Shown piece after piece: positions 1-64,000 of a DNA stretch of 64,000 nt. Source of the stretch: Promicromonospora sp. MEB111 (GTDB lineage: Bacteria > Actinomycetota > Actinomycetes > Actinomycetales > Cellulomonadaceae); the NCBI RefSeq assembly GCF_030209445.1, contig NZ_JARVSD010000004.1, positions 186,001 to 250,000 on the forward strand, read 5' to 3'. Position 1 is the first letter of the stretch. Each line of letters opens with the position of its first letter. The notes beneath the pieces are model-generated. The model saw only the letters and a list, made by a program, of their open reading frames with translations, did not search any database and had not been told where the DNA came from. A program made the position numbers and the translations under genes.

Positions 1-1227
1 CGCAAGGCACCCGACCGCAAGGCGCCCGACCGCCCGTGGCTCGGCCAGTGGAACTCGACGGTGACCAGCTACTACCTCCTGGTGGGCACCACCGGTCTGC
101 TGACCGTGATCGGCCTGATCATGGTGCTCTCCAGCTCGACGGTGACCTCCATCGCGGAGGGCCAGTCGCCGTACGCGGCGTTCCTGGTCCAGGCGCAGTA
201 CGCGCTGATGGGCCTGCCCGTGCTGCTGGTCGCCGCCCACCTGCCGATCCGCTGGTACAAGCGGCTCGCGCTGCCCGCCCTGGTGCTGGCGCTCGCGCTG
301 CTCGTCGCGGTGATCTTCCTGGGCTCGATCCGCAACGGCCAGCAGAACTGGCTCGAGCTCGGCCCGTTCTCGTTCCAGCCCTCGGAGCTGGCCAAGCTCG
401 CGCTCGCGGTCTGGCTCGGCACGGTCCTGGGCCGCAAGCAGGCGCTGCTGGGGAGCTGGTCGCACTCGATCCTGCCCGCGGTGCCCGGCGCCGTCGCGGT
501 CATGGGCCTGGTGCTCGCCGGGGGCGACCTCGGCACGGCGCTGGTGATGGGCCTGCTCGTGGCGGGCGCCTTCCTGGTCGCGGGCGTGCCCTTGTCACTG
601 ATGGGGCTGGGCAGCGCGCTGGCGGCGTTCGTGGTCGGGTACGTGTTCATCCTGCAGCAGGGGTCGGGCGACCGGCTCCAGCGCATCATCGCGACCTACG
701 GCGCCGAGTGCGACGAGACCTCGGAGTGCTACCAGTCCCTGCACGGCCTGTTCGGGCTGGGCACCGGCGGCCTGTGGGGCGTGGGGCTGGGCGGCAGCCG
801 CGAGAAGTGGAACTACCTGCCCGAGGCGCACAACGACTTCATCTTCGCCGTGATCGGCGAGGAGCTCGGCCTGTTCGGCACGGTGCTGGTGCTCGCGCTG
901 TTCGCCGTGCTGGGCCTGGCGATGAGCCGCGTGATCCAGCGGCACAAGGACCCGTTCGTCAAGGTGACCACGGCCGCCGTCGGCTGCTGGATCGTGGGCC
1001 AGGCGTTCGTGAACATCGGCGTGGTCATCGGGGTGCTGCCGGTGATCGGCGTGCCGCTGCCGCTGGTGTCCGCCGGCGGCTCGGCGCTGATCACCACGAT
1101 GGCCGCGCTCGGGATGGTGATCTCGTTCGCCCGGACGGAGCCGGGGGCTGCCAAGGCACTCGCTGCACGCGGTAGCGTCGTCCGCAAGTCACTGGCCGTG
1201 CTGGGCGGCGCGGTCAGGAGACGGTAG
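1..1227 (+). CDS. ftsW: Septal peptidoglycan polymerase FtsW (5' end outside window)
   Basis: FtsW is an integral-membrane SEDS glycosyltransferase that polymerises lipid II at the septum together with a class B penicillin-binding protein. The frame is open to the first base, and 20 codons precede the GTG at 61, so the true start lies upstream; 408 residues are visible. They show a series of hydrophobic segments, the SEDS motif PSELAK (about base 376), and the C-terminal stretch PLPLVSAGGSAL followed by a short basic tail. RodA is the alternative, but the position just upstream of murG, 96 bases away, is the classic dcw position of FtsW. Confidence 0.95.
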   Translation, partial: RKAPDRKAPDRPWLGQWNSTVTSYYLLVGTTGLLTVIGLIMVLSSSTVTSIAEGQSPYAAFLVQAQYALMGLPVLLVAAHLPIRWYKRLALPALVLALALLVAVIFLGSIRNGQQNWLELGPFSFQPSELAKLALAVWLGTVLGRKQALLGSWSHSILPAVPGAVAVMGLVLAGGDLGTALVMGLLVAGAFLVAGVPLSLMGLGSALAAFVVGYVFILQQGSGDRLQRIIATYGAECDETSECYQSLHGLFGLGTGGLWGVGLGGSREKWNYLPEAHNDFIFAVIGEELGLFGTVLVLALFAVLGLAMSRVIQRHKDPFVKVTTAAVGCWIVGQAFVNIGVVIGVLPVIGVPLPLVSAGGSALITTMAALGMVISFARTEPGAAKALAARGSVVRKSLAVLGGAVRRR

Positions 1228-1323
1228 AAATGTGCACGGCGGCCTGATCTGTGACCAGATCCTGCACGACAGGCCGCGTCGCGATCGATTCGCCCGGGCC
1301 CGGGCGACGACGAGAAGGTGATG

Positions 1324-2475
1324 ATGAGCTCAGCAGTTGTGTCGGTGGTGCTTGCCGGAGGCGGCACCGCGGGACACGTGAACCCCCTGCTCGCGGTGGC
1401 CGACGAGGTGCGGCGCCGGGAGCCCGGCGCGCGCGTGCTCGCGCTCGGCACCACCACCGGCCTGGAGGCCGACCTCGTGCCGTCGCGCGGCTACGAGCTG
1501 CGCCCGATCCCGCGCGTGCCGCTGCCGCGCCGCCCGAGCCCCGAGCTGCTGCGGCTGCCCGGCCGGCTGACGGCCGCGGTGCGAGCCGCGGAGGACGCGA
1601 TCGACGAGATCGGCGCGCAGGCCGTGATCGGGTTCGGCGGCTACGTCGCCACCCCGGCCTACCTCGCGGCCAAGCGCAAGGGCGTGCCCATCGTGATCCA
1701 CGAGCAGAACGCCCGCCCGGGCCTCGCCAACCGGCTCGGCGCGCGGTGGGCCTCGCGCGTGGGCGTCACCTTCGCCGGCACGCCGCTGCGCGGCGGCATC
1801 CTCACGGGCCTGCCGCTGCGGCAGGCCATCGCGGGCCTGGTCCAGGCGCGCGAGGCCGACGCCGCCGGCGTGCGCGCCCGGGCCGCCGCCGAGCTCGGCC
1901 TCGACCCCGCGCTGCCGACCCTCGTGGTCACCGGCGGCTCGCTGGGCGCCCTGAGCCTGAACCGCGCCGTCTCGGGCGCCGCCACCCAGATCCTCGCGGC
2001 GGGTGCGCAGGTGCTGCACCTGACGGGCAAGGGCAAGAGTGACGAGGTGCTCGAGACGGTCGCCGGCGTCGACACGGCGCGCTACCAGGTGCGCGAGTAC
2101 CTCGAGCAGATGGAGCACGCCTACGCGGTGGCCGACCTCGTGGTCTGCCGCTCCGGCGCGGGCTCCGTCGCCGAGCTGGCCGCGCTCGGCATCCCGGCCG
2201 TCTACGTGCCGCTGCCGATCGGTAACGGCGAGCAGCGGCTGAACGCCGCCCCGCTGGTCGAGGCCGGTGGCGGCCTCCTGGTGGACGACGCCGACGTCAC
2301 GCCCGCCTGGGTGGCCCAGAACGTTCCCACGCTGCTCGCGGACCGCGAGCGGCTCGGTGTCATGGCGAAGGCCGCGGGGTCGGCCGGCACCAGCGACGGC
2401 GCGGCTCGTGTCGTCGATCTCGTCGAGCAAGCCGTACGGTCAGCAGGTACCGACACCACGGAGGTCAGGTCATGA
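1324..2475 (+). CDS. murG: Lipid II synthase MurG (UDP-GlcNAc transferase)
   Basis: MurG transfers GlcNAc from UDP-GlcNAc to lipid I at the inner face of the membrane, giving lipid II. The N-terminal loop GGGTAGHVNP, the central VTGGSLGALSLN loop and the C-terminal VCRSGAGSVAELAALG nucleotide-binding segment are all present. At about 383 aa it has the normal length of the family. Three start codons occur in a row (GTG 1318, ATG 1321, ATG 1324). The GAGAAGG ribosome site at 1312-1318 is best spaced for the ATG at 1324. The stop codon overlaps the start of murC (ATGA), which implies translational coupling. Confidence 0.96.
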   Translation: MSSAVVSVVLAGGGTAGHVNPLLAVADEVRRREPGARVLALGTTTGLEADLVPSRGYELRPIPRVPLPRRPSPELLRLPGRLTAAVRAAEDAIDEIGAQAVIGFGGYVATPAYLAAKRKGVPIVIHEQNARPGLANRLGARWASRVGVTFAGTPLRGGILTGLPLRQAIAGLVQAREADAAGVRARAAAELGLDPALPTLVVTGGSLGALSLNRAVSGAATQILAAGAQVLHLTGKGKSDEVLETVAGVDTARYQVREYLEQMEHAYAVADLVVCRSGAGSVAELAALGIPAVYVPLPIGNGEQRLNAAPLVEAGGGLLVDDADVTPAWVAQNVPTLLADRERLGVMAKAAGSAGTSDGAARVVDLVEQAVRSAGTDTTEVRS

Positions 2476-3974
2476 GCACCACGGTCACGGATCAGATGGC
2501 GGATCAGGTCGCGAAGCTCGGCCGCGTCCACATGATCGGCATCGGCGGGGCGGGCATGTCCGTCGTCGCGCGGCTGCTCGCCGGGCGCGGGGTCGCCGTG
2601 CAGGGCTCCGACGCCGCCGAGTCGGAAGCCCTCGCGGCGCTGCGGGAAGAGGGCATCAAGGTGTGGGTGGGCCACGACGCCGCCCACCTCACCGGCGCCG
2701 ACACCGTGGTGATCTCCAGCGCCGTGCACGAGGACAACCCGGAGCTCTCCGCTGCCCGGTCCCGACGCCTCAACGTGCTCCACCGCTCGCAGGCCCTGGC
2801 CGCGCTGATGGAGGGGTCGCGCGGCGTCGCCGTCGCCGGCGCGCACGGCAAGACGACGACGTCCGCCATGGTCGCGACGATCCTGCGCGAGGCGGGGCTG
2901 GACCCGTCGTACGCGATCGGCAGCACGGTGCGCACCGCCAGCGGCTCGACGCCGGGCGGCCACCTGGGCTCGTCCGACGTGCTCGTGGCGGAGGCCGACG
3001 AGTCGGACGGCTCGTTCCTCAACTACACGCCCACCATCGCCGTGGTGACCAACGTCGAGGCCGACCACCTGGACCACTACGGCACCCCGGAGGCGTTCAA
3101 CGGCGCGTTCATCCGGTTCGCGCGCCGCCTGGTGCCCGAGGGCTGGCTCATCGCCTGCGCCGACGACGAGGGCTCGCTGTCGGTGGGCGCCACGATCTGC
3201 GCCACCGGCGGCCACGTCATCACCTACGGCACCAACGACACCGCCCGCGTGCGGGTCACCGACATCTCCACGACGCCGGAGGGCACCACCGCGGTGCTGC
3301 GCGGCGACGTGCTGGGCACCAACGAGCAGGTGGCCGACGGCGCCGGCGTGTCCGGCAGCGTGCCCGGCATCCCGATGCGCCTGTCGGTCCCCGGCAAGCA
3401 CAACGTGCTCAACGCGACCGCCGCCGTCATCGCGTCGGTGCTGCTCGGCGTGCCCGCCGAGCAGGCGGTCGCCGGCGTCGAGGCGTTCATCGGCACGGGC
3501 CGCCGCTTCGAGGAGAAGGGCCAGGCCGACGGCGTGCTCGTCGTCGACGACTACGCCCACCACCCCACGGAGATCAAGGCCGTGCTGACGGCGGCCCGCG
3601 AGATCGCCGACGGCGGCCGGGTGCTCGTGCTGTTCCAGCCGCACCTGTACTCGCGCACCAAGACGTTCGCCGACCGGTTCGCGCAGGAGCTGTCCGCCGC
3701 CGACGAGGTGGTGGTCACGGACATCTACGGGGCGCGCGAGGAGCTTGACCCGACGGTCACGCCGAACACGATCGTGGACCTCATGACCGACCACGGCGCC
3801 GCCTACGCGGTGCCGGACCGGCTCGACGCCGCGCACGTGATCGCCGACCTCGCCCGGCCGGGCGACGTGGTGCTCACGGTGGGCGCCGGCGACGTCACCC
3901 AGCTCGGACCCGCCGTGCTGGCGCGCCTCGCGGGCCGCGTGGCGACCGGTACGCCGGGGCTGGGCGAGGACTGA
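2472..3974 (+). CDS. murC: UDP-N-acetylmuramate--L-alanine ligase MurC
   Basis: MurC is the cytoplasmic ATP-dependent ligase that adds L-alanine to UDP-MurNAc, the first step of stem-peptide synthesis. An N-terminal Rossmann motif (GIGGAGMS, residues 23-30) is followed by the Mur-ligase ATP loop AGAHGKTTT (122-130), the EADESDGSF segment and the YAHHPTE motif typical of the C-terminal domain. Its 500 residues are within the family range. It overlaps murG by 4 bases, and its stop shares a base with the ATG of ftsQ, so the three genes are almost certainly co-translated. Confidence 0.97.
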   Translation: MSTTVTDQMADQVAKLGRVHMIGIGGAGMSVVARLLAGRGVAVQGSDAAESEALAALREEGIKVWVGHDAAHLTGADTVVISSAVHEDNPELSAARSRRLNVLHRSQALAALMEGSRGVAVAGAHGKTTTSAMVATILREAGLDPSYAIGSTVRTASGSTPGGHLGSSDVLVAEADESDGSFLNYTPTIAVVTNVEADHLDHYGTPEAFNGAFIRFARRLVPEGWLIACADDEGSLSVGATICATGGHVITYGTNDTARVRVTDISTTPEGTTAVLRGDVLGTNEQVADGAGVSGSVPGIPMRLSVPGKHNVLNATAAVIASVLLGVPAEQAVAGVEAFIGTGRRFEEKGQADGVLVVDDYAHHPTEIKAVLTAAREIADGGRVLVLFQPHLYSRTKTFADRFAQELSAADEVVVTDIYGAREELDPTVTPNTIVDLMTDHGAAYAVPDRLDAAHVIADLARPGDVVLTVGAGDVTQLGPAVLARLAGRVATGTPGLGED

Positions 3975-4969
3975 TGCGCCCGCCCGCGCGCCCTCGCGCC
4001 GCGGGCACGGCACGGCCGCGCCCGGCGGACCAGGGCGCGGCCACACAGGACCGGGGAGGGCCGGAGGCGGACCACCGGGGCCGGGACCTGCAGGACGAGG
4101 CCCGGCGGGACCGGTCGGTCGGCGGCCGGCCCGGCGGCGACCGGCAGGAGACGGGCCGATCGCGGCCGGCCCGGCAGGAGCGTCCCGCGACCGGCGCGAC
4201 GCCGTCCGCGGGCGGCCGGGTGGGTGTGGTCTCGGACCAGCTCGCCGACCGGCTCGCGGAGCGCACCGCGATGGCGCGCTACCGCGTGTGGCGCCGGATC
4301 GGCTGGACCGCGTTCGCGGTCGCGGTCGCGGCGGGACTCGGGTGGGCGGCGCTCGTCTCGCCGCTGTTCGCGCTCGACGCGGAGCAGGTGCGGGTCACCG
4401 GGGAGGGCACCACGGTCGACGTCGGCGAGGTGCGCGAGGCCGTGACCGACGAGGCGGGCGTGCCCCTGCCGCGCCTGGACACGGTGGGCCTGCGCGAGGA
4501 GATCCTCGCGATGAACGCCGTGAAGAACGTGCGGATCACGCGGGCCTGGCCCGACGGGCTCACGGTGGAGCTCACCTCGCGCGAGCCGGTCGCCGCGGTG
4601 CCACAGCCGGGCGACGTGTACGCGCTGATGGACGCCGAGGGTGTCCGCGTCGGGACCGCCGAGGAGGTGCCCGACGGCCTGCCCTCGATCGTGACCTCGC
4701 TGTCCGACGCCGGGGCCGGCCGCCGCGCCCTGGACGCTGCTCTCGCGGTGCTCGGCGCGCTGCCGCCGAAGCTGGCGGCCGACATCACGACGGTGAGCGC
4801 GGCGACGCAGGACGACGTGCGGACCACGCTGTCCGACGGGCGCGTGATCCGGTGGGGGAGCGGCGCGGACGTACCGCTCAAGACGAAGGTCGCGCAGACG
4901 CTGCTGCGGGCGGAGCCGACGGCGACCACCGTCGACGTGTCGTCGCCCGGCCTGCCGGTCACGCACTGA
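3974..4969 (+). CDS. ftsQ: Cell division protein FtsQ
   Basis: FtsQ is a bitopic membrane protein that links the early and late divisome through its extracellular POTRA and beta domains. The 331-residue product has a long cytoplasmic N-terminus of about 100 residues, low in complexity and rich in Arg, Pro, Gly and Asp. One membrane span follows (around FAVAVAAGLGWAALV), then a POTRA-like region with VKNVRITRAWPDGLTVEL. The start shares its first base with the murC stop (TGATG). An alternative start is the GTG inside GGRVGVVSD, which would remove most of the low-complexity arm. Confidence 0.92.
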   Translation: MRPPARPRAAGTARPRPADQGAATQDRGGPEADHRGRDLQDEARRDRSVGGRPGGDRQETGRSRPARQERPATGATPSAGGRVGVVSDQLADRLAERTAMARYRVWRRIGWTAFAVAVAAGLGWAALVSPLFALDAEQVRVTGEGTTVDVGEVREAVTDEAGVPLPRLDTVGLREEILAMNAVKNVRITRAWPDGLTVELTSREPVAAVPQPGDVYALMDAEGVRVGTAEEVPDGLPSIVTSLSDAGAGRRALDAALAVLGALPPKLAADITTVSAATQDDVRTTLSDGRVIRWGSGADVPLKTKVAQTLLRAEPTATTVDVSSPGLPVTH

Positions 4970-5033
4970 CCAGGCCACCTACCGAGCAGGTCACGCACCG
5001 ACCAGGAATAACATCGGTGTGATTTCTCGCGTG

Positions 5034-5060
5034 CATCGTTGCGCGACACGCGCAACGATG
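5034..5060. repeat. Perfect 12-bp inverted repeat upstream of ftsZ
   Basis: CATCGTTGCGCG (5034-5045) is followed after three bases by its exact complement CGCGCAACGATG (5049-5060). There is no T-run after it. It lies 65 bases past ftsQ and about 135 bases before ftsZ, so it could be a terminator that partly separates ftsQ from ftsZ, or an operator for ftsZ. The sequence alone does not decide. Confidence 0.6.
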
Positions 5061-5195
5061 TCTTCGACACACCCCGGCGGCACACCTACCGTCGAACTCA
5101 GCAGCAACCTGACATAACTCTAACCCTCTACCTCAACCTGAGACTTTGGGAGGGATGAGAGTCGGGACTCGGGACCCGAATCGAAAGGCGACGAC

Positions 5196-6536
5196 GTGGC
5201 AACTCCGCAGAACTACCTGGCAGTAATCAAGGTGGTCGGTATCGGCGGCGGTGGTGTGAACGCCGTCAACCGCATGATCGAGGTCGGCCTCAAGGGCGTC
5301 GAGTTCATCGCGATCAACACCGACGCACAGGCGCTCCTGATGTCGGACGCCGACGTCAAGCTCGACGTCGGGCGCGAGCTCACGCGCGGCCTCGGCGCCG
5401 GCGCGGACCCCGAGGTCGGCAAGAAGGCCGCCGAGGACCACGCCGAGGAGATCGAGGACGTCCTGCGCGGCGCCGACATGGTCTTCGTCACCGCGGGCGA
5501 GGGCGGCGGCACCGGCACGGGCGGCGCCCCGGTCGTGGCGCGCATCGCGCGCTCGCTCGGCGCGCTGACCGTCGGCGTGGTGACGCGCCCGTTCACGTTC
5601 GAGGGCCGGCGCCGCGCGGTCCAGGCCGAGAGCGGCATCGAGAACCTCCGCGACGAGGTCGACACGCTGATCGTCATCCCGAACGACCGGCTCCTGTCGA
5701 TGTCCGACCGGAACGTGTCCGCCATCGCGGCGTTCCACTCGGCGGACCAGGTGCTGCACTCCGGCGTGCAGGGCATCACCGACCTCATCACCACGCCCGG
5801 CCTGATCAACCTCGACTTCGCCGACGTGAAGTCGGTCATGCAGGGTGCGGGCTCGGCGCTCATGGGCATCGGCTCCGCGCGCGGCGAGGACCGTGCGGTG
5901 CAGGCCGCCGAGCTGGCGATCTCGTCGCCGCTGCTCGAGGCCTCGATCGACGGCGCGCACGGCGTGCTGCTCTCGATCCAGGGCGGCAGCGACCTCGGCC
6001 TGTTCGAGGTGCACGAGGCCGCGCGCCTGGTGCAGGAGGCCGCGCACCCGGAGGCGAACATCATCTTCGGTACGGTCATCGACGACGCGCTGGGCGACGA
6101 GGTGCGGGTCACCGTCATCGCGGCCGGCTTCGACGGCGGCCTGCCCAAGGAGCGCAAGGACAACCGCGCGCTCGGCCAGGTCGCCGGTGCGGTCGGGACG
6201 GGCTCGCGCAGCCCCGCCACCGCGCCGGTCCCGCTGCCCGACGTGTCGGACGCCGCCCGCCGCGCGCCCGAGCACACCGGGGTGAACGGCATGCCGCCGT
6301 CGGTCCCGCCGACGCACCAGCCGGCGCCCGTGTCCACGCTGCCCCGCGTGATCGACGACGAGGGTTCGGACGACGTGCCGCGCACGCTGGACGAGCCGGC
6401 CGTCGTGGTGCAGGGCTCGTTCAACCGCCAGGAGGTGGGGCGCGAGCAGGGCGAGCGTGTCGAGGTCCCGCCGCTGTACGACGAGAACCCGCGTCGTTCC
6501 ACGGAGGACCTGGACGTCCCCGACTTCCTGAAGTGA
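5196..6536 (+). CDS. ftsZ: Cell division GTPase FtsZ
   Basis: FtsZ is a tubulin-like GTPase that assembles the cytokinetic ring. The glycine-rich GTP loop GGGTGTG is at residues 103-109, the N-terminal [13 protein letters not shown] phosphate loop is intact, and the [11 protein letters not shown] segment supplies the T7 synergy region. After about residue 320 comes a variable Pro/Arg-rich linker that ends in the conserved tail DLDVPDFLK. That tail is the expected docking peptide for SepF, which is encoded two genes downstream. The start is GTG with a GAAAGG ribosome site. A 226-base leader separates it from ftsQ. ftsA is absent, as usual in Actinobacteria. Confidence 0.98.
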
Positions 6537-6545
6537 CCGGCCGGG

Positions 6546-6551
6546 TAACCT
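6546..6551 (+). promoter_or_regulatory. -10 box for leaderless pgeF
   Basis: TAACCT ends 7 bases before the GTG of pgeF, and no ribosome-binding site is visible. This is the spacing expected if transcription starts at the first base of the start codon. Confidence 0.55.
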
Positions 6552-6558
6552 CGCACCC

Positions 6559-7353
6559 GTGAGCGAAACCCGGACTCTTGCAGGCGTGCACCCCGTCGAC
6601 CTGGGCGACGGGGTGCACGCCTTCTTCACGTCCAGCGCGGGCGGCGTCTCGCCCGCCCCGTGGGCGGCCGCGGACGGCGGCGGAGGTCTCAACCTGGGCC
6701 TGAACGTGTCCGACGACGACGCGCGGGTCGCGGTCAACCGGTCCCGTGCCGCCGAGCGTCTCGGCGCGCCGGTCGCGTTCGCCACCCAGGTGCACGGCGA
6801 CGTCGTGCTGGAGCTCGGCGCGACCGAGCGCGCGCTGTGGGCCGCGCCCCGGCCGCCGGCCACCGCGGGGGAGGGCGACGCCCTCGTCACCTCCGAGCGC
6901 GGGCTGGGCCTCGGGGTGCTGGTCGCCGACTGCGTGCCGGTGCTGCTCGCCGACCCGGTGGCCCGCGTGGTCGCCGTCGCGCACGCCGGGCGCAAGGGTG
7001 TGCTGGCCGGCGTGGTGCACCGGGCGCTGGACTCGCTGGTCGCCCGGGGCGCGGATCCCGAGAGCGTGCGCGCCGCCGTCGGGCCCGCGGTGTGCGGGCG
7101 GTGCTACGAGGTGCCCGCCGCGATGCGCGACGAGGTGGCCGCGGTCGTGCCCGAGACCTTCGCGACCACGAGCGACGGCACGCCGGGCCTCGACCTGCCC
7201 GCAGGGGTGGTCGCGCAGCTCGTCTCCCGGGGGGTGGCGGTCACGCAGGTCGAGCGCTGCACGCTGGAGGACCCGGAGCTGTTCTCGCACCGCCGGGCGA
7301 GCGTGACCGGCGTCACGACCGGACGGCAGGCGGGCGTCGTGGCGCTGTTCTGA
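6559..7353 (+). CDS. pgeF: Peptidoglycan editing factor PgeF (YfiH, copper-oxidase domain)
   Basis: This is a YfiH/DUF152 family enzyme. In E. coli the family is known to keep L-serine out of stem peptides by hydrolysing mis-made UDP-MurNAc-Ser, and it was earlier called laccase-like. The metal-site segments QVHGD, ADCVPVLLAD and AHAGRKG and the late GPAVCGRCYEV motif are all present in the 264-residue protein. The HAGR motif is followed by K rather than the commoner W. It sits 22 bases after ftsZ, the usual actinobacterial place, and has its own probable leaderless promoter. Confidence 0.9.
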   Translation: MSETRTLAGVHPVDLGDGVHAFFTSSAGGVSPAPWAAADGGGGLNLGLNVSDDDARVAVNRSRAAERLGAPVAFATQVHGDVVLELGATERALWAAPRPPATAGEGDALVTSERGLGLGVLVADCVPVLLADPVARVVAVAHAGRKGVLAGVVHRALDSLVARGADPESVRAAVGPAVCGRCYEVPAAMRDEVAAVVPETFATTSDGTPGLDLPAGVVAQLVSRGVAVTQVERCTLEDPELFSHRRASVTGVTTGRQAGVVALF

Positions 7354-7450
7354 GCCCGCCGTGGCGGATTCCCGCCACATCCGCGACACGCCGACAACAG
7401 TGCCCTGACCTGCGAAATCACACGGATGTCGTTTTTAGCGAGCAATCGCT

Positions 7451-7473
7451 GAACAACTTTGGCAAAGTTGTTC
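7451..7473. promoter_or_regulatory. Perfect 23-bp palindrome upstream of sepF
   Basis: GAACAACTTTG and its exact complement CAAAGTTGTTC flank a single central G. It is unusually AT-rich for this genome, lies 151 bases before sepF, and is not followed by a T-run. Its shape and position suit a dimeric regulator's operator more than a terminator. Confidence 0.6.
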
Positions 7474-7624
7474 GTGGCACGGCGTGTCGCACTTCCGGGT
7501 CGGATTGCGCCGGGCTACTTTTGTCAAGACGACCTCGGTCGGAGGTCAAGGTCGGACCTGTTGTACGGGCCCGCTGGGACACAGACAGAAGGACGCACAG
7601 CAGGCGACGAACGGAGAGTGAGCG

Positions 7625-8095
7625 ATGGCCGGAGCGCTTCGCAAGACCATGCTGTATCTGGGCCTCGCCGACGATCAGGGCGAGCAGGAGTACCTCGACG
7701 AGTACGACGAGGGCCTGGAGGAGAACGTGGAGGACCACCGACACGCGCAGGTCACGCCGCTGCACCGCGATGGCGTGCCCCACCAGGCGCTCTCCACGGG
7801 GGAGCTGCGCCGCATCACGACCGTGCACCCGCGCTCGTACAACGACGCACGGAGCATCGGCGAGGCTTTCCGCGCCGGCACTCCCGTCATCATGAACCTC
7901 TCCGACATGGACGACGCCGACGCCAAGCGCCTGGTCGACTTCTCGGCCGGCCTCATCTTCGGCCTGCACGGCTCGATCGAGCGGGTGACCAACAAGGTCT
8001 TCCTGCTCTCTCCCGAGCACGTGGAGATCGCGGCCGAGGAGCAGGTCGCCACCGAGAAGCCGAACGGACGCGGCGGCTTCTACAACCAGAGCTGA
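7625..8095 (+). CDS. sepF: Cell division protein SepF
   Basis: SepF is a membrane-tethered FtsZ anchor that replaces FtsA in Actinobacteria. The 156-residue product starts with an [13 protein letters not shown] amphipathic helix of the kind that binds membrane. An acidic linker (residues 19-40) follows, then the SepF/DUF552 core with [19 protein letters not shown] and [13 protein letters not shown]. The GGAG at 7613-7616 fixes the ATG start. A 271-base gap containing the 23-bp palindrome separates it from pgeF, so it probably has its own promoter. Confidence 0.95.
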
Positions 8096-8108
8096 CCACC
8101 ACGAGACC

Positions 8109-8150
8109 TGAGCGGGGGGCGGTCGCCACACGGCGAACGCTCCCCGCTCA
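8109..8150 (+). terminator. Hairpin after sepF
   Basis: TGAGCGGGG (8109-8117) pairs with CCCCGCTCA (8142-8150), with a second inner stem TCGCC/GGCGA. It is GC-rich and begins 14 bases after the sepF stop. There is no T-run, as is common for actinobacterial terminators. Confidence 0.6.
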
Positions 8151-8212
8151 CGTCTGTCCCCACATCGCATCCGCACGGGCTCATGGGATCCGGAGTGCGA
8201 ACACGTTAAGTT

Positions 8213-8515
8213 ATGCGTGTGATCCTGATCCTGCAGTTCATCGGCTTCCTGCTGTGGCTCTTCATCCTGTTCCTGATCGGACGGCTCATCTTCGACTGGG
8301 TGCAGTTCTTTGCCCGGGACTGGCGGCCGCGTGGTGTTCTGCTCGTGGTTGCCGAGGCTGTCTACACGGTCACGGACCCGCCGCTGCGGTTCCTGCGCCG
8401 GCTGATCCCGCCGCTGCGGCTGGGCCAGATCCAGCTCGACCTGGCCTTCATCGTCCTGTTCTTCGGCGTCTCGATCCTCTCCCAGCTTGTCGGTTCCTGG
8501 GCCAGGATGGGCTGA
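8213..8515 (+). CDS. yggT: YggT family membrane protein
   Basis: This is a 100-residue integral membrane protein of the YggT/YlmG family. It has two strongly hydrophobic halves (around residues 3-30 and 70-95), joined by the conserved segment VTDPPLRFLRRLIPPLRLG. The family is found next to division genes and has been linked to membrane or osmotic physiology, but its biochemistry is not settled. It lies between sepF and divIVA, the standard position. The ATG at 8213 is chosen because the protein then starts directly with the first membrane segment. Confidence 0.88.
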   Translation: MRVILILQFIGFLLWLFILFLIGRLIFDWVQFFARDWRPRGVLLVVAEAVYTVTDPPLRFLRRLIPPLRLGQIQLDLAFIVLFFGVSILSQLVGSWARMG

Positions 8516-8779
8516 CGCCACCGGAAAAGTGGTGGAGATGTGCCGGTTCTCGTCGGAGTGGCGCACGATTCATCGAGGTGAGGCACGAGAATATTGACCG
8601 ATGCATGGATCCGGGCTGGGGTGACACGGCACACTCTGTGAGGAAATCGTGCCCGGGGGTGCTCCCGGTGTCCCGGGCCGATGTCGTCCGCTACCGTGGG
8701 CTTCGGCGAAGGGCGCGCGGCTTGCTAGCGCCGACGTCCGAGTTCAGCGTTCCTACGTTCTAACTTTCGAGGTGACACG

Positions 8780-9421
8780 ATGGCACTGCTTACAGCAGAG
8801 GACATCCTCAACAAGAAGTTCTCCGCGACGAAGTTCCGCGAGGGCTACGACGTCGAGGAGGTCGACGACTTCCTCGACGAGGTCGTGCGGACGCTGACCA
8901 ACGTCCAGGAGGAGAACGAGGGCCTGCGGCAGAAGGTCGCGGCCGCCGAGCGGCGCATCGCGGAGCTGTCGCGCAGCGATGCCGCCGCCCCCGCCCGCGC
9001 GCAGGCCGCGCCGGTCGCGGCGCCCGTCATGCCGACCGGCCCCGCCGGCCCCAAGGGCAACGGCCCGGAGCCCGAGTCGGCGACCGGCATGCTCCAGCTG
9101 GCCCAGAAGCTGCACGACGACTACGTGCGCTCCGGCCAGGAGGAGGGTGACCGCCTCATCACGGAGGCCAAGACCGAAGGTGCGCGCATCGTGCGCGACG
9201 CCGAGGAGACGTCGCACCGCACGCTCTCCCAGCTCGAGCAGGAGCGTTCGCTGCTGGAGCGCAAGATCGACGAGCTGCGCCTGTTCGAGCGCGACTACCG
9301 CACCCGCCTGAAGAGCTTCCTGCAGAACCTGCTGGGCGACCTGGACGCGCGGGGCTCGGCCCTGCCGCCGCGGAACAACCAGCAGTCCGGCCGGCCGGCC
9401 GAGATGGCCCAGGGCATCTGA
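8780..9421 (+). CDS. divIVA: Polar growth and division scaffold DivIVA (Wag31)
   Basis: DivIVA is a coiled-coil scaffold that binds negatively curved membrane at poles and septa and directs polar wall growth. The N-terminal domain (residues 1-60) carries the family signature KFREGYDVEEVDDFLDEV. A Pro/Ala linker follows, then a second coiled-coil region (about 105-190). At 213 aa it is a little shorter than mycobacterial Wag31. The AGGTGAC ribosome site is just before the ATG at 8780. A 264-base leader without another gene precedes it. Confidence 0.95.
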   Translation: MALLTAEDILNKKFSATKFREGYDVEEVDDFLDEVVRTLTNVQEENEGLRQKVAAAERRIAELSRSDAAAPARAQAAPVAAPVMPTGPAGPKGNGPEPESATGMLQLAQKLHDDYVRSGQEEGDRLITEAKTEGARIVRDAEETSHRTLSQLEQERSLLERKIDELRLFERDYRTRLKSFLQNLLGDLDARGSALPPRNNQQSGRPAEMAQGI

Positions 9422-9448
9422 GGGCCGTCTGACAGCACCCGCTCGACA

Positions 9449-9494
9449 CGCACGGCGGCCCGGACGTCCCCACCTCACGTCCGGCCGCCGTGCG
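9449..9494 (+). terminator. Strong hairpin after divIVA
   Basis: Arms at 9449-9467 and 9477-9494 pair over about 18 bp with a single bulged C, starting 27 bases past the divIVA stop. This is the likely end of the dcw transcript. There is no T-run. Confidence 0.7.
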
Positions 9495-9519
9495 AGTTGT
9501 GCGGCACACGCTCATCATG

Positions 9520-9544
9520 GGGGCGCGCCACAACGGCGCGCCCC
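9520..9544. terminator. Second hairpin, 10-bp GC stem
   Basis: GGGGCGCGCC (9520-9529) pairs perfectly with GGCGCGCCCC (9535-9544) around an ACAAC loop. It follows the divIVA terminator by 25 bases and precedes the TraR/DksA gene, so it may be a back-up terminator or a leader structure of that gene. Confidence 0.45.
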
Positions 9545-9615
9545 GTTGTGCGTCTGGCCGCTTGTGCTTACGCTTCGTGCACTTGACCACCGGGGGCGAC
9601 CGCGAAGGGGAACCC

Positions 9616-10083
9616 ATGACCAAGATCTCGACTGCGACGCGAGCGGCGATCAAGCAGGAGTTCCCGAACCTGACACGAGACGTGAAGAAGTTTCCCGTCC
9701 GTGACGGTGAAGAACCCTGGACCGTCCGTGAGGCGGAGGAGCTGGCCGCGCTGCTCCTCGAGGACAAGGAGCGGCTGGAGCGCGAGCTGCACGTCGCCGA
9801 CCGTGAGCTGTCGGACCTGCTGCGCAACTCGGGCGACGGCGCCGGCGACGACCAGGCCGACTACGGCTCGAGCGCCCTGGAGCGCGAGCAGGAGCTGACG
9901 CTCGTCAACAACATGCGTGACCTCCTGGACCAGACGAACCACGCCCTCGACCGGATCCGGAAGGGCACCTACGCCACGTGCGAGCTCACGGACCTGCCGA
10001 TCGGCAAGGCTCGGCTGCAGGCGTTCCCGAGGGCCACGCTGTCGGTCGAGGCGAAGGCGCGCGAGGAGCGCCGCGGGGCCTGA
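9616..10083 (+). CDS. DksA/TraR-family protein with degenerate zinc finger
   Basis: This is a 155-residue protein whose C-terminus matches the DksA/TraR fold. A coiled coil runs through about residues 25-115, followed by YATCELTDLPIGKARLQAF and RATLSVEAKA. In the family this region carries four zinc-binding cysteines. Here only the first remains; the others read Thr, Ser and Ala or neighbouring residues. Family members act on RNA polymerase through the secondary channel, or bind elsewhere, with or without ppGpp. The ATG at 9616 follows AAGGGG; upstream in-frame codons look non-coding. It stands alone after two hairpins. Confidence 0.8.
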   Translation: MTKISTATRAAIKQEFPNLTRDVKKFPVRDGEEPWTVREAEELAALLLEDKERLERELHVADRELSDLLRNSGDGAGDDQADYGSSALEREQELTLVNNMRDLLDQTNHALDRIRKGTYATCELTDLPIGKARLQAFPRATLSVEAKAREERRGA

Positions 10084-10258
10084 GCGGCTGGCGTGACGAG
10101 GGCGTCACGCCGGACCGTGCACCGGATCCTGCACTCGATATCAACGTTGTGATGTCTGAGTTACGTGCATACCTCATGCATTGCCATGGAGTTCGATCCT
10201 GGAATGTCGTTTTTCGTACTCCGGGCGCTCCGTGCGGCACGTCACGTTCCGATTGACA

Positions 10259-10273
10259 GGGTGAATTTCACCC
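10259..10273. promoter_or_regulatory. Palindrome GGGTGAA-T-TTCACCC
   Basis: This is a perfect 15-bp dyad about 80 bases before the secreted repeat protein gene. It shares the half-sites GGTGAA and TTCACC with the dyad at 10288-10313, so the two may bind one regulator. Confidence 0.5.
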
Positions 10274-10287
10274 CGGATGCTCGTCCA

Positions 10288-10313
10288 GGTGAATCACACA
10301 CGTGTGGTTCACC
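10288..10313. promoter_or_regulatory. Imperfect palindrome with GGTGAA...TTCACC half-sites
   Basis: GGTGAATCACAC (10288-10299) faces GTGTGGTTCACC (10302-10313) with one mismatch and a two-base centre. It lies 37 bases before the next ATG and 29 bases centre to centre from a second dyad with the same outer half-sites. Confidence 0.5.
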
Positions 10314-10350
10314 GCTATTTCGACGGACGCTATTCGAGGGGGAAAACACA

Positions 10351-10899
10351 ATGATCCGAGGATTCCGTGCAACGTGTCGTGCGGGTGCGGCCGTGGCCAT
10401 GTCGGCCGGTCTGGTCGTCGCCGCGGCGTCGGGCGCCAGCGCACTGACCCAGGGCGACTCGCCCGAGGCGCACGTGATCAGCTCGGCCGAGACCAGCGAG
10501 GTGCTCGGCGGGATCGACGGTGCCGTCGGCGTCGTCGGCGCCGACGGTGCGCTGGACGTGCTCGGCGCGACCCAGAACGCGGAGCTCCCCGAGGGGATCG
10601 ACGGCGTGATGGTCCCCGAGGAGGTCGCCACGGCTGGTGAGATCGTCGAGATCGGTGGCGACGGCAGCTTCAACGCGCTGAACAACGTGTGCGTCGCTCC
10701 CTGGTACTGGGAGGGCCCGGGCAACGTGGGCAGCACCGCCAACCTGACTGACTACCAGGCCTGCGACGAGGGCGACGCCGTCATCGGTGGCGAGGACTCG
10801 GTCAACGTCCTGAACAACGTGTGCGTCGCGCCGTGGCACTGGGACGGCCCGCTGAACCTGTTCCAGACCGGCAACGTGACCGGCTACGCCGCTTGCTGA
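10351..10899 (+). CDS. Small secreted protein with duplicated C-terminal repeat, function unknown
   Basis: The 182-residue product is not recognised. Residues 1-31 form a typical Sec signal (basic start, hydrophobic core, ASGASA before LTQG). The mature protein begins with an acidic Gly/Asp/Val-rich region. It ends in two copies of a 36-residue unit (about 103-138 and 147-182) sharing LNNVCVAPW, W.G, N.T.Y and a final Cys. Each copy has two cysteines, so one disulphide per unit is possible. The size, secretion and paired cysteines recall surface proteins such as chaplins, but the chaplin consensus is absent. The ATG follows GAGGGGG. Two dyads upstream and a strong terminator downstream make it a single-gene unit. 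Confidence 0.8.
   Translation: MIRGFRATCRAGAAVAMSAGLVVAAASGASALTQGDSPEAHVISSAETSEVLGGIDGAVGVVGADGALDVLGATQNAELPEGIDGVMVPEEVATAGEIVEIGGDGSFNALNNVCVAPWYWEGPGNVGSTANLTDYQACDEGDAVIGGEDSVNVLNNVCVAPWHWDGPLNLFQTGNVTGYAAC
10657..10896 (+). repeat. Internal 36-codon duplication
   Basis: Two coding repeats, about 10657-10764 and 10789-10896, encode the same Cys/Trp/Asn-rich unit. They differ by many substitutions, so the duplication is old and probably maintained by selection. Confidence 0.75.
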
Positions 10900-10953
10900 C
10901 GTTCTGACGTCAATTGACTGTCGCCGCGCGGTGACGCGGTGATGTCGCACCAG

Positions 10954-10991
10954 GCGAGGCCCTTTCCCGGAAATCCGGGAAAGGGCCTCGC
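10954..10991 (+). terminator. Perfect 17-bp terminator hairpin
   Basis: Arms at 10954-10970 and 10975-10991 are exact complements around an AAAT loop, followed by TGCCTTTGT. It is 55 bases after the secreted repeat protein gene and ends that unit before lspA. Confidence 0.85.
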
Positions 10992-11149
10992 TGCCTTTGT
11001 GCGGGGTGCTCCAGCATTTCGGAGCCTTTGTCCGTAGGCTCCGTTTTCAAGGTCCGCGCCGGGTCATGTTTCCGCGTCCTTCCGCTGATCTCCGACGCGG
11101 CGCCGGACGCTGGGTCGGGCAGGGCTCACGGCATGGGAGACTTTGCCTG

Positions 11150-11830
11150 ATGTCTACTCCCGCTGAACCCTCCGCCGTGGCCGGCGACAAGACCAGTCCC
11201 GCAGCCACGCCCTCGCCCTCGGGCAGCCGTGTGCTCGTTGCCTGGACCGGCGTGCTCGCGGCCCTCGTCCTGGCCGCCGACCAGCTCACAAAGTGGTGGG
11301 CCGAGTCCGCACTGACGCCGAACGCCGAGCCGATCCCGCTCGTGGGCGACCTGCTCGGCCTGCGCCTCATCTACAACCCCGGCGCCGCGCTGTCGATCGC
11401 CTCGGGCTACACCTGGATCCTGACCATCGTCGTGACGGTCGTCGTGGTCTTCATCGTCCGGGCGATCGGCCGCCTCGGGTCGCGGGGCTGGGCCGTCGCG
11501 CTCGGCCTGCTGCTCGGTGGCGCCGTCGGCAACCTCATCGACCGCCTGGCGCGCGAGCCCGGGTTCGCGCGCGGGCACGTCGTGGACTTCATCGACTACG
11601 CCGGCTTCTTCGTGGGCAACGTGGCGGACATCGCCGTCGTCGCCGCGGCCGTGCTGATCGCCCTGCTCTCCCTGCGGGGGATCGGCCTGGACGGCAAGCG
11701 GCACACGGGTGACGAGCCCGCCGACGCCGCGGCGGAGGAAGCCGCCGATGCCTCGGTGGACAAGGTGGCGGACGAGACGTCCGGGAAGCCCTCCGGGAAG
11801 ACGGTCGGCGAGCAGGGCGACCCCGCCTGA
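11150..11830 (+). CDS. lspA: Lipoprotein signal peptidase LspA
   Basis: LspA is the aspartyl membrane protease that removes signal peptides from diacylglyceryl-modified prolipoproteins. Four hydrophobic segments carry the conserved blocks [19 protein letters not shown] and VVDFIDY, with NVADIAVV near the end; the Asp of GNLIDR and that of NVADIAV form the catalytic pair. A charged tail of about 45 residues, rich in Ala, Glu and Asp, follows the last span. The start is the ATG at 11150, although no strong ribosome site is visible. The stop shares a base with the rluD start (TGATG), so the two are coupled. Confidence 0.93.
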
Positions 11831-12759
11831 TGGCGCTGCGGACCCTGCCCGTCCCCGACGGGCTCGCCGGCGACCGCGTCGACGCGGCGCTGGCCCGCAT
11901 GCTCGGCTTCTCGCGGACGCGTGCCGCGGAGCTCGCCGAGGCGGGCGCCGTCTCGCTCGACGGGCGCCAGGTCGGCAAGTCGGACCGCGTGGTCGCGGGC
12001 GGCTGGCTCGAGGTGGACATGCCGGAGGAGCGGCCCGCCGTCGAGGTCGTGGCGGAGCCCGTGCCCGGCATGGGCATCGTGTACGACGACGACGACCTGG
12101 TCGTGATCGACAAGCCCGTCGGCGTGGCGGCGCACCCGTCGCCAGGCTGGACCGGACCGACCGTGGTCGGCGCGCTGATCGCCGCGGGCTACCGCGTCTC
12201 GACGTCGGGCGCCGCCGAGCGGCAGGGGATCGTGCACCGGCTCGACGTCGGGACGTCGGGCCTCATGGTCGTGGCCAAGTCGGAGGTCGCGTACACGGGC
12301 CTCAAGCGCGCCTTCAAGGAACGCACGGTCGACAAGGTCTACCACGCGCTCGCCCAGGGCCACCCCGACCCGACGGCGGGCACGATCGACGCGCCGATCG
12401 GCCGGCACCCCAGCTCGGACTGGAAGTTCGCGGTCACGGCGGACGGCAAGCCGTCGGTGACGCACTACGAGACGCTGGAGATGCTGTCCGCTGCCTCCCT
12501 GCTGGAGGTGCACCTGGAGACCGGACGCACCCACCAGATCCGGGTGCACTTCGCGGCGCTGCGCCACCCGCTCGTGGGCGACCTGACCTACGGCGCGGAC
12601 CCGGTGCTGGCCTCCAGGGTGGGGCTCACGCGGCAGTGGCTGCACGCGCACCGGCTGGGTTTCGAGCACCCCGTGACCGGGCGCTGGGTCGAGGTGGAGT
12701 CGCCGTACCCGGCAGATCTGGAGGCCGCGCTCGAGGTCGTGCGGGGCGCGTACAAGTGA
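11830..12759 (+). CDS. rluD: RluA-family rRNA pseudouridine synthase (RluD-like)
   Basis: This is a pseudouridine synthase of the RluA family, which in most bacteria with the lspA-rluD arrangement modifies helix 69 of 23S rRNA. An S4 RNA-binding domain occupies about residues 10-75. The catalytic motif [18 protein letters not shown] carries the active-site Asp, and [12 protein letters not shown] is the second family signature. At 309 aa it has the standard length. The substrate site is inferred from the neighbourhood and cannot be proven from the sequence. Confidence 0.92.
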
Positions 12760-12808
12760 TGTGAGATGTGGCTCGGCGTTGCTGGGCCGGAGTGTCGGAG
12801 AGCCGTCC

Positions 12809-12814
12809 TAAGAT
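12809..12814 (+). promoter_or_regulatory. -10 box for leaderless dnaE
   Basis: TAAGAT ends 7 bases before the ATG at 12822. The hexamer is close to the consensus and there is no convincing Shine-Dalgarno, so a leaderless mRNA is likely. This decides the start at 12822 over 12816. Confidence 0.6.
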
Positions 12815-12821
12815 CATGGAC

Positions 12822-15800
12822 ATGCCCTCCGCCACCGCCTCGAAGAGCGACGACTTCGTCCACCTCCACGTCCACACCGAGTTCTCGATGCTGGACGGCG
12901 CGGCGAGAATCGGCGACCTCATGGGGGAGGTCGCGCGGCAGGGCCAGAGCGCCATCGCGACGACGGACCACGGGTACCTGTTCGGCGCGCACGAGTTCTG
13001 GGCGCAGGCGCAGAAGGCGGGCATCAAGCCGATCATCGGCGTCGAGGCGTACATCACGCCGGGCACCAGCCGGTTCGACCAGACGCGTGTGCGCTACGGC
13101 GAGGCGGGCCAGGAGTCGGACGACGTCTCCGCGCGCGGTGCGTACACGCACATGACGCTGCTGAGCAAGAACAACACCGGCATGCACAACCTGTTCCGGG
13201 CGTCCTCCCTGGCCTCGCTGGAGGGCCAGATGGGCAAGTGGCCCCGCATGGACCGGGAGCTGCTGGAACGCTACTCCGACGGGCTCATCGCGACGACCGG
13301 CTGCCCGTCGGGCGAGATCCAGACACGCCTGCGGCTGGGCCAGTGGGACGAGGCGGTCCGGCAGGCCGGCGAGCTGCAGGACATCTTCGGCAAGGAGAAC
13401 TACTACGTCGAGCTGATGGACCACGGGCTCGACATCGAGACCCGGGTGACCAAGGAGCTCCTCGAGCTGTCCAAGGTGATCGGCGCCAAGCTGGTGGCCA
13501 CGAACGACCTGCACTACGTGCGTGAGGAGGACTCGACCAGCCAGGAGGCGCTGCTGGCGATCAACTCCGGCTCCACGCTGGACGACCCGAACCGCTTCAA
13601 GTTCGACGGCTCGGGCTACTACGTGAAGTCCGCCGCCGAGATGCGCAAGGTCTTCAAGGAGCTTCCCGAGGCGTGCGACAACACGCTGCTCATCGCCGAG
13701 CAGTGCGAGGTCTCGTTCGACACCTCGGCCAACTACATGCCGCGCTTCCCCGTGCCGGACGGCGAGGACGAGATCTCCTGGTTCATCAAGGAGGTCGAGG
13801 CGGGTCTGCTGCGCCGGTACCCGAACGGCTACTCGGACGCGGTCCGCAAGCAGGCCGACTACGAGGTCGAGGTCATCATCCAGATGGGCTTCCCGGGGTA
13901 CTTCCTCGTGGTCGCCGACTTCATCAACTGGTCCAAGGACCAGGGCATCCGGGTGGGGCCGGGGCGTGGTTCGGCCGCCGGGTCGATGGTGTCCTACCTG
14001 ATGGGCATCACCGAGCTGGACCCGCTGGAGCACGGCCTGATCTTCGAGCGCTTCCTCAACCCGGAGCGCGTCTCCATGCCCGACGTCGACGTGGACTTCG
14101 ACGAGCGTCGGCGCGGTGAGGCCATCCGGTACGTCACGGAGAAGTACGGCGACGACCGCGTGGCCCAGATCGTCACCTACGGCACCATCAAGGCCAAGCA
14201 GGCCCTCAAGGACTCCGCGCGGCTGCTCGGCATGCCGTACGCCATGGGGGAGAAGCTCACCAAGGCCATGCCGCCGGCCGTCATGGGCAAGGACATCTCC
14301 CTCAGCGGCATCTTCGACCCGAAGGACAAGCGGTACTCGGAGGCGGCGGAGTTCCGCCAGGTGCACGAGGCCGACCCCGAGGCCCAGCGCGTGGTCGAGC
14401 TCGCGCGCGGTATCGAGGGCCTGAAGCGCCAGTGGGGCGTGCACGCGGCCGGCGTCATCATGTCGAGCGACCCGCTGATCGACATCATCCCGATCATGAA
14501 GCGCCCGCAGGACGGCGCGATCATCACGCAGTTCGACTACCCGACGTCCGAGGGCCTCGGCCTGATCAAGATGGACTTCCTGGGTCTGCGGAACCTCACG
14601 ATCCTCGACGACGCGCTCGAGAACATCGTGATGAACGGCAAGGACCCGGTCGACATCGAGAACGTGGCGCTCGACGACAAGCCCACCTACGAGCTGCTCG
14701 CCAGCGGCAACACGCTCGGCGTGTTCCAGCTCGACGGCGGCGCCATGCGATCCCTGCTGCGGCAGATGCGGCCCGACAACTTCGAGGACGTCTCCGCCGT
14801 CATCGCCCTGTACCGGCCCGGGCCGATGGGCATGAACTCGCACATCAACTACGCGCTGCGCAAGAACAAGCAGCAGCCGATCGAGGCGATCCACGCCGAG
14901 GTCGTCGAGCCGTTCGCGGAGATCCTCGACGAGACCTACGGCCTGATCGTCTACCAGGAGCAGGTGCAGCGTGCCGCCCAGATCATGGCCGGCTACTCGC
15001 TCGGACAGGCCGACCTGCTCCGCCGCGCCATGGGCAAGAAGAAGCCCGAGGTGCTGGCCAAGGAGTACGTCAACTTCGAGAAGGGCGCCAAGGAGAAGGG
15101 GTACAGCGCCGGAGCGATCAAGGCGGTCTGGGACACGCTGGTCCCGTTCGCCGGCTACGCCTTCAACAAGGCGCACTCCGCCGGCTACGGCCTCGTCGCG
15201 TACTGGACCGCGTACCTCAAGGCGAACTACCCCGCCGAGTACATGGCCGGCCTGCTGCAGTCCGTAGGCGACAACAAGGACAAGATGGCGCTCTACCTCA
15301 ACGAGTGCCGTCGCATGGGCATCACGGTGCTCCCGCCGGACGTCAACGACTCCGCCGCCAAGTTCACCGCCGTGGGCGGCGACATCCGGTTCGGGCTCAC
15401 CGGTGTGCGGAACGTGGGCCGCAACGTCGTGGACGCGATCGTCGAGGCCCGCGAGGAGAAGGGCACCTACACGTCCTTCCAGGACTTCCTGGACAAGGTC
15501 CCGGCGCCCGTCTGCAACAAGCGCACGATCGAGTCGCTCATCAAGGCCGGCGCCTTCGACTCGCTCGGCCACACCCGGCGCTCGCTGCTCGTGATCCACG
15601 AGCAGGCCGTGGACTCCGTGATCGGCGTGAAGCGCAAGGAGGCCGAGGGTCAGTTCGACCTCTTCGCCGACTTCGGCGGCGGTGCCGACGACGAGGGCAT
15701 GGGTTTCTCCGTCGACGTGCCCGACCTGCCGGACTGGGAGAAGAAGCAGAAGCTGCAGTTCGAGCGCGAGATGCTCGGCCTGTACGTGAGCGACCACCCG

Positions 15801-16370
15801 CTGTCCGGTCTGGAGCACGTGCTGCAGCGGTCCGCCGACACCTCGATCGCGTCGCTGCTGGCCGACGAGCACCGGCCGGACAACTCGGTGGTGACCGTGG
15901 CCGGCCTGCTCACCTCGGTGCAGCGCAAGATGAGCAAGAACGGCAACCCCTGGGCGGCCGTGACGGTCGAGGACCTGGAGGGCGCCGTCGAGGTCATGTT
16001 CTTCGGCGAGACCTATCTGGCGTACTCGACGATGCTCGCCGAGGACCAGGTCGTGGTGCTGCGCGGCAAGGTGCGCCGCCGCGACGAGTCGATGTCGCTG
16101 CAGGCCATGGAGGTGGCCCTGCCCGACATCACGGCGGGGTCGGACTCGCCGCTGGCCGTGACCGTGCCGCACACCCGCGCCGTCGAGCCGGTCATCGTGC
16201 GGCTGCGCGAGGTGCTGGCCACCCATCCCGGCTCCGCCGAGGTGCACGTCGCCGTGGCCGAGCCGGGCAAGCGGACCGTGATCCGTGCCGCCGATACCCT
16301 CCGCGTGGAGAAGTCGCCGGCGCTGTTCGGCGACCTCAAGGCGCTGCTCGGCCAGGGCTGCCTGTCGTGA
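12822..16370 (+). CDS. dnaE: DNA polymerase III alpha subunit DnaE
   Basis: DnaE is the replicative polymerase of the chromosome. An N-terminal PHP domain (FVHLHVHTEFSMLDG) leads to the polymerase core. The catalytic aspartates lie in MPDVDVDFDERRRG, preceded by VGPGRGSAAGS, and the beta-binding and HhH regions come after. An OB-fold domain (VVTVAGLLTSVQRK) lies near residue 1020, followed by a short C-terminal domain. At 1182 aa it matches DnaE1 rather than the shorter DnaE2 mutator. It overlaps the NUDIX gene by four bases (GTGA). A near-perfect -10 box supports leaderless expression from 12822. Confidence 0.98.
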   Translation: MPSATASKSDDFVHLHVHTEFSMLDGAARIGDLMGEVARQGQSAIATTDHGYLFGAHEFWAQAQKAGIKPIIGVEAYITPGTSRFDQTRVRYGEAGQESDDVSARGAYTHMTLLSKNNTGMHNLFRASSLASLEGQMGKWPRMDRELLERYSDGLIATTGCPSGEIQTRLRLGQWDEAVRQAGELQDIFGKENYYVELMDHGLDIETRVTKELLELSKVIGAKLVATNDLHYVREEDSTSQEALLAINSGSTLDDPNRFKFDGSGYYVKSAAEMRKVFKELPEACDNTLLIAEQCEVSFDTSANYMPRFPVPDGEDEISWFIKEVEAGLLRRYPNGYSDAVRKQADYEVEVIIQMGFPGYFLVVADFINWSKDQGIRVGPGRGSAAGSMVSYLMGITELDPLEHGLIFERFLNPERVSMPDVDVDFDERRRGEAIRYVTEKYGDDRVAQIVTYGTIKAKQALKDSARLLGMPYAMGEKLTKAMPPAVMGKDISLSGIFDPKDKRYSEAAEFRQVHEADPEAQRVVELARGIEGLKRQWGVHAAGVIMSSDPLIDIIPIMKRPQDGAIITQFDYPTSEGLGLIKMDFLGLRNLTILDDALENIVMNGKDPVDIENVALDDKPTYELLASGNTLGVFQLDGGAMRSLLRQMRPDNFEDVSAVIALYRPGPMGMNSHINYALRKNKQQPIEAIHAEVVEPFAEILDETYGLIVYQEQVQRAAQIMAGYSLGQADLLRRAMGKKKPEVLAKEYVNFEKGAKEKGYSAGAIKAVWDTLVPFAGYAFNKAHSAGYGLVAYWTAYLKANYPAEYMAGLLQSVGDNKDKMALYLNECRRMGITVLPPDVNDSAAKFTAVGGDIRFGLTGVRNVGRNVVDAIVEAREEKGTYTSFQDFLDKVPAPVCNKRTIESLIKAGAFDSLGHTRRSLLVIHEQAVDSVIGVKRKEAEGQFDLFADFGGGADDEGMGFSVDVPDLPDWEKKQKLQFEREMLGLYVSDHPLSGLEHVLQRSADTSIASLLADEHRPDNSVVTVAGLLTSVQRKMSKNGNPWAAVTVEDLEGAVEVMFFGETYLAYSTMLAEDQVVVLRGKVRRRDESMSLQAMEVALPDITAGSDSPLAVTVPHTRAVEPVIVRLREVLATHPGSAEVHVAVAEPGKRTVIRAADTLRVEKSPALFGDLKALLGQGCLS

Positions 16371-16891
16371 CCGAGGCTGCTGGCACGGCGCCGGTGGGCA
16401 GCGACCGCTACGACGAGCGCGACCACGAGCGGTTCACACTGGTGCCCGCGGCCTACCTCTACTTCCGGCGCGAGGGGCAGGTGCTGCTCCAGCTGCGGCA
16501 GGGCACCGGCTACCGTGACGGCTTCTGGGCCTGCGCGGCCGCGGGGCACGTCGAGGAGGGCGAGTCGGTGGTCGATACCGCCGTGCGCGAGGCCCGCGAG
16601 GAGCTCGGCGTGGAGGTCGCGCCCGCGGACGTCCGGCCGCTCACCGTGCTGCACCGTGGTGAGCCGGGCGGGCCCGCGATCGAGCAGCGCGTCGACTTCA
16701 TGTTCGAGGTGACCCGCTGGACCGGCACGCCGTCGATCCAGGAGCCCGACAAGGCCGCCGACCTGGCGTGGTTCCCGTTCGTCGGGCTGCCGGACCCGGT
16801 CGTGCCGCACGAGCTGGCCGTGCTGCGCGCGGTCCATGACGCGGGCCGCCACGGCACCGAGATGCCCAGGCTGCTGACGTTTGGCTTCTGA
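16367..16891 (+). CDS. NUDIX hydrolase
   Basis: This 174-residue protein carries a NUDIX box, GHVEEGESVVDTAVREAREE, followed by LGV; this is the metal and pyrophosphate site of the family. Such enzymes cleave X-linked nucleoside diphosphates. The overlap with dnaE (GTG within the dnaE stop) is suggestive of a nucleotide-pool cleaning role near replication, but the substrate cannot be read from the sequence. The GTG start is the only one compatible with the box and the overlap. It ends just before a large palindrome. Confidence 0.88.
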   Translation: MTEAAGTAPVGSDRYDERDHERFTLVPAAYLYFRREGQVLLQLRQGTGYRDGFWACAAAGHVEEGESVVDTAVREAREELGVEVAPADVRPLTVLHRGEPGGPAIEQRVDFMFEVTRWTGTPSIQEPDKAADLAWFPFVGLPDPVVPHELAVLRAVHDAGRHGTEMPRLLTFGF

Positions 16892-16904
16892 CCTTCGCCC
16901 CACG

Positions 16905-16946
16905 TGTCAGACGCTCAGGTCACCGGGGTGACCTGAGCGTCTGACA
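16905..16946. terminator. 20-bp perfect palindrome between convergent genes (family A)
   Basis: Arms at 16905-16924 and 16927-16946 are exact complements with a 2-base centre. It separates the convergent NUDIX and subtilase genes and probably ends transcription from both sides. The left flank, CACGTGTCAGACG then CTCAGGTCACC, differs at only two positions from the palindrome at 53524-53573, so the two belong to one dispersed family. Confidence 0.8.
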
Positions 16947-16964
16947 TATCACGGGCGGGCTACG

Positions 16965-19900
16965 TCAGCAGGTGCCCACCTTCTGCCACGGGCCCCACGG
17001 GATGCCCGGCTCCTGGTTGCGGGTCCACCACGTGGCCCGCCAGAGCTTGCCCTCGTGCTCCACCGTCTCGCCGCCCGTGTAGATCCACGAGTCGGTCCAG
17101 GCCTGGTACGTCTCGTCGCCGCAGACGACGTCGGCCCCGACCTCCGCCCACGGGCCCCACGGCGTGGCGCCCGGCTTCTGGCCCTTGGTCCACCACTGGG
17201 CGACCCACACGGAGCCGTCGTAGAGGACCTCGTCGCCGGCGGTGTAGATCGCCTTGCGGTCCCAGGCGGGGATGTCCGGCACGCCCGTCACGTCGACGTC
17301 GACCGAGGTCACGGCCGGCTCGTCGTACGGGTTGGTCGTGACGTGCTCGGCGGAGTTGGTGTACGTGCCCGTGACGGCGTCAGGGGCCACCGTGACCTCG
17401 TACGACAGGGCGACCGGGTCGAGATCCGGCGCCACGTAGTCGAGGCAGATCGACCCGCCCTCGGTCAGGGCGGACGACGGGTCGCCCGCGTTCACGACGG
17501 CGGTGCCGAGCGTGCCCGCGAGGTTCTCGATCCCGATCGTCGCCGTCTCCGGCAGTGCGCCCAGGTCGGGGTACTCGAAGGTGATCTCGGGGCGGTCCTC
17601 CGACACGGACTTGTAGATCCAGGCCTGGAACGTGCCGACCGAGTTGGTGAGGTCGGCGGGGTCGCCGCCGAACTCGAACGGGTCGTCCCACTGAGCCACC
17701 GCGGCCTGACCGTCAGGAGTGGTCGCCAGCCGGACACCGCGGTTGTTCGCCACCGACAGCTGCAGGTCCGACCAGAGCGGTGCGATCACACCGCTCGGTG
17801 CGGCCGTGTTCGGAAGCTCCTGCGGCTCCCAGGGGCTGCCGCCGTACCCGCCCGCGATGGTGATCAGTCCGTCGTCGGAGACGATGAGGCTCGGCGACTG
17901 CTGGTCGTAGTGCGAGAACGGGCCGATGTTGGCGAACGTGTTGACCGCGACGGTGTCGCCGTCGAGCGAGCTGAACGGGATACCAGCGCCGTTGTTGACC
18001 GCGCCCAGGTCCAGGAACCCCGCCCACGCCGCACACTGCGGGTCGTCCGCCGGCGTGGACGCCACGTACGAGCCCACCGCGCCCACCTGCGTGGGCAGGT
18101 CCACCTCCCACGTGATCGTCTGCCCGTCGACGACGCCGTCACCGGTCACCGACGCCTCGTCGATGCTCAGCCCGTCCGGCACCGTGTCGGTGACCGTGTA
18201 GGTGAGGTCCTCGGGCGTGACGTTCGGCTGGACGGTGATGTCGTAGCCGATGGTGTCGCCGATGCCGGCGGCGTCGACCGACGCCGTCTTGGTCACGTCG
18301 TCGGCCACGCGGGAGATCCGGACCGGGATCTCGCCGATGTCGCCCGGGCTGTCCGTCGAGCTGCCGAGCACCGCAGTGCCGTAGAACAGGTCGCCCTCGG
18401 CGGCCGTGGGCAGGTTCCAGTGCAGCCGCACGTCGTACGGCTCGCCCACCGGCACCTCGCCGTCGGGCCCGGCCACCCCGGCGTTGCCGAGGTCCTCGGA
18501 CGGGACGACGGCCGTGGCCAGCGTGTGGGCGTCGGGCTGGTCCTCGGTGCCGCTCCAGTTCTGGACCAGCACCCACCACGTCCCGGCCTCGGGGTCGGGG
18601 ATGTCGCACGCCTCGGCGGCGGACGACGTCGTGGAGGCGCAGACCTGGGTCGCCGGGCTCGGCGTGTCACCGGTGCCGACGAACATGTCGAGGTCCGGCG
18701 CCTCGGCGGCGGTGATCTCGGCCACGAGCCGCGCGGCGCCGTCGGGCACCTCCAGCGTCGTGACCTCGACCTGGCTCAGGTCGTCGAACGCGTCGGCGTT
18801 GGTCGGGTCCTGGCTGAGGGAACCCTCGTGCAGGTCCGCCTCGACGAGACCCTGCACCGAGCCGGTGAAGTCGCTGATGGCGATCGACTTCAGGCCGGTC
18901 ACGGCCTGCGAACCGGTGTCCCGGCGCGTGGTGACGTCGATCTCGCTGGGCAGGATCGCGCCGGACGGGACGACGGCGACCGGGAGGGTCACCGCGGGGA
19001 CGTCGTCGTTGCTCGGGGTGAGCGTGATGCGGCCGAACAGCGTCTCGCCGTCGGGGGCGCCGTCGACGTCCGCGGTGACCGAGATGCCGAGCGAGTCACC
19101 AGGGGACACGGTGTCCGCCGACAGGTCCACCGACAGGGTCAGGGCGTCGTCGGACTCGACCGACGCCGTCCAGGTGACGTCTGCCGGGGCCGAGGGCGGC
19201 GCGACCGCCGTCCGCTCCCAGGAGCAGGTGGCGAGGCACTGGGTGTCGGCGAAGGACGGCAGGTTGAGCGTGCTCGGGTCGCCGCCCTCCTCCGGGTTCG
19301 CGGCCAGGTAGTTCGCGCCGGTCTCGTCGAACAGCAGGCCCGCCTCGACGGCGGCCCCGATGTCCATGTGGCCGCTGCCCTGCTCGTACGGAGTGGCGGG
19401 CGAGCCGTCGAAGTCCTTGACGGTGGTGCGCGCCGTGGTCATGAGCGCCGACTGCTGCTGGGCCGGGGTCCAGTCCGGACGCGCCTGCGTGAGCAGGGCG
19501 CCCGCGCCGGCCACGTGCGGGCTCGACATCGAGGTGCCCGAGATGATGCCGTACTCGACGTGGTCGTACGCGCCGTCGGCCACGCCGTACGCGGCGAGGA
19601 TGTCGACGCCGGGGGCGGTGATGGACGGGACGATCGTGTCGACGGCCCGGTTGGGGCCGCGCGACGAGAAGCTGGACATGGTGTCGCCCAGCGCGTCGTC
19701 CGTGATGAACGTGGTGCCCGCGATCGTCCCGGTGTGGTCCGAGCCCTCCGCCAGCCAGGCCCGCAGGGTCTCGCCGTCGGCGTAGCTGATGGCGACACCC
19801 GGGACGGCGAACGCGTCACCGAGCAGCGAGGCGCCGTTGACCTCGTCGTTCGTCAGCACGAAGCCGGTGGCGCCCTGCGCCGCCACGTTGGCGGACTTCT

Positions 19901-21386
19901 CCACGCGGCCGTTGCCGCCACGGGCGCAGACCACGATCTTGTCGGCGTAGTCCGCCTCGTGGCCCGTGGTCGTGGTGCACTGCGGGTCGCCCACAGAGGC
20001 CGCGTCGATGATCCCGGTCGCGGGGAGCGGACCCGTCAGGGACTTGCCGGTGAGGTCCGGCAGGTCACCCGCGCTGCCGGTCAGGTTCTCCAGGGCGTTG
20101 AGCATGTGCCGGTTGTGCGTCGAGGCGCCCACCGACGTGAGCCAGGGCGCGTCGGCGGGGGAGCCCGTCGTGGCGAACCCGGGGCCGTCGTTGCCGTTGG
20201 AGGTGGCCACGAAGATGCCCGCGGCGCGCGCGTTGAGGAAGCCGAGCGCGTCGAAGTCGTTCCACAGGTCCGACGGCGACGAGGAGCCGATCGAGTAGTT
20301 GATGACGTCGACGCCGTCGGCGATGGCCTGGTCGATCGAGGCCGTCAGGCCCGCGGTCGTGCAGCAGCCGCGGTAGCTGATGACGTTGGCGTGCGGGGCC
20401 ACGCCCGAGACGTCGAACGTCGGCGGGTTCGTGCCCTCCGGCGCCGTCGGTGTCACGTCGTCGACCACGTTGCCGCCCGAGGTGGAGGCCGTGTGCGAAC
20501 CGTGGCCGTCCTCGTCCAGCGCGCTGCGGTCGGCGGCGCTCAGGAACCCGTAGGCGCCGATGAGCTTGCCGTTGCAGGGGAAGTCGGGGTCGTACTGGTC
20601 GGTGTTCGCCGGGTCGCAGACGCCCAGGTAGTTGCCCGCCCCGAGCGGGTTGGTGTGCGTGTAGCCGTCGTCGCCGGTCTCCGCGAACGAGGGGCTGGAG
20701 GGGTGGATGCCGGTGTCGATGGTGCCGATCACGACCCCCTCGCCCTTGTAGTCCTCCGGCAGGTCGAGCTCCTCGACGGCGTTCCACAGCGCGTCGGCGT
20801 TGCTCCAGGCCGGACCGGCGTCCGTGTGCAGCTCGTGCTCCTTGTCGAGCGCGATGTGCGCGACGGCCGGGTCCTGCGCGATCTCGGCCGCCTCCTGCGG
20901 CGTCAGGACGGCGGACAGGCCGTTGGCGGCGAACTGGTAGGTGAAGGGCACCTCGACGTCGTGCCCGACCTTCCGCTCCATGCGGGTGACGAAGTCGTCC
21001 TGCTCCGCCTCGAGGAACTCCGTGTACTCGCGCACGCGGGTGGTCGACGGGTCGAGCGTCCGGCCCGCGCGGGGCGCCGTGGAGGCCAGGCCCTCGACGC
21101 CACCCGTGTAGGTGGGCACGGCGGCATCGGTCAGGCGGATCAGGTAGGTGCGCTCCGCCTTGCCGCGGCCGAGCGCGAACTTCTGGATCCCGGCGTCCCG
21201 CTCGACCCCGGCCTGCGGGGTGGTCTCCGCCGGCACCAGGTCCTCGGCGAGGCGGTCGCGGGGATCGACCTTGTCGGCGGCCGGCGGCGCCGCGGGTAGC
21301 ACGGCGGCGGCCGCGGGCGTGAACGCCGCCGCTAGTGCCGTGACCGCGGCCACGGCGAGCAGGGGCGTTCTGGACCTGTATGACAT
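16965..21386 (-). CDS. Secreted subtilisin-like serine protease with chitin-binding-like modules
   Basis: This is a 1473-residue S8 family protease. A signal peptide (AVAAVTALAAAFTPAAA) and an inhibitor-like propeptide precede the catalytic domain. Catalytic residues are Asp224 (GTIDTG), His295 (DGHGSHTA) and Ser619 (GTSMSSPH). A PA insert lies before the Ser (around KIVVCARGGNGRVEK). Beyond about residue 700 come beta-sandwich domains, one of DUF11 type (TVTDTVPDGLS). The last 110 residues hold two aromatic modules, each with AWxxxxxYTxGxxV and WWTxxQxPG, resembling CBM5/12 chitin-binding domains. The ATG at 21386 is preceded by GAGGGAG. It probably attacks protein in chitinous material; the target is inferred. 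Confidence 0.9.
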   Translation of the reverse strand: MSYRSRTPLLAVAAVTALAAAFTPAAAAVLPAAPPAADKVDPRDRLAEDLVPAETTPQAGVERDAGIQKFALGRGKAERTYLIRLTDAAVPTYTGGVEGLASTAPRAGRTLDPSTTRVREYTEFLEAEQDDFVTRMERKVGHDVEVPFTYQFAANGLSAVLTPQEAAEIAQDPAVAHIALDKEHELHTDAGPAWSNADALWNAVEELDLPEDYKGEGVVIGTIDTGIHPSSPSFAETGDDGYTHTNPLGAGNYLGVCDPANTDQYDPDFPCNGKLIGAYGFLSAADRSALDEDGHGSHTASTSGGNVVDDVTPTAPEGTNPPTFDVSGVAPHANVISYRGCCTTAGLTASIDQAIADGVDVINYSIGSSSPSDLWNDFDALGFLNARAAGIFVATSNGNDGPGFATTGSPADAPWLTSVGASTHNRHMLNALENLTGSAGDLPDLTGKSLTGPLPATGIIDAASVGDPQCTTTTGHEADYADKIVVCARGGNGRVEKSANVAAQGATGFVLTNDEVNGASLLGDAFAVPGVAISYADGETLRAWLAEGSDHTGTIAGTTFITDDALGDTMSSFSSRGPNRAVDTIVPSITAPGVDILAAYGVADGAYDHVEYGIISGTSMSSPHVAGAGALLTQARPDWTPAQQQSALMTTARTTVKDFDGSPATPYEQGSGHMDIGAAVEAGLLFDETGANYLAANPEEGGDPSTLNLPSFADTQCLATCSWERTAVAPPSAPADVTWTASVESDDALTLSVDLSADTVSPGDSLGISVTADVDGAPDGETLFGRITLTPSNDDVPAVTLPVAVVPSGAILPSEIDVTTRRDTGSQAVTGLKSIAISDFTGSVQGLVEADLHEGSLSQDPTNADAFDDLSQVEVTTLEVPDGAARLVAEITAAEAPDLDMFVGTGDTPSPATQVCASTTSSAAEACDIPDPEAGTWWVLVQNWSGTEDQPDAHTLATAVVPSEDLGNAGVAGPDGEVPVGEPYDVRLHWNLPTAAEGDLFYGTAVLGSSTDSPGDIGEIPVRISRVADDVTKTASVDAAGIGDTIGYDITVQPNVTPEDLTYTVTDTVPDGLSIDEASVTGDGVVDGQTITWEVDLPTQVGAVGSYVASTPADDPQCAAWAGFLDLGAVNNGAGIPFSSLDGDTVAVNTFANIGPFSHYDQQSPSLIVSDDGLITIAGGYGGSPWEPQELPNTAAPSGVIAPLWSDLQLSVANNRGVRLATTPDGQAAVAQWDDPFEFGGDPADLTNSVGTFQAWIYKSVSEDRPEITFEYPDLGALPETATIGIENLAGTLGTAVVNAGDPSSALTEGGSICLDYVAPDLDPVALSYEVTVAPDAVTGTYTNSAEHVTTNPYDEPAVTSVDVDVTGVPDIPAWDRKAIYTAGDEVLYDGSVWVAQWWTKGQKPGATPWGPWAEVGADVVCGDETYQAWTDSWIYTGGETVEHEGKLWRATWWTRNQEPGIPWGPWQKVGTC

Positions 21387-21556
21387 GACGGCTCCCTCGG
21401 TACGGCAGCGATGGAACGAGCAACGTGCAGGTGTGCGACATTCCTCGCTTACCGCCCGGTGCCATGTCAATGCTTCTGTACAGGATTCACCCAGTCACAG
21501 ATCAGGAGGGTGTGCGGTCGAGACGTCGAGACGAACACGACGAAAGGCGCAGCACC

Positions 21557-22009
21557 ATGACTGAGAACCACGCGGAGCACCTGCACCAGGCCGGCGAGCA
21601 CGCCGGCCCGGTGGCGAGCTGGATGACGGCGGCCACCATGCTGCAGGACGCGTCACCGATCACGATCCCCGAGGGCGCCTCGGCGATGACCGTGCACGTC
21701 CAGTGGGAGCCGGGCGACCCGGGCACTCCGCCGCACCGGCACTCCGGGCCCGCCTTCGGGTACGTCATCCAGGGCGCGGTCCGGTTCGAGCTGGAGGGCG
21801 AGCCCGAGCGGGTCGTCGAGGCCGGCGGGACGTTCTGGGAGCCGGGCGGCGACGTCATCCACTACCAGGACGGCAACGCCCTGGACGACGCCCGGACCGA
21901 GTTCGTGGTGACCATGATGTGCGCCCCGGGCAAGCCGATGCTGGAGCTGGTGGCCGAGTCCGAGCTGGCGCAGCGCACGCACCTGCGCGCGCCGCGCCCG
22001 GAGGCCTGA
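21557..22009 (+). CDS. Cupin-domain protein
   Basis: This 150-residue protein has one cupin barrel. Motif 1 reads PGTPPHRHSGPAFGYVIQG and motif 2 includes GGTFWEPGGDVIHYQ, giving metal-binding His and Glu candidates. It has no signal peptide and no DNA-binding domain, so it is probably a small cytoplasmic enzyme or sensor of unknown substrate. The ATG at 21557 follows AAAGG. It is divergent from the subtilase, with 170 bases between, and tail-to-tail with hisD nine bases away. Confidence 0.8.
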   Translation: MTENHAEHLHQAGEHAGPVASWMTAATMLQDASPITIPEGASAMTVHVQWEPGDPGTPPHRHSGPAFGYVIQGAVRFELEGEPERVVEAGGTFWEPGGDVIHYQDGNALDDARTEFVVTMMCAPGKPMLELVAESELAQRTHLRAPRPEA

Positions 22010-22018
22010 GCCGACGAG

Positions 22019-23344
22019 CTAGTGGAACCGTCCGCGCACGGCCTCGCCGTGCGCGGGCAGGTCCTCGTCGTTGGCCACGGCCACGATGCGGTCGGCGAGC
22101 TCCTCGAGCGCGTCGCGCGTGTACTCGACCTGCTGCACCGACTTGAGGAAGCTGTGCACGCCCAGGCCGCTCGCGAAGTGCGCGGTGCCGCCCGTCGGCA
22201 GCACGTGGTTGGACCCGGCCATGTAGTCGCCCAGCGACACCGGCGACCAGGGCCCCACGAAGATCGCGCCGGCGCTGTGCACCCGCGCGGCCACGGCGGC
22301 GGCGTCGGCCGTCTGGATCTCCAGGTGCTCCGCGCCGTACGCGTTCACCACGGCGAGCCCCGCGTCGACGTCGTCCACCAGCACGATCGCGGACTGGGGG
22401 CCGTCCAGGGCGCGCGCCACGCGCGTGGCGTGCTTCGTGGCCGACGCGAGGTCCAGGACCCGCGCCTCGACCGCGGAGGCGAGCTCCACGGAGTCGGTGA
22501 CCAGCACGGACGCGGCCATCGGGTCGTGCTCGGCCTGGCTGATGAGGTCGAGGGCCACGTGCCCGGCGTCGGCGGTGCCGTCGGCGAGGACGGCGATCTC
22601 CGTGGGCCCGGCCTCGGCATCGATCCCGACGATGCCGCGCACCAGCCGCTTGGCCGCCGCGACGTACACGTTGCCGGGGCCGGTGATGACGTCCACGGGC
22701 TCGCACAGGGTCTCGCCGTCCTGCTCCGTGCTGCCCGCGGCGCCGTACGCGAACATCGCGACCGCCTGCGCGCCGCCCACGGCGTAGACCTCGTCGACGC
22801 CGAGCAGGGCGCAGGCCGCGAGGATGGTCGGGTGGGGCAGGCCGCCGTTGTCCTTCTGCGGCGGGGAGGCCACGGCCAGGCCCGGCACGCCCGCCTCCTG
22901 CGCGGCGACGACGTTCATCACCACCGACGACGGGTACACGGCCAGGCCGCCCGGCGCGTACAGGCCGACCCGCCGCACGGGGATCCAGCGCTGCCGCACG
23001 ACGGCGCCCGGCGCGAGCTCGGTGACGTGGTTGGCAGGGAGCTGCTCCGCGTGCACCCGGCGCACGCGGCGGATGGCCTCCTCCAGGCCGGACCGGACCA
23101 GCGGCGTGAGGCTGTCGAGCGCGTCGCTCAGCGCGGACGCGGGGACCCGCAGGTGCTCGGGCGCGATCCCGTCGAGCCGCAGCGCGATCTCGCGCAGGGC
23201 GGCCGCGCCGCCCTCGCGGACCTGGCGCAGCAGCGGCTCGACCACCTGGACGGCCTCGTCGACCCCGACCTCGGCACGGGGCAGGACATCGAGGAGGGCG
23301 CGGCGGCCCAGGGACCGGCCGCGGAGGTCGATACGTTGGATCAC
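22019..23344 (-). CDS. hisD: Histidinol dehydrogenase HisD
   Basis: HisD catalyses the last two steps of histidine synthesis, oxidising L-histidinol to L-histidine with NAD and zinc. The 441-residue protein has the signatures [43 protein letters not shown] (zinc ligand) and GAEHLEI. It begins with GTG directly 6 bases after a TAGACT box, suggesting a leaderless mRNA. In related Actinobacteria hisD usually precedes hisC in the same direction. Here it is inverted and about 7 kb away from hisC, with unrelated genes in between. Confidence 0.96.
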
Positions 23345-23350
23345 CCGGCC

Positions 23351-23356
23351 AGTCTA
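23351..23356 (-). promoter_or_regulatory. -10 box for leaderless hisD
   Basis: On the minus strand TAGACT ends 6 bases before the GTG of hisD. No ribosome-binding site is seen. Confidence 0.6.
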
Positions 23357-23383
23357 TGGCGGCGGGCGGGAGACAATGCTGTC

Positions 23384-23623
23384 GTGTCCAACTCTGAGTC
23401 CGCAGTACCCGAGGTCCCGATCCGCGACGACGTCATCCGGCTGGGCCAGTTCCTCAAGCTCGCCGACCTCGCCAAGGACGGCGCCCAGGCCCGCGACCTG
23501 ATCGCCGACGGTGAGGTGCGGGTCAACGGCGAGGTCGAGACGCGCCGCGGCCGCCAGCTCGTGCGCGGCGACGTGGTGAGCGTGCTCATGCCTGCCGGCG
23601 AGGAGGCCGCGCAGGTCGGCTGA
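23384..23623 (+). CDS. S4-domain RNA-binding protein
   Basis: This 79-residue protein consists almost entirely of an S4 RNA-binding domain (IRLGQFLKLADL, ARDLIADGEVRVNGEVETRRGRQL), like YbcJ/YlmH-type small S4 proteins. The RNA partner is unknown. The GTG at 23384 is chosen because GACAAT lies 6 bases upstream, compatible with a leaderless start; a GGGAG further up is rather distant. It is divergent from hisD with a 39-base shared promoter region. Confidence 0.82.
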   Translation: MSNSESAVPEVPIRDDVIRLGQFLKLADLAKDGAQARDLIADGEVRVNGEVETRRGRQLVRGDVVSVLMPAGEEAAQVG

Positions 23624-23626
23624 GCG

Positions 23627-24031
23627 TCAGGACGCCATGTACGTCGACGCCATCACCTTGTCGACCGTCACGCGCAGCACGACCCGCTCCGGGTTCGGTC
23701 CCAGCTCGCGGTAGCGGCGCGCGTACCGGGCGACGGCGTCGGCGATCTCGGCCTCGTCCTCGCTGACGGCGATGGTGCCCTCCAGCGTGATCCACCGGCC
23801 GCCGGAGACCTGGCACAGGGCGGCGCGGGGCTCCCCGCCGTCGGGCCCCGGGGCGGAGTGACGCGCCTTGAAGGACGCGCGGTTGGTGGTGATGCGCGCG
23901 ACCCCGGCGTCGGCGTCCCACGTGAAGGCCACCGGGACCACGTGCGGCGTCCCGTCGGGGCGCAGGGTGGTGAGGGTCGCGAGGTGGCGCTCGGTGACGA
24001 AGACGAGCTGCTCGGGGTTGAGTCGGATCAC
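23627..24031 (-). CDS. PPOX-class F420/FMN-dependent oxidoreductase
   Basis: This 134-residue split-barrel protein belongs to the pyridoxamine-oxidase-like family, which binds F420 or FMN. It shows FVTERHLATLTTLRPDGTPHVVPV at the start, ARITTNRASFKARH in the middle and TLEGTIAVS. Actinobacterial members are often F420H2-dependent reductases of unknown natural substrate. Its GTG start lies 6 bases after a TAGACT box, so it is probably leaderless. Its end is 4 bases from the end of the S4 gene. Confidence 0.85.
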   Translation of the reverse strand: MIRLNPEQLVFVTERHLATLTTLRPDGTPHVVPVAFTWDADAGVARITTNRASFKARHSAPGPDGGEPRAALCQVSGGRWITLEGTIAVSEDEAEIADAVARYARRYRELGPNPERVVLRVTVDKVMASTYMAS

Positions 24032-24037
24032 GCCGTG

Positions 24038-24043
24038 AGTCTA
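24038..24043 (-). promoter_or_regulatory. -10 box for leaderless PPOX gene
   Basis: TAGACT on the minus strand stands 6 bases before the GTG start, the same hexamer and spacing as for hisD and hisC. Confidence 0.6.
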
Positions 24044-24113
24044 GGTCGGGGCGGGTGAGTGCCCGGCGTCGCCGTGTGGTCGGGGTGTGGGTTCCCCGTA
24101 TTCCCGGGGGTCC

Positions 24114-24143
24114 GGCATTTGGCTAGCGTTCCTGACAAATGCC
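24114..24143. promoter_or_regulatory. Inverted repeat GGCATTT-16-AAATGCC before chitinase gene
   Basis: Two exact 7-bp half-sites lie 32-61 bases before the chitinase ATG, in the promoter zone. This is a candidate operator for substrate-dependent control, seen from symmetry only. Confidence 0.4.
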
Positions 24144-24174
24144 ACGGCGACACACCACGGTCCTGAGGAGTGCC

Positions 24175-25488
24175 ATGAGACGGCGTACATCGTTCCTGGC
24201 GGCGGGAGTCACCGCCCTGCTGGTCACCGGACTCGCCATACCGGTCGTCGTCGCGCAGGCCGGGCCGGTGGCCCAGGCCGCGGCCGCCGACTGCGCGGCG
24301 TCCGCCTGGGCGGAGGGCAGCTCCTACGCTCTCGGCGCGCACGTGACGCACCGCGGCCGGGCCTACACGGCGCTCGTGGCGCACACGGCGCACGTGGGCG
24401 CGGGCTGGACCCCGGACACCACGCCCAGCCTCTGGTCGGACGACGGCGCGTGCGCCACGCAGCCCGACCCCGACCCGACCGACCCGACGCCCGACCCCAC
24501 GGACCCGACCCCGGACCCCGAGCCGACGCCGACGGACTGCAGCCAGCGCCCGCGCCCGTCGGGCAAGGTGCTGCAGGGCTACTGGGAGAACTGGGACGGC
24601 GCGAGCAACGGCGTGCACCCCGGCCTCGGCTGGATCCCGATCACCGACTCGCGCATCACGCAGCACGGCTACAACGTGGCCACGCTCGCGTTCCCGGTGA
24701 TCCGCTCCGACGGAACGGTGCTGTGGGAGGACGGCATGGACTCCGGCGTCCAGGTGCCCAGCCCCGAGGAGATGTGCGCCGCCAAGGAGGCCGGCCTGAC
24801 CATCCTGATGTCGATCGGCGGCGCCACCGCCGGGATCGACCTGTCCTCCCAGGCCGTGGCGGACCGGTTCGTCGCCACGATCGTGCCGATCCTGCGGGAG
24901 TACAACTTCGACGGCATCGACATCGACATCGAGACGGGCCTGACGGGCAGCGGCTCCATCACCCAGCTCTCGACGTCGCAGGCCAACCTGATCCGGATCA
25001 TCGACGGCGTGCTCGCCGGGATGCCGGCCGGCTTCGGCCTGACGATGGCGCCCGAGACCGCGTACGTGACCGGCGGCAGCGTCACCTACGGCTCGATCTG
25101 GGGCTCGTACCTGCCGATCATCAAGAAGTACGCCGACAACGGGCGCCTCTGGTGGCTCAACATGCAGTACTACAACGGCTCGATGTACGACTGCTCCGGC
25201 AACTCGTACGCGGCCGGGACGGTGGCTGGCTTCCAGGCGCAGACGGACTGCCTCGACGACGGCCTCGTCATCCAGGGCACCACCATCCGCGTGCCGTACG
25301 AGAAGCAGGTGCCCGGCCTGCCCGCCCAGCAGGGCGCGGGCGGCGGCTACATGGCGCCGTCCCTGGTCTCGCAGGCGTACGGCTCGTACAACGGGGCGCT
25401 GAAGGGCCTCATGACCTGGTCCATCAACTGGGACGGGTCGCGCGGCTGGACCTTCGCCGACAACGTCAAGGCCCTGCAGGGCCGGTAG
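24175..25488 (+). CDS. Secreted GH18 chitinase with N-terminal chitin-binding module
   Basis: This endo-acting family 18 glycosidase has 437 residues. A signal peptide (residues 1-38) is followed by a CBM5/12-like module (about 41-93: SAWAEGSSYALGAHVTHRG, ending SLWSDDGAC) and a Pro/Asp/Thr linker (96-122). The TIM barrel contains LMSIGGA and the catalytic DGIDIDIE (246-253), with Glu253 as proton donor. The ATG at 24175 has a GAGGAG ribosome site; the ATG at 24139 has none. It stands alone with its own terminator. The aromatic module type is shared with the nearby subtilase, so both probably act on chitin-rich matter. Confidence 0.93.
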   Translation: MRRRTSFLAAGVTALLVTGLAIPVVVAQAGPVAQAAAADCAASAWAEGSSYALGAHVTHRGRAYTALVAHTAHVGAGWTPDTTPSLWSDDGACATQPDPDPTDPTPDPTDPTPDPEPTPTDCSQRPRPSGKVLQGYWENWDGASNGVHPGLGWIPITDSRITQHGYNVATLAFPVIRSDGTVLWEDGMDSGVQVPSPEEMCAAKEAGLTILMSIGGATAGIDLSSQAVADRFVATIVPILREYNFDGIDIDIETGLTGSGSITQLSTSQANLIRIIDGVLAGMPAGFGLTMAPETAYVTGGSVTYGSIWGSYLPIIKKYADNGRLWWLNMQYYNGSMYDCSGNSYAAGTVAGFQAQTDCLDDGLVIQGTTIRVPYEKQVPGLPAQQGAGGGYMAPSLVSQAYGSYNGALKGLMTWSINWDGSRGWTFADNVKALQGR

Positions 25489-25498
25489 GGACGACGGC

Positions 25499-25533
25499 GC
25501 CGGGCGGGCGGACCTCGGGTCCGCCCGCCCGGC
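25499..25533 (+). terminator. Perfect 16-bp terminator after chitinase gene
   Basis: Arms 25499-25514 and 25518-25533 are exact complements around a TCG loop, followed by ACCGTTCGTTT. It starts 11 bases past the stop. Confidence 0.85.
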
Positions 25534-25589
25534 ACCGTTCGTTTACCGGTCGCGTGCCGGTCGTGTGCCGTCCGGGCGCCGCGCGGGTG

Positions 25590-26459
25590 TCAGGCGCCGA
25601 TTGCGTCCAGCACGGCGATCTCGTCGTCGGGCAGGGTGAGCCCGGCCGCCGCGACGTTCTCGCGCAGGTGGGCCACCGACGACGTCCCGGGGATCAGCAG
25701 GATGTTCGGCGAGCGTCGCAGCAGCCAGGCCTGCGCGACGGCAGCCGGGGTGCTGCCCAGCCGGGCCGCCACGGCGTTCAGCTCCGCCGACTGCAGCGGC
25801 GAGAAGCCGCCGAGCGGGAAGTACGGCACGTAGGCGATGCCCTGCGCGGCCAGCGAGTCGATCAGCATGTCGTCGGAGCGGTTGGCGATGTTGTACATGT
25901 TCTGCACGCCCACGACCGGTGCGATCGTCTGCGCCTCGGCGACCTGTTCCGCCGTGACGGTGCTGACGCCCAGGTGGCTGATCAGGCCCTCGTCGCGCAT
26001 CCTCGCCAGCTCGGTGAACTGGGGCGCGAGCGAGCCCGGCTCCGGGGACTCCAGCCCGCCGACGCGCAGGTTCACCACGTCGAGGCGGTCCAGGCCGAGG
26101 TGCTCGAGGTTCTGCTCGACCTGCCGCCGGAGCTGGTCCGGCTCGCGGCTGAGCACCCAGTGCCCCTCGGCGTCGCGCACCGCGCCCACCTTGGTGACCA
26201 CGTGCACGTCGGCGGGGTAGGGGTGCAGGGCCTCGCGGATGATCTCGTTGGTCACGTACGGGCCGTAGAAGTCGGCGGTGTCGATGTGGTTGACGCCGAG
26301 CGCGACGGCCTCGCGCAGGACGGCGACGGCCGCCGCGCGGTCGGCGGGCGGGCCGAAGACCCCGGGGCCGGCGAGCTGCATGGCGCCGTAGCCGACGCGG
26401 TTGAGGGTCAGGTGGTCGGCGAGCGTGAAGGTGCCGCCGGGGATCGTCTGTGTGGTCAT
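25590..26459 (-). CDS. Aldo/keto reductase
   Basis: This 289-residue NADPH-dependent oxidoreductase of the AKR fold has GVNHIDTADFYG with the catalytic Asp and Tyr, and VVTKVG with the Lys. The position of the fourth catalytic residue, normally His in a D/Y-x-x-LH motif, reads NLR, as in some AKR subfamilies. The substrate is unknown. It is divergent from an XRE regulator with 102 bases between the starts, a common regulator-target layout. The start is the ATG at 26459. Confidence 0.88.
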   Translation of the reverse strand: MTTQTIPGGTFTLADHLTLNRVGYGAMQLAGPGVFGPPADRAAAVAVLREAVALGVNHIDTADFYGPYVTNEIIREALHPYPADVHVVTKVGAVRDAEGHWVLSREPDQLRRQVEQNLEHLGLDRLDVVNLRVGGLESPEPGSLAPQFTELARMRDEGLISHLGVSTVTAEQVAEAQTIAPVVGVQNMYNIANRSDDMLIDSLAAQGIAYVPYFPLGGFSPLQSAELNAVAARLGSTPAAVAQAWLLRRSPNILLIPGTSSVAHLRENVAAAGLTLPDDEIAVLDAIGA

Positions 26460-26548
26460 GGCTCCACGGTGCGGCGGCCCGGCGCGGACAGGCAGTGCCC
26501 GGGCGATCCTGGGAGTACGGGGACCAGGCACGCGCGCGGCGCCCGGCC

Positions 26549-26554
26549 TACCGT
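26549..26554 (+). promoter_or_regulatory. -10 box for leaderless XRE regulator gene
   Basis: TACCGT ends 7 bases before the ATG at 26562, without a ribosome-binding site. Confidence 0.5.
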
Positions 26555-26561
26555 GGTGGGC

Positions 26562-27434
26562 ATGACCAGGGAGACCCAGCTGAGCGAGTACCTGCGGGCG
26601 CGCCGCGAGCTGGTGCGGCCCGCCGACGTCGGGCTGCCGGACGGCGGCGTGCGGCGCGTGGCGGGCCTGCGCCGCGAGGAGGTCGCGCTGCTCGCGGGCA
26701 TCAGCGCCGACTACTACCTGCGGCTGGAGCAGGGCCGCGACCGCAACCCGTCGGCGCAGGTGCTGGAGTCGCTGGCCCGCGTGCTGCTCCTGGACGAGCC
26801 GGCCACGCGGCACCTGCTCGACCTGGCGGCGCCCGCGCCGCGGAGGCGGCGCCGTCGGCCGCGCCGCGAGGTGGTGCCCGCCGGGACGCTGCGGCTCCTG
26901 GACCGGGTGGGCATCCCGGGGTACGTCGAGGGGCGTTACTTCGACGTGCTCGCGGTGAACGAGCTGGCGCAGGCGCTCTCTCCGACCCTGCGGGTGGGGC
27001 ACAACCGGCTCCGGGACCTGTTCCTCGACCCCGCCGAGCAGGCGATGCACCCGGACTGGCCCGACGTGGCGCCGAAGATCGTCGCCCGGTTCCGCGAGGC
27101 GATCGGCACGGACACCGACGACGAGCGGGTCGAACGGCTCGTGGGGGAGCTCTCGCTCGCCTCGGAGCGGTTCCGCACCCTGTGGGCGCGCCACGACGTG
27201 AACCTCGGGACGCCGCACGAGACCCGCATGCTGCACCCGCAGGTCGGCGAGCTGGAGCTCGACATGGAGAAGCTCGCCATCATGGGCACCGACCGGCAGA
27301 TGGTCGTGCTGCTGCACGCCGCCCCGGACTCGCCGAGCGGGGAGCGGCTGGCGCTGCTCGCGTCGCTGGCCGCGTCGTCCGGGGAGGCGGTCGTACCTGA
27401 CGACGCCGCGGCAGCGCGCGCCGAGACGACGTAG
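26562..27434 (+). CDS. XRE-family transcriptional regulator with MmyB-like ligand domain
   Basis: This 290-residue regulator has an N-terminal helix-turn-helix (residues 5-70) with RREEVALLAGISADYYLRLEQ. It is followed by an MmyB-like PAS-related domain (about 95-270) with YFDVLAVNELAQAL and LHPQVGELELDMEKL. This family is common in Actinobacteria, typically next to the oxidoreductase it controls. Here that is the divergent aldo/keto reductase. The start is the first ATG, 7 bases after a -10-like TACCGT. The bound ligand is unknown. Confidence 0.9.
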   Translation: MTRETQLSEYLRARRELVRPADVGLPDGGVRRVAGLRREEVALLAGISADYYLRLEQGRDRNPSAQVLESLARVLLLDEPATRHLLDLAAPAPRRRRRRPRREVVPAGTLRLLDRVGIPGYVEGRYFDVLAVNELAQALSPTLRVGHNRLRDLFLDPAEQAMHPDWPDVAPKIVARFREAIGTDTDDERVERLVGELSLASERFRTLWARHDVNLGTPHETRMLHPQVGELELDMEKLAIMGTDRQMVVLLHAAPDSPSGERLALLASLAASSGEAVVPDDAAAARAETT

Positions 27435-27470
27435 GGAATCGCCGGAGAACAGTGTGCCAAGCGCGCGGGC

Positions 27471-27479
27471 TGTGGATAA
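27471..27479 (-). promoter_or_regulatory. Consensus DnaA box (TTATCCACA)
   Basis: TGTGGATAA on the plus strand is the exact complement of the consensus DnaA box TTATCCACA. A single copy lies 49 bases upstream of the RecQ-like helicase start. A 9-mer with six A/T is rare by chance in such GC-rich DNA, but one box alone proves nothing. Confidence 0.45.
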
Positions 27480-27506
27480 CCGGCTCGCGGTGTCGGTGGC
27501 TGCTCC

Positions 27507-27512
27507 TAGGAT
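27507..27512 (+). promoter_or_regulatory. -10 box for leaderless RecQ-like gene
   Basis: TAGGAT ends 7 bases before GTG 27520. This supports 27520 over the earlier in-frame ATG at 27454 and the later ATG at 27556. Confidence 0.55.
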
Positions 27513-27519
27513 CGATGAC

Positions 27520-30039
<2,520 letters not shown>

Positions 30040-30050
30040 CGGACGTCGTC

Positions 30051-30092
30051 CCTCCGGGGCGGGTGGCGGCAGCCGTTCCTCCGGGGCGGGTG
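30051..30092. repeat. Two direct 15-bp repeats after the helicase gene
   Basis: CCTCCGGGGCGGGTG occurs at 30051-30065 and 30078-30092. The second copy can pair with CCACCCGCCC just downstream. This is perhaps a terminator remnant or simple repeat expansion. Confidence 0.4.
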
Positions 30093-30148
30093 ACCATCAC
30101 CACCCGCCCGGTGGGCGGACGGGTGCCGGGTCCGCGCCGCGCGGTTCG

Positions 30149-30154
30149 TAGACT
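30149..30154 (+). promoter_or_regulatory. -10 box for leaderless his operon
   Basis: TAGACT ends 6 bases before the GTG at 30161. The same hexamer and 6-base spacing precede hisD, so the separated his genes still share promoter design. Confidence 0.6.
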
Positions 30155-30160
30155 GGTGCG

Positions 30161-31357
30161 GTGATGACCAACACCGTCGACCAGCAGGGCGCGGGGGGCA
30201 GCGCCACGGCGTCCTCGGTGCGGCTGCCGCTGCGCCCCGAGCTGGCGGACGAGGAGCCGTACGGCGCGCCGCAGCTCGACGTCCCGGTGCTGCTGAACGT
30301 CAACGAGAACCCGTACCCGCCCAGCGAGGACGTGGTCGCGACCATCGCCGAGGACGTGGCTCGCGCCGCCCGCGGCATGAACCGCTACCCGGACCGGGAC
30401 GCCACGGCCCTGCGCCAGGACCTGGCGGACTACCTCACCCTGGAGACGGGGGTGCGCCTCGACCACTGCGACGTCTGGGCGGCGAACGGGTCCAACGAGG
30501 TCATGCTGCACGTACTGCAGGCCTTCGGCGGCCCGGGCCGCACCGCGCTGTCGTTCGCGCCCACGTACTCGATGTACCCGGAGTACGCGCGGGACACGCA
30601 CACCACCTGGGTGGTCGGCCGCCGCGAGGACGACTTCACGCTCGACCCGGCGCACGCCGCCGCGACGATCCGCGAGGTTCGCCCCTCGGTGATCCTGCTG
30701 GCCAGCCCGAACAACCCGACCGGCACGGCGCTGCCCACGGCCACCATCGAGGCGGTCTGCGAGGCGGCGCTCGGCGTCGACCTGGACGGCGCCCGCCCGG
30801 TCGTCGTGGTCGACGAGGCGTACGCGGAGTTCCGGCGCCCCGGCACGCCGTCGGCGGTCGCGCTGCTGGAGCGGTACCCGAACCTGGCCGTCTCGCGCAC
30901 GATGTCCAAGGCGTTCGCCGCAGCCGGTGCGCGGCTCGGCTACCTGGTCGCGTCGCCCGACTTCGTGAACGCCCTGCGGATCGTGCGCCTCCCGTACCAC
31001 CTGAGCGCCATCACGCAGGCCGCGGCAGGGGCCGCGCTGCGCCACCGCGAGTCGCTGATGGCGCAGGTCGCCACGCTGCGCGCCGAGCGGGACGCCACGG
31101 TCGCCTGGCTGCGCGAGCAGCGGCTCCCCGACGGCCTCCCGTTCGACGTCGCGGACACCGACGCCAACTTCGTGCTGTTCGGTACGTTCGGCGACCGGCA
31201 CGCCGTGTGGCAGGGTCTGCTGGACCGCGGGGTCCTGATCCGCGAGACCGGCCCGGACGGCTGGCTGCGGGTGTCGATCGGCACGTCCGCCGAGATGGCC
31301 GCGTTCCGCGCGGCGCTCACCGAGGTACTGCGGGAGCAGGGGGAGGAACAGGCATGA
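30161..31357 (+). CDS. hisC: Histidinol-phosphate aminotransferase HisC
   Basis: HisC is a PLP enzyme of fold type I that converts imidazole-acetol phosphate and glutamate to histidinol phosphate. The 398-residue protein shows the N-terminal [12 protein letters not shown], the ASPNNPTGT loop, VVDEAYAEF and the PLP lysine in [12 protein letters not shown], with the [10 protein letters not shown] region after it. The start may be GTG 30161, favoured by the -10 box 6 bases upstream, or ATG 30164. It heads a tightly packed operon with hisB, an unknown gene, hisH, priA and sseB. Confidence 0.96.
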
Positions 31358-31953
31358 GCAGGACAGCCCGCGTGGAACGCGCCACGTCCGAGTCGAAGGT
31401 GCTGGTCGAGCTCGACCTCGACGGCACCGGGCGCACCGAGATCAGCACGAGCGTGCCGTTCTACGACCACATGCTCACGGCGCTCGGCAAGCACTCGCTG
31501 ATCGACCTCACCGTGCAGGCGACCGGCGACACCCACATCGACGCCCACCACACGGTCGAGGACGTCGCGATCAGCATCGGCGAGGCGCTGCGCCTGGCCC
31601 TCGGCGACAAGGCCGGCATCTCCCGGTTCGGCGACGCGCTCGTGCCGCTCGACGAGGCGCTCGCCCAGGCGGTCGTGGACGTGTCGGGCCGGCCGTACCT
31701 GGTCCACGAGGGCGAGCCCGCGGGCCAGGAGTACCACCTCATCGGCGGTCACTTCACGGGGTCGCTGACGCGGCACGTGCTGGAGTCCATCGCGCACCAC
31801 GCGGGCATCTGCCTGCACGTGCGGGTGCTGTCCGGACGCGACCCCCACCACATCGTCGAAGCTCAGTTCAAGGCGCTGGCGCGTGCGCTGCGCGCCGCCG
31901 TCGCCGTCGACCCGCGGGTCGACGGCATCCCGTCCACGAAGGGTGCGCTCTAG
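31354..31953 (+). CDS. hisB: Imidazoleglycerol-phosphate dehydratase HisB
   Basis: HisB is the manganese-dependent dehydratase that makes imidazole-acetol phosphate. The duplicated His-rich metal motifs [11 protein letters not shown] and [11 protein letters not shown] are both present, along with [13 protein letters not shown]. The 199-residue protein is the monofunctional form without a phosphatase domain. It has a good GGGAGG ribosome site and overlaps hisC by four bases (ATGA). Confidence 0.97.
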
Positions 31954-31958
31954 CAGCC

Positions 31959-32561
31959 ATGTCCGACAGCCCCAGGCCCGCGAACGACGGGTCCGACAGC
32001 ACCACGCCGGCCGGCGACGACCTGCCCGACTTCGACCTCGAGAACCTCGAGATCCCCGACGACCTGTCCTCCCTGACCGGCACCGGCGAGCCCGAGTTCG
32101 CCGCGATCATCACCCAGATCGCCGGCGCCGAGCCGCTGGCGGCGGCCAGCTCCCTGGCCCAGCTCGACCTGGACGCGGTGCCGACCCCGGTCGGCGCGGT
32201 CGGCGTCCTGCGCGACCGGTCGGGCGACGCGCCCGAGCGGGCCGCCGCGGCGATCTCCCAGCTCGTGCGGGGCGTCCCGCTCGTCCTGGTCACGCGCACC
32301 GGCGAGCAGATGACGGCCGTGCGGTTCGCCGACGGCGTCCGCGGCGACGAGCTCGCGCCGGGCCTCGTGCTGGGCGGCGCGCCCGAGAACGTCGTCGACC
32401 TGCTGACCGGCGCCACGGCGGTGGCCGACGTCGACGGCGTGGTCGGCTCGGACTCGATCAGCAAGTTCAAGGCGATGCGGATGCTGACCTCCGCCGCGCG
32501 CAAGGCCCGCAAGAGCATGGGCAAGGGCGAGACAGGCCCGGACAGCAAGGACGGGGTCTGA
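31959..32561 (+). CDS. Conserved his-operon protein of unknown function
   Basis: This 200-residue cytoplasmic protein is encoded 5 bases after hisB and 2 bases before hisH. It has an acidic disordered N-terminus (residues 1-45), a central alpha/beta region and a basic C-terminus with KARKSMGKG. No catalytic motif is recognised. A similar small gene between hisB and hisH is a recurring feature of actinobacterial his operons, so a link to histidine synthesis or its control is possible but not shown. Confidence 0.8.
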
Positions 32562-32563
32562 CC

Positions 32564-33208
32564 GTGGGCGCGCGCGTCGTCGTCCTCGACTACGGCTTCG
32601 GCAACGTCCGGTCCGCCGTCCGGGCCCTGGAGCGGGTGGGCGCCGACGTGACGCTCACCGCCGACCGGGCCCTCGCGCAGGACGCGGACGGCCTGGTCGT
32701 GCCCGGCGTCGGCGCGTTCGCCGCGTGCATGGCCGGCCTCACGGCGGTGCGCGGCCACGAGGTCGTGGGCCGGCGGCTGGCCGGCAACCGCCCCGTCCTG
32801 GGCATCTGCGTGGGCATGCAGGTCATGTTCGACGCCGGGGTGGAGCACGGCGAGCGCACCGACGGCATCGGCGAGTGGCCCGGCGTCGTCGAGCGGCTGC
32901 ACGCCGACGTGGTGCCCCACATGGGCTGGTCGCCGGTCGAGGCGCCGGGGGGCTCGGCCCTCTTCGCCGGGATCGCCGACGAGCGCTTCTACTTCGTGCA
33001 CTCGTACGCCGCCCAGACGTTCACCAAGGGTCACGACGAGAACGCGGTGGGCGTCTTCTCGCCGCCGAAGGTCACCTGGGCGGACCACGGCGGCCGGTTC
33101 GTCGCGGCGGTCGAGGACGGCCCGCTCGCGGCGACCCAGTTCCACCCCGAGAAGTCCGGCGACGCGGGAGCCCAGCTCCTGGAGAACTGGCTCACCACCC
33201 TCGCTTGA
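32564..33208 (+). CDS. hisH: Imidazole glycerol phosphate synthase glutaminase subunit HisH
   Basis: HisH is the glutamine amidotransferase subunit that feeds ammonia to HisF. The class I triad is visible: Cys82 in LGICVGMQ, with His and Glu in QFHPEKSG. The protein has 214 residues and starts at GTG 32564, two bases after the previous stop. hisF is not in this window. A long palindrome follows the stop and separates it from priA. Confidence 0.96.
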
Positions 33209-33210
33209 CC

Positions 33211-33271
33211 GTTGAGTGCTGGATCTTCGCCCTCTAGGGCGTCCCGGAAGGGCGAATGTCCAGCACTCGAC
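33211..33271. repeat. 23-bp near-perfect palindrome inside the his operon (family B)
   Basis: Arms at 33211-33233 and 33249-33271 pair at 20 of 23 positions around a 15-base centre. The element begins 3 bases after the hisH stop and ends 29 bases before priA. It may attenuate or process the mRNA between hisH and priA. Its sequence is unrelated to the family at 16905 and 53524. Confidence 0.7.
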
Positions 33272-33299
33272 GCAGACAGAAACTCAGACTTGGAGAGAC

Positions 33300-34037
33300 A
33301 TGACCGACCGACTCGTGCTGCTGCCCGCCGTCGACGTGGCCGACGGCCAGGCCGTCCGCCTCGTCCAGGGGGAGGCCGGCTCGGAGACCTCGTACGGGGA
33401 CCCGCTGACCGCCGCCCTGGACTGGCAGTCCGGCGGCGCCGAGTGGGTGCACCTCGTGGACCTCGACGCGGCCTTCGGGCGTGGGTCCAACGCCGAGCTG
33501 CTCGCGCGCGTGGTCGGTGAGCTGGACGTGCAGGTCGAGCTGTCGGGCGGCATCCGCGACGACGAGTCGCTGGAGCGCGCCCTGGCCACCGGCGCCCGCC
33601 GCGTCAACCTCGGCACCGCCGCCCTGGAGGACCCGGCCTGGACGGCCAAGGTCATCGCCGAGCACGGCGACCGCGTCGCCGTCGGCCTCGACGTGCGGGG
33701 CACCACGCTCGCCGCGCGCGGCTGGACCAAGGAGGGCGGCGACCTCTGGGAGGTCCTCGGCCGCCTCGACGAGGCCGGCTGCGCGCGCTACGTGGTCACC
33801 GACGTGACCAAGGACGGCACGCTGCGCGGCCCCAACGTCGACCTGCTGTCCGACGTCGCCGCGCGCACCTCCGCGCACGTCGTCGCCTCGGGCGGCATCT
33901 CCTCGCTCGACGACCTGCGGGCGCTGCGCGCCCTGGGCACCATCGAGGGCGCCGTGGTCGGCAAGGCCCTGTACGCGGGCGCCTTCACGCTCCCCGAGGC
34001 GCTCGACGTCGCCGGGCGGCCGGGAGCCGCCGAGTGA
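33300..34037 (+). CDS. priA: Phosphoribosyl isomerase A (HisA/TrpF, PriA)
   Basis: This 245-residue TIM-barrel isomerase acts in histidine synthesis. In many Actinobacteria without a separate trpF the same protein also serves tryptophan synthesis. The catalytic aspartates are in [10 protein letters not shown] near the N-terminus and in [11 protein letters not shown]. The phosphate loops [10 protein letters not shown] and [10 protein letters not shown] are intact. The ATG at 33300 follows TTGGAGAGAC. Whether it is truly bifunctional depends on the absence of trpF elsewhere, which the window cannot show. Confidence 0.94.
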
Positions 34038-34762
34038 AGTCCATCCAGCCGTCCAGCCAGTTCGCGGGCGACGACGGCTCGGCCGACGCCGAGCTGACCC
34101 GCCTGCTGGAGGGCCACTCGACCGGGACGGTCCCGCTGCGCGACGTCGTCGCCCGGCTGGCCGAGACCCGCGTGCTCGTGCCGGTGCTGGCCGAGGCCGG
34201 CGCCGTCGAGCAGAACCCGGACGGGCTGACCGTCGACAAGGAGGCGTCCTCCGGCGTCGTCGCCCTGGAGGCCCCGGACGGCCGCCGGGCCCTGCCGGTG
34301 TTCACCTCCGTGGCGACCATGCAGGCGTGGCGTGCCGACGCCCGGCCGGTCCCGGTCGAGGCGACCCGCGCCGCCCTGTCGGCGGTGAACGAGAACTGGG
34401 CGCTGGTCGTCGTGGACCCCGCCGGGCCCGCGACGGCGCTGGTCCCGCGCCCGGCCGTGTGGGCGCTGGCACAGGGGCAGCCCTGGCGGCCGGCCCTGGT
34501 GCCGCACGAGGACGGGCTCGCCGTCGACCCCGAGGTCGCGGCCGAGGTGGTGGTCGCCGCTGCCCCCGTGCAGCACGTGGTGCGGGTGCACGCCGAGCCC
34601 GGCCGCAAGGCCGAGGTCGCGGTGGTGCTCGCCCTGGACCCGGGCCTGGACCGGGCCGGGCTGGACGCGGTGCTGGGACAGGTCAACGCCCGCCTGGCGG
34701 CGTCCGAGGTGATCTCCGCGCGCGTGGACTCCCTGGAGCTCCGCATCGGCGCGGCCCGCTGA
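34034..34762 (+). CDS. SseB-family protein
   Basis: This 242-residue protein has an SseB N-terminal domain: [27 protein letters not shown] early and [13 protein letters not shown] in the middle. An Ala/Val-rich C-terminal half follows. The family is named from an enteric secretion gene, but the actinobacterial members are cytoplasmic and of unknown function. It overlaps priA by four bases (GTGA) and is the last gene of the his operon. It is tail-to-tail with the lipoprotein protease gene, 9 bases away. Confidence 0.85.
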
Positions 34763-34771
34763 GCCCTCCGC

Positions 34772-35509
34772 TCAGCAGCCCTTGGCCGGCGTGAACGCCG
34801 TGTCGTCGGCCAGCATGTCCTGGAGCGTCGACAGCGGCACCAGCAGGCTGTTGTCGTCCGCCGTCTTGGCGTAGACGACGCCGATCACCCGGCCCTGGTC
34901 GTCCAGCGCGGCCGACCCGGACGACCCGGGCTCGACGGGGGCGTCCGTGAGGAGCACCTCGCCCAGGTTGGCGTTCAGCGGGTCCCGGGTGGTGCCCATG
35001 ACCTCGCCCTCCGTGACGGTGAGCTCGCCGCCCGCGGGGTAGCCCACCACGGTGACGGGGTCGCCGCGCTCCGGGTCGGCCTGAGCGAGCTCCGGGTGCG
35101 ACGGCAGCGGGTCGGTCGTGCGGACCACCGCGAGGTCCGCGAGGCCGGCGGTCGAGGTGGCCCCGACGGTGATGTCGTGCCCGTCGTAGGTGCTGACCTC
35201 GAGGTCCTTCGAGTCCGCGACCACGTGCTTGTTGGTGATCAGCGTGTGCTCGTCGATCGCGAAGCCCGAACCGGTCGACAGCTCCTCGCAGCCCACGTTG
35301 CGGATGCGGACGGCCATCCGCTCGACGGCGTCGAACCCGTCCGGGCTCAGCGCGTCGCCGCCGGCCGCGGGGGACAGGTCCACCGGCGTGGACGGCACGA
35401 TGTCGCCGGGCACCGGGTCCGGCAGGGGCGGCAGCACCCCGCAGCCGCCCAGCGTCCCGGTCAGGACGAGGCCCGCGAGGACGGCGCGCGAACGGGCGCT
35501 CCACCTCAC
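34772..35509 (-). CDS. Lipoprotein trypsin-like serine protease (S1C/HtrA-like)
   Basis: This 245-residue extracytoplasmic protease is anchored as a lipoprotein: the signal peptide ends with the lipobox LGGC near residue 22. The catalytic triad is His in ITNKHVVAD, Asp in LADLAVVR and Ser in EPGSSGSAAL. There is no PDZ domain, unlike full HtrA. The start is GTG 35509, overlapping the stop of the upstream coiled-coil gene, so the two are co-translated. A role in envelope quality control or signal cleavage is plausible from the family but not shown. Confidence 0.88.
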   Translation of the reverse strand: MRWSARSRAVLAGLVLTGTLGGCGVLPPLPDPVPGDIVPSTPVDLSPAAGGDALSPDGFDAVERMAVRIRNVGCEELSTGSGFAIDEHTLITNKHVVADSKDLEVSTYDGHDITVGATSTAGLADLAVVRTTDPLPSHPELAQADPERGDPVTVVGYPAGGELTVTEGEVMGTTRDPLNANLGEVLLTDAPVEPGSSGSAALDDQGRVIGVVYAKTADDNSLLVPLSTLQDMLADDTAFTPAKGC

Positions 35510-36057
35510 TGGCGCAGCTCCCGCTGCAGGGCCTCGTTGGCGTCCTCCGCGTCGGCGCACAGCGCGTTGACCTCCCGCTCGTAGCGGGCCAGGTCCGCGG
35601 GCTCGTACTGGTCGGCCTCCTTGAGGTAGCCGACGAGCTGCTCCTGGCCCGACACACACTGCCCCAGCGCCGAGGCCACCGTGGCGGCGGCTGCGCTGAC
35701 CTGCGTCTGGTAGTCGAGGTACTGCTGCGAGGCGACGTTCTCGTCACCGAGCTGCGCCTTCTCGTTCGCGAGGTCCGTGATGCGCGACGTCGCGGTCGAG
35801 AGCTGGTCCCGGGCGGCCTTCAGCTCGGCGTTCGCGCCGTCGAGCTGCAGCCGCAGCGAGGCGACCTCGTCGGCGTAGCCGTGCGCCTTGGTCTCCCACT
35901 CGGTGGCCGTGCGCTGCCAGCGGACGGTCGTGAGCCACAGGTAGGCGCCGACGGCGATCGTCGCCACCAGCACGATGGCGAGCACACGAGAACCACCCCG
36001 ACGGCGCCGGGGCGCCCGCTCCGGTTCAGGCGCCGCCACGACGGGAGCCTCGGTCAT
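35506..36057 (-). CDS. Single-pass membrane protein with extracellular coiled coil
   Basis: This 183-residue protein is of unknown function. A basic cytoplasmic segment (RAPRRRRGGSR) precedes one membrane span (residues 27-45). About 75 residues of heptad-like coiled coil follow (LRLQLDGANAELKAARDQL), then a C-terminal region with two cysteines. It overlaps the protease gene by four bases and the DUF1844 gene by one. The three therefore form one translationally linked unit, and the coiled coil may present substrates to, or regulate, the lipoprotein protease. Confidence 0.8.
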   Translation of the reverse strand: MTEAPVVAAPEPERAPRRRRGGSRVLAIVLVATIAVGAYLWLTTVRWQRTATEWETKAHGYADEVASLRLQLDGANAELKAARDQLSTATSRITDLANEKAQLGDENVASQQYLDYQTQVSAAAATVASALGQCVSGQEQLVGYLKEADQYEPADLARYEREVNALCADAEDANEALQRELRQ

Positions 36058-36434
36058 CAGACGACGGAACCCGTGTACTTCTCGCCCGGCCCCTCGCCCG
36101 GCGCGTCGGGGATCACCGACGCCTCCCGGAACGCGAGCTGGAGGCTGCGCAGGCCGTCGCGCAGCGAGCGGGCGTGCTGGTTGCCGATGTCGGGAGCGCT
36201 CGCGACCACCAGCGCGGCCAGCGCCGTGATCAGCTTGCGCGCCTCGTCCAGGTCCTTGAGCTCCTCGGCGTCGTCTCCCTCGGCCAGGCCGCACTTGACC
36301 GCCGCGGCGCTCATCAGGTGGACGGCGGCCGTCGTGATGACCTCGACCGCGGCGACCTCCGCGATGTCCCGCGTGGCCTGGTCAGGGCCCACCGGGGCCT
36401 CGATGCCGGTGGGTGTCTCGTCGCTCGTGCTCAT
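36057..36434 (-). CDS. DUF1844 domain protein
   Basis: This 125-residue protein has the DUF1844 signature EVITTAAVHLMSAAAVKCGL, followed by DLDEARKLITALAALV. Function is unknown. In many Actinobacteria this gene stands next to infC-rpmI-rplT; here the next gene is a mannosidase instead. The ATG at 36434 is chosen because AAAGG lies 9 bases upstream, while the ATG at 36443 touches that site. It is the first gene of the three-gene minus-strand unit. Confidence 0.87.
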   Translation of the reverse strand: MSTSDETPTGIEAPVGPDQATRDIAEVAAVEVITTAAVHLMSAAAVKCGLAEGDDAEELKDLDEARKLITALAALVVASAPDIGNQHARSLRDGLRSLQLAFREASVIPDAPGEGPGEKYTGSVV

Positions 36435-36574
36435 GGGCACCATCCTTTCATCCCCCCGGGGGTGCGGACGCCCACCGGGCGCCCTCCCGACGCCTGCCGA
36501 ACGTCCTCCGAACGACGGCGCGAGTCTGGGTTAGCCTGCGTGCGTTCAACGGTGAAACAGGGGAGGCCCTTTCG

Positions 36575-39500
36575 ATGCACGACGACATCACACTGACCAC
36601 CGGGCGCGCGCACCGGGTGCTGACCGAACGGATCTGGCCCGCGGTCCACGAGACGTCGGTCCCGCTCGAGGTCGAGTGGCACGCCCTGCCGGGGGAGCCG
36701 ATCCCGCCGGCCGAGGGTCTGGCCCTCGCGATGCAGCCGTACGAGGTGGGCACCCCGTGGGGCCCCGCCTGGGGCACCACCTGGTTCCGGCTGACGGGCA
36801 CCGTGCCCGCCGAGTGGGCCGGGCGCACCGTCGAGGCCGTGGTGGACCTCGGCTTCGACGTCGACCGGACCGGGTTCCAGGCCGAGGCGCTGGTCTACAC
36901 GCCGGACGGCAGCCCGGTGAAGTCGATCAACCCCCGCAACCAGCACGTGCCCGTGGCCGACGCCGCGGCCGGCGGCGAGCGGGTCGAGCTCTACCTGGAG
37001 GCCGCGTCCAACCCCGTGCTGCTGGGGCACAACGTCTTCGAGCGGACGACGGAGGGCGACACCGCCACCTCGTCCCCGCACCCCCTGTACACGACCCGGC
37101 GCATCGACCTGGCGATCTTCGAGTCCGAGGTGCACGACCTCGCCCTCGACGTCGAGGTGCTGCTCGAGCTGCAGGCCGAGCTGCCCACCGGCCCGCGTCG
37201 CATGCGCGTGCTCCAGGCCCTCGACGACGCCCTCGACGTGCTCGACCTGCAGCGCATCCCCGAGACCGCCGCCGCGGCCCGGGCGGCGCTCGCGGACGTG
37301 CTGGCCAGCCCGGCCGAGCACAGCGCCCACGAGATCTCCGCCGTCGGCCACGCCCACATCGACTCGGCCTGGCTGTGGCCCGTGCGGGAGACGATCCGCA
37401 AGGTCGCGCGCACGACGTCGTCCATGGCCGACCTCATCGGCCGCACCGACGACTTCGTGTACGGCATGTCGTCCGCGCAGCAGTACGCGTGGGTCAAGGA
37501 GCACCGGCCCGAGGTGTGGACCCGGGTCAAGGAGGCCGTCGCCTCCGGACGGTTCCTGCCGCTGGGCGGCATGTGGGTCGAGTCCGACACGGTGATGCCG
37601 TCGGGCGAGGCGCTGGTGCGCCAGTTCTCGCAGGGGCAGCGCTTCTTCGAGCGGGAGTTCGGGCAGCGGTCGCACGGCGTGTGGCTGCCGGACTCGTTCG
37701 GTTACTCGCCGGCCCTGCCGCAGCTCGTGCGCCGCGCCGGGTTCGACTGGTTCTTCACGCAGAAGATCTCCTGGAACCAGGTCAACGTCTTCCCGCACCA
37801 CACGTTCTGGTGGGAGGGCATCGACGGCTCGCGCGTGCTGACGCACTTCCCGCCGATGGACACCTACAACTCGCAGCTCTCGGGCGAGGAGCTGGCCAAG
37901 GCGACCCGCCAGTTCCGCGAGTCGCGGCGCGCCACGGGCTCGATCGCGCCCGTCGGCTACGGCGACGGCGGCGGCGGCACCACCCGCGAGATGACGGGCC
38001 GGGCCAAGCGGCTCGCGAGCCTCGAGGGCAGCGCGAAGGTGCGCTGGGAGCACCCGGACGCGTTCTTCGAGCGCGCCCGCGAGGAGCTGGTCGCGTCCGG
38101 GACGGATGACAGCGCTGTCTGGGTGGGCGAGCTCTACCTGGAGCTGCACCGGGCGACGCTGACCTCGCAGCACCGGACCAAGCAGGGCAACCGCCGCAAC
38201 GAGCAGCTCCTGGTCGAGGCCGAGGCCTGGGCGGCCACGGCGTCGGCCCGGACCGGGGCGGACTACCCCTACGAGGAGCTCGACTCGCTGTGGCAGCAGG
38301 TGCTGCTGCTCCAGTTCCACGACATCCTGCCGGGCACGTCCATCGCCTGGGTGCACCGCGAGGCCGTGGCGCAGCACGCGGCGATCACGGAGGGCGCGCA
38401 GGCGATCATCGAGCGCTCCCTGCGGACCCTGGTCGGCGACGGCGAGGTGGCCCTGCGGGCCAACCCCGCGGTGTTCGCGCAGGCGGGCGTGCCGGCCCTC
38501 GGTGTGGCCCCGGCGTCCGCCCCGGCCGCGGCGCCGAGCACCCTGGAGGAGCTGCCCGACGGTGGGTACTTGCTGGCCAACGAGCAGGTCCGGGTCACGC
38601 TGGACGCCGCCGGCCACGTGACGTCCGCCGTCGACCTGGCCTCCGGCCGCGAGGCGGTGGCGCCTGGCCGCGAGGCGAACGTGCTCCAGCTCCACCAGGA
38701 CTTCCCGAACAAGTGGGACGCCTGGGACGTGGACCGGTTCTACCGCAACTCGGTGACCGACCTGCGCGAGGCCGAGAAGGTGACCGGCACCGTGGAGGAC
38801 GGCGTGGCCGTCGTGACGGTGCACCGGCAGTTCTCGGCGTCCAGCCTGGACCAGGTGATCACGCTCGCGCCGGGCAGCCGCACCCTCGAGGTGGACCTGC
38901 GGACCGACTGGCACGAGACCGAGAAGTTCCTCAAGGTCGCCTTCCCGCTCGACGTGCGGGCCGAGCACGTGGCGGCCGAGACCCAGTTCGGCTTCCACAA
39001 GCGGGTCACGCACACCAACACGAGCTGGGAGGCCGCCAAGTTCGAGACGTCGATGCACAAGTGGCTGCTGGCCGAGGAGCCGGGCTTCGGCGTCGGGCTC
39101 GTCAACGACTCGTCCTACGCCTACGACGTGACGCGCGAGGTGTCCGAGCAGGGCGTGGCGCCCGCGCCGGGCGTGCCGGAGGTGACGACGACCGTGCGGC
39201 TGTCGCTGCTGCGCGCGCCGCGGTTCCCCGACCCGGAGACCGACCAGGGCCTGCAGACGCACCGGTACGGCCTGGTCGTCGGCGCGGACACCGCCGTGGC
39301 GACCGAGGCCGGCGCGACGTTCGGCGCGCGGCCGCGTGAGCTGCGCGGGGCGGCCGGCTTCGAGCCGCTGGTCGGCGTGGCCGGCGGCGTGACGCTGTCG
39401 GCGGTCAAGCTCGCCGACGACCGGTCGGGCGACCTCGTGGTGCGCGTCTACGAGGCGCACGGCCGCCGCGCGTCGGGCGCCGTGACGGTGGCGGCGCCGG

Positions 39501-39634
39501 TGAGCGGGGCCCGGACCGTCAGCCTCCTCGAGGACGACGTCGACGGCGGCGAGGTCGACGTCACGGCGGACGGCACCGTGACGGTCGAGCTGAGCCCGTT
39601 CGAGGTGCGCACGCTGCGTTTCGCCCTGGCGTAG
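36575..39634 (+). CDS. GH38 alpha-mannosidase
   Basis: This 1019-residue cytoplasmic exo-mannosidase shows no signal peptide. The family 38 zinc and catalytic segments are present: GHAHIDSAWLWP near residue 262, and the nucleophile Asp in WLPDSFGYSPALPQ. The zinc-binding QFHDILPG follows near residue 585, then the C-terminal beta domains. It starts at ATG 36575 with GGGGAGG upstream. With the sugar-binding lipoprotein and GH92 enzyme downstream it forms a mannoside-degrading cluster, probably for yeast mannan or N-glycans. The exact linkage preference is not readable. Confidence 0.94.
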   Translation: MHDDITLTTGRAHRVLTERIWPAVHETSVPLEVEWHALPGEPIPPAEGLALAMQPYEVGTPWGPAWGTTWFRLTGTVPAEWAGRTVEAVVDLGFDVDRTGFQAEALVYTPDGSPVKSINPRNQHVPVADAAAGGERVELYLEAASNPVLLGHNVFERTTEGDTATSSPHPLYTTRRIDLAIFESEVHDLALDVEVLLELQAELPTGPRRMRVLQALDDALDVLDLQRIPETAAAARAALADVLASPAEHSAHEISAVGHAHIDSAWLWPVRETIRKVARTTSSMADLIGRTDDFVYGMSSAQQYAWVKEHRPEVWTRVKEAVASGRFLPLGGMWVESDTVMPSGEALVRQFSQGQRFFEREFGQRSHGVWLPDSFGYSPALPQLVRRAGFDWFFTQKISWNQVNVFPHHTFWWEGIDGSRVLTHFPPMDTYNSQLSGEELAKATRQFRESRRATGSIAPVGYGDGGGGTTREMTGRAKRLASLEGSAKVRWEHPDAFFERAREELVASGTDDSAVWVGELYLELHRATLTSQHRTKQGNRRNEQLLVEAEAWAATASARTGADYPYEELDSLWQQVLLLQFHDILPGTSIAWVHREAVAQHAAITEGAQAIIERSLRTLVGDGEVALRANPAVFAQAGVPALGVAPASAPAAAPSTLEELPDGGYLLANEQVRVTLDAAGHVTSAVDLASGREAVAPGREANVLQLHQDFPNKWDAWDVDRFYRNSVTDLREAEKVTGTVEDGVAVVTVHRQFSASSLDQVITLAPGSRTLEVDLRTDWHETEKFLKVAFPLDVRAEHVAAETQFGFHKRVTHTNTSWEAAKFETSMHKWLLAEEPGFGVGLVNDSSYAYDVTREVSEQGVAPAPGVPEVTTTVRLSLLRAPRFPDPETDQGLQTHRYGLVVGADTAVATEAGATFGARPRELRGAAGFEPLVGVAGGVTLSAVKLADDRSGDLVVRVYEAHGRRASGAVTVAAPVSGARTVSLLEDDVDGGEVDVTADGTVTVELSPFEVRTLRFALA

Positions 39635-39645
39635 CGCCCGCGTGG

Positions 39646-39683
39646 CCGGACCCGCAGTTCACCCGGGTGAGCTGCGGGCCCGG
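39646..39683 (+). terminator. Hairpin after GH38 gene
   Basis: CCGGACCCGCAGTTCACCC and the facing GGGTGAGCTGCGGGCCCGG pair over 19 bp with two mismatches, 12 bases past the stop. It separates GH38 from the lipoprotein gene. Confidence 0.7.
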
Positions 39684-39812
39684 TCCGCCGGGGCACCTTG
39701 ACACCCGTACGCTCGGGCACGATGCACTGGTCCGCGCCAAACCGCTCGAGCCGACCGGGAACGGCGACATCGATCCCAGACGCGACGAAGCCTCTGCCGG
39801 AAGGAACTGTCC

Positions 39813-41090
39813 ATGACCATCACGAGGATCGGGGCCGCGGGGACGGCCCTGGCCGTCGTGGCCGCCCTGGGCGGCTGCACCCTCGACGGCGGGGGCGCCA
39901 CGGATCCGGACGGCGGCGCGCAGGACGTGACCGGCGAGGTCACGCTGCAGACCTGGTCGCTCAAGCCCCGGTTCACCGAGTACGTCGAGGGCGTCATCGC
40001 TGACTTCGAGCAGGAGTACCCGGGCACCGAGGTGACGTGGCTCGACCAGCCCGGCGACGGCTACTCGGACACGGTGCTCGCGCAGGCCGCCGCGGGCGAG
40101 CTGCCCGACGTCACGAACCTGCCGCCCGACTTCGCGCTCACGCTGGCCCGCGAGGGCCTGCTCACCGACCTCACGACCGTGGACGACACCCTGGAGGACA
40201 CCTACGTGCCCGGGGCGCTGGCCGCCTACCGGTACGCGGGGCTCGAGGGCACGTTCGGCTTCCCGTGGTACCTGACCACGGACCTGAACTACTGGAACAC
40301 CGCGATGTTCCAGGAGGCGGGGCTCGACGCGGGGTCGCCGCCGACCAGCCTCGACGAGCTCGTCGCGCAGGCGCGGATCATGCACGACGCGACCGGCGGG
40401 TACCTCATGAGCCGCAAACCCGGCGTGGGCGACTTCGCGGCGGCGGGCATCCCGGTGCTGTCCGACGACGGCACCGAGCTCACGTTCAACTCGCCCGAGG
40501 CGGCCGAGCTGCTCGACGTCTACCGGGACGCCTACGCCGAGGGCCTCATGCCCGACGACGTGCTCACGGACGCCTACCTCGGCAACAGCCAGCTCTTCGC
40601 CGAGGGCAAGGTGGCCTGGTCGACCGGCGGCGGCAACTTCATCAACAGCGTGCTGGAGACCAACCCGGCGCTGGAGGGCCAGATCACCTCCTCGCCGTAC
40701 ATGGGCGCCACCCCGCTGTACGTCCAGGGCCTGTCGGTCTCGAACACGTCCACGAACCTGCCGACGGCGGTGGCGCTGGCCCGGTTCGTCACGAACGCCG
40801 TCAACCAGGAGGCGTTCTCGGCCGAGGTGCCCGGCGTCTTCCCGTCCACGGCGGCCTCGCAGGAGAACCCGGACCTCGCGCGGAGCGACGGCACGCCGCA
40901 GGGCGACGCCAAGGCGATCGCGTTCAGCAACCTCACCACGGCGCGGGTGCTGCAGCCGGTCGAGATCAGCGAGGCGATGACCACGGTCATCAACCAGCAG
41001 CTCGCGGCGGCGATCACGGGAGACAAGACGTCGGCGGAGGCCCTCGACGCCGCCGTCGCCGAGTGCAACAAGCTGCTCGCCGACCAGTGA
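39813..41090 (+). CDS. Sugar ABC transporter substrate-binding lipoprotein
   Basis: This 425-residue extracellular solute-binding protein is of the family 1 type. The signal peptide ends in a lipobox (ALGGC, Cys22). The mature part shows VTLQTWSLKPRFTEYVEGVI, AAGELPDVTNL and FGFPWYLTTDLNYWN, as in oligosaccharide-binding proteins. A GGAAGGA ribosome site precedes the ATG. In normal clusters two permease genes follow; here there are none, only a LacI fragment. The protein must use permeases encoded elsewhere or be stranded. The mannose-containing substrate is inferred from the neighbours. Confidence 0.9.
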   Translation: MTITRIGAAGTALAVVAALGGCTLDGGGATDPDGGAQDVTGEVTLQTWSLKPRFTEYVEGVIADFEQEYPGTEVTWLDQPGDGYSDTVLAQAAAGELPDVTNLPPDFALTLAREGLLTDLTTVDDTLEDTYVPGALAAYRYAGLEGTFGFPWYLTTDLNYWNTAMFQEAGLDAGSPPTSLDELVAQARIMHDATGGYLMSRKPGVGDFAAAGIPVLSDDGTELTFNSPEAAELLDVYRDAYAEGLMPDDVLTDAYLGNSQLFAEGKVAWSTGGGNFINSVLETNPALEGQITSSPYMGATPLYVQGLSVSNTSTNLPTAVALARFVTNAVNQEAFSAEVPGVFPSTAASQENPDLARSDGTPQGDAKAIAFSNLTTARVLQPVEISEAMTTVINQQLAAAITGDKTSAEALDAAVAECNKLLADQ

Positions 41091-41092
41091 GA

Positions 41093-41257
41093 CCGCACCT
41101 GACCATCATCACGGTGCCGACGGACTTCTCGCAGGACGAGGCCGCGGCAGCAACCAGGGCGCTCCTCGCCCGCGACGAAAGGCCAACTGCAATCGTCTAC
41201 GACTCCGACGTCGCTGCGCCCGCTGCGACGACAACGCTGTCATGGGTCCGCGCATGA
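41093..41257 (+). pseudogene. Remnant of a LacI-family regulator gene
   Basis: The 55 codons after the lipoprotein stop read like the middle of a LacI ligand domain: TIITVPTDFSQDEAAAATRA, then LLARDERPTAIVYDSDVAA. After that the similarity ends and a stop follows. The DNA-binding domain and the first half of the ligand domain are missing, as is the C-terminal third. The fragment is direct evidence that a deletion has joined the lipoprotein gene to the GH92 gene. Confidence 0.75.
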
Positions 41258-44200
41258 CCGGGCCCGCACACGTCCCCGCCGGACGCCCCGGCGCCGGCCT
41301 GACCAGCGAGCACGCCACCCGCGTGCGGCACCACGGCGAGGGCCGCACCGTGCTGCTCGACGGGCTGGACGTGCCGGTCGAGGCCGGCACCGAGCTGCGC
41401 TACGCCGTGCTGCCCGTGCTCGACGAGAAGCTGACCTACCGCTCCACCTACGTGGCGCTCGACCTGCAGCTCGACGACGGCACGTGGCTCTCCGCCACCG
41501 ACCCCGGGCGGGACCTGCTGGACCAGCACGGGATGCCCGCGACCGCCGTCGGGCAGGGGGAGGCCCGGATCCTGGTGCCCGACCACTGGAACCTGGTCCG
41601 CGTGGACCTGGGCCCCGTGGCTCAGGCGCTCCCGGGCCGCCGCGTGCGCGCGGCCGCCGCCGTGACCGCCGCGCCCGACGGCGGGCGCACCGAGGCGTGG
41701 TTCGACACGGTGTCGGTGGGGCGACGCGCCCCGCGTACGGTCACCGGCCGCACGGACCTCGTGGACACGCGGCGCGGCACCCACTCCTCGGGTGCCTACT
41801 CGCGGGGCAACAACGTGCCCGCCGCCGCGGTGCCGAACGGCTTCACGATGTGGGTCCCGCTGACCGACGCCGCCTCCGAGCGCTGGCTGTACTCCTGGGC
41901 CGCGCACAACGGCCCGGACAACCGGCCGCGCCTGCAGGGCGTGGGCATCTCGCACGAGCCGAGCCCGTGGATGGGGGACCGCGACCAGCTCGCGTTCCAC
42001 CTCGTGCCCGCGGGACCCGGCGACGACGTGCCGGACGCCGGACTCGACGCCCGCTCGATCGGTTTCTCGCACGACGACGAGACCGCCCGCCCGCACCGGT
42101 ACGACGTCGGCCTGGACGGCGGCGCGCGCGTGGCCGTCGCGGCGTCCGACCACGGCGGCGTGCTCCGTCTCACGTTCCCGGACGGCGCCACGACGGGCCA
42201 CCTGCTGATCGACGCCGTGGGCGATTCCGGCGCGGACGGCGCGCCCGTGTCCGTGACCGTGCACGACGACGGCACGCTCACCGGCTGGAGCGACCACGGC
42301 AGCCCGCTGTCGGTGGGCCGCAGCCGCATGTACGTCGTGGGCCGGATCTCCCGGCCGGTCCTGCGCACGGGCCGCGCCCGCGGACGGGACCACGCCACGT
42401 ACGCGACGGTGGCGCTGGACGCCGGGGCGGACGCGGCCGGGGCCGACGCGGGCCGCACGGTCGAGGTGCGCGTGGCGACGTCGTACATCAGCGAGGAGCT
42501 GGCCTGGCTCGCGCTGGAGCGCGAGGTGTCCGGCACCTTCGACGAGGTCGCCGACGCCGCCCGCGCGCAGTGGGAGGAGCGGCTCGGCGTGCTCGACGTC
42601 GAGGGCGCCGCCGAGGAGCAGCGGGTCACGCTCTACTCGAACCTGTACCGGCTCAACCTGTACCCGTCGTCGTACACGGAGGTCGGGGCCGACGGCGCGC
42701 CCGTGCACGCCTCGCCCGTGCTCGACGGCGCCCCGGTGGTGCCCGGCGAGATGTTCGTGAACCACGGGTTCTGGGACACCTACCGCACCTGCTGGCCCGC
42801 GTACGCCCTGCTGTACCCGGAGGTCGCGGCACGGCTCGCCGACGGGTTCGTGCAGCAGTACCGCGAGGGCGGCTGGGTCGCCCGCTGGTCGTCGCCGGGG
42901 TACGCCGACCTGATGACGGGCACGTCGTCCGACGTCGCCTTCGCCGACCTGTACCTGCGCGGCGTGGACCTGCCCGATCCGCTGGCCACCTACGACGCCG
43001 GGCTGCGCAACGCCACGGCGCTGCCCACCCGGTCCGGCGTGGGGCGCAAGGGCCAGGAGTTCGCGCTCACCCACGGCTGGGTGCCGCGCGACGTCGAGGA
43101 GTCGGTGTCGTGGAGCCTGGAGGGCTACATCAACGACGCCGGGCTGGCGCGGATGGCGCAGGCGCTCGCGGACGCGCCCGGGACCCCGGAGGGACGCCGC
43201 CGTGCCCTGCGCGACGAGGCCGCCTACCTGCGGCAGAGCGCGCTCGGCTACGTGCACCTCTTCGACGCCGCCACGGGGTTCTTCCGGGGGCGCGCCCGGG
43301 ACGGCGAGCTCGACCCGGCCCCGTTCGACCCGGACGCGTGGGGCGGCGACTACACCGAGTCCGACGCCTGGAACTTCCTGTTCCACCCCGTGCACGACGG
43401 CGCGGGGCTGGCCGCCCTGCACGGCGGCCGTGCCGGCCTGGAGCGGCTGCTGGAGCGGTTCTTCGCCGCGCCGGAGCGGGCGGACAAGCCGGGGAGCTAC
43501 GGGTCCGCGATCCACGAGATGTTCGAGGCGCGTGACGTGCGCCTGGGCCAGCTCGGGCAGTCGAACCAGGTGTCGCACCACATCGCCTGGACATGGTCGG
43601 TCGCCGGGCGGCCGGACCGCACCCAGGAGGTCGTGCGCGAGATCCTGACGCGCCTGTGGACCGGCAACGACATCGGGCAGGGCTACCACGGCGACGAGGA
43701 CAACGGCGAGATGTCGGCCTGGTACGTGCTGGCCGCGCTCGGGCTGTACCCGCTGGAGATCGGCTCGCCGCGGTGGGCGGTCACGTCACCGCTGTTCGAG
43801 CGGGCGGTGGTGCACCGGCCTGACGGCGACCTCGTGATCGAGGCACCGGGAGCGGCCGGGCGGCAGTACGTGGCGGGGCTGGACGTGACTGGTGGTGACG
43901 GCGCGGCTGGTGTCGACGCGGCCGCGGCCCGGGCGGTCACGACGCCGTCGATCGACAACGGTGACCTCGTCGGGGGAGCGACCCTGCGGTTCGCGCTGTC
44001 CGAGACCCCGACCCGGTGGGGCGTGCCGGCGGACGGCGACGAGGCTGGTGCTCGTGCTGCTGAGGTCGGTGCCGGGTTGGCTTCCGACCGGCCGTGGCGG
44101 CGCGCCGACGGCGCCTGGCGCGGTGCCGAGGGCTCGCTGCCGCACCTGACCGACGGCGACCTGACGACGTCGGCCGTGGTGGACGGCACGCTCGACTGGG

Positions 44201-44484
44201 CGCCCGCCGCCGACGTCCCGGCGGGGGCCGTGCTGCGCGCCTACACGCTGGTCTCGGGCCCGTCGGCCGAGCCGTCGACCGTCGAGGCGGCGTCCGGACC
44301 GCCGTCGGCCTGGCGTCTGGTCGGGGCCGACGGGCGGGTGCTCGACGAGCGGTCCGGCGAGGAGTGGCGCTGGCCGAGCCAGCTCCGCCCCTTCGTGCTC
44401 GACGAGCCCGTGCCGCTCGCGGACCTCCGCCTGGAGCTGGCCGGACCCGGTGCCCTCGCCCAGATCGAGCTCCTCCTGGGCTGA
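41242..44484 (+). CDS. GH92 alpha-1,2-mannosidase
   Basis: This is a 1080-residue family 92 exo-mannosidase, a calcium-dependent inverting enzyme class. The core motifs are present: FWDTYRTCWPAYALLYPE, WSSPGYADLMTGTSSDVAFAD and the strongly conserved GDEDNGEMSAWYVLAALG. The last 140 residues look like a galactose-binding beta-sandwich. No signal peptide is seen. The N-terminus begins in what is normally the middle of the first beta-sandwich domain of larger GH92 proteins, and neither ATG (41242 or 41254) has a ribosome site. The 5' end may therefore be altered by the deletion that left the LacI remnant. Confidence 0.92.
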   Translation: MGPRMTGPAHVPAGRPGAGLTSEHATRVRHHGEGRTVLLDGLDVPVEAGTELRYAVLPVLDEKLTYRSTYVALDLQLDDGTWLSATDPGRDLLDQHGMPATAVGQGEARILVPDHWNLVRVDLGPVAQALPGRRVRAAAAVTAAPDGGRTEAWFDTVSVGRRAPRTVTGRTDLVDTRRGTHSSGAYSRGNNVPAAAVPNGFTMWVPLTDAASERWLYSWAAHNGPDNRPRLQGVGISHEPSPWMGDRDQLAFHLVPAGPGDDVPDAGLDARSIGFSHDDETARPHRYDVGLDGGARVAVAASDHGGVLRLTFPDGATTGHLLIDAVGDSGADGAPVSVTVHDDGTLTGWSDHGSPLSVGRSRMYVVGRISRPVLRTGRARGRDHATYATVALDAGADAAGADAGRTVEVRVATSYISEELAWLALEREVSGTFDEVADAARAQWEERLGVLDVEGAAEEQRVTLYSNLYRLNLYPSSYTEVGADGAPVHASPVLDGAPVVPGEMFVNHGFWDTYRTCWPAYALLYPEVAARLADGFVQQYREGGWVARWSSPGYADLMTGTSSDVAFADLYLRGVDLPDPLATYDAGLRNATALPTRSGVGRKGQEFALTHGWVPRDVEESVSWSLEGYINDAGLARMAQALADAPGTPEGRRRALRDEAAYLRQSALGYVHLFDAATGFFRGRARDGELDPAPFDPDAWGGDYTESDAWNFLFHPVHDGAGLAALHGGRAGLERLLERFFAAPERADKPGSYGSAIHEMFEARDVRLGQLGQSNQVSHHIAWTWSVAGRPDRTQEVVREILTRLWTGNDIGQGYHGDEDNGEMSAWYVLAALGLYPLEIGSPRWAVTSPLFERAVVHRPDGDLVIEAPGAAGRQYVAGLDVTGGDGAAGVDAAAARAVTTPSIDNGDLVGGATLRFALSETPTRWGVPADGDEAGARAAEVGAGLASDRPWRRADGAWRGAEGSLPHLTDGDLTTSAVVDGTLDWAPAADVPAGAVLRAYTLVSGPSAEPSTVEAASGPPSAWRLVGADGRVLDERSGEEWRWPSQLRPFVLDEPVPLADLRLELAGPGALAQIELLLG

Positions 44485-44601
44485 CCCGCACGTCCAGGCG
44501 CCGGCGCTGCGAACGGCACCTCCCTCGTGCCGGTCGCGCAGCGTCCGGGACGGCGGTTCCCGGCTGCGCCCTCAGGGCCTTGGCGAGACCGTGGTCCCGG
44601 G

Positions 44602-44653
44602 ATGTGAGATCTGGGCAAGGATCATTGACTTCTATGGGTTCCATTCGTATCTT
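44602..44653 (+). promoter_or_regulatory. Promoter of the SAM-riboswitch sulfur operon with upstream box
   Basis: TTGACT (44625-44630) and TATCTT (44648-44653) have a perfect 17-base spacer. The 11-mer ATGTGAGATCT (44602-44612) lies 12 bases upstream of the -35. The same 11-mer stands 13 bases upstream of the -35 of LLM-3, so it is a candidate activator or repressor site. Bases 44485-44601 before it show nothing recognisable. Confidence 0.65.
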
Positions 44654-44710
44654 CTGTGACATCGAGACCAACCGCACTTATCCGATCGGAGAGATGTAGA
44701 AAGCCTCGAC

Positions 44711-44795
44711 AGGTCATGAGTTCCGACGCGAAGCCCCGGCTGGTCGGACGGCAACCCCCCGCGCGGGTGGGTGCCCCGGGTGAGGACCAGGTCCA
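44711..44795 (+). promoter_or_regulatory. SAM-IV riboswitch
   Basis: The sequence follows the SAM-IV consensus. It has GGTCATGAG at the start and a perfect stem TCCGAC/GTCGGA (44722-44727 with 44743-44748) enclosing AAGCCCCGGC. The conserved GGCAACC comes next, a C-rich/G-rich hairpin, and GTGCCCCGGGTGAGGACC closing the outer stem (44712-44715 with 44785-44788). S-adenosylmethionine binding by this class switches off downstream genes. The operon below contains an O-acetylhomoserine sulfhydrylase-type gene, a fitting target. The class boundary with the SAM-I/IV variant is less certain than the SAM call itself. Confidence 0.9.
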
Positions 44796-44858
44796 CCGCC
44801 GCCGGCGGATGACAACACGCGTCGCTCGCCGATGGGCGAGCAGGTGAGGAGAACGACG

Positions 44859-44972
44859 ATGACCCGGAGCGCTGCCCCCGCCGTCCACGTGTCCCTGCCG
44901 TCCCGGAACGTCTCCGCGCGGGCTGGTGCTGCCCCGCGCGAGGAGATGTGTTGTCACTGTTCCTGTCGCTGA
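44859..44972 (+). CDS. Cysteine-rich leader peptide
   Basis: This short frame encodes 37 residues and ends in MCCHCSCR, with four cysteines in the last seven positions. It has an excellent ribosome site (GAGGAG, 44846-44851) and lies 64 bases after the riboswitch. Leader peptides with a C-terminal Cys run before sulfur genes are known in Actinobacteria to sense cysteine supply by ribosome stalling. Its final bases CTGTCGC can pair with three GCGACAG repeats just downstream. The peptide itself is probably without other function. Confidence 0.82.
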   Translation: MTRSAAPAVHVSLPSRNVSARAGAAPREEMCCHCSCR

Positions 44973-44974
44973 CG

Positions 44975-45016
44975 GCGACAGGCTGATCGCGACAGCCTGA
45001 CCGCGACAGCCCCGAC
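44975..45016 (+). repeat. Three 14-bp tandem repeats complementary to the leader end
   Basis: Units start at 44975, 44989 and 45003, each beginning GCGACAG. All three can pair with CTGTCGC at 44963-44969, which includes the last leader codons. An internal stem CAGGCTG/CAGCCTG (44979-44985 with 44993-44999) competes with this. The layout suits an attenuator with alternative structures. Confidence 0.7.
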
Positions 45017-45243
45017 GCGCCGACCGGCCGCAGCCAGCCACCGGTCCGCCGCCCGGAACTCCTCTCGGCGTCGCACGCCGAGCCCCGGCCGTAACCGGCC
45101 CTCACGTCCCTGACCGGACGCCTCACTCCTGCCCTCCGGCAGCCACGCTCCCGGGTGACCCCTGGACGCCGTCGTGCACCTGCGCGCGGCGGCCGGGTCC
45201 TCCGGGCGCCGTCGCGCCGCCGCAGCCCGAACGGAGCACCGCC
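45017..45243 (+). other. Untranslated stretch before LLM-1
   Basis: 227 GC-rich bases carry no convincing gene. Short stems such as CGGCGTCGCACGCCG (about 45068-45082) and CCGGCCGTAACCGGCC (about 45085-45100) may be the terminator or anti-terminator part of the leader control. GGAGCAC just before 45244 is the ribosome site of LLM-1. Confidence 0.4.
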
Positions 45244-46407
45244 GTGCCGTACCCGTCGCAGCCCACGTCCCTCTCCTCGACCGCCCTCTCCACCCGTCCC
45301 GTCGTGCTCGGCGTGGACCTCACCTCCGCCGGCGCCCGCCCGGGCGCCCACCGGGCCCGCGGCCCGGTCGCGCCGCGCCCGTTCGACGGCGAGCGGTTCC
45401 TGCACCTCATGCGGACCGCCGACCGTGGACTGCTCGACTTCGTCAGCCTCGACGAGGGCTTTCTGCTCCACCCCGGCCGCAGCCAGGTCACCGGACGGCT
45501 GGACACGGCCGTCGCCGCGGCCCGGGCCGCCCGGGTCACCGCGGGGATCGGGCTGGTCGCTGCCGTCGACACGGTGCACGTCGAGGCGGCCCACGCCGCC
45601 GTCGCGCTGAGCAGCATCGACCGCGCGAGCAGCGGCCGGGCCGGCTGGCAGGCCGTGCGGCAGGGCACGCTCCCCGAGCCCGACGAGGCCTGGGCGACGC
45701 GCGTCGAGCTGGGCATCCGGTCGGTGACGCAGGTGTGGACGGGCCGTCCCGGCAGCGGGGCGGGCGCGGTCGAGCTCGACGCCGAGGGCCGGTTCCGGGT
45801 GGACCACGACGGCATCCGGTTCGCCGTCCGCGGCCGCCCGGCCGGCGGCGGCGACGCGCTGCCGCAGGTGCCCCCGCCGGTCGTCGTGCGAGTGCGTTCC
45901 GAGGCCAGCGCGGCGCTGGCCGGCCGCACCGCCGACGTCGCGCGGATCACCGTCACCGACGCCGCGCACGCGGTGCGGCTGCGCCGGCTCGTGCGGGACG
46001 CCGCGCTGTCCGCCGGGCGCGACCCCGAGGAGCTGCGCGTGCTCGCCGAGGTCTACGTGGTGCTCGCGGCGGAGCGGGCCAGCGCCCGGGCCCGGCTGGA
46101 GCTCGTCGAGGCGCTGGAGGGCACGGCGGCCATGGGCGACGGGCTGGTCGTCGCCGACACGCCGGACGAGCTCGCCACCCTGATCGCCGACTGGACCACC
46201 GTCGGCGCCGTCGACGGGTTCCTGCTGCGGCCGTCCTCGCTCAGCTCCGACCTCGACGCGATCACCGACCACCTGGTCCCCGCGCTCCAGCAGGCGGGCC
46301 TGTTCCGCACGGAGCGGACGGCGACCACGCTGCGCGGCTCGCTCGGGCTGTCCGACGTCGAGGCGGCCGAGCGGGGGCTGCCCACGGGCCGGCTGCTGAG
46401 CGCCTGA
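45244..46407 (+). CDS. LLM-1: short luciferase-like flavin monooxygenase
   Basis: This 387-residue protein of the luciferase-like monooxygenase superfamily is the first gene behind the SAM riboswitch and Cys leader. It has RTADRGLLDFVSLDEGF near the N-terminus, SSGRAGWQAVRQG, where longer relatives have LSGGRxxWNVV, and a typical C-terminal GAVDGFLLRP plus LRGSLGL end. It belongs to the same short group as LLM-3 and LLM-6, and is the most diverged of them. Reduced FMN is the expected cofactor and an organosulfur compound the likely substrate, both by inference from context. The start is GTG 45244. Confidence 0.85.
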   Translation: MPYPSQPTSLSSTALSTRPVVLGVDLTSAGARPGAHRARGPVAPRPFDGERFLHLMRTADRGLLDFVSLDEGFLLHPGRSQVTGRLDTAVAAARAARVTAGIGLVAAVDTVHVEAAHAAVALSSIDRASSGRAGWQAVRQGTLPEPDEAWATRVELGIRSVTQVWTGRPGSGAGAVELDAEGRFRVDHDGIRFAVRGRPAGGGDALPQVPPPVVVRVRSEASAALAGRTADVARITVTDAAHAVRLRRLVRDAALSAGRDPEELRVLAEVYVVLAAERASARARLELVEALEGTAAMGDGLVVADTPDELATLIADWTTVGAVDGFLLRPSSLSSDLDAITDHLVPALQQAGLFRTERTATTLRGSLGLSDVEAAERGLPTGRLLSA

Positions 46408-46467
46408 CGACCGCGCCGGCGAACACCCGGCACCCGCACCAGACGACCCATCGTGGAGGAGACCATC

Positions 46468-46821
46468 ATGACCACCCCTGAGCTGCAGACCCCCGACGCC
46501 GCGAGCGCCAAGGTCGCCGGCGGCGCCCTGCTGATCGACGTCCGCTCGGCCGCGGGCCGGGCCTCGGCGGGCGAGATCCCGGGCGCCACGCTCGCGGACC
46601 GCGACAACCTGGACGCGCTGTTCGGGCCGTCCGACAACCCCGCGATCACCCTCGACACTCCCGTCGTGATCGTGTGCGGCTCGATCAACGGCTCCGGCCC
46701 GGTCGCGGAGGCGCTCGCGGCCCGCGGCTACACCGACGTCTCGCACGTCGACGGCGGGTTCCCCGCCTGGAAGGAGGCCGGGCTGCCCGCGACGGAGGCC
46801 GAGCCGAGCGCGGCGCCATGA
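46468..46821 (+). CDS. Rhodanese-like sulfurtransferase
   Basis: This 117-residue single-domain rhodanese has LLIDVRSAAGR, with the CDC25-like entry motif, and the persulfide-forming Cys70 in VVIVCGSINGSG, followed by HVDGGFPAWKEAGLP. The active loop CGSINGS is less basic than the usual CRxGxR, so thiosulfate may not be its substrate. It could carry sulfur released by the neighbouring monooxygenases. The ATG at 46468 follows GGAGGAGA; the GTG at 46453 would lack a site. It overlaps the next gene by four bases (ATGA). Confidence 0.88.
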   Translation: MTTPELQTPDAASAKVAGGALLIDVRSAAGRASAGEIPGATLADRDNLDALFGPSDNPAITLDTPVVIVCGSINGSGPVAEALAARGYTDVSHVDGGFPAWKEAGLPATEAEPSAAP

Positions 46822-48206
46822 CCGGCTTCGCCACCCGGCAGGTGCACGCGCGCAGCGCGGGACGGGACGACGCCGGGCGCGCCACCGGGGCGCCCGACGC
46901 CGCGCCGTCGGCGCGCGTGGTCCCGCGTGCCACGCCCGTCTACCTGACCGCCGGGTTCGAGTTCGAGGAGTGGGAGCAGGCGGCCGGGCACTTCGGCGCC
47001 GGCGAGGGCTTCGCCTACACGCGTACCGGCAACCCGACCACGGCCGCCGTCGAGCAGCGGATAGCCGCCCTGGAGGGCGGTTCCGACGCCCTGTTCCTGG
47101 CCAGCGGGCAGGCGGCCGTCACGGTCGCCCTGCTCGGCCTGGTCCAGGCCGGGCAGCGCGTGCTCGCCGCGTCCAGCATCTACGAGGGCACGCGCGGTCT
47201 GCTCCTGGAGAACCTGCCGCGCCTCGGCATCGAGGCCGACTTCGTGGACGACGCCGCCGACCCGGCCGCCTGGGAGCGCGCGATCCGCCCCGAGACGCGC
47301 GTGCTGTTCCTGGAGTCCATCCCGAACGCGCGCAACGACCTGCCCGACCTCGCGGCCGTGGCCGACGTCGCGCACGCCCACGGGCTGGTGCTCGTCGTGG
47401 ACAACACCCTGGCCACGCCCTACCTGCTGCGGCCCGTCGAGCACGGCGCCGACGTCGTGGTGCACTCCGCCAGCAAGTTCCTCGCGGGGCACGGCTCGGT
47501 GCTGGGCGGCGTCGTCGTCGACTCCGGGACGTTCGACGCGCGGGCCTCGGGCGCGCTGTACCCGCACCTGGTCGCGCCCTCGCGCACGGGCGGGCCGAGC
47601 GTGGCCGACCGGCACGGCGGCAACGCGCGCCTGGCGTACCTGCGCGAGACCGTGGCGCCGCGGTTCGGCCCGACGCCGTCGCCGCTCAACGCGTTCCTCG
47701 TGGGCCAGGGCATCGAGACCCTGTCGCTGCGGGTGGCGCGGCAGAGCGCCGCGGCGCTGGAGGTCGCGCGCTGGCTGGCGTTCCGGCCGGAGGTGGCGTC
47801 GGTGGACTACTCGGGGCTCGACTCCAGCCCGTCGCACGCGCTGGCCAAGCGGTACCTGCCGGACGGCCAGGGCTCCGTCTTCACCTTCACGCTGCACGGC
47901 GGCGCCCCCGCGGCACGGGCGTTGGTCGAGGCCGTCCAGGTCTTCACGCACATGACCCACATCGGCGACGTGCGCTCGCTCGTGCTGCACCCCGCGAGCA
48001 CCAGCCACGTGCTGCGCACCCCTGCCGAGCGGGCCGCCGCGGGCATCCACCCGGGCACCCTGCGGCTGTCCGTCGGCATCGAGGACCTGCCCGACCTGAT
48101 CGCCGACCTCGACCGCGGGCTCGCGTCCGCCCGCGCCGCCGCCGAGGCGGACGCCGGCACCCCCGCGGACGCCGGCACCAGCACCACACGCAAGGAGACA
48201 CCATGA
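46818..48206 (+). CDS. O-acetylhomoserine sulfhydrylase-type PLP enzyme (Cys/Met family)
   Basis: This 462-residue enzyme belongs to the gamma-family of PLP-dependent sulfur amino acid enzymes. The N-terminal TPVYLTAGFEFEEWEQAAGHF, YTRTGNPTTAAVEQ, DNTLATPYLLRP and the PLP lysine in VHSASKFLAGHG are clear. It is most like MetY, which makes homocysteine from O-acetylhomoserine and sulfide, but cystathionine synthase or lyase activity is possible. Placed between rhodanese and LLM-2 with ATGA overlaps on both sides, it would fix sulfur released by the operon. SAM-riboswitch control fits a methionine-pathway enzyme. Confidence 0.9.
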   Translation: MTGFATRQVHARSAGRDDAGRATGAPDAAPSARVVPRATPVYLTAGFEFEEWEQAAGHFGAGEGFAYTRTGNPTTAAVEQRIAALEGGSDALFLASGQAAVTVALLGLVQAGQRVLAASSIYEGTRGLLLENLPRLGIEADFVDDAADPAAWERAIRPETRVLFLESIPNARNDLPDLAAVADVAHAHGLVLVVDNTLATPYLLRPVEHGADVVVHSASKFLAGHGSVLGGVVVDSGTFDARASGALYPHLVAPSRTGGPSVADRHGGNARLAYLRETVAPRFGPTPSPLNAFLVGQGIETLSLRVARQSAAALEVARWLAFRPEVASVDYSGLDSSPSHALAKRYLPDGQGSVFTFTLHGGAPAARALVEAVQVFTHMTHIGDVRSLVLHPASTSHVLRTPAERAAAGIHPGTLRLSVGIEDLPDLIADLDRGLASARAAAEADAGTPADAGTSTTRKETP

Positions 48207-49555
48207 CCCGCCAGCAGCACCTCGGCTGGTTCCTGGCCCGCGGCTTCGGGCCGCACGGCTGGGGCCACGACTACCTGGACTGGAACTACGACTGGACCCG
48301 GCCCGACCTCTACGTGGAGTCCGCCCGCGCCCTGGAGCAGGCGGGCGTCGACCTGCTGATCATCGAGGACGCTCCGTCGCTCGGCAGCCCCGAGACCATC
48401 GACCTGCGCGTGCGACAGGCGTTCGGCGGTCCCAAGCACGACCCGCTGCTGCTGGCCCCGTACCTGTTCGCGGCGACGCAGCACCTCGGTGTCGTGCCGA
48501 CGGTCAACCCGGCCGCCGTGCTGCCCTACACCGGGGCGCGGCAGCTCGCGACGCTCCAGCACCTGTCGGGCGGGCGGTTCGGGCTCAACCTGGTGACCGA
48601 CACGGGCAGCGCGCGCCACTTCTCGGACGCGCCGCCGCTCGGGCACGACGCCGCGTACGACCGCGCGGAGGAGTGGCTCGACGGCGTCCGCTCGCTGTGG
48701 CGGTCCTGGGACGACGGTGCGCTGATCGCCGACCCGGGCGCCGTCGGGCCCGGCGGCGCCCGGACCGGGGGCCGGTACGCCGACGGGCGCCTGCTGCGCC
48801 CGGTGCGGCACCGGGGCGAGCACTACGCGTTCGACGGCCCGCTCAACGCCCTCCCGTTCGACGGCGGGGCCGACGGCGAGCCCGTGATCGTCTCGCCCGG
48901 CGGCTCGGGCCGGGGGCTGGCGTTCGCCGGCGCGAACAGCGACGTCCAGCTCGCGCTCGCGCCCCTGACGGAGCGCAGCGTGCGCGAGTACCGGGCCAGG
49001 GTGCACACCGCGGCCCGTGCGTCCGGCCGAGCGCTGGAGCACGTCAAGGTGCTGTTCGCTGTTCGGCCCCTGCTGGTCTCCAGCCCGCAGGAGGCCGACC
49101 GGCTGGTGGCGGCGTCGGCGAACCCGGACGACGGCACGCTGCTGCGCATCGCCGAGCAGCAGTCGAGCGACCTGGAGACCGACCTGACGGCGCTCGACCT
49201 CGACAAGCCGCTGCCCACGGGCCTGTTCGGCGACCACGTCTCGCACGGCTCGATCAAGCGCCTGGTGGGCGACCACGACCTCGCCACCACGCCGCTGCGC
49301 GTGCTGCTCGGCGGGCTCGCCCGCCTGGGCCGCATCGCCGACCGCTCCGGCTGGGTGGGCACCGCCGGCGAGCTCGCCGACCTCATCGAGGAGCTGGGGG
49401 AGTGGGGCAACGACGGCGTGCTGCTGTGGGGCGACCTGCACCCCGTCACCGTGCACCGCACGCTCGACGAGCTGGTCCCGATCCTGCGGCGCCGCGGCAT
49501 CCTGCGCACCGAGTGGGCCGACGGCGGCCTGCGCGCCAACCTGCGGGCGTTCTGA
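48203..49555 (+). CDS. LLM-2: long NtaA/SnaA/DszA-type monooxygenase
   Basis: This is a 450-residue flavin-dependent monooxygenase of the NtaA/SnaA/DszA group. ARALEQAGVDLLIIEDA, LSGGRFGLNLVTDTG and NDGVLLWGDLHP mark the barrel, and the typical C-terminal VPILRRRGILRTEW is present. Group members use reduced FMN from a partner reductase to cleave C-S or C-N bonds. No such reductase is encoded here. It overlaps the sulfhydrylase gene by four bases. Together with LLM-1 it repeats the short-then-long pattern seen twice more in this island. Confidence 0.88.
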   Translation: MTRQQHLGWFLARGFGPHGWGHDYLDWNYDWTRPDLYVESARALEQAGVDLLIIEDAPSLGSPETIDLRVRQAFGGPKHDPLLLAPYLFAATQHLGVVPTVNPAAVLPYTGARQLATLQHLSGGRFGLNLVTDTGSARHFSDAPPLGHDAAYDRAEEWLDGVRSLWRSWDDGALIADPGAVGPGGARTGGRYADGRLLRPVRHRGEHYAFDGPLNALPFDGGADGEPVIVSPGGSGRGLAFAGANSDVQLALAPLTERSVREYRARVHTAARASGRALEHVKVLFAVRPLLVSSPQEADRLVAASANPDDGTLLRIAEQQSSDLETDLTALDLDKPLPTGLFGDHVSHGSIKRLVGDHDLATTPLRVLLGGLARLGRIADRSGWVGTAGELADLIEELGEWGNDGVLLWGDLHPVTVHRTLDELVPILRRRGILRTEWADGGLRANLRAF

Positions 49556-49587
49556 CGCGCGCCCTCGCCGCACGGAAGGAGCACCTC

Positions 49588-50106
49588 TTGCCGGTGATCG
49601 TCTCCGACCCGACCTGGGTCGCCACCACCTGGGACGACCCGCGCGCCGCCGCGCTGCGCGAGGCCATGACCGACGACCTCGCCCCGCGCTACGCGGACCT
49701 GCGCGAGCAGCGCGCGCGGCTGTTCGCGCCGGCCGAGCCGGGCGGGCTGAGCGCCGTGCCGACGTCGTCCGAGGTGATGGTGACCTGGATCGCCCTGGAC
49801 GGTGTGGAGGCGGTGGCGACCGGATCGCTGCGCCGGCTGGGCGGCACCGCCCTCCACCCCGAGGTGACCCATGAGGTCAAGCGCATGTTCGTGCGGCCCA
49901 CGCACCGCCGCCGAGGGCTGGCGGCGGGCGTGCTGGCCGCCGTCGAGCGGTCCGCGCTGGACCGGGGGATCGAGGTGCTGCGCCTGCAGACCGGCGTGCG
50001 GCAGCCCGAGGCCGTGGCGCTGTACGAGCGCGAGGGCTGGACTCGGATCGACCCGTACCCGCCGTACCCGGCGGAGTCGAGCATCTGCTTCGAGAAGAGG
50101 CTGTGA
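49588..50106 (+). CDS. GNAT-family N-acetyltransferase
   Basis: This 172-residue acetyltransferase uses acetyl-CoA. The pyrophosphate-binding loop MFVRPTHRRRGLAAGVL and the C-terminal EAVALYEREGWTRI are clear GNAT markers. The start is uncertain: TTG 49588 lies 7 bases after GGAAGGA, while GTG 49594 is 13 bases away, so TTG is chosen. It is the last gene of the riboswitch operon. N-acetylation of cysteine-like or amino-sulfur compounds is a possibility from context only. Confidence 0.82.
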   Translation: MPVIVSDPTWVATTWDDPRAAALREAMTDDLAPRYADLREQRARLFAPAEPGGLSAVPTSSEVMVTWIALDGVEAVATGSLRRLGGTALHPEVTHEVKRMFVRPTHRRRGLAAGVLAAVERSALDRGIEVLRLQTGVRQPEAVALYEREGWTRIDPYPPYPAESSICFEKRL

Positions 50107-50148
50107 CCTGACCCGTCGGAGCCGGGCGCCGCGCTACCTGCTGCGCGA

Positions 50149-50154
50149 TACCGT
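50149..50154 (+). promoter_or_regulatory. -10 box for leaderless RDD gene
   Basis: TACCGT ends 6 bases before the GTG of the RDD gene, with no ribosome site. Confidence 0.5.
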
Positions 50155-50160
50155 CTGCAC

Positions 50161-50667
50161 GTGAACCCCCAAGGATGGCGGCGCATCGTGGCGTGGCTCG
50201 TCGACTGGCTCTGCTTCCTGGTGTGGCTCGTGCTGCTCGCGGCGATCGGCGTCCCGCTCTACCTCTCCGGTGTGACGGGCGGGTGGTCCGCCCTGACCAC
50301 GAACGTGGTCTCGGCGCTCGTCACGGCGGTACCGCTGACGATCTTCCTGGCCGTCCTCGAGTCGGGTGCCCGGCAGGCGACCGTCGGCAAGCGCGTGCTG
50401 GGGCTCAAGGTGGTGGGCGCCCGGGACGGCGGGCGGCTCACGTTCGCGTCGGCGCTGCTCCGGAACGCGCTCAAGGTCGCGGTGCCCTGGACGATCGGCC
50501 ACGCCGCGGCGATCGGCCTCGTCGGGGCGACGGCGGTCGGGCCGGGGCTCATGATCGTCACCGCGGCGGCCTACGTGCTGCCGGTCGTCTACGTCGTGAC
50601 CCTGTTCGTCGGGGCGGGGCGCACGCCGTACGACCGCGCCGGGGGAGCCGAGGTCGTGCGCGTCTGA
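50161..50667 (+). CDS. RDD-family membrane protein
   Basis: This 168-residue membrane protein has the RDD family layout: an N-terminal WRRIVAWLVDWLCF with the first Arg-Asp pair, GARQATVGKRVLGLKVVG, and three to four membrane spans. Some family members have been linked to sodium/proton exchange, but most are uncharacterised. It lies between two sulfur units yet has its own promoter-like TACCGT, so membership of the sulfur island is doubtful. Confidence 0.85.
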   Translation: MNPQGWRRIVAWLVDWLCFLVWLVLLAAIGVPLYLSGVTGGWSALTTNVVSALVTAVPLTIFLAVLESGARQATVGKRVLGLKVVGARDGGRLTFASALLRNALKVAVPWTIGHAAAIGLVGATAVGPGLMIVTAAAYVLPVVYVVTLFVGAGRTPYDRAGGAEVVRV

Positions 50668-50716
50668 CACCTGATCCCGCGGGCACCGGGGAGCGGGGAG
50701 CGGGGAGCGGGCCAGC

Positions 50717-50768
50717 ATGTGAGATCTCCCGGCCGATCCCTTGGCAGGGCGGCGCACGCACCTATGTT
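50717..50768 (+). promoter_or_regulatory. Promoter of LLM-3/LLM-4 with upstream box
   Basis: TTGGCA (50741-50746) and TATGTT (50763-50768) have a 16-base spacer. ATGTGAGATCT (50717-50727) is identical to the box upstream of the riboswitch operon and lies at nearly the same distance. The -10 TATGTT with 16-base spacer is also found before LLM-6. Confidence 0.6.
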
Positions 50769-50818
50769 CGGCGCACCACGGCCCGAACAGGGCCGCCCGA
50801 CGCCGCGAGGAGCAGCCC

Positions 50819-52072
50819 ATGACGACCGACGGTTCTCTCACCGCACCACAGGATCCTGCCGGAAGAGGGGCGCCCATCGTCGCCGTCGCCCTCGACGGCG
50901 CCGGCTGGCACCCCGCGGCGTGGCGCGAGCCCGGCGCGCGCCCCGAGGCCCTGACCGACGCCGCCTACTGGGTGGGCCTGACCCAGCTCGCCGAGGCCGG
51001 GCTCGTCGACCTCGTGACGTTCGAGGACAGCTTCGGCATCCCCGTCGGCCCCTGGGACGACCCGGCCGCCGACCGGACCGACCGGGTGCGCGTGCGGCTG
51101 GACGCCGAGCTCGTCGCGGCACGCGTGGCCCCCGCGACCCGGCACGTCGGGCTCGTCCCCGTGGTCACGGTGACGCACACCGAGCCGTTCCACGTCGCCA
51201 AGGCGCTGGCCACCCTCGACCACACCAGCCAGGGCCGGGCCGGCTGGCAGGTGCGCGCCTCGCCGTCGGGCACGGAGGCCCGGCTGACCGGCCGCCGCGA
51301 CCTGCCGGAGATCACCGCGGAGGACTACGCGGCGGGCCGCGCCGACGAGCAGGTCGCCGAGCTCTTCGCCGAGGCGGCCGCCGTGGCCGAGACGGTCCGC
51401 GCCCTCTGGGACTCCTGGGAGGACGACGCCGAGATCCGCGACGTCGCCACGCGCCGCTTCATCGACCGCGACAAGGTGCACCGCGTCGACGTGGAGACAC
51501 GGTGGTTCTCCGTGCGCGGCCCGTCCATCACGCCGCGCCCGCCGCAGGGGCAGCCGGTCGTCACCGCGCTCGCGCACGCGACGGTGCCGTACGAGCTGGC
51601 GGCCCGCGTGGCCGACGTCGTCTTCGTGACGCCGCAGGACGACGCGGCGGCGGCCTCGATCCTGGCCGAGGTGCGTGCCGCCGAGGCCCGCGTGGGCCGG
51701 ACCGGCGAGCCGCTGCGCGTGGTGGCCGACCTCGCCGTGGTGCTCGACGCCGACGGGCGGGCGGCGGCCGAGCGCCTGGCGCGCCTGGACGCCTGGGCGG
51801 GTCAGGCCGAGCGGGGCTGGGTCACCGACGCCCGCGTGCTCGCGGGCTCCGCGGCCGACGTCGCCGACGTGGTCGAGGCCTGGACGGGCCTCGGCTACGA
51901 CGGCGTGCGCGTGCGCCCCGCCGTGCTGCCCGACGACCTGGACGCCCTGGTCACGGACGTGCTGCCCGAGCTGCGGCGGCGGGGCCTGGCGCGCACCGCC
52001 TACGACGCCGGCTCGCTGCGGGGGCTGCTGCGCCTGCCGACCGAGGTCCCCAACCGCTTCGCCGCCGTCTGA
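50819..52072 (+). CDS. LLM-3: short luciferase-like flavin monooxygenase
   Basis: This 417-residue luciferase-like monooxygenase is of the short type. TQLAEAGLVDLVTFEDSFG, HTSQGRAGWQVRAS, LWDSWEDDAEIRDVATRR and ITPRPPQGQPVV are shared almost word for word with LLM-6. The end LRGLLRLP is typical. The ATG has GAGGAGC upstream, 44 bases after the predicted transcription start. LLM-4 follows 52 bases later on the same strand. Substrate unknown; an organosulfur compound is inferred from the island. Confidence 0.86.
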   Translation: MTTDGSLTAPQDPAGRGAPIVAVALDGAGWHPAAWREPGARPEALTDAAYWVGLTQLAEAGLVDLVTFEDSFGIPVGPWDDPAADRTDRVRVRLDAELVAARVAPATRHVGLVPVVTVTHTEPFHVAKALATLDHTSQGRAGWQVRASPSGTEARLTGRRDLPEITAEDYAAGRADEQVAELFAEAAAVAETVRALWDSWEDDAEIRDVATRRFIDRDKVHRVDVETRWFSVRGPSITPRPPQGQPVVTALAHATVPYELAARVADVVFVTPQDDAAAASILAEVRAAEARVGRTGEPLRVVADLAVVLDADGRAAAERLARLDAWAGQAERGWVTDARVLAGSAADVADVVEAWTGLGYDGVRVRPAVLPDDLDALVTDVLPELRRRGLARTAYDAGSLRGLLRLPTEVPNRFAAV

Positions 52073-52124
52073 CCGGTGCGTAGCACCGCGAACCCCCAGC
52101 CCGAGACCTGAGAGCGAGCAGACC

Positions 52125-53507
52125 ATGAGCACACCCACCGGCAAGCCCCGCAAGCAGATCATCCTCGGCGCCTACCTGGGCGGCGTGAACCACCACACCC
52201 TGTGGCACCTCCCGGAGTCGGGCAGCCAGATCGACTTCTCGACCTTCGAGCGCACGGCCCGCACCGCCGAGCGCGGCCGGTTCGACTTCTTCTTCCTCGC
52301 CGAGGGCCTGGCGCTGCGCGAGCGCGACGGACAGGTCTTCGACCAGGACATCGTGGGCCGGCCCGACACCTTCACCGTGCTGGCCTCGATCGCCGCCGTG
52401 ACCGAGCACCTGGGCCTGGCCGCGACGATCAACGCCACCTTCAACGAGCCGTACGAGCTGGCGCGGCAGATCGCGTCGCTCGACCACCTCTCGGGCGGGC
52501 GCGCGGCCTGGAACGTGGTGACGAGCTTCGACGCGTTCACCGGCGGCAACTTCCGCCGCGGCGGGTTCCTGGACCGTTCCCAGCGGTACGAGCGCGCCGC
52601 GGAGACCATCGAGGTGGTGCGGTCGCTGTGGGACTCGTGGGCGGCCGACGACCTCGTGATCGACAAGGAGGCGGGCGTCTTCTCCCGGTCGGGGGCCGGC
52701 TCGTTCGCCCACACCGGGGAGCAGTTCGACGTGGGCGGCTGGTTCGGCGTCCCGCGCTCGCCGCAGGGCCACCCGGTGATCCTGCAGGCCGGGGTCTCGC
52801 CCCAGGGCCGGGACTTCGCCGCGGCCAGCTCGGACGCGATCTTCTCGCCGTACGGCCGGTTCGACGAGGCCCGGGACTACTACCAGGACGTCAAGGCGCG
52901 GGCCGCCGGGTTCGGGCGCGACCCGAACCACCTGAAGATCCTGCCGAGCGCGTCGTTCGTGCTGGGGGCGACCGAGGCCGAGGCGCAGGAGAAGGCCCGC
53001 TGGGTGCGCGAGGAGCAGGTCACGGGCCGCACGGCCCAGATCCTGCTGGAGCAGATCTGGAACCGCGACCTGTCGGCCTACGACCCGGACGGTCCGCTGC
53101 CCGACGTCGAGCCCGCGCTCGACGCGCCGTCGTTCATCGCGGGCCGTGCCCTGACGCACGCCGACCGGCCCGCGACCGTGGCGCGCCTGCGCGCCCAGGC
53201 CGAGGCCAACGGCTGGTCGCTGCGGCAGACCGTGATCGAGGAGTTCACGCGCGGCTCGTTCGTCGGCACCCCGACGCAGGTGGCGGACGCGCTCGACGAC
53301 TTCGTGCAGAACGACGGGTCGGACGGGTTCGTGATCGGCTCGCACCTGGTGCCGACCGGGCTGGACGAGCTCGTGGACGACGTCGTGCCGCTGCTGCAGG
53401 AGCGCGGCTCGCTGCGCACGGAGTACGAGGGCACCACGCTGCGCGACAACCTGGGCCTGCCGGCGCCGGCCTGTGCCGGGGCCACGGTGGAGGCGGCCCG
53501 GGCCTGA
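52125..53507 (+). CDS. LLM-4: long NtaA/SnaA/DszA-type monooxygenase
   Basis: This 460-residue flavin monooxygenase carries GGVNHHTLWHLPESGSQ, FDFFFLAEGLALRERDG, DHLSGGRAAWNVVTS and RSPQGHPVILQAGVSPQGRD, all typical of the NtaA/DszA group. It is clearly paralogous to LLM-5, which lies opposite. The flavin-site residues around LSGGRAAWNVV are intact. The gene ends 16 bases before a large palindrome. The start is ATG 52125, with AGAGCGAG as a modest ribosome site. Confidence 0.9.
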   Translation: MSTPTGKPRKQIILGAYLGGVNHHTLWHLPESGSQIDFSTFERTARTAERGRFDFFFLAEGLALRERDGQVFDQDIVGRPDTFTVLASIAAVTEHLGLAATINATFNEPYELARQIASLDHLSGGRAAWNVVTSFDAFTGGNFRRGGFLDRSQRYERAAETIEVVRSLWDSWAADDLVIDKEAGVFSRSGAGSFAHTGEQFDVGGWFGVPRSPQGHPVILQAGVSPQGRDFAAASSDAIFSPYGRFDEARDYYQDVKARAAGFGRDPNHLKILPSASFVLGATEAEAQEKARWVREEQVTGRTAQILLEQIWNRDLSAYDPDGPLPDVEPALDAPSFIAGRALTHADRPATVARLRAQAEANGWSLRQTVIEEFTRGSFVGTPTQVADALDDFVQNDGSDGFVIGSHLVPTGLDELVDDVVPLLQERGSLRTEYEGTTLRDNLGLPAPACAGATVEAARA

Positions 53508-53523
53508 GCGTCGGACGCCCCAG

Positions 53524-53573
53524 CACGTGTCAGACGTACAGGTCACCCGAGTGACCTGTACGCCTGACACGTG
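53524..53573. terminator. 23-bp near-perfect palindrome between convergent LLM units (family A)
   Basis: Arms 53524-53546 and 53551-53573 pair at 22 of 23 positions around CCGA. It lies between the ends of LLM-4 (53507) and LLM-5 (53583) and probably terminates both transcripts. The left arm matches the palindrome at 16905-16946 and its flank at all but two positions. Confidence 0.8.
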
Positions 53574-53582
53574 ATCGGCGTC

Positions 53583-54953
53583 CTACGCCGCGCCGACGGC
53601 GCTCGCCCGGCGGGTGAGCGGGGCGCGCAGGCCCAGGTGCTCGCGCAGCGTGGTCCCCGTGTACGACGTCGGGTAGGCGCCCCGCTCCTGCAGCTCGGGG
53701 ACCACCCGGTCGACGATGTCGTCGAGGCCCGACGGCACGATCCACGGGCTGATGTTGAACCCGTCGACGGCGCCGGTGCGCACCCAGCGGATCAGGTCCT
53801 CGGCCACGGCGGCCGGCGTGCCCTGGAACCCGCGCTCGCTGCTGTTGCGCACCACCAGCTCGCGGATCGACAGGTGCTCGGCCTGCGCCAGCGCCCGCCA
53901 CCGCGCCGCGATCTCCCGGGTCCGCGCGCCCGTGGTGGCCGACCCGCGCTCGCCGCCCAGCTCCTCGACCACCGGGTCGTGCGCGGGCAGCGGGCCGTCC
54001 GGGTCGTAGCCGGACAGGTCCTCGCCCCAGATGTTGCCGACGATCGAGAGCGCCGTGGCCGGGGTGACCTGGTTCCAGCGGACCCAGCGGGCCTTCTCCT
54101 CGGCGTCGGCGGGCGTGTCGCCCACGATGACGCCGGTGCCCGGGAAGATCTTGACGTCGTCCTCGGGGCGGCCCGCTGCCACGGCCCGGCGGCGGATGTC
54201 GGCGGCGAACTCCAGCGCCTCGGCCAGCACGGAGCCGTGGCGCGAGAAGATCACGTCCGCGTTGGCCGCCGCGAAGTCCCGGCCCTGCGGCGAGTCGCCC
54301 GCCTGGAAGATGATCGGGTGCCCCTGCGGGCTGCGCGGCGTGGTGGGGTCGAGCTCGACGTCGAACAGCGCGCTGTGCTCGGAGACGTGCGCCACCGCGC
54401 CGTTGCCGCCCGTGTCCGGGAAGGCGTCCCAGATCTGGCGGGCCACGTCGAGCTGGCCCTGCGCCCGCTCGTAGCGCAGCGCGTGGTCGAGGTACCCGCC
54501 GCGGCGGAAGTTGGCCCCGGTCCAGGCGTTGTCGGTGGTCACGACGTTCCACGCGGCCCGGCCCCCGGACAGCACGTCCAGGCTCTGCAGGCGCCGGGCC
54601 AGGTCCGCCGGGTCGTTGTACGTGGTGTTCTGGGTGGCGACCAGGCCGATGTGCGTCGTGATCGCGGCCAGCGCGGCGAGCTGTGTGATCGCGTCCGGGC
54701 GGCCCACCACGTCGAGATCGTGCAGGGCGCCGCGCGACTCGCGCAGCCGCAGGCCCTCACCGAGGAAGAACGCGTCGAACAGCCCGCGCTCCGCCGCGCG
54801 GATCACGCGCTCGAAGGTGGCGAAGTCGGTCTGCGACCCGGACTCCGGGTCGGACCAGATCGTGGTGTGGTTGACGCCCTGGAAGAAGACGCCGAAGTGC
54901 ACCTGGGCGTCGGGACGGGTCACGGGGAGGTCGGTCGCGGGCAGGTCGGTCAT
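53583..54953 (-). CDS. LLM-5: long NtaA/SnaA/DszA-type monooxygenase
   Basis: This 456-residue flavin monooxygenase is the mirror partner of LLM-4. It shows QGVNHTTIWSDPESGSQ, FDAFFLGEGLRLRESRG, DVLSGGRAAWNVVTT and RSPQGHPIIFQAGDSPQGRD. Residues of the flavin-binding barrel are kept. It lies 10 bases after LLM-6 on the same strand and is probably co-transcribed. The start is ATG 54953 with GAGGAGCCC upstream. The natural substrate is unknown. Confidence 0.9.
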   Translation of the reverse strand: MTDLPATDLPVTRPDAQVHFGVFFQGVNHTTIWSDPESGSQTDFATFERVIRAAERGLFDAFFLGEGLRLRESRGALHDLDVVGRPDAITQLAALAAITTHIGLVATQNTTYNDPADLARRLQSLDVLSGGRAAWNVVTTDNAWTGANFRRGGYLDHALRYERAQGQLDVARQIWDAFPDTGGNGAVAHVSEHSALFDVELDPTTPRSPQGHPIIFQAGDSPQGRDFAAANADVIFSRHGSVLAEALEFAADIRRRAVAAGRPEDDVKIFPGTGVIVGDTPADAEEKARWVRWNQVTPATALSIVGNIWGEDLSGYDPDGPLPAHDPVVEELGGERGSATTGARTREIAARWRALAQAEHLSIRELVVRNSSERGFQGTPAAVAEDLIRWVRTGAVDGFNISPWIVPSGLDDIVDRVVPELQERGAYPTSYTGTTLREHLGLRAPLTRRASAVGAA

Positions 54954-54963
54954 GGCGGGCTCC

Positions 54964-56157
54964 TCAGGCGTTCGGCGCGTCGGCGAGGACACGCGTGTCG
55001 TAGCGGTTGGCGGGGCGCGGCAGCCCGAGGGACTCGCGCAGCGTGGCACCGGGGCGCGGCACCGCGGTGAGGCGGGCGGCGCGCAGGGCGGGCAGGACGT
55101 CGCGCGCGAGCACGGGCAGGTCGACGTCGAGCACGGCGGGCAGCAGCCGCACGCCGTCGACCGGCCGGCGTCCGTCCGGACCCGGGGTGGCGAGCTCGGT
55201 GAGCAGGGCGACCAGCCCGGCGGCGTCGCCTGCCCAGCGCAGGGCGCGCGTGTCCCACGGCGAGCGGACGCCGACGGGCGTGCTGGCGTCCAGCACCGCG
55301 AGCCGGTCCGCGCCGGTGCGGCCGCCGGCGTCGAGCACCACCTCGAGGTCGACGCCGACGAGCGGTGAGTGCTCGCGTGCGGCCTCCGCGTTGCCGCGGG
55401 CCGCGCCCACGCCCGCGCCGCCGACCAGCGTGACGTCGACGAGCGGCTCCGCCCCGCCGGGCCGGTCACCGGCGCCGGTGCCGTCGAGCGCCGGCGGCAC
55501 GTCGCCGTCGGCGGCCAGCACCACGAGCTGCCCCTGGGGCGGCCGGGGCGTGATGAGCGGGCCCTTGACCGAGAAGGTCTCGCCCTCGAAGTCGACGTGG
55601 TGGATGCGGTCGCGGTCGACGTACCGGCCGGTGGCGACGTCGCGGATCACGGCGTCGTCCTCCCACGAGTCCCACAGGTCCCGGACCACCCGCACGACGT
55701 CGCGCGCCTCGCGGGTCACGTCGCCCACCACGGGGCGGCCGTAGGCGTCGGCCGTCGCGGCGTCCCGGGTCACCCCCGGGATCCAGCCGGCGCGCCCGGC
55801 CGCCGCGATGTCCAGCGACGCGAGCTGCGCCGCGACGTGGAAGGGCTCCGGGTAGGTGGTCGGCACCTGCGGCACCAGGCCGATCGCCGTCGTCGTGCGG
55901 GACACGAAGGCGGCGCGGGTGACGGACTCCAGCCGGGCCGACGCCGGCGAACCGGGTACCGCCGGGAGCAGCGCGTCCGTGAAGGAGACGAAGGTGAGGC
56001 CGGCGTTCTCGGCCTGCCGGACCGTGCGGGCCAGCCGGGCGCCGGACACGAGGTCGGCGCCCGCGAGGCGCGCGACGGCGGCGGCCGCCGGGTGCGCGCC
56101 CGCGCCGTCGGCGTCGAGGCCGACGAAGAAGGACGAAGGGGGCTGTGAAGCGGACAA
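54964..56157 (-). CDS. LLM-6: short luciferase-like flavin monooxygenase
   Basis: This 397-residue luciferase-like protein is closest to LLM-3 in this window: LWDSWEDDAVIRDVATGR, ITPRPPQGQLVVLA and AAGRAGWIPG. The N-terminal SSFFVGLDADGAGAHPAAA also resembles LLM-1 and LLM-3. TTG 56157 is chosen as start because GGAGGA lies 4 bases before it; ATG 56223 upstream would overlap the predicted -10 box. Its promoter has the same TATGTT and 16-base spacer as LLM-3. Confidence 0.84.
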   Translation of the reverse strand: MSASQPPSSFFVGLDADGAGAHPAAAAVARLAGADLVSGARLARTVRQAENAGLTFVSFTDALLPAVPGSPASARLESVTRAAFVSRTTTAIGLVPQVPTTYPEPFHVAAQLASLDIAAAGRAGWIPGVTRDAATADAYGRPVVGDVTREARDVVRVVRDLWDSWEDDAVIRDVATGRYVDRDRIHHVDFEGETFSVKGPLITPRPPQGQLVVLAADGDVPPALDGTGAGDRPGGAEPLVDVTLVGGAGVGAARGNAEAAREHSPLVGVDLEVVLDAGGRTGADRLAVLDASTPVGVRSPWDTRALRWAGDAAGLVALLTELATPGPDGRRPVDGVRLLPAVLDVDLPVLARDVLPALRAARLTAVPRPGATLRESLGLPRPANRYDTRVLADAPNA

Positions 56158-56218
56158 GAGATCCTCCGATGTCGTCGCGGCGCACCCCCGCGGACTGCCG
56201 CGGACGCCGACCGCGCGC

Positions 56219-56271
56219 AACATAGCCCCGGCCCCGCCCGACGCAATGGCCGGACCGGATCGTCTCGCCAT
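56219..56271 (-). promoter_or_regulatory. Promoter of LLM-6/LLM-5
   Basis: On the minus strand TTGCGT (56246-56241) and TATGTT (56224-56219) have a 16-base spacer. ATGGCGAGA (56271-56263) upstream resembles, but does not equal, the ATGTGAGATCT box of the other two sulfur promoters. Confidence 0.5.
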
Positions 56272-56320
56272 CCGGTCGCTGCGACCCTCCGGCCCGCAAC
56301 CCGGCCGCCCGGACGGCGCG

Positions 56321-56381
56321 GTTGACCACAGCGGTTGCTGCCAGAGAGGCGCGCTCTCTGGCAGCAACCGCTGTGCTCAAC
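56321..56381 (-). terminator. 27-bp near-perfect palindrome after the aldo/keto gene (family C)
   Basis: Arms 56321-56347 and 56355-56381 pair at 26 of 27 positions around a 7-base centre. It starts 24 bases past the stop of the minus-strand aldo/keto gene and precedes the LLM-6 promoter, so it should insulate the ABC operon from LLM-6. Confidence 0.8.
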
Positions 56382-56404
56382 ACCCGGGGGTGTTCCGCCG
56401 GCGG

Positions 56405-57400
56405 TCAGCCGACGCGGCCCGGGCCGCCCGTCAGGGTGCCCGGGAGGAGGTCGCGGAGCTCCTGCTCCTCCTCCGAGGTGGGGACCCAGCGGGTTGCCAG
56501 GAGGTTCTCGTCGAGCTGCTCCGGGACCGTGATGCCGGTGATCACGCTGGTCACCGTGGGCTGCGCCAGGAGCCAGCCCAGGGCGAGCGCGCTCGGGGTC
56601 ACGCCCCGGTCCGCGGCGAACCGCTCGAACTTCTCCAGCGCGTCCCACGGCGCCTCGCCGAGCAGGTACGTCTTGAGGTTGGTGATCTTGGCGCCCTCCG
56701 GCGCGTTGTCCCGCGAGTACTTGCCGGTCAGCAGCCCGTTCTGGAGCGGGAAGTACGGCAGGAACCCGAGGCCGAAGTGCTCCAGGGCGCCGATCAGCTC
56801 CTCCTCGGGCTTGCGCCACAGCAGGCTGTACTCGTCGGTCGTGGAGACGAACCGGGCGTAGCCGTGGGCCGCGGCCACGTGGTCGGCGTCGGCGAGCTGC
56901 CAGGCCTTGAAGTTGGACGCGCCCACGTACCGCACCTTGCCGTCGCGCACCAGGGTGTCGAGCGCGGAGAGGGTCTCCTCGATCGGCGTGAACGGGTCCG
57001 GGAAGTGGATCTGGTACAGGTCGATGTAGTCGGTGCCGAGCCGGCGCAGGCTGTCCTCGACCGCCGCCAGGACGTACTTGCGCGCCCCCGTGCGGCCGTA
57101 CGAGGGCCCGCGGTCCGCCGCCAGCGAGCGGCCGAACTTGGTGCCGATCACCACCTGGTCGCGCCGCCCGGCCAGCGCCGTGCCGAACAGCTCCTCGGAC
57201 AGGCCGGTGCGGTCGCCGTAGCCCTCGGCGATGTCGAAGTAGGTCACGCCCAGGTCGATGGCGCGGTCCACGATCCGGTTGACCTGCTCCTGCCCGACGG
57301 CGCGCATGCCGCTGCGGCCGAAGGTGCTGGCGCCCACGCCGAGCTCGGACAGGACCAGGCCGGAGCTGCCGAGCGCGCGGTACCCGGCGGGGAGCGTCAT
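56405..57400 (-). CDS. Aldo/keto reductase of the ABC-LLM-7 operon
   Basis: This 331-residue NADPH-dependent aldo/keto reductase has the full catalytic set: Asp and Tyr in YFDIAEGYGDRT, Lys in VIGTKFGR and His in LYQIHFPD. The C-terminal VTSVITGITVPEQLDENL is typical of the voltage-channel beta-subunit/tas-like branch. It overlaps LLM-7 by four bases (ATGA) and is the last gene of the six-gene transport operon. It could reduce the carbonyl product left after an oxygenase cleaves a C-S bond; this is inferred. Confidence 0.9.
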   Translation of the reverse strand: MTLPAGYRALGSSGLVLSELGVGASTFGRSGMRAVGQEQVNRIVDRAIDLGVTYFDIAEGYGDRTGLSEELFGTALAGRRDQVVIGTKFGRSLAADRGPSYGRTGARKYVLAAVEDSLRRLGTDYIDLYQIHFPDPFTPIEETLSALDTLVRDGKVRYVGASNFKAWQLADADHVAAAHGYARFVSTTDEYSLLWRKPEEELIGALEHFGLGFLPYFPLQNGLLTGKYSRDNAPEGAKITNLKTYLLGEAPWDALEKFERFAADRGVTPSALALGWLLAQPTVTSVITGITVPEQLDENLLATRWVPTSEEEQELRDLLPGTLTGGPGRVG

Positions 57401-58854
57401 GCTCGGGCCTCCTGCGCCGCGAACTGGTTGGGCGGCACCGGCAGCCCGAAGTGGCCGCGGAATGTGTCCGCCTCGTACTCGGTGCGGAACACGCCCTTGT
57501 CCTGCAGGATCGGCACCACCTGCCCGGTGAACCGCTCGAGCTGGTCGAGCATGGCCGGCGACTGGATGTTGAAGCCGTCGGCGGCGCCCTGCTCGAACCA
57601 CTCGATGAGCGTGCCCGCGACGTCGTCGGCGGTGCCGATCGCGAGCGGGAAGCCGCCCCCGATGGAGTTGTGCAGCAGGTCCCGGCCCCGCACGGTGCCC
57701 GCCTCGACGGTGCGGCCCGTGCGGTCGGCGATGGTGCGCAGCAGCTTCTGCCCGACGTCGTTCAGCTCCGCGGCGAGCGAGGGCGTCAGTGCGCCGTCGA
57801 GCCCCAGCGGACGCAGGTCGGCGCCCGTGCGCTCCCCGATGGAGCGCAGGCTGCGCGCGCCCTTCGGCAGGGGTGCGCGGCCCCGCTGGGCGGCCTGGAA
57901 CGCCTCGCCCGTGTAGTAGTCGTCGGGCTGGTCCCCGGCCACGGGGTCGTCGTCGACCGGGAGACCCGCGTTCAGGCGGTCGAAGAGGTCGATCGCCTCC
58001 TCGCGCGTGTCGCCGATGACGGGCGTGATGCCCGGCAGGAAGAAGATCGGCTCCTCCCGGCCGCGCAGGCGCAGGGCCCGCGCGCGGACGTCGGCGTTGA
58101 ACTCCGCCGAGACCTCCCGGGTGGGCGGGCCGGTGAAGTTGATGTCGCAGTACTGCGCCGTCAGCTCGCGCGACAGCTCGGAGCCGCCCGCGTACAGGAG
58201 CGGCACGTGGCCCTGCGGCGGGCGCAGCATCGGCAGCGTGCCCGCCACGGAGAAGAACTCGCCCTGGTGCTCCAGACGGTGGATCTTGCTCGGGTCGAGG
58301 TACTGCCCGGACTCCTTGTCCTGGAGGTAGGCGCCGTCCTCGACGCTGTCCCAGAGCTTGCGGATGACGTCGATGAACTCGGCCGCGCGGCGGTACCGGC
58401 TCTCGCCGCCCAGGTCGGGCAGGCTGAAGTTCTTGGCGGCGAGGTCGTTCGCGCCGAGCACCACGTTCCAGGCCAGGCGGCCGCCGCTGAGGTGGTCCAG
58501 CGAGGCGGTCAGCCGGGCCAGGATGTACGGCTCGTAGAAGGTCGGGTGGGCGGTCACGGCGAGCCCGATCCTCGACGACTGCAGCGCGAGCTGCGACGCC
58601 AGGGTGAACGGCTCGAGCCGCCCGGCGTTGTGGGTGGTCCCGTAGTGCTCGCGGTAGACGTCGCCCGGGAGGGTGTCGCCGAGGAAGAAGAAGTCGAACT
58701 TCGCGTCCTCGACGAGCTTGAGCACCTGCGCGGGGTAGGCCAGGCCGAAGGGGTCGGGCGCGGCCGACTCCGGCAGCCGCCAGCCGCCCCAGTGGGTCCC
58801 GTTCAGCCAGTACATGTATCCGAGGTGCAGCTGGCGCTGTGCCGGCTCGCCCAT
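57397..58854 (-). CDS. LLM-7: long NtaA/SnaA/DszA-type monooxygenase
   Basis: This 485-residue flavin monooxygenase, the longest of the seven, has YMYWLNGTHWGGWRLPES, FDFFFLGDTLPGD, DHLSGGRLAWNVVLGAN and GAADGFNIQSPAMLDQLERF. The N-terminus differs from LLM-2, LLM-4 and LLM-5, so it is a separate branch. It has no short partner. It sits between a complete ABC transporter and an aldo/keto reductase, so its substrate is probably what the transporter imports. The start is ATG 58854; the GAAAGG site upstream is weak but well placed. Confidence 0.9.
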   Translation of the reverse strand: MGEPAQRQLHLGYMYWLNGTHWGGWRLPESAAPDPFGLAYPAQVLKLVEDAKFDFFFLGDTLPGDVYREHYGTTHNAGRLEPFTLASQLALQSSRIGLAVTAHPTFYEPYILARLTASLDHLSGGRLAWNVVLGANDLAAKNFSLPDLGGESRYRRAAEFIDVIRKLWDSVEDGAYLQDKESGQYLDPSKIHRLEHQGEFFSVAGTLPMLRPPQGHVPLLYAGGSELSRELTAQYCDINFTGPPTREVSAEFNADVRARALRLRGREEPIFFLPGITPVIGDTREEAIDLFDRLNAGLPVDDDPVAGDQPDDYYTGEAFQAAQRGRAPLPKGARSLRSIGERTGADLRPLGLDGALTPSLAAELNDVGQKLLRTIADRTGRTVEAGTVRGRDLLHNSIGGGFPLAIGTADDVAGTLIEWFEQGAADGFNIQSPAMLDQLERFTGQVVPILQDKGVFRTEYEADTFRGHFGLPVPPNQFAAQEARA

Positions 58855-58904
58855 GGCGGTTTCCTTTCGTCCGGTGCGGTGGTGCGTCGTGCTTGTTGCT
58901 GGGG

Positions 58905-60569
58905 CTACGGCGTGCTGGGTGCCGCCGCGGCGGCGGGGGCGGCCCCCGGGATGGAGGCCAGCAGCCGGCGGACGTAGTCCGTCCGGGGCCGGGAGATGAC
59001 GTCGGACGCCGGGCCGTGCTCGACGACGTCGCCGTGCCGGAGCACGAGGACCTCGTCGGAGAGCTCCGCGACCACGCCGAGGTCGTGCGACACGAACAGG
59101 TACGTCAGCGAGAGCCGGTCCTGGAGGTCGAGCAGCAGGTCGAGGATCTGCCGCCGCACGGTGACGTCGAGCGCGGAGACCGGCTCGTCGAGCACCAGCA
59201 CCTCGGGATGGGGCGCGAGCGCGCGGGCGATGGCGACCCGCTGCCGCTGGCCGCCGGAGAGCTCGGCCGTGTAGCGGTCGGCGACCGAGGCGGGGAGCCC
59301 CGTCTGCTCCAGGAGCTCGTCGACCCGCCGTGCCCGCTGGGCCGCGCCGCCGATCCGGTGGCCGGTCAGCGGCTCCTCCAGGATCGACCGCACGGTGGTG
59401 CGCGGGTTCAGGGAGGCGAACGGGTCCTGGTAGACCATCTGGACCTTGCGGTACAACGCGGCCTGGCCGGCGCCCCGGCGGTGATGGACCACGGGCTCGC
59501 CGTCCACCGTGACGCTGCCCGCGCTGGGCGGCGTCAGGCCCGCCAGGAGTCGCACCAGCGTGGTCTTGCCCGATCCGGACTCGCCCACGATGCCCAGCGT
59601 GGTGCCCCGCCGCACCTCGAAGCTCGCCCCGGCGACCGCGGTGACCGCCGTCCGCCCGCGGTGGGCGTGGAAGGTCTTGGCGACCTCGCGGGCCCGGACC
59701 ACCACGGGGGCGTCGGCGGGCACCCGTGCGGCGGTGCGCTCGTGCCTCGCGGCGGCGGCGTCGGCCCCGGAGAAGCCGAGCGAGGACGACCGCAGGAGCT
59801 GCTCGGTGTAGGCGTCCCCGGGGTCGGCCACGACCTCCCGCGTGCGGCCGGAGCGCACCAGCACGCCGTCCTTGAGCACCGCGATCTCGTCCGCGCGCTC
59901 GGCCGCGACCCCGAGGTCGTGCGTGACGAGCAGCACGGCGAGGTCGTTCTCCGCGACCAGGCCGCCCAGCAGGTCCAGGATCGTCTTCTGGACGGTGACG
60001 TCCAGGGCGGTGGTGGGCTCGTCGGCGACGAGGAGGCGCGGCCCCGTGGACATCGCCGCCGCGATCAGCACGCGCTGGCACATGCCGCCGGACAGCTCGT
60101 GCGGGTAGGCGCCGTAGATCGTCTCGGGGTCGCGCAGCCCCACCTTGCCGAACAGCTCGATCACGCGCTCGCGGCGCTCCGCCTTGCCGGCCAGGCCGTG
60201 GGCGCGCAGCGGCTCGCCCGCCTGGACGCCCACGGGCAGGAGCGGGTTGAGCCCGAGCAGGGCGTCCTGCGGGATGTATCCGATGTCCTTGCCGCGGACC
60301 GCGCGGCGCTCGCGCTCCGGCAGGCCCGTCAGCTCCCGGCCGGCGAAGGTCACGCGGCCGGCGACCACACGGCCGTTCTCGGGCAGGGTGCCGGTGACGG
60401 TGCGGCCCAGGGTCGACTTGCCCGAGCCGGACTCGCCGACCAGCGCCAGCACCTGGCCCGGACGCAGCGAGAGGCTCACGTCGTCGAGCACGCGGACCGG
60501 TGGACGGCCCGGCAGCGCGAACTGGGCGCTGACGCCGTCGAGGGTGAGCAGGGGTTCAGGCGACGACAC
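58905..60569 (-). CDS. Double ATP-binding protein of a peptide-type ABC transporter
   Basis: This 554-residue protein carries two ABC domains in one chain, replacing the DppD/DppF pair. The first has GESGSGKST, LSGGMCQRV and LLVADEPTTALD; the second has GESGSGKTT, LSGGQRQRV and VLVLDEPVSALD. Both are complete, so two working ATP sites are expected. The start is GTG 60569, overlapping the permease stop by 14 bases. It energises the two permeases upstream. Confidence 0.94.
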   Translation of the reverse strand: MSSPEPLLTLDGVSAQFALPGRPPVRVLDDVSLSLRPGQVLALVGESGSGKSTLGRTVTGTLPENGRVVAGRVTFAGRELTGLPERERRAVRGKDIGYIPQDALLGLNPLLPVGVQAGEPLRAHGLAGKAERRERVIELFGKVGLRDPETIYGAYPHELSGGMCQRVLIAAAMSTGPRLLVADEPTTALDVTVQKTILDLLGGLVAENDLAVLLVTHDLGVAAERADEIAVLKDGVLVRSGRTREVVADPGDAYTEQLLRSSSLGFSGADAAAARHERTAARVPADAPVVVRAREVAKTFHAHRGRTAVTAVAGASFEVRRGTTLGIVGESGSGKTTLVRLLAGLTPPSAGSVTVDGEPVVHHRRGAGQAALYRKVQMVYQDPFASLNPRTTVRSILEEPLTGHRIGGAAQRARRVDELLEQTGLPASVADRYTAELSGGQRQRVAIARALAPHPEVLVLDEPVSALDVTVRRQILDLLLDLQDRLSLTYLFVSHDLGVVAELSDEVLVLRHGDVVEHGPASDVISRPRTDYVRRLLASIPGAAPAAAAAPSTP

Positions 60570-61479
60570 GGGTTCTCCCTCGGTCGATCGACCGGCCGAT
60601 GCGGTACACGGCCAGCACGGAGACGACGATCACGAGGCCGGGCAGCAGGCTCAGCCACCACTGCGCGGCGATGAAGGTGCGGCCCTCGGCCACGAGCAGG
60701 CCCCACTCGGGCGTGGGCGGCGGGGCGCCGAGGCCGAGGAAGCTCAGCGAGGCGACGGTGAGGATGGCGCTGCCGATCTCCATCGTCGCGTAGGCCAGCA
60801 CCGACCGGGTGGCGTTCGGCACCACGTGCCGCAGCAGCCGGTAGGCATAGCCGTGCCCGGCGAACACCGACGCCTCGACGTACCGGGCGCCCGCGACCTT
60901 CAGCACCTCCGACCGCATGAGTCGGGCGAAGGTCGCGGTGCTGTTGATCCCGATGGCCACGGCGATGTTGATGGTGCCGTGCCCCAGCGCCGAGATGATC
61001 GCCAGCGACACGATGAGGCTCGGCACGGCGAGCATGACGTCGACGACGCGCATCAGCACGCTGTCGAGCCAGCCGCGTACGGCGCCGGCGACGAGCCCGA
61101 TCAGCGAACCGCTGACCAGGCCGATCAGCACCGCGATCACCGCGGCCTGGAGCGACAGCCGGGTGCCGTGCACGGTCCGCGTGAACTGGTCGCGCCCCAG
61201 GTCGTCGGTGCCGAACAGGTGCTCGGGGCCTGGCGGGAGCAGCATCGCGTCGCCGCTCTGCGCCAGCGGGTCGCCCGGCGCGAACAGCGTCGGGGCGAGT
61301 GCCGCCGTGACGATCAGCACGAGCCATACGTACGACACCAGCAGGCTGGGCGTGCGCGCGACGTCGACCAGCCGGCCGAGCCACCTGCGGCGTCGTCCCT
61401 CGCCCGGGCGGGCCGGGGCGGGCGCGGCCGGACCCGCAGGCCCCGCGGCGACCGCCGCCTCTGTCTCGGTGACGCTCAT
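60556..61479 (-). CDS. ABC transporter permease (DppC type)
   Basis: This 307-residue permease has about six membrane spans and the DppC/OppC signature. After an Ala/Pro/Arg-rich N-terminus come PEHLFGTDDLGRDQFTRTV and the coupling-helix segment EASVFAGHGYAYRLLRHV-V. LSFLGLGAPPPTPEWG is near the end. It overlaps the upstream permease by four bases and the ATPase by 14, so the operon is tightly coupled. Confidence 0.94.
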   Translation of the reverse strand: MSVTETEAAVAAGPAGPAAPAPARPGEGRRRRWLGRLVDVARTPSLLVSYVWLVLIVTAALAPTLFAPGDPLAQSGDAMLLPPGPEHLFGTDDLGRDQFTRTVHGTRLSLQAAVIAVLIGLVSGSLIGLVAGAVRGWLDSVLMRVVDVMLAVPSLIVSLAIISALGHGTINIAVAIGINSTATFARLMRSEVLKVAGARYVEASVFAGHGYAYRLLRHVVPNATRSVLAYATMEIGSAILTVASLSFLGLGAPPPTPEWGLLVAEGRTFIAAQWWLSLLPGLVIVVSVLAVYRIGRSIDRGRTRVVA

Positions 61480-62426
61480 CGGCCCTCCAGCCGGATGCGC
61501 TTGTCGACCAGCGGGTAGAGCAGGTCGACGACGAAGTTGACGGTCACGAAGATCAGGGCGCTCACGGTGACCGCGACCAGCACCACCGGCATGTCGCGCC
61601 CGTTGACGGAGTCGACGACGAGCCGGCCGATGCCGGGCCGCGAGAACACCGTCTCCGTGAGCACGGTGCCGCCGACCATGACGCCGATGAGCGTCCCGAG
61701 CGCCGTGATCACCGGCAGCGACGCGTTGCGCAGGGCGTGCCGCACCACGACGTCGAACCGGCTGAGCCCCCAGCTGCGCGCCGTCTCGATGTAGGGCGAG
61801 GTCAGCGCGCCGCGCAGGTTGGCCGTCAGGAGCTGGGAGATGGTCCCGCCGCCGGCCACGGCGATCGACAGCGAGGCCACCAGCAGGCCCAGGAACGTCT
61901 GGTCCCCGAACGCGTCGATCCAGCCGAGCCGGAACGCGACGAGCTGCACCAGGACGAGCGCCACCAGGAACGGCGGGAGCGAGACGGCGACCGGCGGCAG
62001 CGAGACGAGCAGCTCGCGCAGCCACCGCCAGTCGGTCAGCTCGATGACCACGGACAGCGCGACCCCCAGCACGACCGCCAGCGCCAGGCCCAGGAACGCG
62101 AGCTGCAGCGTGGCCGGGAAGGCCTCGAAGAACACCTCGACGGCGGGCCGGCGCTGGTAGAGGCTGTCCCCGAAGTCCCCGAGGACGGCGCCCGACAGCG
62201 CGTCCCCGTACTGCACGAGGACCGGGCGGTCCAGGCCGAGCAGCTCACGCTGCTCGGCCAGGAGCTGCTCGACGTCGCCGCCGGAGGCGCCCATCGTCAG
62301 GCCGCCCGCCGCGTCGCCGGGGACGATGTAGAGCAGGAAGAACGCCCCGGTGAACGCGCCCCACACCACGATCGCTGCGTAGCCCAGCCGCCGCACGGCG
62401 TACTTCAGCAGCCCGTACCTCAGCAC
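61476..62426 (-). CDS. ABC transporter permease (DppB type)
   Basis: This 316-residue permease of the DppB/OppB type has an N-terminal span (GYAAIVVWGAFTGAFFLLY) followed by IVPGDAAGG, LGLDRPVLVQYGDAL, the coupling segment YIETARSWGLSRFDVV and the C-terminal GGTVLTETVFSRPGIG. The start is GTG 62426, one base from the stop of the binding-protein gene. Peptide, nickel, opine and glycoside importers share this architecture, so the family alone does not define the substrate. Confidence 0.94.
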   Translation of the reverse strand: MLRYGLLKYAVRRLGYAAIVVWGAFTGAFFLLYIVPGDAAGGLTMGASGGDVEQLLAEQRELLGLDRPVLVQYGDALSGAVLGDFGDSLYQRRPAVEVFFEAFPATLQLAFLGLALAVVLGVALSVVIELTDWRWLRELLVSLPPVAVSLPPFLVALVLVQLVAFRLGWIDAFGDQTFLGLLVASLSIAVAGGGTISQLLTANLRGALTSPYIETARSWGLSRFDVVVRHALRNASLPVITALGTLIGVMVGGTVLTETVFSRPGIGRLVVDSVNGRDMPVVLVAVTVSALIFVTVNFVVDLLYPLVDKRIRLEGR

Positions 62427-62427
62427 C

Positions 62428-64000
62428 TCACTTCTCCGAGAGCCAGGCGTTGTAGAGGTACTGGTCCAGGCCCACCGGCTGGATGTCGTGCACCGTGGGC
62501 TGGAAGGCCCAGATGTCGGTGTCGTTCACGATCGGCAGCACGTAGGCGTCCTCGACCAGGAGCTGGGCGGCCTCGTCGACGATCTTCTGCCGCGCCTCCG
62601 GCTCGATCACGGTGTTCTGCTCCTGGAGCAGGTCGTCGAGGCGCCGGCCGGTCTCGTCGTCGTCCGCGATGAACGAGCGGTTCGAGCCCGTCTCCACGCC
62701 GTAGTTGGCGCGCAGCACGTCGGGGTCCGGCGTGGAGTGGTACCAGTAGGCGATGTCGTACTCGCCGGACAGCAGCTTCTCGTTCGCCTCTGCGTCCAGC
62801 GGCGGGTCCAGGACCAGCTCGATGCCGAGCTCCTTCCATTGCGCCTGCACCACCTGCTCGGCCGCGCCGTCCCGCGGGAAGCGGAAGGAGAGGCGGTCGC
62901 CGGCGGCGTTGACCCGGATGCCGTCGGACCCGGTCTCGGACCAGCCGGCCTCGTCCAGGAGCTGCTTCGACAGCTCCGGGTCGTAGGTGAGGTACTCGCT
63001 CTGGTCGGAGTAGAACGGGTTCGCCGTGCTGAGCGGGCCCGTCGCGGCCTGGTCGTAGCCGCCGGAGACCAGCTTGGTGAACTCCTCGCGGTCGATGCCG
63101 TGCTGGAGCGCCTGGCGCACCCGGACGTCCTTCAGGACCTTCGAGGAGGTGTTGACCGGCCACTCCGTACCCGTCGCGGGGTTCGTGGTCTCGGTGATGG
63201 TCAGGCCGGCGGCCTCGAGCTGGTCCACGTACTTCGCGTTGACCCAGTAGATGAACTGGAGCTCCTCGCCGCCGATGACGGCGCCGTTGCGCACCGAGTC
63301 CTCGGGGATGATCTTGTAGACCACCTCGTCGAGGTAGGCCGGGCCGGTCCGCTCGAAGTACTGGGGCGCCCAGTCGTAGTCCGCGCGCTTCTTCAGGACG
63401 ATCCGCTGGTTGGGCGTGTACTCCTCCAGGTAGAACGGGCCGGAGCCGTCCAGGAACTTCTGCCGCTCCTCGACCGGCAGCGCGGCCGTCTTCGCCGACA
63501 CGATGCCCGCGTGCGCACGCGACAGGCTCACGAGGAACGCGGCGTTCGGCTTGGCGAACTCCACCTCGACCACGTGCTCGGACGGCGTCCGGATCTCCTT
63601 GATGCCCTCGACGATGGTCTTGGCGCTGGAGTGGATGCCGGGGCGGTCGAGGCTCTCGAAGTTCTGCTTGACGACCTCGGAGGTCAGCGCGGTGCCGTCG
63701 TGGAACGTCACGTCGTCGCGCAGCGTGAACGTGTAGACGCGGGCGTCCTTGACGGTCCACTCGGTGGCCAGCCAGGGCTCGATCTCCTTGGTCTCCGGGT
63801 TGAAGAAGACCAGCGAGTCCGTCAGGGCCCGGGCGACCGTGCGCCACACCTGGTTGACGACGGCGGCGTCGACCCCGTTGGGCTCGGCGGCCAGGCCGAT
63901 GTTGAGGGTGCCCCCGGGGCGGTCCTCCTCGGGCACCGGTGCTGACGCGGTCCCGGAGCCGGTGCTGCAGGCGGAGACCACCAGGGACACCAGCACGGCC
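62428..64000 (-). CDS. Family 5 substrate-binding lipoprotein (N-terminus outside window)
   Basis: This is an extracytoplasmic solute-binding protein of SBP_bac_5 type. The frame stays open to the window edge; only 11 residues (AVLVSLVVSAC) precede the lipidated Cys, so part of the signal peptide is missing. The mature protein shows GGTLNIGLAAEPNGVD, VYTFTLRDDVTFHDG, DVRVRQALQHGIDREEF and a C-terminal YVLPIVNDTDIWAF. It is the first visible gene of the operon that continues with two permeases, a double ATPase, LLM-7 and an aldo/keto reductase. The ligand is probably a small organosulfur or peptide compound. Confidence 0.92.
   Translation of the reverse strand, partial: AVLVSLVVSACSTGSGTASAPVPEEDRPGGTLNIGLAAEPNGVDAAVVNQVWRTVARALTDSLVFFNPETKEIEPWLATEWTVKDARVYTFTLRDDVTFHDGTALTSEVVKQNFESLDRPGIHSSAKTIVEGIKEIRTPSEHVVEVEFAKPNAAFLVSLSRAHAGIVSAKTAALPVEERQKFLDGSGPFYLEEYTPNQRIVLKKRADYDWAPQYFERTGPAYLDEVVYKIIPEDSVRNGAVIGGEELQFIYWVNAKYVDQLEAAGLTITETTNPATGTEWPVNTSSKVLKDVRVRQALQHGIDREEFTKLVSGGYDQAATGPLSTANPFYSDQSEYLTYDPELSKQLLDEAGWSETGSDGIRVNAAGDRLSFRFPRDGAAEQVVQAQWKELGIELVLDPPLDAEANEKLLSGEYDIAYWYHSTPDPDVLRANYGVETGSNRSFIADDDETGRRLDDLLQEQNTVIEPEARQKIVDEAAQLLVEDAYVLPIVNDTDIWAFQPTVHDIQPVGLDQYLYNAWLSEK

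Follow-up and report, generated by a model that had tools for sequence, protein, structure and literature searches.

In Promicromonospora sp. MEB111, a SAM-IV riboswitch and a short open reading frame (ORF) that ends in a run of cysteine codons lie in series upstream of an operon headed by LLM-1, a luciferase-like monooxygenase gene. Sequence comparisons indicate that this feature—SAM-IV, leader ORF, LLM-1—is genuine, recurs and is of long standing in the family. The parts are of known kinds, and their arrangement in series, for which we found no description in open-licence papers among the matches listed, would have a plausible two-input logic. We lean towards reading it as a single 5′ leader with two-stage sulfur sensing, in which SAM-IV would control the start of the leader ORF and cysteine-dependent stalling would control the operon.

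Architecture of the leader and operon

The window, by which we mean the whole 64,000-nucleotide stretch analysed, holds these elements upstream of LLM-1 (SD, Shine–Dalgarno sequence):

44625–44653, + strand: sigma-70-like promoter TTGACT-N17-TATCTT (consensus scan; one found, shuffle mean 0.0)
44681–44690, no strand assigned: palindrome TCCGATCGGA in the promoter–aptamer interval (by eye)
44712–44823, + strand: SAM-IV riboswitch aptamer, RF00634 (cmscan and genome search)
44824–44841, + strand: predicted hairpin GCTCGCC-loop-GGCGAGC, from aptamer tail to leader SD
44843–44851, + strand: leader-ORF SD GGTGAGGAG, identical in eight genus loci
44859–44972, + strand: Cys-rich leader ORF, 37 codons, ending MCCHCSCR and stop (SD, Cys and codon bias, recurrence)
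44949–44966, + strand: Cys codon cluster TGT TGT CAC TGT TCC TGT, four TGT immediately 5′ of CGC TGA
44962–44982, + strand: hairpin CCTGTCGC-TGACG-GCGACAGG across the last leader codons and stop (by eye)
44973–45243, + strand: untranslated gap, C-rich and G-poor, without intrinsic terminator (composition, terminator scan)
45231–45236, + strand: LLM-1 SD ACGGAG (GAACGGAG in most of 15 relatives listed)

Like the SAM-IV family as modelled in Rfam, the window aptamer is full length, matching model positions 1–116 in cmscan, and lies above the curated score, with 85.6 bits against a gathering cut-off of 38 (E 7e-14). SAM-IV is the sole Rfam family that reached gathering thresholds when cmscan was run on the whole window, and a genome-level search returned the same aptamer, again with 85.6 bits. 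A first-pass annotation, made from the letters alone, had placed a SAM-IV aptamer at 44711–44795 and named an Rfam covariance-model search as its check; that search bears out the riboswitch and the core of its bounds, and restores a 3′ part that had been left out. By eye, and with the pseudoknot layout taken from PMC6890682, the P3 loop and 3′ tail of the window aptamer show CGCG complementarity. The genome carries a second SAM-IV (L001:1501–1615; G000:C3:238537–238651) of 103.8 bits; the window copy precedes a leader ORF, whereas the second has no such ORF and is followed at once by a gene for a SufS-like cysteine desulfurase.

The aptamer and the leader ORF had been assigned to one predicted transcript, and this stands: a single promoter precedes both, with the transcript 5′ end expected near 44660, and the scan of 44480–45300 found no intrinsic-terminator-like site of the kind that marks a classical attenuator. 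The palindrome between promoter and aptamer, exact by eye in six of eight genus loci, is a possible operator and, if so, a third input; in one locus (L019) it is embedded in a longer inverted repeat. The sequence ATGTGAGATCT occurs both 5′ of the LLM-1 operon (44602–44612) and 5′ of a third LLM gene (50717–50727, for a gene at 50819–52072), which is without SAM-IV. A hairpin between aptamer tail and leader SD is predicted in many loci with an upstream ORF (uORF; by eye, no count), and a comparable one is readable in loci where the riboswitch leads directly to LLM-1 (by eye).

The leader ORF runs from ATG 44859 to a stop at 44970–44972, encodes MTRSAAPAVHVSLPSRNVSARAGAAPREEMCCHCSCR and has AGGTGAGGAG upstream; it begins 35 nt past the aptamer and ends 271 nt ahead of LLM-1. 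An alternative in-frame ATG exists at 44832, but the SD and ATG 44859 are the letters conserved in all eight aligned genus loci. Its own SD and the recurrence of a short ORF in this place at 44 loci (below) confirm the 37-codon frame, ending MCCHCSCR, that had been picked out at 44859–44972. Hairpins at the leader end are alike in several genus loci and not universal (by eye). To the 271-nt gap that follows, no gene could be assigned.

The genes downstream are:

45244–46407, + strand: LLM-1, luciferase-like monooxygenase (Pfam; NtaA/DmoA model below cut-off)
46468–46821, + strand: rhodanese-like protein (Pfam)
46818–48206, + strand: Cys/Met metabolism PLP enzyme (nearest O-acetylhomoserine/O-acetylserine sulfhydrylases, below curated cut-offs)
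48203–49555, + strand: LLM-2, NtaA/DmoA-like monooxygenase (best solved relatives DszA, YtnJ/MoxC)
49588–50106, + strand: GNAT acetyltransferase (Pfam)

Pfam matches above cut-offs agree with the order first read here (LLM-1, rhodanese, sulfhydrylase, LLM-2, GNAT); in NCBIfam both LLMs come nearest to NtaA/DmoA and the PLP enzyme to OAH/OAS sulfhydrylases, with all matches below curated cut-offs. Organosulfur salvage is the likely role of the operon, judging from solved relatives of its LLMs, among which are YtnJ/MoxC and the dibenzothiophene enzyme DszA; its sulfhydrylase-like enzyme belongs where the Cys and Met routes meet. Among the best 80 of 118 relatives, the closest LLM-1 proteins are those of Promicromonospora sp. 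AC04 (91% identity) and P. thailandica (80%).

Conservation in the genus and family

Within the genus, SAM-IV was found in all 13 genomes examined, eight of which have the order SAM-IV, leader ORF, LLM-1. Across the family, 62 of 200 sampled genomes, from 13 of 25 genera, yielded LLM-1, and 64 loci were analysed: 63 LLM-1 places and one below-threshold locus from genome G004. When searched with R1, a model trained on 24 aptamers of the family, 48 of the 64 have a same-strand SAM-IV upstream of LLM-1. When 20 of the 64 were re-tested against Rfam, 17 scored above the cut-off; two (L085, L086) had no SAM-IV by either Rfam or R1, and L071 had one by R1 only.

At 44 of the 48 same-strand loci, in many genera, an SD-led short ORF occupies the leader position, so the order SAM-IV, short ORF, LLM-1 is kept in the survey of relatives that the first-pass annotation had proposed. 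These ORFs have 11–47 codons and are followed by about 50–310 nt before LLM-1; their SD and start stand just 3′ of the aptamer, with the start 17–48 nt past it, which is the position of a riboswitch-controlled uORF. For the remaining four (L064, L068, L069, L071) no short ORF was listed, and LLM-1 itself comes next after the riboswitch. An order kept in so many of the family's genera is no accident of this genome.

Pairs of close SAM-IV aptamers on opposite strands were seen at L073, L068, L107/L155, L161 and L186; at L073 and L155 the divergent gene resembles an NAD(P)H:FMN reductase, judged by eye from the N terminus. Four genus genomes (L022, L023, L025, L026) have divergent SAM-IV matches of 53–70 bits before unrelated genes.

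Cysteine and codon bias of the leader ORFs

The ends of the leaders are strongly enriched in cysteine. At least two Cys fall within the last eight codons of 40 of the 44 leaders, against a mean of 0.47 and a maximum of 3 in 200 dinucleotide shuffles, and at least one in 43 of the 44 (shuffle mean 4.2, maximum 10), in a set of loci that are related and hence not statistically independent. Short ORFs whose Cys codons cluster close to the stop, the mark of an attenuator leader, are in this way present at 40 of the 44. The ORF scored was the first listed at each locus, except that a six-codon frame was skipped at L099 and the second of two same-frame starts was taken at L104. Over the last 24 nt of the 44 leaders, Cys codons number 99, 16 and 1 in the three frames, and 23 leaders share the exact ending TGTTGTCGCTGA; the single-Cys leaders are those of L065, L105 and L117. 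TGT is the rare Cys codon and is preferred in the leaders, with TGT:TGC ratios of 117:32 in the leaders and 25:3 in the genus, as against 7:118 in 31 window ORFs.

A functionless frame that arose by chance has next to no probability. Short frames are indeed common in GC-rich leaders, and on average 14 of 44 shuffled leaders contained an ORF of 50 codons or fewer, but the shuffled maximum of 3 for paired terminal Cys and the recurrence across genera contradict this reading.

In the eight genus loci, leaders vary in length by whole codons between a homologous start and end. Their first 18 codons have no synonymous bias, with 6, 4 and 3 variable columns at the three codon positions in seven sequences; selection seems to act on the Cys tail and not on the remainder of the peptide. 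Another reading is that the ORF encodes a functional small Cys-rich protein, for example a metal or sulfur carrier, placed under SAM control with no regulatory leader involved. The N terminus is conserved within the genus, which speaks for such a protein, yet outside the genus N termini diverge widely and lengths fall to 11 codons (MYRSQCRCCCR, MRRSQTRCCCR), and the rare-codon bias and stop-proximal Cys suit a stalling leader. Nor did leader peptides match any NCBIfam family (window, genus and Cellulosimicrobium peptides tried) or any Pfam family (two peptides tried). We regard a functional protein as very improbable.

Relation to known leaders

No description of a SAM-IV aptamer followed in series by a Cys leader was found in the open-licence literature, among the matches listed. 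Cys leader peptides themselves are described for cys operons of Mycobacterium and Propionibacterium acnes and for cbs of Bifidobacterium (Seliverstov 2005, PMC1262725). Like the window leader, these have a Cys run near the stop and no conserved terminator, and Rho was suggested to act on them; in the available excerpt of that report, however, no riboswitch is mentioned, whereas the window leader has an aptamer just upstream. In M. smegmatis, the Cys codons of polycysteine leaderless uORFs are proposed to stall ribosomes and so control an operon (Canestrari 2020, as summarized in an excerpt of PMC13236596). The window ORF differs in being SD-led, after a riboswitch and about 200 nt from the predicted transcript start, hence not leaderless, and it was unmatched by the Ms4527A and Ms5788A models of that type.

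Control of a small uORF by a riboswitch ahead of an operon has precedents in M. tuberculosis, at the Mbox–rv1805A leader (PMC12810186) and at a B12 leader (PMC11260477), and one Mbox uORF holds rare TGC and TGT codons (PMC12810186). There the ligand is Mg2+ or B12, not SAM, and the sections of these papers at hand do not present the uORFs as amino-acid sensors. The Xanthomonas SAM-I riboswitch also senses uncharged initiator tRNA (PMC7270179), so that, as proposed for the window, one leader integrates SAM and amino-acid supply; unlike in the window, the tRNA binds the RNA directly, and the portion available of that paper mentions no leader ORF. A re-annotation of S. lividans places SAM-IV before a cysteine desulfurase gene and lists eight leader peptides, none of which its accessible text assigns to that gene (PMC8079986).

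Other arrangements among LLM relatives

Named loci were taken from the best 80 of 118 LLM relatives, several of which duplicate genomes of the family survey. Of these 80, SAM-IV lies near LLM in 28. A Cys-containing short ORF accompanies it in 22 of the 28, in Promicromonospora, Xylanimonas, Krasilnikoviella (whose leader has one Cys only), Cellulosimicrobium, Puerhibacterium, Cellulomonas, Sanguibacter, Oerskovia flava and a record labelled ‘Sphaerisporangium’. The locus of that record (L130, Sphaerisporangium cinnabarinum) is nested within Cellulosimicrobium and is probably mislabelled or contaminated.

Three further loci, outside the family, carry a leader of a second type in the same place after SAM-IV: L164 (Humibacillus), L158 (a Frankiales MAG) and L174 (Streptomyces sp. 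SID3212). Their leaders score above the cut-off of NF042934, a ‘putative leader peptide’ with HVDL or HIDL, and their aptamers above that of Rfam. The window leader is unlike NF042934 in sequence: neither its peptide nor three other genus peptides matched that family, and no leader of this type was found elsewhere in the one MEB111 genome, in a search that gave below-cut-off matches in 6 of 14 controls.

The last three of the 28 have SAM-IV without a Cys leader. At L125 and L128, the latter with an aptamer below the Rfam cut-off, LLM starts 33 and 26 nt past the aptamer, respectively; L161 has a 28-codon Cys-free frame, and its LLM starts 101 nt past the aptamer. In a tree of the 80 LLM proteins, L125 and L128 fall inside the Cys-leader clade as sister to L123 (support 96/69, below the tool's starred level), so the leader ORF was probably lost in their lineage; L155, L149 and L128 have long branches that leave details of the tree unsure. 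In the order outside the family, eight of nine SAM-IV loci have a long LLM-like frame 26–74 nt past the aptamer, and L230 alone has a Cys-rich ORF.

Leaders also occur alone. Among the 52 named loci without SAM-IV near LLM, 26 have a short ORF, 19 of HVDL/HIDL type and 7 otherwise Cys-rich (four from Oerskovia, as well as Antribacter, included), counts that come from pattern matches run without shuffle control and, for HVDL, without an SD requirement. Rfam confirmed the absence of SAM-IV in the three leader-only loci submitted (L133, L134, L137). With the riboswitch alone, the leader alone, both in series and two leader families all represented, SAM-IV and leader look like modular sensors.

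A class-wide view of SAM-IV

SAM-IV was present in 262 of the 394 genomes of a class-wide sample. The 89 loci analysed were the 30 with the best scores and a further 59 hand-picked among the matches listed, a set that is not a random sample; a ninetieth, L294, was dropped as it ended with its contig. The first SD-led frame after SAM-IV was short at 36, long at 42 and not found at 11. Of the short ORFs, 12 have Cys within their final eight codons, and 19 contain CGA-ATG (Arg-Met) in frame; this motif is never out of frame there and is absent from the 42 long-ORF loci within the distance searched. Twelve of the 19 (L246, L251, L253, L258, L259, L264, L265, L272, L274, L278, L283, L287) are group f37, whose 12 loci all carry a six-codon ORF reading M(S/N)xRMR; the others are L231, L234, L240, L248, L302, L316 and L319. 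By eye, MSKRMR precedes a cysteine desulfurase-like gene and MTCRMRR an OAH sulfhydrylase-like gene, and these Arg-Met tiny ORFs are possibly a methionine-type leader. Ten of the 36 have neither Cys nor CGA-ATG, and several class short ORFs are probably chance frames. One tentative generalization is that SAM-IV in Actinomycetes may often act not on the enzyme gene itself but by gating a tiny second-sensor leader—for Cys through TGT runs, perhaps for Cys through HVDL-type peptides, perhaps for Met—as a modular two-input gate whose second sensor is swapped between lineages.

A proposed model for two-stage sensing

Position supports the leader ORF's own start codon as the probable target of the riboswitch. 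At L125 and L128, LLM-1 starts 33 and 26 nt past the aptamer, and leader start and gene start are therefore in the same place; as the leader start adjoins the riboswitch, the start codon under control would be the leader's. In the first stage of the model that we favour, SAM-IV would control translation initiation there and not at LLM-1. In the second, when Cys-tRNA is short, a ribosome would stall at the rare TGT run near the leader end, and the stalled ribosome would cause the downstream sulfur-salvage operon to be expressed, through relief of factor-dependent termination or translationally. Expression would then peak under a shortage of both, low SAM allowing the leader to be translated and low cysteine stalling the ribosome. 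From sequence we infer each functional element of this scheme: leader translation, the sign of the SAM response, Cys-dependent stalling, the link from stall to operon and the resulting AND logic.

Folding calculations bear on both stages. Of the idea, present from the first annotation, that one RNA could integrate SAM and cysteine status, the two elements, their order and their conservation are borne out; the AND logic stays a proposal, and SAM-off control at the leader and release of the LLM-1 SD found no support in folding. In 42 of the 44 loci (two were dropped for want of a P1 match), mean openness of the leader SD was 0.71 with P1 forced against 0.48 unconstrained, which argues against a simple SAM-off switch in a calculation that includes neither pseudoknots nor SAM and whose free state is unconstrained, P1 not being forbidden. 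At the 15 of 44 loci with a placeable LLM-1 start, a ribosome footprint at the leader end left the predicted accessibility of the LLM-1 SD unchanged (0.39 vs 0.39). Comparison of five aptamer segments across four locus groups yielded no consistent anti-SD. Marginal excesses over the null came from P2a in the uORF group (4.14, null maximum 4.00) and the P3 loop in the class-long group (5.96, null maximum 5.92); all other segment/group pairs lay within their nulls, and an anti-SD inside the aptamer was rejected. Further points against the model are the lack of synonymous bias in the first 18 codons of the genus leaders, the three leaders with a single Cys and, in the order beyond the family, the long LLM-like frame that follows SAM-IV at eight of nine loci.

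The openness values can also be read with the sign reversed, SAM opening the leader SD so that the Cys leader is engaged at high SAM and cysteine limits the operon mainly under SAM excess. In the examples listed, the leader start region is paired with 5′ aptamer sequence in unconstrained folds and is freed when P1 is forced. Yet the calculation lacks both pseudoknots and the ligand, the P2a–SD complementarity barely exceeds its shuffles and does not exceed them in the class-level groups, and cryo-EM gives the same fold for apo and bound SAM-IV, with base pairing left in place on SAM binding (according to the part of PMC6890682 at hand). A reversed sign therefore seems to us distinctly improbable.

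Unlikely too, if deserving more weight, are two independent controls on one leader. SAM-IV would then act by itself, for instance through premature factor-dependent termination close to the aptamer or 3′ of it, and the Cys leader would work on its own further down; the operon would still sense both signals without any gating of the leader ORF. Before LLM relatives either element is also found singly, no clear platform pairing was found and a premature transcript is reported at a Streptomyces clavuligerus SAM-IV in the accessible text of PMC8269248. Against this, the leader start sits at the gene-start place of the direct loci, which favours direct control, and no intrinsic terminator lies between the window aptamer and leader.

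For the link from a stalled ribosome to the operon within the two-stage model, we prefer, with low confidence, that the stall would relieve factor-dependent termination. We do so because this is the default, because of the mycobacterial precedents (excerpts of PMC12810186 and PMC11260477) and because of the suggestion in the available part of PMC1262725. Rut-like windows were found in 44 of 44 gaps and in 44 of 44 coding controls, and with no discrimination between them the Rho-site rule is uninformative. At 43 of the 44 loci the gap has a stronger C skew than the coding DNA of LLM-1, which is at most suggestive of Rho sites.

If the proposed gating is true, a single RNA leader would compute the states of SAM and Cys-tRNA without a protein regulator, and the start codon controlled by some SAM-IV riboswitches would be that of a small, unannotated ORF instead of the enzyme gene's. 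The natural relatives, with riboswitch only, leader only or both in series before related genes, amount to a ready set of control constructs.
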